Assembly: GCA_026390695.1 (NCBI GenBank) | Contig: JAPLFL010000096.1 | Location: 1-38,302, forward strand | Source of the DNA: Candidatus Kapaibacterium sp. | GTDB taxonomy: Bacteria; Bacteroidota; Ignavibacteria; Kapaibacteriales; UBA2268 | DNA length: 38,302 bases | Direction of reading: 5' to 3' | Shown here: one piece after another, positions 1-38,302 of the stretch | How positions within the stretch are numbered: position 1 is the first letter of the stretch | Layout of the letters: each line of letters starts with the position of its first letter | The notes under the pieces: model-generated | Database searches by the model: none | The model's input: the letters and a program-made list of their open reading frames with translations, nothing else | What the model was told of the DNA's origin: nothing | Translations under genes and position numbers: made by a program

Positions 1-1
1 A

Positions 2-490
2 TTAAAACCTTTTTCTGTTCGTAAGGATGTAAAATATATTCCAACGGACAAGGAAATTGAAGATGTTTTATCTTTATGCACACTTAGCCAAATGAGACTG
101 CTATTGTTCGTTAGAGACACATATTGCCGGATTAATGAGGCTTTGAATCTAACTTATAATGACATCTTAAATGACAAAGTTGTTCTTTACACTAACAAAA
201 GCAAGAATGGCGATAGAGTACATAGAAAAGTTGCATTACCGGATTGTCTAAATAATTTAGAAATCCCAAAAGACAAGACTGAGCGCGTCTTTTGCGAATG
301 GAAGGAAGAACCAAGATTTTTGGGTAAAAAAGTTAAATTATTGGGTCAAGACTCCTGGTCATGGCACAATCTTCGTCATAGAGGTGCCAGTATGATGAGT
401 AAAAAAGTTATTCCATTATACGATATAATGAGAACTCTTGGGCATCAAAACTTGGAAACAACTCAAAAGTACCTACAGGAGCTATCCTGA
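2..490 (+). CDS. Tyrosine recombinase (integrase), C-terminal part; gene continues left of the window
   Basis: The frame is already open at base 2, so this is the 3' part of a longer gene cut by the window edge. It covers the catalytic domain of a phage or ICE type site-specific tyrosine recombinase. The visible catalytic set is complete: the first Arg in CRINEAL (Arg codon near base 129), a Lys in the beta-hairpin region (TNKSKNGDR), the HNLRHR box (His and second Arg, about bases 364-381), the LGHQN His (about base 440) and the nucleophile Tyr in QKYLQ (about base 467). The gene reads toward the 3' end of tRNA-Thr and stops 78 bp short of it, the usual layout of an integrase beside its attachment site. 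Family assignment is strong; the identity of the element is unknown because it lies outside the window. Confidence 0.9.
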   Translation, partial: LKPFSVRKDVKYIPTDKEIEDVLSLCTLSQMRLLLFVRDTYCRINEALNLTYNDILNDKVVLYTNKSKNGDRVHRKVALPDCLNNLEIPKDKTERVFCEWKEEPRFLGKKVKLLGQDSWSWHNLRHRGASMMSKKVIPLYDIMRTLGHQNLETTQKYLQELS

Positions 491-528
491 AAAAAATGTC
501 CCCAAATCGTCCCCAAGACAAAAAATTA

Positions 529-554
529 AGGCTCCTCAAATCTTTGGGGAGCCT
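529..554 (-). terminator. Hairpin terminator of tRNA-Thr, possibly bidirectional
   Basis: Bases 529-539 pair with 544-554 (outer arms AGGCTCC and GGAGCCT, one G-T wobble, 4-base loop). Read on the minus strand, the stem is followed by TTAATTTTTTG, a good U-tract, so it ends transcription coming from the tRNA gene. On the plus strand the tail is weaker (CTTCT), but it could also end the integrase transcript. Confidence 0.75.
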
Positions 555-568
555 CTTCTATTGCGGTG

Positions 569-641
569 AGCCACTTGTCGGACTTGAACCAACGACCTGC
601 TGATTACAAATCAGCTGCTCTACCAACTGAGCTAAAGTGGC
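569..641 (-). tRNA. tRNA-Thr, anticodon UGU
   Basis: The reverse complement folds as a standard 73-nt cloverleaf. The acceptor arm is GCCACUU with AAGUGGC. The D-loop region contains AGCUCAGUUGGUAGAGC. The anticodon stem is GCUGA with UCAGC around loop UUUGUAA, giving anticodon UGU for threonine ACA. The T arm is GUUGG with CCGAC around UUCAAGU. The discriminator base is U and CCA is not encoded (CAC follows). The 3' end faces the integrase gene, which makes this tRNA the probable attachment site of the neighbouring element. Confidence 0.95.
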
Positions 642-654
642 GCAGTAGAGAATA

Positions 655-686
655 CAAAATTAAGTATTCTTTTTGAATTATACAAA
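655..686 (-). promoter_or_regulatory. Bacteroidota-type promoter of tRNA-Thr
   Basis: On the minus strand there is TTTG (683-686), a 20-base spacer, then TAATTTTG (655-662), matching the Bacteroidota primary-sigma consensus TTTG-N19/20-TAnnTTTG. The tRNA 5' end lies 13 bases further on, a fitting distance for a short leader. Confidence 0.65.
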
Positions 687-796
687 TATTTTTTTTATAG
701 ACTTCAATTTTTTTTCTAAAAAAGCCAGACTAAATATCTTATGTAAAATTAGACACAGCAAAAAAAAATATCATTTTTAGCTAAATTAAAAATTAT

Positions 797-827
797 TTTG
801 TTTCGTCATTTATTTTGATTATATTTA
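797..827 (+). promoter_or_regulatory. Probable Bacteroidota-type promoter of the secreted arylsulfotransferase-like gene
   Basis: TTTG at 797-800, a 19-base spacer, and TATATTTA at 820-827 (one mismatch from TAnnTTTG). The predicted start of transcription is about 20 bases before the ATG at 854. Confidence 0.5.
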
Positions 828-853
828 CAACTGGTTTAACTTGAGAAAAATTT

Positions 854-3800
854 ATGAACATTTTTTACTTCTTTACATATCTTTTAATCGGAGCTATTAG
901 TGCGAATTGTGCTGATTTAGTGCAGTTTAATATATCTACTATGGATAATCCTGCACCGGGTTATATTTTAACTGGTCCGATTAATCAGAATTTAGTCTCT
1001 ATTTACGATAATAGCGGACTGGCTGTCTATACCAAGGATTTGAGTTATTTGGGGCAGCGGTTTCTTTCACTGCGTGTTCTCGAAGATGGCACCATTGCTT
1101 GCTTTGGAAGCAACAAAAGGCAATGGGTTATCATGGATAAATCCTTGAACGTTATCGATAGTATTTGCTCTAACGATAGTCTGCTCCTTGATTTTCACAC
1201 ACTTCATCTGTCACCGCAAGGAAATTACTTGGTTGCCTTTGATAGAATAATCAATATGGATCTGTCTGCATTGGTTCCCAATGGTAATAAGAATGCTGAA
1301 GTTAATGATCAGGAAATTTTTGAATTTGAAAGAACATCTAAGGCTGTCCTTTTTCATTGGAAAACAAGTGAGCACATAGATATTAGTGAAGCAACTCTTG
1401 ATATAAGTTTCAATCTTCCTAATGTTGATCCTTTCCATCTGAATAATGCAATTTATGATGCTGATGGCAATCTTTTACTGAACTACCGCCATCTTGATGA
1501 AATTGTTAAAGTAAACCGAGCAACCGGAGCCATTATATGGAAAATGGGAGGTTCCAAATCCAAGGCAAATCAATTTACTTTTTATAACGATACATATAAT
1601 AATTTTACAGGATTTTCTCATCAGCACTGTTCTTATCGCTTAGCCAATGGCAACCTTTTGATATTTGATAATGGGCAATTGAAACCAACAAAGTTTTCAC
1701 GTGCAGTCGAATATCAGGTTGATGAAGCAAATAAAACAGTCACTAAAGTATGGGAATATCGCCATAGCCCTGATATTTATGCAGGTTCAATGGGAAGTGC
1801 TACCAGATTAGTAAATGGAAATACAATAATTGGTTGGGGACAGAATTCAACCGATTTGGTGGCTGCTACTGAGGTAAATACAAATTCATCCATTGTTTTT
1901 GAGATGACTGCTCCGACATCTTCTTATTTTTATCAGATGCTCAGATCTGTTTTTATTATGGATGCTGTCTCAAAAAACATTTCATCTTCTGGAAATTATC
2001 TTTTTAATGACGAAAAATGTACCACAGGAGCCAACTTATATATTGAGTCATCATCGGGTTCTGGAAATATTTCCGTTGAAAAGCATTATTATCTTCCACA
2101 TAATATAAACTATACAAATACTATCGCCTGTACTATTCTACCTTACAGGTGGGTTATCAATCAAAGTGGGATACAGATAAATAAAGGAAAATTATCAATT
2201 GACTTATCAACAATTAAAAATACCATCAATCCAACAGAACTAAAAGTGTTCAGAAGACAAAGTGAAATTAACGGATCGTTTCAATTGATAGAAACTTCTT
2301 TTAACCAGCAATTTAACAGATTAGAAGCGCCTATTGCTAATGGGGGAGAGTTCTTTATTGCCACTGTTTCGCTTCCTCAAACAACTTTATTATCACCTGA
2401 AAATAATGCAAAGGACATTCTTACAAGCATTAGATTAAGTTGGAACCAAAGTACAGTTGCTGGCTTTTACAGATTGCAGGTCTCTACCTCAGATAAATTT
2501 GATAAACTTATCATTGATACCAATGGCATTAATACTAATCAGCTTGTTATAGGTGCTCTTGCAAATTACACCCGGTATTTTTGGAGAGTTCAATTTAATA
2601 ATGATAATTGTACTGGAAATTGGTCAACTGTAAATTCGTTTACAACAATAATTGCTGTGCCTAATCAAGTTTATCCACCAAATCTTGCCATTGATATACC
2701 ATTGAATCCTTTATATAAATGGTTAACCGTTAAAGGCGCCGATAAATTTCATATCCAGATAGCGACTGATTCTAATTTTATTAAAATTATGGATGATGCT
2801 TACTCTATTGATACCATCTATTATTCCTACAAAAATCTTAAATTGGTTACTAAATACTATTGGCGTGTTGCGGCTTCCAAAGCAGGACAATATGGTGTGT
2901 GGTCTGATATTGATGCTTTTACAACCCAACAGTTTAAAGTAAATCTTCGTCAACCAGTTAACAAAATTGCAGGAGTGCCTCCGTCCGGAGATTTAGTCTG
3001 GGACACAATTCCTGGCATCAGCAATTATGAACTTAAAATTTATAAAGATTCGAGCCTGAAGCAAGTTCTTAACGAAGTTAATATCCAAAATAAAAACAAT
3101 TATAAATATAATAATTTTAATTATTCTTCAAGGTATTTCTGGCAGGTTCGCGGTAAATCATCCGATACGGTAACTCTGTGGTCTGAAGTTTGGCAGTATA
3201 GAGTTATTGCCGACACTCCTGTTTTAAAGTTACCTCTGGATAATAGTCAAAATATAACTAATAGCGGAACATTGCAGTGGGACTCTATTAATAATGGAGT
3301 AACTTATAGAATTCAATTATCCAAAGACTCTAATTTTAAAAGCTTCATATTTGACAAAATTATTAATAATTTAAATTATAATTATTCAAATCTGTTATAC
3401 AATTCAACATATTATTGGAGAGTTCATGCTTTTGACGGTGAAACTATTGGCGACTGGTCTGAAGTTCGCTGTTTCTCAACGGCTCCTCAATTGATTTATC
3501 CTGCCAATGAAGATTATAAAGTTCCTACAAAAATATCTTTTTCGTGGCATCCTATCGTCTTTGCCATCGGATATTTTATACAGATTGCTGAAGATGCACA
3601 ACTAACTATGAATTCAAGAACATTTTTCCAATCTTCAACGGACACAAATTTCGCAATTACCGATCTTGGATTAAATCACACCTATTATTGGACGATTAAA
3701 CCCAAATTTGGCTCTTCATTCCCCACGTACTGGCTTAATCCTTTCAAATTCACAACCATTTTGGATAAACCGGATCCGCTTGTACCTTTTGATATGGATA

Positions 3801-4615
3801 CTCTTTATTCAAAGACATTCGAAATGCGCTGGCAAAAATCCGAACAAGCTGATAAATATTGGTTACAAGTAGCAACTGATGCAGGATTTAAAGATTTAGT
3901 TATAAACAATAATAATATAAGTGATAATATTTTTAATATTGATAATATTAAAGACAATTCTTATTACTGGCGTGTTTGTGCTTTAAGTGGTAAAAATGGC
4001 AGTGAATGGACTTCTTCGCAATTTTTTGTATTAACTTCAAATAATTTGCCATTAATTTCTCCCAATGGTGGCGAGGTTTGGGGAAAAGACTCTAATGGAA
4101 GAATAATCAACTGGCCGGCTGAATTAGGAGATAAAGTCAGAATAGATCTGTTAAAATCAGGAATGTACTATTCAACAATTTCATCGGATTATAAGAGCGC
4201 CAATCAAAAGTATCTCTGGCAAATTCCCGATTCCATAAATGGCGGAACGTCTTATCAGGTGCGGGTTACAAGTTTAACAAACAATAAAATTCGTTCAATA
4301 AGTCAAGCTTATTTTACAATCGATAATACCAGTGAAGTTAAGAACTATGAAGATAAGTATTTTGATGTCACTTGTTATCCCAATCCTTTTGAAACAAATA
4401 CTACATTTGAAATATCTTTAAAAACTGCATCTAAAGCAACTGTTTCAATATATGATGAAAATGGAAGGTTAGTAACAAAAATATTTGATTCGTATCTTTC
4501 AGGAGGAATATTTAGGTTTAAATATAATGCAGAACTGCTTCCAGCCGGATTCTATATATATGAAATCAATGTTGAAGGAATAACTAAAACAGGAAGAATG
4601 ACACTTCTAAAATAG
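854..4615 (+). CDS. Secreted arylsulfotransferase-fold protein with fibronectin-like repeats and T9SS sorting domain
   Basis: 1253 aa. Residues 1 to about 20 are a Sec signal peptide. Residues about 30-365 match the arylsulfotransferase (ASST) family: a beta-propeller with the box DPFHLNNAIYDADGN (His195), Arg212 in NYRHLDEIVKVN, IIWKMGG (228-233) and FSHQH (His256, His258) followed by FDNG (271-274). Family enzymes move sulfate between phenolic compounds, and several of these His/Arg are candidate active-site residues; substrate is unknown. About residues 505-1075 hold six fibronectin-III-like repeats, each with a YYWRV/YFWRV core and a W-S motif. One SPNGGE-type Ig-like domain follows (about 1080-1170), then a T9SS type A tail (PNPF, IYDENGRLV, GFYIYEI). 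The protein is probably exported by Sec and then T9SS. It is monocistronic with its own promoter and a hairpin behind it. Confidence 0.85.
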   Translation: MNIFYFFTYLLIGAISANCADLVQFNISTMDNPAPGYILTGPINQNLVSIYDNSGLAVYTKDLSYLGQRFLSLRVLEDGTIACFGSNKRQWVIMDKSLNVIDSICSNDSLLLDFHTLHLSPQGNYLVAFDRIINMDLSALVPNGNKNAEVNDQEIFEFERTSKAVLFHWKTSEHIDISEATLDISFNLPNVDPFHLNNAIYDADGNLLLNYRHLDEIVKVNRATGAIIWKMGGSKSKANQFTFYNDTYNNFTGFSHQHCSYRLANGNLLIFDNGQLKPTKFSRAVEYQVDEANKTVTKVWEYRHSPDIYAGSMGSATRLVNGNTIIGWGQNSTDLVAATEVNTNSSIVFEMTAPTSSYFYQMLRSVFIMDAVSKNISSSGNYLFNDEKCTTGANLYIESSSGSGNISVEKHYYLPHNINYTNTIACTILPYRWVINQSGIQINKGKLSIDLSTIKNTINPTELKVFRRQSEINGSFQLIETSFNQQFNRLEAPIANGGEFFIATVSLPQTTLLSPENNAKDILTSIRLSWNQSTVAGFYRLQVSTSDKFDKLIIDTNGINTNQLVIGALANYTRYFWRVQFNNDNCTGNWSTVNSFTTIIAVPNQVYPPNLAIDIPLNPLYKWLTVKGADKFHIQIATDSNFIKIMDDAYSIDTIYYSYKNLKLVTKYYWRVAASKAGQYGVWSDIDAFTTQQFKVNLRQPVNKIAGVPPSGDLVWDTIPGISNYELKIYKDSSLKQVLNEVNIQNKNNYKYNNFNYSSRYFWQVRGKSSDTVTLWSEVWQYRVIADTPVLKLPLDNSQNITNSGTLQWDSINNGVTYRIQLSKDSNFKSFIFDKIINNLNYNYSNLLYNSTYYWRVHAFDGETIGDWSEVRCFSTAPQLIYPANEDYKVPTKISFSWHPIVFAIGYFIQIAEDAQLTMNSRTFFQSSTDTNFAITDLGLNHTYYWTIKPKFGSSFPTYWLNPFKFTTILDKPDPLVPFDMDTLYSKTFEMRWQKSEQADKYWLQVATDAGFKDLVINNNNISDNIFNIDNIKDNSYYWRVCALSGKNGSEWTSSQFFVLTSNNLPLISPNGGEVWGKDSNGRIINWPAELGDKVRIDLLKSGMYYSTISSDYKSANQKYLWQIPDSINGGTSYQVRVTSLTNNKIRSISQAYFTIDNTSEVKNYEDKYFDVTCYPNPFETNTTFEISLKTASKATVSIYDENGRLVTKIFDSYLSGGIFRFKYNAELLPAGFYIYEINVEGITKTGRMTLLK

Positions 4616-4680
4616 GAATAATAAATCAATAATTGAGGGATAGTAGGTAATGAACAGCCAATTATTCCTCTTTTTATTTG
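4614..4680 (+). terminator. Probable terminator after the arylsulfotransferase-like gene
   Basis: Two alternative stems are possible: 4614-4622 with 4661-4669 (9 bp), or 4628-4635 with 4659-4666 (8 bp). Both are AT-rich and both are followed directly by CTCTTTTTATTT. The stem starts inside the stop codon. Confidence 0.55.
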
Positions 4681-4825
4681 AATAATTTTAATTAAACCCA
4701 GATGAATCATAAGAAAATGTCCAAATCCCTCACTTTTGTTAAGGGTTGGGGTGAGGTTTCCAAAAGATTTTACACCGCCTTTGATTAATTTGTAGAAAAA
4801 AACAAAACAGACAAATAATTCCGCT

Positions 4826-4855
4826 TTTGAGTTTTAAAAAAAAATCTTATATTTG
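4826..4855 (+). promoter_or_regulatory. Bacteroidota-type promoter of the act (ACIII) operon
   Basis: TTTG at 4826-4829, an 18-base spacer, and TATATTTG at 4848-4855, a full match to TAnnTTTG. It sits about 35 bases before the GTG start of actA at 4891, which places the transcript start near 4862. Confidence 0.65.
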
Positions 4856-4890
4856 CAATGTGTAAAATTAAAAATATTTGAAGGATTTAT

Positions 4891-5463
4891 GTGAAACGAA
4901 CAGCACTCGATTACACGCTCAAAGTCAAGCTTCCAATCACAGTTTTCGTAATAGTAGTCACTTTTGCACTTACTTATTACATTGCTCGCCCTGAACGCGA
5001 TGGTATGGGGTATGGACCTGAACAGGAAATTAAATTTTCCCATAAACTTCATGCCGGAGATATGAATATTGACTGTAAATACTGTCATACAGGCGTTGAG
5101 AAAGGCCGTCATGCTACAATTCCAGCTTTAAGTACCTGCATGAATTGCCATTCTTTTGCGCGTAAGGACCGCCCTGATATTGTCAAACTGACAAATTATT
5201 ATGAGAATAATCTTCCTGTACCTTGGAAGAGAGTACATAGAGTTCCCGATTATGCTTATTTTAACCATAGCTCACATGTTCTGAAAGGAATAGATTGCAA
5301 GTACTGCCACGGCGACGTTCGCAAAATGGAAGTTGTACAGCAACTTCATTCTTTCACCATGGGAGCATGCTTGAACTGTCATCGCAATCCCAAAGCTGAG
5401 ATGAAAGATTTGACAGCCGAAGTAAAAAATGGGCCGACTACCTGCTATGGTTGCCATAGATAA
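4891..5463 (+). CDS. actA: Alternative complex III subunit ActA, pentahaem cytochrome c
   Basis: 190 aa. ActA is the periplasmic multihaem subunit of alternative complex III (quinol:cytochrome c oxidoreductase) and passes electrons from the ActB iron-sulfur chain toward c-type acceptors. It has an N-terminal uncleaved membrane anchor (about residues 13-31) and five CxxCH haem sites at residues 62-66, 83-87, 136-140, 160-164 and 185-189. The last lies at the very C-terminus, and five is the usual number for ActA. The start is GTG at 4891, preceded by AAGGA at 4881-4885; the ATG two bases earlier is out of frame and runs straight into TGA. It is the first gene of the operon, 37 bp before the next ORF. 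Confidence 0.93.
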   Translation: MKRTALDYTLKVKLPITVFVIVVTFALTYYIARPERDGMGYGPEQEIKFSHKLHAGDMNIDCKYCHTGVEKGRHATIPALSTCMNCHSFARKDRPDIVKLTNYYENNLPVPWKRVHRVPDYAYFNHSSHVLKGIDCKYCHGDVRKMEVVQQLHSFTMGACLNCHRNPKAEMKDLTAEVKNGPTTCYGCHR

Positions 5464-5500
5464 GAAATAAGAAAAATTTAATAATTAATATAAAGCGTAT

Positions 5501-5695
5501 ATGAAAGAAGAAAATAATCTTGCAAAACGCAGGAAATTCCTTGCCGGAACTCTCGGCTGGGGAGCATTGGCAGCAATGATTCTTAATTCTACGCCTTTCA
5601 GATTGTTGGCTAAACCTTTTTCACCTAAAAAAGAATTAAAGCCACCGGTTACAATACATCCTTTAGCCATTAAACGAGAAAAGAAAGGATTGTAA
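5501..5695 (+). CDS. Small Tat-signal-like membrane protein between actA and actB, function unknown
   Basis: 64 aa. I do not recognise a family. The N-terminal half looks like a twin-arginine signal: KRRKFLAG (from residue 9) followed by a hydrophobic stretch (about 15-34). It is then followed only by about 30 polar, Lys/Pro-rich residues with no cofactor motif. It could be a single-span anchor or an accessory peptide of the complex, or the remains of a larger Tat substrate. It lies inside the act operon, its stop is one base before the actB ATG, and its 3' end carries AAAGGA, the ribosome site of actB. That position argues that it is a real, co-expressed gene. It has no obvious Shine-Dalgarno sequence of its own. 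Confidence 0.7.
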   Translation: MKEENNLAKRRKFLAGTLGWGALAAMILNSTPFRLLAKPFSPKKELKPPVTIHPLAIKREKKGL

Positions 5696-5696
5696 C

Positions 5697-8600
5697 ATGG
5701 ACCAAATTAAAACACTCTGGAAAAGCGCTGAAAGCTACTATGACAGTAGCTCTACGAATCAGGTTACTGAATTTGCCGATAGCGTAACTAATGAATTTAA
5801 TCCCGATACTATGTCTGGGGTTTCACGACGTAAATTTCTTGCACTCGTTAGCGCAGGAACTGCATTTGCAGCTACTGCCTGCACTAATTACCGTGATAAA
5901 AAAGAGATTGTTGAATATGTTAATAAGCCGGACTCAGCAAATACGGGTCTTCCGAATTATTATGCTTCAACATGCACTGAATGCCCATTAGCATGCGGTA
6001 TTGTCATTAAAACACGTGAAGGACGCCCTATAAAAATTGATGGCAACGAACTGCATCCGATTAATCTGGGAAAAACATGTGTGCGCGGACAAGGGACTAT
6101 TCTTAATTTATATGATCCGATCAGGCTCAAGAAGCCATCAAGAGGCAGTAAAATGCTTACTGAAGATTGGAAAACAATTGATGAGGAACTTATTGCTTTA
6201 TTCAAAAAAGCCACTTCTGATAAAAAAGAAATTGCTATTCTTCATAATACGATTTTCTCACCATCTCAGAAAGCAGCATTCAATGTATTCATTGCAGCAT
6301 ATCCTACTGCTAAATTATATTGTTATGAGAACTTCTGTGATGACAGCAAACGTGAGGCTTTCGCATTGTCTTACTCTGATAAACAAAGCTGCTGCAGCAG
6401 TGCATCGTCAATTCCATTTAAATTGAATCAGGCTAAGGTAATTTTATCACTTGAATCTGATTTCTTAGGCAATGAAGGGCATTTTGTTAGAAATATCAAA
6501 CAGTTTTCAGAAACACGCGACGTAAATAAATTAGATAAATTCTCTCGTTTATATGTGGCTGAAGCAGGTATGAGCCTAACCGGAATGAATTCCGATTACA
6601 GACTAAGGTTAACACCTGAGAAACAATTGGATTTCTTATTGACTATCATCTCGGCTATTGCTGCCAAACACGTTTCAAAGTTTGAATTGCCTTTGGATTT
6701 TGCATCTAAACTTAATAATTATAATATTAAGAAATTTGCCGATGAAAATGGCATTAAAGCTCAAACGATTGATTATTTGGTAGATGACTTAATAAAAAAT
6801 ACAGGCTCATCCTGTGTTATATCTGGCAATAAACTGCCAAAAGAAGTACATATAGCTGCAAATCTAATAAATGAAATGATTGAAGCACAAAATCTTTGTG
6901 ACTGCGAGTATTGCCAGACTAATTATTGCGATTGTGCAAGCGACAAAGATTTGACTGATATGCTTGGACGAGCAAAAGCAGGACAGGTAGCAGCGATTAT
7001 CAATTTTGATTCAAATCCTGTATATCAGCTTCCACAGGAATTCGGATATTCGGAAGCATCATCTAAAACAACCGTTATCACTTTGTCCGAATTTAATAAC
7101 GAAACAAGCTCTGTTAGCCATTTTGTATTGCCAATCAATCATAATTTGGAATCATGGGGCGATGCAAATACTAATTGCAGTGTATTTTCGCTTCAGCAGC
7201 CAGTTATTGCACCACTTTATGATACTCGCCAAAAGGAAGCAGTCCTATTAATCTGGGCATCAGGAAAAGCTGATTATAATGATAAGGTTTATTTAAATCT
7301 GATAAAAGATTACTGGCAGAAGGAAGTATTCCCAAAATCAGGATCAGCCGCAGATTTTGATACTTTTTGGTATTCATGTCTTCATGATGGGGTTGTTGAG
7401 ATAAAAAGCACAAAATGTGATACTTTAAAATTCAATTTCGATGCTCTGAAAGCTCTTGATAAGAAATATGAGAAAAAAGATTTTACTTTGCTTATTAATG
7501 ATAATCCTTTCTTTGGAACAGGAAAATTTGTTGGTAATGGCTGGCTGCAGGAATTGCCTCATCCGGTAACAAAACTGACTTGGGATAATTGCGCAATGAT
7601 AGCTCCTGCAACAGCTAAGGAACTTGGCGTTGAAATGGGCGATTTTATTGAAGTATCATCCGGAAATAACAAATTAAAAATTCCAGCATTCCATCAGCCA
7701 GGTATGGCAGAGAAAACTATTGCAATTGATTTAGGATATGGTCGAAAAAATGTGGGTGAAATTGGCTCTGAAGTTGGTTTTGATGTCAGCCCGTTCATCA
7801 GTTCAAACGGTATCTCCAAATATATTTACAGTGGTGTAACTGTTGTTAAAGGGTCTGGTCACTACAAACTTGCAACTACTCAGGAGCATCATTCTCTGGA
7901 TGAAAAGTTTGTTAAAGATCTGCATTTAAAGCGTGGAATTGTCCGCGAAGGAACAGTGGAGGAGTATAAAACAACTCCGAATTTCCTGAAGGAAAAATTT
8001 GAAGAAGGAAATCCAGTGTCAATCCATTCTCAGGTCAGCTATACGGGTATGAAATGGGCAATGGCATTGGATATGAATAAATGCGTAGGATGTGCTCTTT
8101 GTGTGCAAAGCTGTAATGTTGAAAATAATATTCCGGTTGTTGGCAAAGATCAGGTTGCAAATGGCCGTGAAATGCACTGGATGCGAGTGGACAGATATTA
8201 CTCCGGTACTACCGAGGAACCGATAGTCAGCCAGCAGCCTATAAATTGCAGTCATTGCGACAATGCGCCTTGTGAGAATGTTTGTCCGGTTGTTGCAACA
8301 AGCCACAGTCCAGACGGATTGAATCAAATGGTTTACAATCGCTGCGTTGGAACACGTTATTGCGCAAATAACTGCCCAACTAAAGTCAGAAGATATAATT
8401 TCTTCGATTTTCGTGAACACTTTGCTCAAGGCTACTACACACAAGATTCTCTTTCATTATTGCATAATCCTGAAGTTACGGTTCGTTCACGTTCCGTAAT
8501 GGAGAAATGCACATTCTGTATTCAAAGAATAATGGAAGGCAAACAGGAAGCACTCAAAGCAGGAAAAGATTTTAAAGGATCAGACGTTAAAACCGCTTGT

Positions 8601-8783
8601 CAGGTTGCATGCCCTGCAGAGGCAATAAGTTTTGGAGATGTGAACGATCCTGAATCGGATGTAGCGAAAATCAGGAAACATGATTTATCATATTCATTAC
8701 TTGATGAATTATATATTAAATCAAACGTACATTATATAGCAAGATTAAGAAACACAAATTCGGAGAAAAATAGTGAGCGTTGA
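5697..8783 (+). CDS. actB: Alternative complex III subunit ActB, molybdopterin-oxidoreductase-like plus iron-sulfur domain
   Basis: 1028 aa, the large periplasmic subunit. It has a Tat signal SRRKFL (Arg44-45) and a lipobox-like end at Cys62, suggesting a lipid anchor. The B1 domain (about 85-720) resembles molybdopterin oxidoreductases such as PsrA, which in ACIII carries no Mo cofactor. The B2 domain (about 780-990) is ferredoxin-like: Cys796/799/802/806; Cys851/854/859/863; Cys883 with Thr in place of the next Cys, then Cys889/893 (typical of a 3Fe-4S site); and Cys938/941/968/972. That gives three 4Fe-4S and one 3Fe-4S cluster feeding ActA. Oddities are an apparently intact CxxCxxxC (Cys93/96/100) plus Cys128 in B1, and a Cys cluster at 401-413 ([13 protein letters not shown]). 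The gene starts one base after the previous stop and overlaps actC by 11 bp. Confidence 0.93.
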
Positions 8784-10143
8784 CGTATTACACGAACCTT
8801 CGGTAATCGAAGGACGACCGACTTTTCACGAGATTAACGAGCATATAACAAAGCCAACCGAAGTTCGTCCGGATAGAAAATATATGATTGCACTTGCAAT
8901 TACTTCATCGTTACTTGCATTGGGTGCTACTTGTATGATTATTACCCACTGGTATGGTATCGGAATGTGGGGAAATAATAATCCTGTGGGCTGGGCTTTC
9001 GACATTGTTAATTTTGTTTTTTGGATTGGTATTGGTCATGCCGGTACTCTAATTTCAGCAATTTTATTCTTATTCAGACAAAAATGGAGAACCGGAATAG
9101 CGCGTTTTGCAGAGGGGATGACAATTTTTGCAGTTATGACTGCAGGAATATTTCCACTGATGCATGTCGGACGACCATGGTTAGACGGCTGGCTGTTTCC
9201 TTATCCTAATCAGAATAAATTATGGGTGAATTTTACTTCACCACTTTTATGGGACGTTTTTGCTGTTTCAACTTATTTCACAGTTTCTGCAATTTTCTGG
9301 TATATGGGATTAGTTCCAGATTTTGCCAGTATGAGGGATAGAGCAACAGTAAAGTTTAAAAAAGTTATTTACTCAATTTTTAGTCTCGGATGGCGCCATT
9401 CAAACAGACATTGGCAGCATTATGAGATGATGTATTTGATTTTAGCCGGTTTTGCCACTCCTTTGGTTCTCTCGGTTCATACGATAGTAAGTTTTGACTT
9501 TGCAGTTTCTATTCTGCCGGGTTGGCACACAACTATTTTTCCACCTTATTTCGTTGCAGGAGCAGTATTCTCAGGCTTTGCAATGGTTCAGAATGTGTTG
9601 ATTTTTGTTCGTAAAATTTTCAATTTTGAACATATAATCACACTTGACACTCTTGAGAAAATGAATAAAATAATGCTTGCAACCGGAATGATGGTTGGCT
9701 ATGCTTATGGAATGGAATTTTTCATTGCATGGTATAGCGGAAGTCCTATGGAAATGTTTGTATTTGTTAACCGTGCTTTTGGTAATTATGCATGGGCATA
9801 TTGGATCATGGTTTCCTGCAATGTGATTTTCCCACAATTCTTCTGGAGCCGCAAAATCAGACGCACTATTCCATTGATGTTTATTATCGGTGTATTTGTG
9901 AATGTTGGAATGTGGTTCGAGCGTTTTGTGATCATTGTTTCATCGCTTTCAAGAGACTTTCTACCTTCGAGCTGGGCATATTACACTCCTACATTTTATG
10001 ACATTGGAATTTTATTAGGTAGTTTCGGCTTGTTCTTTACTTTGGTATTATTATTTATAAAGACTCTTCCTGTTGTTTCAATAGCTGAGGTAAAGGCAGT
10101 TATACATGGTTCACAACCCACACATAAAGGAGGGAACCACTGA
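8773..10143 (+). CDS. actC: Alternative complex III subunit ActC, NrfD/PsrC-type quinol-binding membrane protein
   Basis: 456 aa polytopic inner-membrane protein of the NrfD/PsrC family, with about ten transmembrane segments between residues 38 and 440. In ACIII this subunit forms the periplasm-facing quinol site beside ActB. Family-typical stretches include [14 protein letters not shown], the [10 protein letters not shown] loop and [11 protein letters not shown]. The start is GTG at 8773 with GGAG at 8762-8765 and an 11-bp overlap with actB, implying translational coupling. The stop codon shares one base with the ATG of the next gene, and a strong AAAGGAGGG at 10126-10134 lies just before that ATG. 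Confidence 0.93.
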
Positions 10144-11282
10144 TGCAAGAAAAAGTATTATATGCAATGAGTGCATTGTTTGACACGCCGGATGCAATTA
10201 TCCAAGCTGCTGAATCAGTTCAGAAAGCCGGATATAAAAAATTCGATGTAAATACTCCATATCCTGTACATGGAATGGACAATGCGATGAAATTAAAACC
10301 ATCAACATTAGGTTATTTCGCTTTTATTATTGGTATTTTTGGCGCTATTATGGCTGTGGCTGGTATGGGTTATTTAACAGGTGTCGATTATCCGAATGTT
10401 ATGGGCGGAAAACCATTCTTTGCTTTACCGGCTTTCATTCCGATTACATTTGAGGTAACAGTTCTTTCAGCTTCGGTTGCTACTGTTGTTATAATGATTG
10501 CTTTTTTCTTCAAACTGCCAAATAATTCTCATCCGGTTCATAATACAGAATACATGAAGAATGTGTCTGATGATAAATTTGGTGTTTTAGTCGAAGCAAA
10601 AGATGCAATGTTTGATGCTGCCAAAGTTGAAGATTTATTCAGAAGTTTGGGTGCAAGCAGAATAATTCCGATTTATTATGATCTTGAAGATATTCGAACA
10701 GTTGGTAATATTTTTAGACCTAAATTTGTATTATTTTTGGCGATAGTTGTATTTGTTAGTGCAGGATTAACTTATGGAGTACTGAATCGTTTATTATTTA
10801 TTCCTCCCTTTACCTGGATGGTATATCAACCGCGTGTAAATGCCCAGCAAAAATCAAATATGTTTGCTGATGGTTCAGGAATGCGCAATCCGGTTGATGG
10901 GACAGTTGCAAGAGGTTGGATGCCTTACAGATATTCAGGCAAGCCAGATGAAGCAGGTCTGAATTTAGTCAATCCATTAATTCCTAATACTCATACTTTA
11001 GATTTAGGTAAAAAGAATTTTGATGTTTATTGCAGTCCTTGTCACGGATACCTTGCAAAGGGTGATTCCAGACTTCGCGGACAATTCCCCAATCCACCAA
11101 CCTTACATTCAGATAAGGTCAGGAACTGGACAGACGGAAGAATCTATGCGGTTATTACAGATGGACAAAACTCAATGCCGTCATATTCAAGATTGGTTTC
11201 TCCGAGTGACAGATGGGCAGTTATACTTTATATACGCGAGCTTCAGCGCGCGCTTAACGCAAAGCAGGAGGATTTAAAATGA
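10143..11282 (+). CDS. actDE: Fused alternative complex III subunits ActD and ActE (membrane subunit plus monohaem cytochrome c)
   Basis: 379 aa. Residues 1 to about 185 are ActD (DUF3341): a cytoplasmic start containing YPVHGMD, then two membrane spans (about 55-80 and 98-123) and a soluble region. A third span (about 193-216) follows, leading into an ActE-type domain with a class I cytochrome c site CSPCH at 297-301 and a likely Met345 axial ligand (SMPSYSR). ActD and ActE are normally two proteins, and ActE normally has its own lipoprotein signal. Here no stop, start or lipobox separates them, so the third span replaces the lipid anchor and carries the haem domain to the periplasm. There is a 1-bp overlap with actC and a 4-bp ATGA overlap with actF. 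Confidence 0.9.
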   Translation: MQEKVLYAMSALFDTPDAIIQAAESVQKAGYKKFDVNTPYPVHGMDNAMKLKPSTLGYFAFIIGIFGAIMAVAGMGYLTGVDYPNVMGGKPFFALPAFIPITFEVTVLSASVATVVIMIAFFFKLPNNSHPVHNTEYMKNVSDDKFGVLVEAKDAMFDAAKVEDLFRSLGASRIIPIYYDLEDIRTVGNIFRPKFVLFLAIVVFVSAGLTYGVLNRLLFIPPFTWMVYQPRVNAQQKSNMFADGSGMRNPVDGTVARGWMPYRYSGKPDEAGLNLVNPLIPNTHTLDLGKKNFDVYCSPCHGYLAKGDSRLRGQFPNPPTLHSDKVRNWTDGRIYAVITDGQNSMPSYSRLVSPSDRWAVILYIRELQRALNAKQEDLK

Positions 11283-12469
11283 GTCAACAAGAAAATAATA
11301 TTGTTTATACACAAAAGAATTTACCATCAAAGCTATTAACAATTGGCGTAGTAATTCTAATAGTCGGATTGGTACTTGCCGGAGCTTCTTATCTGATTGA
11401 CCCTGTCCGAGCTTCTTTTAATAGTCTTATTTCTATGATGTTCGGCTTATCAGTCGGTTTAGGAATACTGTTTATTATTGGCTTGGAGCATCTTACAGGA
11501 GCTGTTTGGAGTGTCCCTTTCCGTCGGGTGGCTGAATATTTAGGTGGTATTTTATACATTGTACCAATACTTGCTATTCCAGTATTTTTGAATATGCACG
11601 GAGTCTTTTCCTGGTCTGATCCTGCTGTAATTGCTAAGGATCATGTTTTACAGGGTAAAGTACCATATTTGAATACAGGATTTTTCTATATAAGATTTGC
11701 ACTTGCATTTATAGTTCTCTGGTTTTTCTTTACCATGTTTAAAAGAAATTCAATAAAAATGGATTCAAATCCAAGCGAATCTTATGTGAAATCAAGTAAA
11801 ATATTATCAGCGGTAATGATGCCTTTCTTTGCAATTTTCACTACAATTATGGCAGTTGATTGGCTAATGAGCGTTGTTCCGCGTTGGTTTTCAACCATTT
11901 TTGGTGTTTATTACTTTGCCGGATCATTTCTTGCGGGTTTGGGTGCCTTGACTTTGGTGGTTATTATGCTCAACAAACGAGGGTATTTGGCAAAAGGTTT
12001 GGGTGGAGATAATTATTACAGCCTTGGTGCTTTTATGTTTGCGATAACAAATTTCTGGTCATATATTGCTTTTAGCCAGTATATGCTTATTTGGTATGCA
12101 AATTTGCCAGAGGAAACGTTTTGGTTTATTCCTCGTTTACACACCAGTTGGGTATGGATGACAGCAGGTTTACCGCTAATTAAATTTATTATTCCATATA
12201 TATTCATTCTATCTCAACCCTCGAAGAAGGACCCGAAGAGATTAACAATTGCTGCAATTATGATAATGTTTGGTCATTATTATGATTTATTCTGGCTCGT
12301 TATGCCTGCTTATCACAAAGAAGGTTTCTTCTTCAGTTGGAATGAACTTGCATTCCCGATTCTCTTGATTGGAGCAACAATAACATATTTTGCAATTGTA
12401 ACGAAAAATAAGAATTTAATACCAGTTAATGATCCGAAATTGCCACAGGGCATTAATTTTCATTTGTAA
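11279..12469 (+). CDS. actF: Alternative complex III subunit ActF, second NrfD-like membrane protein
   Basis: 396 aa integral membrane protein with about ten predicted spans, a diverged paralogue of ActC often annotated as quinol:cytochrome c oxidoreductase quinone-binding subunit 2. In solved complexes it packs beside ActC and has been discussed as a possible proton path. Recognisable family features are the long first pair of spans followed by GLEHLTGAVWSVPFRRVAEY, the NTGFFYIRFALAF segment and the SYIAFSQYMLIWYANLPEE loop. It starts at ATG 11279 with AGGAGG upstream and overlaps actDE by 4 bp. A 76-bp gap containing a hairpin separates it from the next cytochrome gene. Confidence 0.92.
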   Translation: MSQQENNIVYTQKNLPSKLLTIGVVILIVGLVLAGASYLIDPVRASFNSLISMMFGLSVGLGILFIIGLEHLTGAVWSVPFRRVAEYLGGILYIVPILAIPVFLNMHGVFSWSDPAVIAKDHVLQGKVPYLNTGFFYIRFALAFIVLWFFFTMFKRNSIKMDSNPSESYVKSSKILSAVMMPFFAIFTTIMAVDWLMSVVPRWFSTIFGVYYFAGSFLAGLGALTLVVIMLNKRGYLAKGLGGDNYYSLGAFMFAITNFWSYIAFSQYMLIWYANLPEETFWFIPRLHTSWVWMTAGLPLIKFIIPYIFILSQPSKKDPKRLTIAAIMIMFGHYYDLFWLVMPAYHKEGFFFSWNELAFPILLIGATITYFAIVTKNKNLIPVNDPKLPQGINFHL

Positions 12470-12477
12470 ATAATTTG

Positions 12478-12508
12478 ATCATCAGATTAATTGAAGCCAT
12501 CTGATGAT
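12478..12508 (+). other. Intercistronic hairpin between actF and the cytochrome c gene
   Basis: A perfect 10-bp stem ATCATCAGAT (12478-12487) with ATCTGATGAT (12499-12508) and an 11-base loop. No T-run follows, so it is more likely an RNA-stability or processing element that separates actF from the last gene than a full terminator. Confidence 0.6.
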
Positions 12509-12545
12509 TATTCAAGGATTATGTGAAAAAATAAAAAGGAAATAT

Positions 12546-13475
12546 ATGGATACAAATTTTATACATGAAGACGAAATAGATTTTAAAGCGGTTATGCGCA
12601 CTCCCAAGCGGCAAATCGGGCTTTTTTTAATTCTGTTGATCGCTGCAATCGAAGTAGCTGGCTGGTTCTATCTTAACAATATGAGTGTAGCTTATCTGAA
12701 AACTACTATTGACCTGCCTGAACCAATCAATACTTTTGAACGTGCCGTCGATACAAAAGCTGGAACATTTGTCGAAGGAATTGATTTAAAGAAATATTAT
12801 CAACCAAACGATAGTATGATTAACAAGGGAAAAGAACTGTTTTTAGCTACCTGTGCTTCTTGTCATAATCAAAACGGTGATGGCAACGGTCAAGTCGGTG
12901 TGGCTTTAAATCCAAAACCACGTAATTTTATTAGCGCCGAAGGCTGGAAATTCGGGCGTAATTTTGCCGATATTTTTAAAACATTAAAACAAGGTTCACC
13001 AGGTACTGCAATGGCATCATTTGATGCAATTCCGCTGCCAGACCGGATGGCTTTGATTTATTTTATTCAAACATTCGCAAAGGATTTCCCAAAGCCTACA
13101 GTTGATGATTTTACAGCACTGGATGGCACTTATAATCTTTCAAAAGGTGGAATGAGTCCGAATAATGTTACTCTTGAGACTGCTGAACAGAAGATAATTG
13201 ACGAAAACAAAGTGAATAATGAGAAGTTGGCAGCTCTTATAAAGACTTCCGAAGATAATTGCTGTGCTCCACCTCTTAAGAAAGTTATCAGATGCAAAGA
13301 AAAAGCTTATGGTGCCTTACTAAATTCAAATGCTTGGGTTGGAAGCACAGATAATTTTGTGAAATTTTTACAGAATACCATTTCCACTAATGGCTTTAAA
13401 CCAACAATTCTAACTTTATCATCTCAGGAATTAACGACCTACTATAATTATTTTCTGACTCTGAAGAAAAGTTAA
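12546..13475 (+). CDS. Membrane-anchored monohaem cytochrome c at the end of the act operon
   Basis: 309 aa. It has an N-terminal membrane span (about residues 23-43) and a class I cytochrome c domain with CASCH at 103-107 and a Met ligand candidate at 156 (TAMASF). It is then followed by about 120 residues without a recognised domain that contain a Cys pair (EDNCC) and a single Cys. It is a plausible electron acceptor for ACIII, taking the place where SCO/CoxB/caa3 oxidase genes often follow. I chose ATG 12546 because ATAAAAAGGA lies at 12531-12540. An in-frame start at 12504 would add 14 residues but lies inside the hairpin region and has no ribosome site. A strong terminator follows. Confidence 0.85.
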   Translation: MDTNFIHEDEIDFKAVMRTPKRQIGLFLILLIAAIEVAGWFYLNNMSVAYLKTTIDLPEPINTFERAVDTKAGTFVEGIDLKKYYQPNDSMINKGKELFLATCASCHNQNGDGNGQVGVALNPKPRNFISAEGWKFGRNFADIFKTLKQGSPGTAMASFDAIPLPDRMALIYFIQTFAKDFPKPTVDDFTALDGTYNLSKGGMSPNNVTLETAEQKIIDENKVNNEKLAALIKTSEDNCCAPPLKKVIRCKEKAYGALLNSNAWVGSTDNFVKFLQNTISTNGFKPTILTLSSQELTTYYNYFLTLKKS

Positions 13476-13512
13476 AAACTATTAATTGTTAATGTTTAAT
13501 TGTTAATTGAAG

Positions 13513-13551
13513 AACGTTCCATCAGCCAAGTGTTAATGGAACGTTTTGTTT
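13513..13551 (+). terminator. Terminator of the act operon
   Basis: A perfect 10-bp stem AACGTTCCAT (13513-13522) with ATGGAACGTT (13536-13545), a 13-base loop, and a TTGTTT tail. Confidence 0.8.
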
Positions 13552-13585
13552 AAAATAAAATTAATTTTATTCCGTTCTTAAATCT

Positions 13586-13990
13586 ATGTTGACAATCGAA
13601 GAACATATTAAATATTGGCATGATGGGGCAGAAAATGACATGAGTGTTGCTGATGGATTATTTGGACTTGGTCATTTTGACTGATGTTTGTTTATGGGTC
13701 ATTTAGTTTTTAGAGAAAGTTTTGAAAGCCTTGTTTATACAAAATAATCAAATTCTCTCACCTCTGAAAATCCATAACTTACTGAAATTAGTTAAGTTAT
13801 TTAATATTGAATTAGATCATGAGCAAATGAAATTTCTTCAAATTGTAAATGATTTCCATATTGAAGCAAGGTATCCTGAATATAAAAGAAGTTATATAAC
13901 ACAGCCGGTTTAGAATTTACTCAAGAAAATCTACAAAGGATTAAGGAGCATTACAAATGGTTGAAGTCTCTGTTAAAATCAAAGATATAA
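13586..13990 (+). pseudogene. Broken HEPN-domain gene (toxin partner of the MNT gene)
   Basis: Joining three frames gives a full small HEPN protein: MLTIEEHIKYWHDGAENDMS... up to HFD, a TGA at 13682-13684 where family members have Trp, then CLFMGH. An extra T in the T-run at 13707-13711 shifts the frame to one reading LEKVLKALFIQNNQ, KIHNLLKLVKL and FHIEARYPEYKR. A second shift near 13895-13901 returns to the first frame, reading EFTQENLQRIKEHYKWLK. HNLLKL and EARYPEY are typical of HEPN domains (PF05168). HEPN proteins in such pairs are RNases or their relatives. One nonsense and two frameshift lesions make a working protein unlikely. The end overlaps the MNT start by 34 bp, the normal order for these modules. 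Confidence 0.85.
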
Positions 13991-14280
13991 TTCGTAAGTT
14001 TGTCGTGGAAGCACAAAAGGACAATATTACGATTGATCATGCTGTTCTTTTTGGCTCGTATGCAAAGGGTACAAATCACGAATACAGCGATATTGATGTT
14101 GCAGTAATTTCAGATGATTTTGAAGGGACTAGACTTTTTGACAATATCAAATTAGCAGACGCGACTATACGAACAAGCATTGATTTAGAAACTCATCCTT
14201 TCAGAACTGAAGATTTTACCGAGGATAATCCCTTTGTTAAAGAAATTCTCGAATACGGAATCAGAATATTCCCTGATTAA
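13957..14280 (+). CDS. MNT-type nucleotidyltransferase, antitoxin of a HEPN/MNT module
   Basis: 107 aa, the usual size for a minimal nucleotidyltransferase. It has the polymerase-beta fold signature GSYAKGTNHEYSDIDVAV (about residues 32-49): the GS helix turn and the two Asp of SDIDV that bind Mg-nucleotide. A further acidic residue is expected in the following strands, with SIDLE a candidate. In HEPN/MNT modules this protein neutralises the HEPN partner, in studied cases by adding AMP to it. TAAGGAG lies about ten bases before the ATG. The frame is intact although the upstream partner gene is broken, so it is an orphan antitoxin, or it serves another HEPN protein elsewhere. Confidence 0.88.
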   Translation: MVEVSVKIKDIIRKFVVEAQKDNITIDHAVLFGSYAKGTNHEYSDIDVAVISDDFEGTRLFDNIKLADATIRTSIDLETHPFRTEDFTEDNPFVKEILEYGIRIFPD

Positions 14281-14616
14281 TCAATAGAATATTGTAAAAA
14301 TTTTCGAAACATCACCCCAGTCAATCATCAAAGGATTGAAGTATAAAATAAACCTTGTAATATCATTTCCTTAATGAATTAGGAATTATTGTCATTTGTG
14401 CGCATGCCGGAATCTCCTTCTAGTGCCACTTTAGGAGATTCCTGCATTCGCAGGAATGACGGAAATTGAAGCTTTCACACAGTCTCATGCACAGGAATGA
14501 CAGCCTTCAAGTAGGAAACGATATAACTCCTTGCTCTTTTGAAGAAGGTTGGGTAGAAGTTTTTCAAGGATTTTGTGCTTACTATTATTCATTTGAAATT
14601 AACCACCATGACCATC
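14281..14616. other. Intergenic region with a repeat element
   Basis: 336 bp between two convergent genes. Apart from the REP-like palindrome (14391-14460) and a partial further copy of its end (CACAGGAATGACAG, about 14491-14504), I see no coding frame or RNA gene. Confidence 0.6.
14391..14460. repeat. REP-like imperfect palindrome
   Basis: The arms 14391-14418 and 14433-14460 are inverted copies with a few mismatches: GTCATTTGTGCGCATGCCGG against the complement GTCATTCCTGCGAATGCAGG, both followed by AATCTCCT. The loop is about 14 bases. Elements starting GTCATTCCTGCGAA are common dispersed repeats in bacterial genomes. Lying between two convergent genes, it could act as a bidirectional transcript end. 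Confidence 0.75.
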
Positions 14617-17600
14617 TTACCGAAGCACTATAAATGTTACAAATTTATTCGTTCCTCCGCTCTCAATGCGTGCATAATAGCCACCTTCACGTAAATCGGC
14701 GACCGGAATATTAAAGATCTTTCTCGATTTTTGTATATTCCCAGTGAAAATATTCTTTACAAAATCACCATTGAAATTATAGATGGAAATTTTAAAATAC
14801 CCGGCTAAAGGAATAATTAAATCCAGTGTTAGATATGTATCGGCAGGATTGGGGCCGCTTTTGATCCGAATTTCATTTGAAAAATTAACGATTTCAATAT
14901 CATGGCTGATGGTATCAGTTTGGAAAAAATTCTTAACAATCAATCTGACAGTATATATCCCAGGATTTTTATAGATGTGCTCTGGGTTTTGTATATATGA
15001 TGAATCTCCGTCACCGAAATACCATTTTCTTGATAAAATACTTTTCTCATTTAATTCTATAATCTGTACTTTATTCAAATTGCCTGTATCTGGAAACGAA
15101 TATGAAAAATCCGGCAGGGGATAGGCATCGTTAATTGTAATTGTTTTGATGATTTTATCCGAATATTGCATATAAGAAGCTGTCAGAGAAACACTATATG
15201 TCCCTTTTTTGAGATAAATATGTTTTGGATTCTGAAGAGCAGAGCTTGTGCCATCGCCAAAGTCCCAGTTCCATTGATTGGTTATCATCGATGATTGGTC
15301 ATTGAACTGAACAACAAAATCATTGATTGTATCGGCTTGTACAAAGTTGAAATTGGCTTTGATTCCATCAAACCCGATGCTCGGATATGGATTTGATTGA
15401 ACAATATAAGCATATTTAAAAATGTTGCTTTTATTCAAATATCCCGACAAAATCAAACTTTTATCCTTATTGGCATAAACCCTCGTGAAAGCTCCGATTC
15501 GTTCATTAAACACCTGTGATTCAATTAGCCTATCGTCTCGGTCATAGATTAAGTAGGCCGGATGCCCGTTTTTCGAACCTGCCAGGGTGTAACAATTTTC
15601 ATTAATTTTAGCAATTGAATAAGCAGTAAAAAGCGTATCGAATTTGAAGTTGATTAGGGTTCCACTTGAATCTATTTTGTAAAGTGAATTGTAATCAATG
15701 CAATAATAATTAAATTCTTTATAACAGATAAAATCAATGAGACTTTTATAACTCATTCCTATAAACCTTTTAAACTCTGTTTGAGTATTACTCTTGTTCA
15801 ATGAATAAAAATACATACCATAAGCTATACTTTCTGTGATAATCCAATCAATATTGTTAGGATCAGATTGTTTGAAAATGGTATAATCATTGTCCCGATA
15901 AATAATTGAAGATCTAACATCAACACGAGATATGTTCATATTATCCTTTGCTATACTATAAAATCCAGATAAACCACCACTGGAAGGTGATTGGCTATTA
16001 TAGTTGAAAAATCCAAGTAGAGCATTGCCTGAAAGATCTAATGCAGCTCCGCAATAAGTACGAGATTTAGATTGTAAGTTATTAAATAATATTGTATCTC
16101 CAAAAGCATTGTATCCGATCATACAAGTATTTGCACCAGAGGAACCCGAAAAAATAAATTTTTGATCGGGCATCTCCACAACTCTTGTATTCAGCACATC
16201 CATATTATAATTTTGTATCCATTTTGGTTTTAACTGATTATCAAACAAGAGTGCTTTTGCATAAGAGTATGTGGGCTTTTCATCTATATAAGTTATTGCT
16301 TTAAAACTGGCAATAAAATCCCCGGCTGAGGTTTCAAAACAATCAATGGAATAAGAGCAGGTCAGTGTATCAAGAGAGATATACTCATTTTTGATTGAAT
16401 TCTTCAAAGACGGGAAGGGGATACTTATAGTTTTGTATTTTGTGATATTGAAATTTTCATTTTTTATTGTCAGACCAACGTGCATCAAGCCATAGCCGCT
16501 ATATGTTGTCGATGGATTTGATAATGTTGAGGTGTAAGTATTATCAAAAATCCAATAAACTGATGTATAGTTGCCGTTGGATTTATTCGTAAAATTAGCA
16601 ACGTAAGGATATTTTGAAAGATCTATTGTATAATCGAAGTCGGGAAAAAGTTTATCAAATACTCTGATCATATTCACTCGGATGGCAGTATCAGAGCCGT
16701 TAGTATTCTTAATAAAAAATTTTACAGTATATGTTCCTGATGAATTATAAACATGAGCTGGATTTTCATCAGTTGAACTCTGACCATCTCCGAAATCCCA
16801 GTAATAACTTGTGGGATTGCCAGCAGAGTTATTTCGGAAATGAATGGTATCGCCGGTTTGACTAATATTAGTATCTGCAGCGAAAAAGGCTTTCAGAGCA
16901 TTGCTATAAAATATTATCGGTACTAAATATATACAGCCTGCATTGTCGGCAACAATCAGATTCTTATTATCCGGCAGGCAGCGTTCAGTTAATATGTATG
17001 GTCCCGTTCCGAGAGAAATTTCGGTAATTGAATCCAGTGAAGCCGATGACTGAAAAACTATTCTTCTGTAGCCATTTGTATGAAGACCCGAGAAAATATA
17101 TTTAGCATCGTAGCTTGTTTCGATAAGATTGGGAGCTATTTTTGAATATTTTTCCCTGATCTTTTTACCTTCAGGGAGATTAAATTCTGAAAATGTATTG
17201 GATTTGAAATCGATTATTCTCTTGTTATCATTTGCGATTATGTAAAGCCCCAGACTGACGCCATTAGTGGAATCAGTTGTACTTTCTGTGGTATAAGTAC
17301 CATTAGTTGTTGTATTATATGTATGATTATAAAAATAAAAATCTTTTAAAATTTTATAATTACTATCTGTGATAGAAATTGTTCGTTTAGTGCTATTGCT
17401 TCGAGAAGTTCCTGATCCCGGTGGATGATTACCACGAAAACTTGCCTCATAACTATTATAATCTATAATATTAAATTTGTGATTTTTTGAGCAAAGATAA
17501 TTGTAATACTGTTTATCAGAATGGCTGCCATAGATATCTTGATGATCAAAATCATAATTCAAAATAATAATTGCTGTTGCATTTAAAGAATCGTATTGGA

Positions 17601-18030
17601 ATTCTATAAGTGATGTATTATATGCTTCTGAAGTTGTAAAACCTGTATAACCATAATATATTTTACCAGTCACAATTTCATTAATTAACTTTAACTGATT
17701 ATCAAAAAATTTTAACCTTGTAACGTAGTAATTATTTTCAACTTTATATTCAGAGCTGATAAAATACTTGCAGTCAGAACTTATCAATCTATAAACACCT
17801 TTTAATAGAAACGAATCAATCACAGCACCTGTCGCCACATCCCAATGTTTTATTATTGAATCATTTGTTCCCACGGTATAAAAAGATTTAGCATCAGGAG
17901 CCACAACAAGCTGTGCTATACCAGTGTTGTGTGCATTTATAAATTTATACTGGTTACTGTCTATCCAACCCGCAGCAGCCGTCAGTCTTATTATAATAAC
18001 AAATAGAATGGATACAAAATATTTTTTCAT
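14617..18030 (-). CDS. Large secreted PKD-repeat protein with T9SS sorting domain
   Basis: 1137 aa. It has a Sec signal peptide (about residues 1-20). The N-terminal half resembles a beta-propeller: AHNTGIAQLVVAPDAKSFYT and IKHWDVATG look like WD40-type blades. Two PKD domains follow (about 381-457, with YYWDFGDG and NPAHVY; and about 461-537, degenerate, without DFGDG). A second propeller-like stretch comes next (about 550-890), then two more PKD domains (about 900-980 with WDFGDG, 985-1058 with WYFGDGD). It ends with a T9SS type A tail (GPNPADTYLTLDL, ISIYNFNGD, GGYYARIES). PKD domains are structural or binding modules on surface proteins; no catalytic motif is visible. It is monocistronic, on the opposite strand to its neighbours. 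Binding target unknown. Confidence 0.85.
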   Translation of the reverse strand: MKKYFVSILFVIIIRLTAAAGWIDSNQYKFINAHNTGIAQLVVAPDAKSFYTVGTNDSIIKHWDVATGAVIDSFLLKGVYRLISSDCKYFISSEYKVENNYYVTRLKFFDNQLKLINEIVTGKIYYGYTGFTTSEAYNTSLIEFQYDSLNATAIIILNYDFDHQDIYGSHSDKQYYNYLCSKNHKFNIIDYNSYEASFRGNHPPGSGTSRSNSTKRTISITDSNYKILKDFYFYNHTYNTTTNGTYTTESTTDSTNGVSLGLYIIANDNKRIIDFKSNTFSEFNLPEGKKIREKYSKIAPNLIETSYDAKYIFSGLHTNGYRRIVFQSSASLDSITEISLGTGPYILTERCLPDNKNLIVADNAGCIYLVPIIFYSNALKAFFAADTNISQTGDTIHFRNNSAGNPTSYYWDFGDGQSSTDENPAHVYNSSGTYTVKFFIKNTNGSDTAIRVNMIRVFDKLFPDFDYTIDLSKYPYVANFTNKSNGNYTSVYWIFDNTYTSTLSNPSTTYSGYGLMHVGLTIKNENFNITKYKTISIPFPSLKNSIKNEYISLDTLTCSYSIDCFETSAGDFIASFKAITYIDEKPTYSYAKALLFDNQLKPKWIQNYNMDVLNTRVVEMPDQKFIFSGSSGANTCMIGYNAFGDTILFNNLQSKSRTYCGAALDLSGNALLGFFNYNSQSPSSGGLSGFYSIAKDNMNISRVDVRSSIIYRDNDYTIFKQSDPNNIDWIITESIAYGMYFYSLNKSNTQTEFKRFIGMSYKSLIDFICYKEFNYYCIDYNSLYKIDSSGTLINFKFDTLFTAYSIAKINENCYTLAGSKNGHPAYLIYDRDDRLIESQVFNERIGAFTRVYANKDKSLILSGYLNKSNIFKYAYIVQSNPYPSIGFDGIKANFNFVQADTINDFVVQFNDQSSMITNQWNWDFGDGTSSALQNPKHIYLKKGTYSVSLTASYMQYSDKIIKTITINDAYPLPDFSYSFPDTGNLNKVQIIELNEKSILSRKWYFGDGDSSYIQNPEHIYKNPGIYTVRLIVKNFFQTDTISHDIEIVNFSNEIRIKSGPNPADTYLTLDLIIPLAGYFKISIYNFNGDFVKNIFTGNIQKSRKIFNIPVADLREGGYYARIESGGTNKFVTFIVLR

Positions 18031-18204
18031 AATATTGCCTTGTTTGTACTTTATTAAGACACATTAAAATACAAAAAAGTTACAAGATAATGGTTAATGA
18101 TTAATAGTAAATGATAAATGATGGAAATGGAAAATTTGTTTTATTTGCAATATTTTATTAAATTATATACCTAAATACAATGTAAATCTTTGCAGGTACA
18201 TATT

Positions 18205-18651
18205 ATGATCATTAAAATTAATAATAAAGACTATGACCTTAATATCGATCCTAATATGCCGCTGCTCTGGGTTTTGAGGGATATTCTCGGTTTAACCGGC
18301 ACAAAATACGGATGCGGTGTGGGCGATTGTGGCTCCTGCATGGTGCTTGTAGATTCAGTTGCACGGAAATCATGTATTTTACCAGTTTCGCAAATTGTAG
18401 GGAAGAGCATCACAACTATCGAAGGATTGTCTTCTGACGCAAGCCACATAGTGCAGAAAGCATGGATCGAAGCAGGTGTCCCGCAATGTGGCTATTGCCA
18501 GCCCGGGCAAATAATGAGCGCTGTAGGGCTGCTAATTGCCATTCCTAAACCAACTGACGATGATATTAATAATGCAATGAGCGCTAATATTTGCCGTTGT
18601 GGAACATATAGTCGAATCAGAGCTGCTATTCACATTGCTGCGAAAGGATAA
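18205..18651 (+). CDS. Molybdenum hydroxylase small subunit, two 2Fe-2S clusters (IorA/CoxS-like)
   Basis: 148 aa, the small electron-transfer subunit of xanthine-dehydrogenase-family hydroxylases, closest by eye to isoquinoline 1-oxidoreductase alpha. The plant-type ferredoxin cluster is Cys37/42/45/57 (CGVGDCGSC). The second cluster is Cys95/98 (QCGYCQPG) and Cys130/132 (NICRCGTY). It moves electrons from the Mo site of the large subunit. It has no signal peptide, so any export must be piggy-back with the Tat-bearing large subunit. I chose ATG 18205, with AGGT at 18194-18197, over an in-frame TTG five codons upstream. The stop is 4 bp before the large-subunit ATG. Confidence 0.92.
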   Translation: MIIKINNKDYDLNIDPNMPLLWVLRDILGLTGTKYGCGVGDCGSCMVLVDSVARKSCILPVSQIVGKSITTIEGLSSDASHIVQKAWIEAGVPQCGYCQPGQIMSAVGLLIAIPKPTDDDINNAMSANICRCGTYSRIRAAIHIAAKG

Positions 18652-18655
18652 GGAA

Positions 18656-21004
18656 ATGGAAAATTATCAAAATACAGAATCAGTCAATACCCGTAGGAAT
18701 TTTTTACTTCAGATTTCTACTCTTGGCACCGGATTAATTTTAAGTGGTTTAATTCCAGCGAATCAGGCTTTAGCTCAACTTATTAAAGAAAAAAACGAAA
18801 TTCAGAGTTTTATACCTAATGTATGGCTGGAAGTGCAGTCAGACAATACTGTCATTATTACGATCGGGCAATCAGAATTAGGGCAAGGTACACGTACATC
18901 GCTTGCAATGGCTGTGGCAGATGAAATGGATGCAGACTGGGCAAATGTGAAAATTGTTCAGGGGAATGCAAGTAATGCTAAATATGGCTCCCAGTCAACC
19001 GGAGGCTCAAGTAGCATAACCGGTAAACTGACGATTATGCGCCAAGCAGGAGCTACAGCACGTGCAATGTTTATTACTGCAGCAGCACAGACATGGAATA
19101 TTGCTGAAAGCGCATGTAAGGCTGATGCAGGATATATTTTAGAAATTGCCGGATCCAGAAAATTATCTTATGGTGATTTATCTACAAAGGCTGCTACCCT
19201 GCCTGTACCAACGAATTTAACTTTAAAAACCGCTAAAGATTTTAAATATATAGGATCATCAAAGCCGGTCTTTGATTGTGCCGATATTGTAATGGGAAAG
19301 ACAGAATTTGGAATCGATGCCAAAGTAACAGGCTTGAAATATGCTATGGCAGCCTTCCCACCGACAATAGGTGCATCAGTTAAATCTTACGATGATACCG
19401 ATACATTAAAGATTCCCGGAGTTCTTAAAACTTTTAAAGCTGCAGGTGGAGTTGCTGTGGTGGCTGATAATACTTATGCAGCAATGCAAGGAGTTGAAGC
19501 TTTGAAAATTTCCTGGAATATGGGTAGCAATACCGGATTAAATTCAGATGTTATTTATAAATCTCTGACCGATAAAATTGGAACACTCGATTCACTGCCC
19601 GGAAACACTATAAAAACTTTGGAAGCTACATATCAGGTGCCATTTTTAGCTCATGCTCCGATGGAACCGATGAACTGCACGGTTAATATCCAAGGTACAA
19701 CGTGTGAAGTATGGGTATCAAGTCAGGACAGCCAGTCGGTACAAGCAACAGTTGCAAGTGCCACTGGAATTAGCGCTGCTAATGTGACTGTACATAGCTG
19801 TTTATCCGGTGGTGGATTTGGTCGCCGGTCAAATGTTGATTACGCCAATTATGCAGCCTCTATAGCCAAGCAAAGCGGTTATCCAATCAAATTTTTATAT
19901 TCTCGAAAAAATGATATTCAGCGTGATAATTCTAATCGTCCAGCCAGTGTTCATGCGCTTAAAGCAGGATTAGACACTTCAGGAAAAATAACGGGTTGGG
20001 TTCATCGGGGGATTTATGCCGGTGGGGGCAGTGTTGGTTCGCCACCATATAGCCTTCCAAGCCCGAAAAATTATCAGGATGCCGGAAATACAACTGTTCC
20101 CACGGGGGCATGGCGCTCCGTTTCCGCTTCTCAATGTGTTTTTGCGATTGAATGTTTTATTGATGAAATTGCTTTAGCAGCCGCTAAAGACCCTCTTGAT
20201 TTTCGATTGGGAATATCAAACAACTCAAGGGTAACTGCCGTTCTTAATGAGCTCAAAACCCGCTCTAACTGGACTAATCCGCTTCCAAAAGGATCAGGCC
20301 GCGGAGTCTCAATTTTTTCGGGATGGGGTGGATATTGCGGACATGTGGTTGAAGTTACGGTTAATAATGGGATACTGAAGGTAGATCGAGCAATTTGCGT
20401 GGTCGATGTTGGATTTGCACTCAATCTATTTACAATTGAATCTCAAATGATGGGCGGAATAATAGATGGCTTGTCAACTGCAACCAGAGCGGAAATAACT
20501 ATTGCTGCCGGAGCAGTTGAACAAACAGGTTATGGAGATTTCCAGTGGTTCCGCATGAATGAAGCTCCTAAAATTGAAGTGTATATTATTCACACCGGCA
20601 CCAGTCCGAGTGGAGTTGGAGAGCTTGGCTTCCCAACTGTGACTCCGGCTCTATGTAATGCTATTTATAATGCAATTGGAGTGCGTATTCGTCGTTTGCC
20701 AATTTCTTATACGGAATTAAAATCAACTTCGGTAAAGGAAGAAATAAATAGGGATTTGATTAAGGTCAATCCAAATCCTTTTGGAAATGAAATTAATATT
20801 GATTTGACCAATGTTGAAAAATTAGGGCAATTAGAATGTAAAATTTATGACATATCGGGTAATCTTATATATATGTCGTCATTTCCACAAAATTTTATGG
20901 CTAATAATTATTCAATTGATTCAAGTAATTTTATTTCCGGTACTTATATTTTGAGAATAAGTACAGCTAATAAGCATTATACAGCAAAGATACAAAAAGT
21001 TTAA
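18656..21004 (+). CDS. Molybdenum hydroxylase large subunit (IorB-like) with Tat signal and T9SS sorting tail
   Basis: 782 aa. The twin-arginine signal TRRNFL (Arg13-14) with a hydrophobic core to about 41 is typical of IorB-type subunits. The molybdopterin-binding body (about 50-690) shows GQSELGQGT (71-79), QSTGGSSS (113-120), SGGGFGRR (384-391), VPTGAWRSV (481-489) and GVGELGFP (653-660), where Glu656 is the expected catalytic base. The family hydroxylates N-heterocycles or aldehydes using water; the substrate here is unknown. After residue about 700 there is an extra T9SS type A domain (VNPNPFGNEINIDL, IYDISGNLIYM, SGTYILRIST) that IorB proteins normally lack. ATG 18656 was chosen for its ATAAGGAA ribosome site, rather than an in-frame GTG at 18599 inside the small-subunit gene. 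The pair forms a two-gene operon ended by a hairpin. Confidence 0.92.
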   Translation: MENYQNTESVNTRRNFLLQISTLGTGLILSGLIPANQALAQLIKEKNEIQSFIPNVWLEVQSDNTVIITIGQSELGQGTRTSLAMAVADEMDADWANVKIVQGNASNAKYGSQSTGGSSSITGKLTIMRQAGATARAMFITAAAQTWNIAESACKADAGYILEIAGSRKLSYGDLSTKAATLPVPTNLTLKTAKDFKYIGSSKPVFDCADIVMGKTEFGIDAKVTGLKYAMAAFPPTIGASVKSYDDTDTLKIPGVLKTFKAAGGVAVVADNTYAAMQGVEALKISWNMGSNTGLNSDVIYKSLTDKIGTLDSLPGNTIKTLEATYQVPFLAHAPMEPMNCTVNIQGTTCEVWVSSQDSQSVQATVASATGISAANVTVHSCLSGGGFGRRSNVDYANYAASIAKQSGYPIKFLYSRKNDIQRDNSNRPASVHALKAGLDTSGKITGWVHRGIYAGGGSVGSPPYSLPSPKNYQDAGNTTVPTGAWRSVSASQCVFAIECFIDEIALAAAKDPLDFRLGISNNSRVTAVLNELKTRSNWTNPLPKGSGRGVSIFSGWGGYCGHVVEVTVNNGILKVDRAICVVDVGFALNLFTIESQMMGGIIDGLSTATRAEITIAAGAVEQTGYGDFQWFRMNEAPKIEVYIIHTGTSPSGVGELGFPTVTPALCNAIYNAIGVRIRRLPISYTELKSTSVKEEINRDLIKVNPNPFGNEINIDLTNVEKLGQLECKIYDISGNLIYMSSFPQNFMANNYSIDSSNFISGTYILRISTANKHYTAKIQKV

Positions 21005-21024
21005 ATTTTTTTAAATTCGTCAAA

Positions 21025-21055
21025 GCTTGAATAAATAGACCTATTCAGGCTTTTT
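21025..21055 (+). terminator. Terminator of the molybdenum hydroxylase operon
   Basis: The stem GCTTGAATA (21025-21033) pairs with TATTCAGGC (21042-21050), 9 bp with one G-T wobble and an 8-base loop, followed by TTTTT. Confidence 0.8.
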
Positions 21056-21617
21056 CATGCTGAAAGCCTTAAAAAGCAGAAGATTTTGTGGCGATTATTA
21101 AAATCAATTTCAAAAGATAAATTAATTTATAATAATTTATTCCGGAATATCTATTTTAAGATATTTTTATTTTCATATTTTATTTTAGGCTAACAACCGA
21201 GAAATTAAGTGGAAAAACCTAAGCAAAAATACTGAAAATTAAGTTTTGGTATTAAGTTTTTTAGGAAAAAGACGATATGAAGTTTATGTAAATTAAACGA
21301 GAAATATTGAGGAAAATAGTTGGCATAAGGATTGAAATAATAAGTGTGTAGGTCGATTAAATGTGGGTTTTGAAGGGTTTTGTGATCAATATTGTACAAC
21401 ATAAGAAGAAGTGGCTAAAATATTCGCCGATTTACGAATTGGTGAAAAAAAAGGAATTGGATATGAAGATTTTTACTAAAGTTTTAATTTTTATTTGACG
21501 ATAATGATAATGTCGAAGGATTTTTTTTTGGATAAGATGACTTTGAATATGATAAATAAAATAAATAATAACAAACGCCACAACGGAAGTGGTTTTACAA
21601 ACTATTATGGAGGATGT

Positions 21618-21745
21618 ATGCAACAACCAGTACTGCCTGTGATTCGATCACCTGGTTAAACCAACGGAATGGCACGGCTAAGTGTAGCTGCAAACCTTTG
21701 CTAATGGAATAAAAAATTCCTTTTGAATATATAAGTAAATTAATT
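21618..21745 (+). promoter_or_regulatory. Possible structured 5' leader of the giant surface-protein operon
   Basis: Several hairpins lie in a row just before the 1845-aa gene. AACCAG pairs with CTGGTT (about 21624-21656) and encloses GTGAT with ATCAC. CGGCTA/TAGCTG closes an AGTG loop (about 21674-21690). GGAAT/ATTCC closes an AAAAA loop (about 21706-21720), followed by TTTTG like a weak terminator. The sequence is less AT-rich than the DNA around it. I could not match it to a known riboswitch class, so the role is a guess. Confidence 0.35.
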
Positions 21746-21768
21746 ACAAACTAATTTAGGTAAGTAAA

Positions 21769-24700
21769 ATGAAAACTAAAAAGAATTATACTCAATTCTG
21801 GGTATTTCTTGCAATGCTGTTTGTCTTTGTGGGCGTGCAGCAGGCTTATTCCGCTGCTAAAACCTTTACAACTGCTGGAACAGACAATAAATGGTCAACT
21901 GCAGCTAACTGGAGTGGCAGTTCGTTACCAACTACTTCAGACGATATTACCATTCCAACCGGTCAGACCTGTTTGGTTGATGGAAATTATTCTGTACAAT
22001 TTGTAACCTTAGCTGGTACAGCCGTTCTTAAACCGGCTTCCGGCGGTACTTACACCTTAACCGTAACTACGGCTACTGGTGGTATTGGTATTGACATGGG
22101 TGGCGTCGGTACTACATTAAGTGCGACTAACGGCGCTGGTAGGTTAAATATAGTAATGGCTGGTACCACTACACAAGATATTAAAACTTATGTAGCATCC
22201 CAGTTCAGTGTTTATGATTTTACTGTGTCATCAGGCGCAATAGTTACTTATTCGCAAGATTTTCAAGCTGAAGTCTATGGGAATTTTACTGTTCAGGGAA
22301 CAGGATCATTCATTCAGACAGTAACAACAAATGCGACAAGTAAAATTCAATTTAATAATGCAAATACTGTAATTACAAAATCAACAACCGGTACTTTAAC
22401 CTTCGGATCAATTCAATTTGCTGCAACTGCTTCAAATTGTTCTACTGCTTCGGACTTTACTGTAAGGGGTGATGTTGTTCTTCTTTCAGGAGCAAAATTC
22501 CATGCTTCTGCAGGAACAATTACAATGACTGCTGCTACTAATGCAAGTGTAATTACAAACACTTCAACAAATACTTATGCAGACTTAGGATTTTTTAATT
22601 TATCATTAGTTTCTGCAAATGCTATAACTAATGCAACTCCGTTTACAATTGCAGGTAATTTTGTTAATAATGGTGCAGCATTTACTTGTTCTGCAGGTTC
22701 TGTTATTTGGTTTAACAATACTGCATCTGTTAACAGTCCTCGTACAATAACTAATCCGGGTGGAGCAATCACATTCTTTACTATTAAAGTCGCTGATGGA
22801 TCGCACGTTGAAACTGCGGTTTCTTTCGCCATTATCGGACAGGCAGCAACAGCAACCCAAGGCTTGTTTGTTTTTGGTACAGGCTCATTTAAAGCAACAG
22901 CTGGTACGATTACTTTCAGTGAAGTAACTGCTGCAGCTTCTGATGCTGTTATCAGTTGTTCTTCTCAAGGTACTCTTGAATTTTTCAATTTAGCTCAGAC
23001 TGCAAGTGCAAATAACTCAGTTATTACCTCATCGAAATTTACAATTAAAGCTAACTTTACTGTTGGTGCTGCCTCAAGTTTTGTAGCAAGTACACCTTCT
23101 GAAGTTATCTTTGATAATGACGGTAGTTTAACAAATGAAATCACATGCGCAGCTGGTTCAGTTGTTACTTTTTATAGTTTAACTCTTGCTGATCATAAAT
23201 CTCAGGATCCTACAAAATATACCAAAGTCAGAGCAAATTTAGTTGGTGCTTTAGCGATGACTATTAGTGGTAACTTAAATGTTTATGGTAACAGTTTCTT
23301 TGATGCTACTAACGGAACTACATTAGCAACTACTGTTACTTTTGCAGGTGCTACAACAAAGAATATTGTGAACAATGCAAGCAGAGATCATTTAGTATTT
23401 TACAATTTGACTATTGCAAATACAGCTTCAAACGTTGTAAATACACAATCAGATTTTAAAGTAACTCGTATTTTAAGTACTGTTGTCGGTGGCGCCGGTA
23501 AATTAGTTGCCAGTGGAAATAGTACAATCGAATTAACACATACAGATCCTTTAACTTCTGCAGGCGCAGCTAATACTGTATTTCAGAATTTATTATTATC
23601 AGGAGCAGTTGTTGCAACTACTGCTTATGATTGTTATATAAAAGGTGATTTGACAGTGTTAACAAGTGCAGATTTAGATGGTGTTGCAAGTGTGATTACC
23701 TTCAACGGTACACAGGGACAGTCAATTACAGCAACATCGACCACCTTTAGGGATGTTACAATTAACAATACTTTTGGTATTGTTTTAAAGAGCGATATGT
23801 CCTTATATGGAACACTTACAATAACAAATGGAAATCTTGATATAAATGGTGATAATGTAATTACACTTACAACTACAACAAGTGCATTATCGGATGCTTC
23901 CGGAAAAACCATTATCAATTCCAAACCACAAGGCGTAGGTTATTTAACTACAGCTCCAGCTGGCGTTGCCACAGTCGCTGCAAGTTTAATTTCCTTAGGA
24001 TTTACTGGTGCCTCCGGTGCTTTAGTTGCCGGTGAATATGCACGTGTTTACTATCGTAGTTATAATATTAGCGGAAAAGCATCTGTATCTAAGGTTTATT
24101 ATCTTAGTGCAAACGCTGGAGCTCGTACAATAACCGGTTTCAAATTCTATGATTCTGAGGTCGGAACAAATAATATTTCCAATTTATCTTTATATAAAAC
24201 AACTTTTGCTAACGCAGCAGTTGATACCTTGGAATATACATCCGCAGCTAATGGATGGTTTAAATTTGTTGCAACCGGTGGTACAGTTTCTGTTGCCACT
24301 ACTCCAACTAATTATTACAACATTACAGCTGGTGCAACTGCAATACCAGCCGCTGCTTTTGTTACAATGGTTGAAGAATTTGCAAAAATCAGATCATTAC
24401 CAGAAACTTCAATTGATCCTTTGAAGAAACTTGCCGGAAGTCCTTTATTAGCCGGATCAACAACAAAATCAATTTTAAGTTTTGGTATTACTGCTACTGG
24501 TGTGAATTCTGTATTCAAAACTATGACAATTAACCTGAGCAGAGATCCTTCAGGAATTTTAAAGAATTTCAAATTCTTTAGTGTTACTGCCGCAAATATA
24601 ACAAATGCTGCTACAGTATCAGCAGATGCTATTGGTGGAGCTGCCGTGCAAACAGGAACATTAGTTCAAAGTGGAAGTCTTATTACCGTTACAGGTATTG

Positions 24701-27306
24701 CTACAACTCTCACCGCTGGAACTACAATATATTTCTATTTGACAGCCGATGTTGAATCGACAGTTGGTTCATCAACTCCAAATATTTACGCATACTTTAC
24801 AAATTCAAATCTTTCAGTAGATTATACAACAGTATCGAATGTAAGTATGACAGGAACTAATTATTCCTTTACTGCAAATCAGGTTACGCTTGGCTCAGGA
24901 AATGCTCCAACAGCAGGTCCAATTGAAAAAGGTGCCACAGCTCAAAAAATCTATGGTTTTAAAGTAATCGGAAGTGATTATACAATTTCCAATAGTATGA
25001 CAAGCGTAATTATCAATGCAAGTCTTTCTAATGGTGCTCTTACAACAGATTATACTAATTTTAAATTATATAATGATCTTAACAAAAATGGGATTATTGA
25101 TGCAGGAGATGTACAATATGGTTCAACAATTGCAACAATGCCTATAACCGGTGTGTTATCTTTCAACGATGCATCGAATGGTATTATTACAGCGGCAACA
25201 AAAGAAAACTACCTTATGGTTGTTGATGTTGCTTCTGGTGCAGCAAGCAATAGCGTTATTCAATGCCAGATTACCTCTTATGCAGATGTGACTGTATCTC
25301 CAGCTTCAATAGCTGCAGGTGGACCTTTTTATGGTAATCCGATGACAGTCAGAGCAGCTGATGTGCCAACCAAATTGGAAATTATTGGCTTCTCACTTCA
25401 TACTTTAGTTACTGACAAGACCACAACTCAGGTAACCACAGGTTCAAACTGTGATGTTATGATTCAGGCACAAGATGCAACTGGCTATCCTCAGAAAGTT
25501 ACTTCTTCAACCAATCTTGGTTTAAGTATAGTAAGTACCGGTGGTACTGCAATTGGTGGTACAACTACCGGAACAATTGCAAATAATAATTCCACAGCAC
25601 CGGTTATTGCTGGTGTACAGTTTACAAATGCAGTAGGTGAGCAATCATTCAAATTGGTTGTAGCTCCTACATCCGGAATGTTAACCCTAACAAATGCTGA
25701 ACTTAATGGTATTCAGGTATTTGCTACCCAGCCAACAGTATTTCCAAACGGTTTGGCAGTAACAAATATCGGCCCAACAGGTGCTGATATTGCCTGGACT
25801 CAAGGTGCAGCAGGTGTTTCTGAAATACTTGTACTAAAAGATGGCAGCTATCCTACATCACCAACAGACGGAATCCAATATAATGCTTCGGGTAATTTTT
25901 CTACCCCAAATGCAACAAACGGTACAACCGGAACTGGCTGTGTTGTTGTTTATGATGGTAACGTTGCAGCTCAAGCAGTAACAGTAAGTGGTTTAACCGC
26001 AGGTCATACATACTATGCACAGGCATTCCCTTATAATGGTTTGAACTATGGAACAAATTATTTAGTTGATTATTCAGCAGCTCAAATGACAGGTAAAGGA
26101 TACTTTACTACATTCTCTTCCGAGCCAACAACTCCTTCATCGGCATTAACTTATACAAATGTAACCCCAACTTCAATGAAAGTTACATGGACAAAAGGAA
26201 ATGGCGCAAAGAGTCTTGTATTAGTTTATGAAGGATCTGCAGTAGCTGTTACTCCTGTTGATACTAATAATTATACAGCAAGCACAGTATATGGAACACT
26301 CTCTTCACGTCTTGTAAGTGCAGGTTCTTATGCTTATGTAGTATATAACGGAACTGGAAATACAGTTGATATAACAGGATTGAAACCATATACACGTTAT
26401 TATTTCGCTATTTATGATTTCAACGGATCAGATTATACAACTAATTATTTAACATCAACATTCGTAACTGGAAATCGTTACACATTATATGCTGAACCAA
26501 CCATTCAGTCTTCTAATTTAACATTTAGTGAAATGACCATCGGTACCAATACTTCTTTAAAAGCAAATTGGACACGTGGTAATGGAACCGGATGTTTATT
26601 ATTAGTTAAAGAAGGATCAGCAATATCTGCAAGTGATTATCCAACTGATGCAACCGTTGAAAATGGTGTATTAACAAATGGTGCATCCGGTCAGGTATTC
26701 GGAACAACAACCGCTCAAGGTAATGCATACATTATGTATGTAGGTAGTACCGGAACAGCAGTTGGTGCTTCACAAGTTGTAACAGGCCTCCAATATGGAC
26801 AGCGTTATTATTTCAAAGTTTTTGAATACAATGGATTCGGAAATGTATTGAATAATGATTTAAGTACAACAGTAATCAACTACATGACAAGCGATGCAAC
26901 AAATAATCCAAACAGCCGTTTAGCTGACGCTTGGGAAGATAATAACACATTAGTAACTGCCAAAAATATGGCTGCCGATGGAACTATCTACTCCGGAATT
27001 ATTAGCGATGCAACAGATGCAGATTGGTTTTCTTTCAGACCAGACTTTGACAATAGCAAAAACAATGTCAGAGTTAAAGTTACAGGCGTACCCAAGAACT
27101 ACACACTTGAGCTCTATACTTCAGCCGGACGTTTATTGCGCCGTTCCAGAGTATTAGGCACAGGCGATGAAGTTATTGTAGTAAATAACATGCCTGTCGG
27201 TGACTACTATATCAAAGTATATAGCGAAGCTGGTGAATATAGTTTGGTTCCGTACAGAGTAACTGCATTGCAGTCAGGCTCTGAATACAGAAGCAATACT
27301 CCATAA
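21769..27306 (+). CDS. Giant secreted repeat protein with fibronectin III domains and a C-terminal PPC-like domain, no T9SS tail
   Basis: 1845 aa. It has a Sec signal peptide (about 1-28, ending QQAYSAA). An N-terminal module (DNKWSTAANWSGSSLPTTSDD) is typical of Bacteroidota surface beta-helix proteins. About residues 130-700 hold repeats of roughly 100 aa with the theme FTI..NF...FVNNG..F.ITFNN, rich in Thr, Ala and Gly, probably a beta-solenoid. Residues about 870-1270 contain two to three beta-sandwich modules with NDLNKNGIIDAGD, a calcium-loop-like motif. Three fibronectin III domains follow (about 1324-1440, 1454-1570, 1577-1700, each with YYFAIYDFNG or similar), then a pre-peptidase-like C-terminal domain (about 1714-1830, with ADWFSF and GDYYIKVYS). 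No catalytic motif is seen. It lacks the type A sorting tail that the following protein has. Probably a surface or matrix structural protein, cotranscribed with the next gene. Confidence 0.75.
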   Translation: MKTKKNYTQFWVFLAMLFVFVGVQQAYSAAKTFTTAGTDNKWSTAANWSGSSLPTTSDDITIPTGQTCLVDGNYSVQFVTLAGTAVLKPASGGTYTLTVTTATGGIGIDMGGVGTTLSATNGAGRLNIVMAGTTTQDIKTYVASQFSVYDFTVSSGAIVTYSQDFQAEVYGNFTVQGTGSFIQTVTTNATSKIQFNNANTVITKSTTGTLTFGSIQFAATASNCSTASDFTVRGDVVLLSGAKFHASAGTITMTAATNASVITNTSTNTYADLGFFNLSLVSANAITNATPFTIAGNFVNNGAAFTCSAGSVIWFNNTASVNSPRTITNPGGAITFFTIKVADGSHVETAVSFAIIGQAATATQGLFVFGTGSFKATAGTITFSEVTAAASDAVISCSSQGTLEFFNLAQTASANNSVITSSKFTIKANFTVGAASSFVASTPSEVIFDNDGSLTNEITCAAGSVVTFYSLTLADHKSQDPTKYTKVRANLVGALAMTISGNLNVYGNSFFDATNGTTLATTVTFAGATTKNIVNNASRDHLVFYNLTIANTASNVVNTQSDFKVTRILSTVVGGAGKLVASGNSTIELTHTDPLTSAGAANTVFQNLLLSGAVVATTAYDCYIKGDLTVLTSADLDGVASVITFNGTQGQSITATSTTFRDVTINNTFGIVLKSDMSLYGTLTITNGNLDINGDNVITLTTTTSALSDASGKTIINSKPQGVGYLTTAPAGVATVAASLISLGFTGASGALVAGEYARVYYRSYNISGKASVSKVYYLSANAGARTITGFKFYDSEVGTNNISNLSLYKTTFANAAVDTLEYTSAANGWFKFVATGGTVSVATTPTNYYNITAGATAIPAAAFVTMVEEFAKIRSLPETSIDPLKKLAGSPLLAGSTTKSILSFGITATGVNSVFKTMTINLSRDPSGILKNFKFFSVTAANITNAATVSADAIGGAAVQTGTLVQSGSLITVTGIATTLTAGTTIYFYLTADVESTVGSSTPNIYAYFTNSNLSVDYTTVSNVSMTGTNYSFTANQVTLGSGNAPTAGPIEKGATAQKIYGFKVIGSDYTISNSMTSVIINASLSNGALTTDYTNFKLYNDLNKNGIIDAGDVQYGSTIATMPITGVLSFNDASNGIITAATKENYLMVVDVASGAASNSVIQCQITSYADVTVSPASIAAGGPFYGNPMTVRAADVPTKLEIIGFSLHTLVTDKTTTQVTTGSNCDVMIQAQDATGYPQKVTSSTNLGLSIVSTGGTAIGGTTTGTIANNNSTAPVIAGVQFTNAVGEQSFKLVVAPTSGMLTLTNAELNGIQVFATQPTVFPNGLAVTNIGPTGADIAWTQGAAGVSEILVLKDGSYPTSPTDGIQYNASGNFSTPNATNGTTGTGCVVVYDGNVAAQAVTVSGLTAGHTYYAQAFPYNGLNYGTNYLVDYSAAQMTGKGYFTTFSSEPTTPSSALTYTNVTPTSMKVTWTKGNGAKSLVLVYEGSAVAVTPVDTNNYTASTVYGTLSSRLVSAGSYAYVVYNGTGNTVDITGLKPYTRYYFAIYDFNGSDYTTNYLTSTFVTGNRYTLYAEPTIQSSNLTFSEMTIGTNTSLKANWTRGNGTGCLLLVKEGSAISASDYPTDATVENGVLTNGASGQVFGTTTAQGNAYIMYVGSTGTAVGASQVVTGLQYGQRYYFKVFEYNGFGNVLNNDLSTTVINYMTSDATNNPNSRLADAWEDNNTLVTAKNMAADGTIYSGIISDATDADWFSFRPDFDNSKNNVRVKVTGVPKNYTLELYTSAGRLLRRSRVLGTGDEVIVVNNMPVGDYYIKVYSEAGEYSLVPYRVTALQSGSEYRSNTP

Positions 27307-27361
27307 TCCGAAAGAAATTAACTAATAAATTAATATTAAAAAACTTTTAAAAGGAAGAAAA

Positions 27362-30300
27362 ATGACAGCACTTAATATATTTTCGGGAAAGCAGGGGAGA
27401 AAATCCTTTGCAATCAGCTTCCTGAGTATCGTAGTAGCTCTGATGGTATTGGCCTTAGATGCATTTGCCGCACCCAAATATGAATTCTCCTTACGCTTAC
27501 GCCGTATGGGAGCACGTATAGGAGCCGAAGTTTGGGTAAAAACTTTGGATGCAAGCGCAAAAAATCTTGGTGCATTTACCTACTCGGTCGTCTATAACAC
27601 TGGCTATTTACAACCAGCAGCTCTTACTTATAATGGCGCATTAACTGATTCCGTCGATTATGACGTTAATCAAGTTGCAAGCTTGCCATATCGTTCAATT
27701 ACATCTCCTTTTGACAATGCAAATGGTTATAACTCAATCATATTGTCAAACGGTACAGGTTATGCTAAACTTGACGTTGTTTTGCCTCCCGGTGAAGCTG
27801 GTATTCAGCCAGGCACAAGCGGACGTGGAACTTTCGTTGGAGAATTACAGTTCGACATTATCAATTACTCAGGTTTGTCCACATCGGAATTAACGGGTAT
27901 TTCGCTTAATACAACCGGTGTACCTGCAAACGTATTCTATAATTCTGATGGAACATTATTGAGTAATGTAACAGACATATCATTTGCAACAACAACCGAT
28001 ATGACTATAAAAGGAATTTCAATATTGAATCCAAATGGTCCAAACGAAATATGTAATCGTGCAGCTACATATCCTTCGCTCAACGTTGCAGGTTATCCTG
28101 TATATTTTGAACGTAGTGGTTTGATTAACACAGATACATATTCTTATGGAACAAACGTTCTTGCTTATGCATTTGACTATTCATTGAATGCAGGAACAGA
28201 CTGGACAATCAATGTATTCAGATTTGCAGAATCCCCTGATTCGATTTCCGCATCAGTTTATGCAAATTACGCATCCGGTGAAGTCGATACCCGTTGGGGT
28301 GGTCAACCCGGTTATGTAGTAACTCAAGGTAATGGCAATCCTTTAACCTCAGGTGGAACAGGATATGCCGGAGTTGTCAGAGTTATCTGGAAAGCTAATT
28401 CAAACTTCTCAGCACGCAGTGAGCAAGCAAGAGTTAAATTAACTCAACTTGCAACTTCAGGTACAGGAACATCAGTTGATCTCCGCGCCCGTGCTACTGT
28501 AAGTGGATCAAGTCAATATAATTTCAAGATTTCAAGATTGTTCTATACACAGCTTGATGGTGCTTGTGATTATTTCAAAACACAAACCAATTATAGCACT
28601 TCAACTCAGATTACAGTTGAAGCTTGGATCAATCTCAATGCTGATAACGGTGTTGGATCAAGTCCAGCTATCGTAGTTAGCTCTGCTGGCCCGAACGGCC
28701 CTAACGAAGGTCCTTGGATGCTCTATTTGAAAGATGGTAAATATCCTGCTTTCAGAGTTAGAGAAATGGATGGTCTCGGAACAAGCGGTTACTTAGGTAA
28801 CTTAGTTGCTCCACTTCCAATCTCTGTTGCAAGTGCTGCAATATCATTTACTACAAGTGGAGCAACAAGTGAAATTTATCGTAAAAACTGGGTACATGTT
28901 GCTGGTACAGTATCAAATGATACTGTTAGCTTATATGTAAATGGTCAGATGGTTGCACAAACAACAAATGCTAATCTCCGCATGACAACTGACGGTCAGC
29001 CTGTTTGGATTGGAATGAATCCAAATCCTAATGCAGGTGCAAGTAATTATCTACATGCAGGTATCAAAGACGTTAAAGTCTGGAGAATTGCATTATCATC
29101 TAATCAAATTTTGAAATATGCCAGTGGTGTTAGTGATGCAAATGGTGCAGTAACTCCACTTAGTGGCGGTGATATTCGTACTACATTAGATATGTATTAC
29201 AGCTTATCCGGTTCAAAATCTGATTTAGCCAATAATACAACAAATAATTATCAATATGGTGATAACATTATTGATCATTATTCATGTGGCGTTATTAATA
29301 ATTCAACTATCAGCTATCGTCCAGACAGAGGTCATATTAAATTGATCTCTCCTGTTGGTGGTGAAGGTATCCAGAATTTACTTGGTACTTCTACAACAGT
29401 TAAATGGGTTGGTTTTGGCTTAGGTTCAACCGCTGCCGGAACTAATGACTTAGTTATTGAATATAGCCGTGATGGTGGTGTAAACTGGGCTGATGCTCTT
29501 GATAATACCTCATCTCCTGCTGGTTTACCACTCGATCAGGTAGCTGTAGAAGCTGGTAGCGCAGTATGGGTACCATACAACAGTGTAACAACATCTGGAT
29601 TATATACTGACCTTCAGGGTGTTGGTAATACAACAGATCAGAATTATACCAAAACAACAATTGTACGTATCCGTGGTAATTCAAGTAATTCACAGTCAGA
29701 TCTTTATGATGTCAGCAGCAACTTTTATGTAGCTCCTAACTTTGCATTAAGAAATACTGGTGGATCTTATGTATATATACCAGGAACCAATACACTTAAC
29801 TTATCATCGGCAGTATCTTTCATGGAAGCATGGATTAAACCTTATCGTTTTCCAACGATTGGTGAAGATTTCTTCCCGATTTTAACAAAAGGTGATTCAT
29901 TAACTAAATGGCATTACGCTTTCAAATTAACCCGCGCCGGAAGACTTCAGCTTGATGTTACATCTGCTGATGGTCTTATTACACGCACGGCATCAAGTGA
30001 TGCTACATTGCCAATAAAGGAACCATTAGCTGTTCTTAATGATTCAGTATGGATTCATGTTGGTGTTTTAGTTGATTTAGCAAGTGGCAATGGTCAGACA
30101 TCAGTTAGATTCTATATTGATGGTGTTCCTCAAGCAAGCACAGCAATTAAAAATCAGCTTCTAACAAATCTAAGTGTTGATATTTCCAATGTTTATCCTG
30201 CATATATCGGTTATATGCCTTCAACTGCCGGTCAGTTAGAGAGAACATTCATTGGCGAAATCAAAGAAGTACGTTTCTGGAATGGTTATCCTGCCTCAAC

Positions 30301-33300
30301 AGATGTTGCTGGTTTGGAATCAGTTACTAATCCAACTTCTTTAACGAAATTTGTACAAGGAGCTCAGGCTGTTCATGCAAATAACCTTCTAACTTCACCT
30401 GTAAATTATCAGAAAAACTTAGTTGCAGCATTCACTTTCAATGGTGGATCCTTTATTGGTTCTAACGGAGCCAATAGTTCTATCAATTCAACAAATTCTG
30501 CAATTACAGCTTATATCCGTGGCCCTATCAGCCAATCTGGAAATGCAATTTCTTATAATTCCACCAGACCTTTCATCAAATTGGTTGAACCTACAGCAGG
30601 TCAATCAGTTGCTAACTCCAATACAAGCTTAAGAGTTCGTTGGGTTGGATTTGATTTTGATGCAAATGGTTTCTTAGCCGGTTCCGGAATTCTTACTCAG
30701 AATGCTGATATGGAATTCGGTATCCAAGGTGGCGGTGGTACAATGGCAGTTCCTTACCAATATGTAGCAAGCACAAAATTTGCTGCCGGTTATACTAATG
30801 GTATGTCATTACCTGCAACTGATTCTTACTTATTTGGTGGCGTAACTGGAAATTTACAATATGCTTCTGCACTTAATTTAGCTATTGCAAATCCTGATTT
30901 GAACTTAGACGGAACTTATAACGATCAGGGAGCTGTTCCTCCATCGTTGAAAAACAACCGCTTACGTTTGAAAGCACGTTCAACAATAAATAATGCTACT
31001 GCTTGGGAATACGGAGATATTTCTTCGTTACGCACTGAAAGTCCATTATTTACTGTTACTCCTCCATCTAACTTCACAGTTCGTATGCTTCTCGAAGGTT
31101 TCCATACCGGTTCAGCTAATCCGATTAATCCTATTGGTGATAGCTATGATAACCTTGGTATTAAAATATCATTATGGACTTCAGTCGGTGGCAAACCAGG
31201 TGTAAAAGTTGCAAGTGCTACTGCAACCGGTTATGATGCTGATGCTTCTGCTCTTAACCCAACTGCAGGATCAACACGTGGTAATAATGGTTCACACTTT
31301 GCTAACATCCCATTTGTTTTCACAAGTGAAGTTAGTGATGGAAATTACTTTGTTTTAGTTGAGCATTTGAACCACCTTCCGGTTTTATCTCAATTCCCTG
31401 CTCCTTTCAAATTTAGCGGTGATGATTTATCAACATGGGCTATCGAATCAGGTTGGGATTTCCAAAGCTGGGGACAGAATGCAACTCCTACTACAAGTGA
31501 TAAAATGAATACTATTGCTGATAACATTTATTCAGGTAGTGGTTTATTAACTGCTTGGTATAACGAAAAAGGCTATCAGCTTGATAAAAGTGCTCAAGGT
31601 TTTGATGAAACAAGTTTGAACTACACACAAGGTCAATTAAATACCACATCAAATCGTATGGCTGCTATTGTTGCCGGTGATGTTGTTCGTGATGGTTTCA
31701 TCGACGCTTCTGATCACTTGAAAGTTCGTAATGACGCTGGTTCAACAGGATTTAACTCCGATGTTACCGGTGATGGTGTTATTAATGCTATCGACCGTGA
31801 CTTAGTTGACAGAAATACTGGTAAAATCTCTAATATTAAAAGATATTTGCCAATTAATCTTTGGAGCTCTGTAAATCAGGGTGGTAACGGTTCATCAGCT
31901 ATTATTCTTTCTGCAACAGACAAAAAATGGGCAGATGAAAGAAACGCCGATGTTGCAGCATTTATGAATAGTGGAGCTAAAAAAGCAGCTCTACAAAAAG
32001 AAAATGCTTCCGTTATGGCTGGATTAAGCTACAAAGTTTCTGCAGAACCTGTTATGAAAGACAATACTGTTGAAATAGCTCTTTATATTACAAACACAGG
32101 TTCAAAATTTGCTCCGGGTAACTGTACCTTCGCAATTAACTTTGATCCTAATACACTGAAATTCAATTCTTTAGTTGGTGCTGAGAAAAACATTTTCTCT
32201 AATGTAGGTCTTGCTTACAATCAGGCATATTCTGCTCCTAAACCAACTGCTGAATCACCTGTAACTAATGTTAGATCAATTGAAATCGATTATGATGGCT
32301 TCAAACGTCCAGTTGGTGTCAATGTACCAAGCAACCAAACTTATCTTGGTACTCTTGTATTTGACAAAATCGGCGAAGCTACCGAATACGCATTCAATTG
32401 GTTCAAATCAACTGCTGTTCTTACAACAGATGGTATCGACGTTACTAAAGACGGAACATTCGATGTTATTCCTTCTTTGAACCCAGTTCGCAATATTACA
32501 ATTACATCACCTAACGGTGGCGAAAACTTCAGAGCTAACACAATTTATCCTATCTCTTGGACAAAATCCAGCTCTGCAGCTATTGTTAATCTTGAGTTCT
32601 CTGCCGATGCAGGTAAAACATGGAATAAAATCAACAGTACACCTATTGATATTATGAGTCAGGTTTATACTTGGACAACTCCAAATGTAAAAACTACTGA
32701 AGCTTTGGTTAGATTAGTCAACAACGCAACCGGTGTTGAAATCGATCGTTGCGACGCTGTATTTACAATTATGCCTGTTCCTGCTCAAATTACTCGCCCT
32801 GTTTCTGCCGATCCTATCTATGTTGGTGGAAGCAAAGACGTTATTAAATGGGCAATAGATGACGTTACAAGTGTACGCTTTGAATTCTCAAGCGATAACA
32901 TGGCAAGCTGGACTTCAGTTTCTGCTGCTGTAAACTCATCTTCAAAACAAGTAAACTGGACAGTTCCATCGGTAAACTCAAAATTCGCTTATGTACGAAT
33001 GATTAAAGTTGCAACCGGTGAAGTTCTTGCAATCTCTGAGAAATTCAGAATTCTTGCAGGTACACTTTCACTTACTGCTCCTACAAGCGGCGCTATTCTT
33101 CCAGCTAACAAACAAACAACAGTTACCTGGAAATTCAATAACGTTAGCAAATTCGATCTCCAACTCAGCAACGATTGCGGTAACACTTGGGTAACCTTTG
33201 CAACCGGAGTTTATGCTGTAAAAGCTAACTATCCTTGGCTTGTTGCTAATGTAAACACAACTTGTGCTTTTGTTCGCGCAATCTATAGTGGCGATCCGGA

Positions 33301-33631
33301 ACTCGAATACAGTCGTACCGCTAAATTCTCAATCACTGGTGCTAAAGATGTTAATGATCCGGTTTCTGGTGTTGACGTAGAAAATGCAAGACCGAATCCG
33401 TTCTCAACATCTACAAATGTTAACTTCTATGTTGGCCAAGATGCAAACGTTTCTGTAACTGTTTACAACTCAACCGGTATGAAAGTTGCAACATTAGTTG
33501 ATAACAAACTCTTTGCAAGTGGTAATTATTCTGTAACCTTAGATGGAACAGAATTACCTCAAGGCATGTACTTCATTCATTTCAACATTGGAACAATGAG
33601 CGAAGTTCGTCAAGCAGTTCTTGTGAAATAA
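27362..33631 (+). CDS. Giant surface protein with LamG, dockerin-like, cohesin-like and Ig-like domains and T9SS tail
   Basis: 2089 aa. It has a signal peptide (about 1-36, ending LDAFAAPK). A cohesin-like beta domain lies at about 37-200. Two LamG/concanavalin-type lectin domains lie at about 393-585 (VEAWINL, WVHVAGTV, SLYVNG) and 790-985 (MEAWIKP, WIHVGVLV, RFYIDG). SPVGGE/EPTAGQ-type Ig-like domains lie at about 655-790 and 1070-1240. A dockerin-like pair of calcium loops lies at about 1437-1490 (DVVRDGFIDASD, DVTGDGVINAID). A second cohesin-like domain lies at about 1550-1700, then three SPNGGE-type Ig repeats (1710-1985) and a T9SS type A tail (2005-2089: ARPNPFSTSTNVNF, VYNSTGMKVATL, GMYFIHFN). 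LamG suggests sugar or matrix binding. It starts 55 bp after the previous gene, with AAAAGGAAG before the ATG, so the two are probably one operon. Confidence 0.82.
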   Translation: MTALNIFSGKQGRKSFAISFLSIVVALMVLALDAFAAPKYEFSLRLRRMGARIGAEVWVKTLDASAKNLGAFTYSVVYNTGYLQPAALTYNGALTDSVDYDVNQVASLPYRSITSPFDNANGYNSIILSNGTGYAKLDVVLPPGEAGIQPGTSGRGTFVGELQFDIINYSGLSTSELTGISLNTTGVPANVFYNSDGTLLSNVTDISFATTTDMTIKGISILNPNGPNEICNRAATYPSLNVAGYPVYFERSGLINTDTYSYGTNVLAYAFDYSLNAGTDWTINVFRFAESPDSISASVYANYASGEVDTRWGGQPGYVVTQGNGNPLTSGGTGYAGVVRVIWKANSNFSARSEQARVKLTQLATSGTGTSVDLRARATVSGSSQYNFKISRLFYTQLDGACDYFKTQTNYSTSTQITVEAWINLNADNGVGSSPAIVVSSAGPNGPNEGPWMLYLKDGKYPAFRVREMDGLGTSGYLGNLVAPLPISVASAAISFTTSGATSEIYRKNWVHVAGTVSNDTVSLYVNGQMVAQTTNANLRMTTDGQPVWIGMNPNPNAGASNYLHAGIKDVKVWRIALSSNQILKYASGVSDANGAVTPLSGGDIRTTLDMYYSLSGSKSDLANNTTNNYQYGDNIIDHYSCGVINNSTISYRPDRGHIKLISPVGGEGIQNLLGTSTTVKWVGFGLGSTAAGTNDLVIEYSRDGGVNWADALDNTSSPAGLPLDQVAVEAGSAVWVPYNSVTTSGLYTDLQGVGNTTDQNYTKTTIVRIRGNSSNSQSDLYDVSSNFYVAPNFALRNTGGSYVYIPGTNTLNLSSAVSFMEAWIKPYRFPTIGEDFFPILTKGDSLTKWHYAFKLTRAGRLQLDVTSADGLITRTASSDATLPIKEPLAVLNDSVWIHVGVLVDLASGNGQTSVRFYIDGVPQASTAIKNQLLTNLSVDISNVYPAYIGYMPSTAGQLERTFIGEIKEVRFWNGYPASTDVAGLESVTNPTSLTKFVQGAQAVHANNLLTSPVNYQKNLVAAFTFNGGSFIGSNGANSSINSTNSAITAYIRGPISQSGNAISYNSTRPFIKLVEPTAGQSVANSNTSLRVRWVGFDFDANGFLAGSGILTQNADMEFGIQGGGGTMAVPYQYVASTKFAAGYTNGMSLPATDSYLFGGVTGNLQYASALNLAIANPDLNLDGTYNDQGAVPPSLKNNRLRLKARSTINNATAWEYGDISSLRTESPLFTVTPPSNFTVRMLLEGFHTGSANPINPIGDSYDNLGIKISLWTSVGGKPGVKVASATATGYDADASALNPTAGSTRGNNGSHFANIPFVFTSEVSDGNYFVLVEHLNHLPVLSQFPAPFKFSGDDLSTWAIESGWDFQSWGQNATPTTSDKMNTIADNIYSGSGLLTAWYNEKGYQLDKSAQGFDETSLNYTQGQLNTTSNRMAAIVAGDVVRDGFIDASDHLKVRNDAGSTGFNSDVTGDGVINAIDRDLVDRNTGKISNIKRYLPINLWSSVNQGGNGSSAIILSATDKKWADERNADVAAFMNSGAKKAALQKENASVMAGLSYKVSAEPVMKDNTVEIALYITNTGSKFAPGNCTFAINFDPNTLKFNSLVGAEKNIFSNVGLAYNQAYSAPKPTAESPVTNVRSIEIDYDGFKRPVGVNVPSNQTYLGTLVFDKIGEATEYAFNWFKSTAVLTTDGIDVTKDGTFDVIPSLNPVRNITITSPNGGENFRANTIYPISWTKSSSAAIVNLEFSADAGKTWNKINSTPIDIMSQVYTWTTPNVKTTEALVRLVNNATGVEIDRCDAVFTIMPVPAQITRPVSADPIYVGGSKDVIKWAIDDVTSVRFEFSSDNMASWTSVSAAVNSSSKQVNWTVPSVNSKFAYVRMIKVATGEVLAISEKFRILAGTLSLTAPTSGAILPANKQTTVTWKFNNVSKFDLQLSNDCGNTWVTFATGVYAVKANYPWLVANVNTTCAFVRAIYSGDPELEYSRTAKFSITGAKDVNDPVSGVDVENARPNPFSTSTNVNFYVGQDANVSVTVYNSTGMKVATLVDNKLFASGNYSVTLDGTELPQGMYFIHFNIGTMSEVRQAVLVK

Positions 33632-33650
33632 TATTCTCAGAACATAAATC

Positions 33651-33690
33651 AAAAAGCTGCTCTTTCTTAATTGGGAGAGCAGCTTTTTTT
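33651..33690 (+). terminator. Strong terminator of the giant surface-protein operon
   Basis: AGCTGCTCT (33655-33663) pairs with AGAGCAGCT (33676-33684) around a 12-base loop. The stem is flanked by an A-run on the left (33651-33655) and a run of seven T on the right (33684-33690). The flanking runs let it also work for transcription from the right. Confidence 0.9.
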
Positions 33691-33891
33691 GTTTGTAAAG
33701 TTATTTGAAAAAATGTTGAATGTATAATGTAAAATGAATAATGTTTGGATTTGCATTCTACTAAGGTTGAAGAAATGGAATAAAGTTTTAGGATTTATCA
33801 ATTCTTTCCATAATTCTGCATTTTGCATTCTACATTCTACATTAAATAAGGTTCTTTGATAAATTTTATTGATTTTTACGGTTTTTAAGCC

Positions 33892-34045
33892 TTCGTAAAC
33901 GTTAGAAGTACTTTCGTAGAGCTTGAAAACACTTTCGTAAACGTTAGAAGTACTTTCGTAGAGCTTGAAAACACTTTCGTAAACGTTAGAAGTACTTTCG
34001 TAGAGCTTGAAAACACTTTCGTAAACGTTAGAAGTACTTTCGTAA
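33892..34045 (-). repeat. Left array: 42-bp tandem repeat made of two 21-bp units, inverted relative to the right array
   Basis: There are three identical 42-bp copies (33892-33933, 33934-33975, 33976-34017) and a partial fourth (34018-34045). Each holds two related 21-bp units, starting TTCGTAAACGTTAG and TTCGTAGAGCTTGA. Read on the minus strand they encode the heptads STSNVYE and SVFKLYE in a frame open from 34068 down to a stop at 33667, but no start codon is present. The complement of the first unit matches the right-array unit at 18 of 21 bases. The perfect copies imply recent amplification. Confidence 0.9.
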
Positions 34046-34054
34046 GCATACGGG

Positions 34055-34411
34055 AGTGCTTCTAACGATTACAGGAGTACTTCTAACGATTACGGGAGTA
34101 CTTCTAACGATTACGGGAGTGCTTCTAATGATTACGGGAGTGCTTCTAACGATTACGGGAGTACTTCTAACGATTACGGGAGTGCTTCTAACGATTACGG
34201 GGGTGCTTCTAATGATTACGGGAGTGCTTCTAACGATTATGAAAGTACTGCTAATGATTACGGGAGTGCTGCTAACGATTACGGGAGTACTGCTAACATT
34301 TACAAGAGCATTTCTAACTCTTACAATAGTGTCGCTAACTTTTACGAAACCATTGCTAATAATTACATGAGTAATGCTAATCAATTTGAAAGCTATTTTA
34401 ATATTAAGGTT
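34055..34411 (+). repeat. Right array: 21-bp tandem repeat, about 17 units, decaying rightward
   Basis: The period is exactly 21 bp from 34055. Most units begin AGTGCTTCTAACGATTACGG or the AGTAC variant, and they become progressively diverged after about 34223. In the plus frame beginning 34046 the units read as heptads S-(A/T)-S-N-D-Y-G, changing to STANIYK, SISNSYN, SVANFYE, TIANNYM and SNANQFE, with a stop at 34427-34429. Asn4 and the aromatic residue at position 6 persist in the diverged units. There is no start codon: the frame is opened by a TAA at 34043. No spacers are present, so this is not a CRISPR array. Confidence 0.9.
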
Positions 34412-34644
34412 GTTAATAAACGTTATTAATTCTAATATAATCATAAATAAAAGCACAATCCAAAAATAATAAAAATTCCTTTGAATAGCAAATTTTTATT
34501 AAATAATTTCCAGATTCAATCGTCAATAACAAGTAATTCGGAACAGTGTTTAATTTTTTTTTAATTTTGAATCTTTTTTCGGATTGATGAGTCATACTCC
34601 TTGAAAAATGTGTAATTGTAATGAGATATCTAAATTAGAAAAAA

Positions 34645-37062
34645 ATGAATAATAATAATGAGATAAATAGGATTAAAAAACATATAAATTTTTTAAAAAA
34701 TCTGACTTCAAATACTTCAGCTGGGACTATTAAAACAGAGATTATGAATTCATCAAAGTATTTTAATTATTCCGCGAGATACACATTAATTTTTTTATTT
34801 TTAATGACTTGTTTGTTTTGTACAAATCGAATGATAGCAGATCCTCCATTGCCTGCCGAAAAAGCAAATTTAAGCGGTTATGTATTGGATAATGAAAATG
34901 AAGAAACATTGATCGGAGCTACTGTACTGATAAAAGATACAAAATTAGGAGCTCACACGAATAAGGATGGCTTCTTTTCAATAAGCGGGATTGAACCGGG
35001 GAAATATACTGTTTTGGTATATTTAAATGGTTATGTGCAAAGTGAGAATGAATTAATCTTTGAAAGATCAAAATCATTACGCCAAAGTTTTAAACTTAAA
35101 ATGCGATCGGTTGAAGGTAAAGAACTGACTGTGGAAGCTGAACGAACATCTGATAAAAGAGAGATACTGATAAGCCGAATCGATATTCCTGTCAAGAATT
35201 TAAAGCAAATCCGTATTGCTGGCGAAAGTGACATTTTTCGTTCTCTTCAGTATTTACCCGGAATTCTAACTTCCTCACAAATATCATCAGGCCTTTATGT
35301 TCGTGGTGGATCACCAGACCAGAATTTAGTTTTGTTGGATGGGGCAACTGTTTATAATCCCTCTCATTTATTTGGCTTTTTCTCAACTTTTAATCCTGAT
35401 GCGGTTAAAGATGTGGAGTTAATCAAAGGCGGATTTCCGGCAAAATATGGAGGCAGACTTTCCGCAGTTCTTGATTTGACACAAAAGGATGGGAATAAAA
35501 ATAAAATCGAGGGAATCGGTTCTATAGGTCTTATTTCGTCACGTTTATCAGTGGAAGGACCGAGCCCATTCGGGAAAGGTTCATGGTTTATTGGTGGGCG
35601 AAGAACTTATATTGATCTTGTTAAACTTTTTATTAAAAATGATCCTGCCAGTCCACTTCCGGGTTTTAATTTCTATGATTTAAATGCAAAGATTACTCAG
35701 AATCTCGGGTCTGACGACAGAATATTTTTAAGCGGATTTATGAGTGCTGATTCATTGGATTTTGCAAGTCGTGGAACTGATCTTGGTATGGCTTTAAAAA
35801 ATAAGACAGCTGCATTGCGTTGGAATCATATTTTTTCCGAGAGCCTATTTACAAATGTAATTCTATCTGCCAGTAATTATTATAATTTATTTAATGCTAA
35901 TCAAAATAATATTATTATTATGCTAAATAATTCAATAACGGATTACACCTTGAAATCGACGGTTGATTGGTTTATTAGTGATAAAGCCAATATGAAATTC
36001 GGTTATGAAGGTTCTCGTTATCATTTTAATTATATTGAAACAATAAGTAAAAACGATACGGCATCACAATCAACTCCACAAAATATAGCTAATCTTCCAA
36101 GAGAACTTTGGGACTGGACTCATGCTGTTTTTGCTCAAACTGATTTTAATATTGATGAAGTTTATTTTATTCAGGCAGGTATAAGAGGAAATTATTGGAC
36201 AGGAAACAACTCCTTTTCTTTTGATCCAAGATTTGCAGTAAGCTGGCACATTAATGATAAAATTTCATTAAAAGGGGCATTGGGCCTATATCATCAATAT
36301 CTGAGATTAGCTTCACAGCCTGATTTCTCATTCTTTGATACCTGGATGCCAAGTGATAATACTGTACCTAATGCTCAGGCAAATCATTATATTTTAAGTT
36401 TGGAAACGGTTCCTGCTGATGGTTATAATTTAAATTATGATGTTTATTATAAAACAATGAACAATGTGACGGAGATTAATCAGTATGCCACTACTGCGGC
36501 AACCGATCGCGATATATTCTTTATAGGCAATGAAATTTCGTATGGCATGGAGATTTTTCTTCAGAAAAAATATGGCGATTTTTATGGATGGTTTGGGTAT
36601 GGTTTGGGGTTTATTGAAGCCAGATTTCCTGATTTGAACAAAGGTGAAATGTTTCGTCCTAAATATGACCGGCGTCATGATTTGAAGTTAGTAGGACAAT
36701 ATGTTATTAACGATAGATGGGAAGTAGGGGGGCAATTTACTTTTCAGACAGGTCAATCATATACAGCAGCTACTTCTGTAACAGAGATTCATCAGTATGG
36801 CTCAGAAAGGCAAATTTTAATGATTGTTCCTTCCCAAACAAACGGATTAAGGTTGCCTCCTTCGCATCAGTTAAATTTGAATGCAAATTATTCTTTTTTA
36901 ATTTGGGGTCAAAAGGCAAAATTATATATGGATATTTTTAATGTTTATAGCAGACGCGATATTTGGTTCAGGTTTTATAACACAAGAGTAACTCCAATAA
37001 CAGTGGAAGATGTAAAACTTCTGCCAATTCTGCCATCTGTTTCAATTGAAGTTAAGTTTTAA
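34645..37062 (+). CDS. TonB-dependent outer-membrane receptor with carboxypeptidase-regulatory-like N-domain
   Basis: 805 aa from the first ATG. A better start may be ATG 34744, which puts a hydrophobic signal (YTLIFLFLMTCLFC) at the N-terminus; the longer form would bury it 44 residues in. A CarboxypepD_reg-like domain (about 75-155: GYVLDNENEETLIGATV, GFFSISGIEPGKYTV) is followed by a receptor plug (about 185-290: LQYLPGILTSSQ, GLYVRGGSPDQNLVLLDGA, VELIKGGFPAKYGG), then an outer-membrane beta-barrel to the C-terminus, ending with an aromatic residue (VKF). It imports an unknown ligand across the outer membrane using TonB energy. It is followed 14 bp later by a DUF4249-type lipoprotein, a common pairing in Bacteroidota. 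No siderophore-, cobalamin- or sugar-specific signature is visible. Confidence 0.9.
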   Translation: MNNNNEINRIKKHINFLKNLTSNTSAGTIKTEIMNSSKYFNYSARYTLIFLFLMTCLFCTNRMIADPPLPAEKANLSGYVLDNENEETLIGATVLIKDTKLGAHTNKDGFFSISGIEPGKYTVLVYLNGYVQSENELIFERSKSLRQSFKLKMRSVEGKELTVEAERTSDKREILISRIDIPVKNLKQIRIAGESDIFRSLQYLPGILTSSQISSGLYVRGGSPDQNLVLLDGATVYNPSHLFGFFSTFNPDAVKDVELIKGGFPAKYGGRLSAVLDLTQKDGNKNKIEGIGSIGLISSRLSVEGPSPFGKGSWFIGGRRTYIDLVKLFIKNDPASPLPGFNFYDLNAKITQNLGSDDRIFLSGFMSADSLDFASRGTDLGMALKNKTAALRWNHIFSESLFTNVILSASNYYNLFNANQNNIIIMLNNSITDYTLKSTVDWFISDKANMKFGYEGSRYHFNYIETISKNDTASQSTPQNIANLPRELWDWTHAVFAQTDFNIDEVYFIQAGIRGNYWTGNNSFSFDPRFAVSWHINDKISLKGALGLYHQYLRLASQPDFSFFDTWMPSDNTVPNAQANHYILSLETVPADGYNLNYDVYYKTMNNVTEINQYATTAATDRDIFFIGNEISYGMEIFLQKKYGDFYGWFGYGLGFIEARFPDLNKGEMFRPKYDRRHDLKLVGQYVINDRWEVGGQFTFQTGQSYTAATSVTEIHQYGSERQILMIVPSQTNGLRLPPSHQLNLNANYSFLIWGQKAKLYMDIFNVYSRRDIWFRFYNTRVTPITVEDVKLLPILPSVSIEVKF

Positions 37063-37076
37063 GAGAGAAAATTATT

Positions 37077-38003
37077 ATGATGTTCAAATATAAAATAAGT
37101 CTTTTTAAAATTTGTATTACAAATTTCCATAAGTATCACAAGAGGATAATAACAGGAATTTTAACAATATTCTTGATCTTTGTGCTTTCTTCATGTGGTG
37201 ATTCACCTCCTGTAGATTATATCTTAGTAAATTTTGTTCAAGGATATTTAATTGTAGATAATCCTATAAATGAAATTATTGTTCAGAGATCAATGCCTAT
37301 TCAGGACACATTTAAAATGCCAGATGCTATTATTCGGGATGCAGATGTCAGAATTTATGATGGCAGTACTGAACTTAAACTTCAATTCCAATCTGATTCT
37401 ACCGGTTATTTTTATCCAGATACAAACTATAAAGTTAAACCTTTGACGAAATATAAATTAGTAGTTAAAATTAAAGATGGAACCGAAGTCAGTGCTGAAA
37501 CAACTACACCAGAAAGAATATACTGGATTAGAGAGCCAAAATCGGTGATTTATTTTCCTAAAGATACATTAAAATTGCCAACTGATACTTCTTTGGATAT
37601 TTCATGGACGCATGCCAATAATCTGGTTACGGAATCTTATATATTAAAAAACACATGTTTAGATACAATCGGTTACGGCAAATATTTATCTATTCAAACA
37701 AGTGAATTAAATCGTCGTGTCGGTAAAAAGGAACAATTCAGCAGAAGACCTAATGATGTTAATACTTATGCCGGGCCATTTCCATTAAATACATGTCCGG
37801 TGGTTTGGAATATATTTAAATGGTACGGTCTTCAAAAAATATCGATTTTAGCGCCCGATATTAATTATTATAATTGGTTTAGCCAAACTCAGAGGAGTTC
37901 AACTTATAACTATAATCTATCCAACATTAAGAATGGCGGTGGAGTATTTTGTTCAGCATCAATGGTGTCTAAAGAATATTTTGTGATGAAGAACAGGCCA
38001 TAA
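37077..38003 (+). CDS. Lipoprotein of the DUF4249 type, partner of the TonB-dependent receptor
   Basis: 308 aa. After a positively charged start there is a hydrophobic segment (about 25-39) ending in a lipobox, LSSCGDSP, so it is a predicted lipoprotein. The body is beta-rich: VNFVQGYLIVDNP, DADVRIYDGST, an Ig-like YKVKPLTKYKLVVK segment and a C-terminal LSNIKNGGGVFCSAS that matches the closing motif of DUF4249 proteins. These usually sit directly behind a TonB-dependent receptor, and I infer a role as a surface or periplasmic partner in substrate capture. AGAGAAAA precedes the ATG, which is doubled (ATGATG); the second is equally possible. No terminator is evident after it. Confidence 0.75.
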   Translation: MMFKYKISLFKICITNFHKYHKRIITGILTIFLIFVLSSCGDSPPVDYILVNFVQGYLIVDNPINEIIVQRSMPIQDTFKMPDAIIRDADVRIYDGSTELKLQFQSDSTGYFYPDTNYKVKPLTKYKLVVKIKDGTEVSAETTTPERIYWIREPKSVIYFPKDTLKLPTDTSLDISWTHANNLVTESYILKNTCLDTIGYGKYLSIQTSELNRRVGKKEQFSRRPNDVNTYAGPFPLNTCPVVWNIFKWYGLQKISILAPDINYYNWFSQTQRSSTYNYNLSNIKNGGGVFCSASMVSKEYFVMKNRP

Positions 38004-38302
38004 AAAATTATAAAAATTGTTCCTTATAAAGTTATTAAGACTGCTGGCTTGAGGAAGTAAACATTTCGAGATTGCACATAAAATATTTTAATTAACCAGA
38101 TAAGATCTACATTATATTTCTTAAAATTCTTGTCGTAGCTAATTATTGGAAACTGATTATTTAGGCTATGATATAACATATTGTGTAGATAAATTGTTTG
38201 CTGAAACAAATGATGAATTTGATGTCAGCGCTAACTTTAAGTAATTATTTATATTTCCATTCATTGTCTTTTGTATTCTAAACCAATTCATATAGTTCTG
38301 TA
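38004..38302. other. Non-coding right end of the window
   Basis: 299 bp with no coding frame, RNA gene, repeat or clear terminator that I can support. Confidence 0.5.

Follow-up and report, generated by a model that had tools for sequence, protein, structure and literature searches.

In T9SS biology, the sorting domain is cut off and the cargo is anchored or released. To our knowledge, it is not settled whether the system transports finished complexes. A molybdenum hydroxylase with a comparable N-terminus is the membrane-bound aldehyde dehydrogenase of Gluconobacter oxydans (8gy3), which consists of a small 2Fe-2S and a large molybdenum subunit; its large chain starts with SRRNFL. The Gluconobacter enzyme also has a haem subunit. 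In the available part of a review, the T9SS is said to transport proteins in folded form after their entry into the periplasm by Sec (PMC9251779). A molybdenum enzyme placed with its iron-sulphur partner outside the outer membrane is exemplified by DmsAB of Shewanella oneidensis, a molybdenum enzyme with a 4Fe-4S subunit, described as type II-secreted in the portion of the source available (PMC9048795). The placement proposed below is similar, but DmsAB is reported to use type II secretion and belongs to another molybdoenzyme superfamily than the enzyme studied here; it shares its superfamily with the ArrA-like proteins described below.

The window, i.e. the whole stretch of DNA analysed (38,302 nucleotides), lies on contig C27 of a Candidatus Kapaibacterium sp. 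genome of 4.63 Mb (129 contigs, completeness 100). It contains a gene pair that probably encodes an extracellular or surface-bound molybdenum hydroxylase using two export systems in series. The large subunit shares its C-terminal PF18962/TIGR04183 domain with T9SS type A cargo such as the gingipains and many other sorting-domain proteins. However, known T9SS cargo is described as Sec-exported in the parts available of two articles (PMC9251779, PMC4804311), whereas the window enzyme has a Tat-like signal and is probably a cofactor-bearing dimer. In open-licence literature, the titles and the beginnings of abstracts yielded no Tat-exported T9SS cargo.

The gene pair and its export signals

The features of the gene pair are as follows.

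18205..18651, + strand: small [2Fe-2S] subunit, 148 aa, ATG to stop; PF01799 101.8 bits, PF00111 33.3 bits
18656..21004, + strand: large molybdopterin-binding subunit, 782 aa, ATG to stop; starts 4 bp after the small-subunit stop
18656..18775, + strand: predicted twin-arginine signal, residues 1-40; TRRNFL at 12-17, ALA at 38-40, cleavage site by eye
18818..20725, + strand: molybdenum hydroxylase core, residues 55-690; MoCoBD_1 and MoCoBD_2 (Pfam)
20726..20767, + strand: linker from core to sorting domain, residues 691-704; pLDDT <50 for 691-699 (AlphaFold model)
20768..20998, + strand: T9SS type A C-terminal sorting domain, residues 705-781; PF18962 and TIGR04183 above cut-offs

The Pfam search of the large subunit returned MoCoBD_1 (PF02738, 106.6 bits) and MoCoBD_2 (PF20256, 95.2 bits). 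A GVGELG motif occupies residues 653-658, and Glu656 within it, which we take to be the catalytic Glu of the molybdenum hydroxylase family, was kept in 17/17 orthologues and in a broad alignment of 20. The MoCoBD domains, E656 and a partner with eight Cys for 2x[2Fe-2S] (residues 37, 42, 45, 57, 95, 98, 130 and 132) place the pair in the xanthine oxidase (XO) family. The AlphaFold model of the large subunit (mean pLDDT 80, pTM 0.74) showed a hydroxylase core. The best PDB sequence match of both subunits was 8gy3: 8gy3_B was the closest solved chain to the small subunit in the sequence search (E 5e-49), and 8gy3_C was the top Foldseek match of the large-subunit model (E 5.8e-55). The large-chain alignment stops short of the window protein's sorting domain. 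The initial annotation had called the large subunit IorB-like; it is indeed a molybdenum hydroxylase large subunit, but the IorB label proved loose, the closest solved relative being the aldehyde dehydrogenase 8gy3. In the NCBIfam profile search, no equivalog cut-off was reached by the large subunit. Judged from its closest relatives, the enzyme most likely oxidises aldehydes or N-heteroaromatics present in the medium. In contrast to the Gluconobacter enzyme with its haem subunit, no gene with at least two CxxCH haem motifs was found within 4 kb at any of the 18 clade loci, of which some are shortened by contig ends. Such a gene was present on the same strand near 20 of 80 named relatives, a comparison in which flank lengths differ and loci are not independent.

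The small-subunit gene adjoins the large-subunit gene in 18/18 clade loci, and its eight Cys are invariant in 17/17 orthologues. As had been proposed for the 2Fe-2S subunit of the window, none of the 17 orthologous small subunits has a signal peptide at its start. Maturation genes were found near some of the pairs. In the relative G009, the genes that come after the pair encode a maturation factor of the XdhC family (167.9 bits, short of the model cut-off of 350) and a cytidylyltransferase of the MocA type (127.4 bits, below the cut-off of 186.45). In G111, about 1 kb separates the enzyme genes from XdhC_C downstream. In the window's genome, XdhC is on a separate contig, C43.

The N-terminus of the large subunit reads NTRRNFLLQISTLGTGLILSGLIPANQALAQ, with T12-R13-R14-N15-F16-L17, after which come a moderately hydrophobic stretch and ALA at 38-40. 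The TRRNFL reported earlier is thus present, and R13, R14 and F16 are invariant in 17/17 orthologues. The curated TAT profiles were uninformative. PF10518 and TIGR01409 did not match the window protein; PF10518 matched 1/17 orthologues (E 0.01) and TIGR01409 2/17 (best E 0.4). The failure of these profiles to score the window protein would fit a large subunit that crosses unfolded by Sec, with the twin arginine as a leftover and the cofactors added later or never; T9SS substrates are also recognised by Sec according to the accessible part of a review (PMC9251779). However, such a route is improbable in our judgment, given the RR-x-F invariant in the 17 orthologues, the RR-x-[FLIVM] near the N end of 74/80 named relatives, the partner without a signal of its own and the maturation genes adjacent in G009. 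Tat-dependent export of the folded enzyme remains the preferred reading. RR-x-[FLIVM] was also found in 23/23 loci of a phylum sample and in 12/12 loci of family f7. Because the motif is widespread in relatives without a sorting domain, the twin arginine is the older feature, and the sorting domain was added onto an RR-bearing enzyme.

At the other end of the large subunit, PF18962 (Por_Secre_tail) matched residues 705-779 with 46.8 bits (cut-off 27; Pfam search), and TIGR04183 matched residues 705-781 with 38.4 bits (cut-off 23; NCBIfam search). In the genome-wide search, the sorting domain scored 50.7 bits. It sits at the very end of the protein, at residues 705-781 of 782, and the AlphaFold model placed seven strands between 703 and 781 with low confidence (block pLDDT 47-70). 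The initial annotation had seen an extra type A sorting domain beyond residue 700 and had named the lack of a match of residues 702-782 to T9SS C-terminal domain profiles as a finding that would refute it; both profiles matched above cut-off, so the domain is borne out.

Distribution and history of the sorting domain

A search of 123 genomes of the window's order gave 25 with a match at E <= 1e-60. Seventeen full-length orthologues, the window included, were obtained in this order-wide search at >=44% identity; the fragments in G006 and G112, a broken second copy in G110 and L001, a duplicate of the window, were left out of the alignment. PF18962 was matched in 15 of the 17. All 15 retained domains matched PF18962 at E <= 1, and TIGR04183 likewise (best E 2.7e-13). 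The two exceptions, G017 and G083, form one genus (g18). Translation of the 600 bp downstream of their stop in three frames, inspected by eye, revealed no sorting-domain remnant, while TatC, SprA and the enzyme itself were retained. Since this genus keeps the enzyme without the sorting domain, export would not be indispensable.

The initial annotation had named an assembly join at about 20740 as an observation that would undo the fusion, and the division of the genome into 129 contigs leaves some room for a join or contamination. The frame is open, however, and 14 further species show the identical fusion, including one whose genome, G086, is a single contig. An artefact of this kind was ruled out and can practically be dismissed.

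A rapid tree built from the best 75 of 129 sequences placed the 17 orthologues in one clade (SH-aLRT 100), with both domain-less sequences nested inside. Because of this nesting, one gain and one loss of the sorting domain is the simplest history within the 17-member clade. Beyond the clade, the sorting domain was absent from 79 of the 80 named loci, those with a complete C-terminus (L045 is cut by a contig end), from 23 loci of a 395-genome phylum sample and from 12 family f7 loci of the same order; C-terminal tails at all these loci were <=13 aa. A further 16 long-frame rows of the phylum sample likewise had no sorting domain, with tails <=14 aa; the survey of C-termini set aside the remaining rows, with no locus and open frames <750 aa. 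The combination had been presumed rare, and among the XO-family C-termini surveyed the domain is confined to one clade of one order.

We also considered a sorting domain that has ceased to drive secretion, with the enzyme remaining periplasmic like its relatives. The loss of the domain in genus g18, which keeps the enzyme, is in favor of this, and so is the comparison of the window with L007, in which the domain looks weakly constrained (dN/dS 0.88). On the other hand, the dN/dS of the domain was 0.085-0.238 in the other five pairs computed, all 15 retained domains still match both profiles, SprA is encoded in 19/19 genomes, and a sorting domain occurs again on a second molybdoenzyme, with a dN/dS of 0.177 on its ArrB-like subunit. 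A purely periplasmic enzyme is unlikely on this evidence, and a functional sorting domain is the reading we follow.

Export machinery, proposed route and a second molybdoenzyme

Profile searches were carried out for both export systems. TatC was found in 19/19 genomes with the enzyme gene, and SprA, the T9SS translocon and the T9SS component searched for, was likewise found in 19/19. In the window's genome (G000), TatC is on contig C24 (223.3 bits, cut-off 25.1) and SprA on contig C99 (TIGR04189, total 911.6 bits, cut-off 200).

The window's genome encodes at least 150 sorting-domain proteins, a lower bound in that 150 of 286 candidates were scored. Of the 149 others, 144 were examined (142 on other contigs and 2 on the window contig), and 139 were left for comparison after 5 running off a contig end were removed. 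A clearly hydrophobic start (maximum >=1.8) was present in 119 of these 139. The N end of the window's large subunit has a hydrophobic maximum of 1.57 versus a median of 2.21 for the 139, a soft comparison in that their starts were picked for hydrophobicity. None of the 139, all with complete N ends, had a Tat-like N end, RR and not KR being sought. Among the 142 proteins on other contigs, three had RR-x-[FLIVMW] in the first 110 residues, none of them Tat-like: one motif lies behind the signal, one is upstream of the likely start and one reads MRRILFF.

With both signals conserved, the best-supported reading is the one put forward in the initial annotation, in which a folded heterodimer with a 2Fe-2S passenger would be exported by Tat and then by the T9SS. 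The small and large subunits would be loaded with cofactors and joined to each other within the cytoplasm; from what is established for the enzyme family, both this cytoplasmic loading and Tat export in dimeric form are expected. Through the RR-x-F signal of the large subunit, and with TatC present, the folded dimer would then cross the inner membrane via Tat, the signal-less small subunit riding as passenger. The sorting domain would direct the dimer to the T9SS, where it would pass through SprA folded. Finally, the sorting domain would be cleaved and the enzyme anchored or released. These features suggest that the T9SS may move finished, two-part enzymes. A Tat-delivered, two-subunit cargo would be new among T9SS cargo, although folded-cargo transport itself has been described.

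A second type of molybdoenzyme in related genomes, ArrA/ArrB-like, would use the same Tat-then-T9SS route. The name ArrA marks a likeness (999-1070 bits versus a cut-off of 1600), and the cases come from the few molybdopterin loci looked at. In G071, the ArrA-like protein (L314:1887-4748) has the N-terminal sequence GRRDFLKTSALLSAGLAL and a PF18962 match of 45.6 bits, so that the RR signal and the sorting domain are on one chain; PF10518 scored 17.9 bits versus a cut-off of 22.7. The next gene encodes a 4Fe-4S subunit that lacks both a signal and a sorting domain, and the cluster also encodes a chaperone of the DmsD/TorD/NarJ kind (PF02613, 102.4 bits), whose best NCBIfam match was DmsD (55.6 bits, under the cut-off of 162). 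Two congeneric species, G086 (L316) and G008 (L319), divide the signals between the chains: their ArrA-like subunit bears an RR signal but lacks a sorting domain, while the 363-aa ArrB-like 4Fe-4S subunit bears a C-terminal PF18962 match of 31.7 and 27.2 bits, respectively (cut-off 27), one of this one-genus pair being barely above cut-off. The ArrB-like protein starts with MARYGMVIDL, its ATG just behind the ribosome-binding site, with no room for a signal. The dN/dS quoted above for its sorting domain is from the comparison of G086 with G008.

Such split labels are hard to explain otherwise than by cytoplasmic assembly of the complex, its transport by Tat and its transfer as a whole to the T9SS. 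Because the sorting domain is on an ArrB-like subunit lacking an exit route of its own, this case is the strongest evidence for export of an assembled complex; Sec offers no explanation for it. The chain of Tat followed by T9SS is thus strengthened by the occurrence of TatC and SprA in all 19 genomes and by split signals in an unrelated molybdoenzyme of two congeneric species. These split signals strongly suggest sorting in trans. Judged from the loci inspected, a sorting domain would have been acquired by molybdoenzymes at least three times, on the XO-family large, the ArrA-like and the ArrB-like subunits. That the T9SS exports Tat-delivered, multi-subunit, cofactor-loaded enzymes, with the sorting domain able to act in trans and the tickets for the inner and outer membranes on different subunits, we regard as an evenly balanced proposition. 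A cargo that should need to fold in the cytoplasm around its cofactor, and a complex with its two export signals split over two chains, allow a direct test of whether the T9SS moves finished complexes. If the proposal is true, T9SS bacteria gain a counterpart of the extracellular molybdenum reductase of Shewanella.

Genomes without Moco synthesis

Among the 19 genomes with the enzyme gene, MoaA was found in 8, MoaC in 8 and MoeA in 9. The window's genome has all three as well as XdhC. All three were absent in ten genomes (G018, G008, G089, G071, G086, G088, G017, G012, G095 and G083), of which G086 is a single contig. The ten fall in one clade of 11 in the tree (support 100), the eleventh genome, G073, having the genes. 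Four of these genomes were searched for XdhC_C, and none had it. Molybdoproteins without a complete Moco pathway are reported for several hundred organisms, mostly in the DMSOR and XO families, in the available part of one study (PMC6147048). The present case differs from orphan molybdoproteins elsewhere in that 8 of the 10 Moco-less genomes encode an XO-family protein with a T9SS domain, and it makes the orphan puzzle concrete in a defined clade.

In these ten genomes, the protein might no longer use the molybdenum cofactor and might serve as a 2Fe-2S or binding protein. The joint absence of MoaA, MoaC and MoeA, in one case from a single contig, points in this direction, as do changes at broadly conserved positions, e.g., R391 to G in 4/10, and Mo-independent forms are one suggestion made for orphan molybdoproteins in the text available (PMC6147048). 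However, most of the 90 broadly conserved positions, including E656, are kept in the Moco-less genomes, and several of the altered positions are common to relatives that have the Moco pathway. The dN/dS of the core was 0.036, 0.081 and 0.086 in three Moco-less pairs, rough figures with synonymous sites near saturation, and two further pairs were saturated; the enzyme appears to be under purifying selection in the ten genomes. Moreover, G086, G008, G083 and G071 also encode PhsA- or ArrA-like enzymes, and a MobA-like protein is present in G071 and G008. Loss of the cofactor therefore has little probability for the ten genomes and has no bearing on the window's genome, where MoaA, MoaC, MoeA and XdhC are present. 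As a guess, the enzymes of the Moco-less branch may obtain their cofactor, or a precursor of it, by scavenging, perhaps via the cluster of G071 and G008, in which two small membrane proteins without a known family, a TonB receptor, an NTPase_1 protein and the MobA-like protein are encoded beside arrAB.

Molybdoenzymes in genomes without MoaA, MoaC and MoeA

The XO-family enzyme was kept in ten genomes of the order in which the Moco synthesis markers MoaA, MoaC and MoeA were all absent (G018, G008, G089, G071, G086, G088, G017, G012, G095 and G083). Four of the ten (G086, G008, G083 and G071) additionally encode enzymes that resemble PhsA or ArrA and bear RR signals. In G110, a genome outside this set of ten, the large subunit was observed in two adjacent copies (contig 167, 3549-7325), with the frame broken in one.

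The arrAB loci

Features of the arrAB loci of G086 (L316), G008 (L319) and G071 (L314)
L316:9024-10112, ArrB-like 4Fe-4S subunit, T9SS sorting domain at the C-terminal end, signal peptide absent
L319:5272-6360, ArrB-like 4Fe-4S subunit, T9SS sorting domain at the C-terminal end, signal peptide absent
L314:6336-10678 and L319:3-4196, arrAB-adjoining cluster, conserved between two genera without MoaA/MoaC/MoeA

The adjoining cluster encodes a TonB-dependent receptor, an NTPase_1 protein, a MobA-like protein and two small membrane proteins, which in L314 and L319 matched no known family. At these two loci, the cluster possibly functions in cofactor-precursor uptake.

Other genes in the window

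A gene run at 4891-13475 resembles alternative complex III, with genes for cytochrome c7, a molybdopterin-like Fe-S protein, NrfD and cytochrome c. An Arylsulfotransferase-like protein with fibronectin domains (854-4615) carries a weak sorting domain (28.0 bits versus the cut-off of 27).
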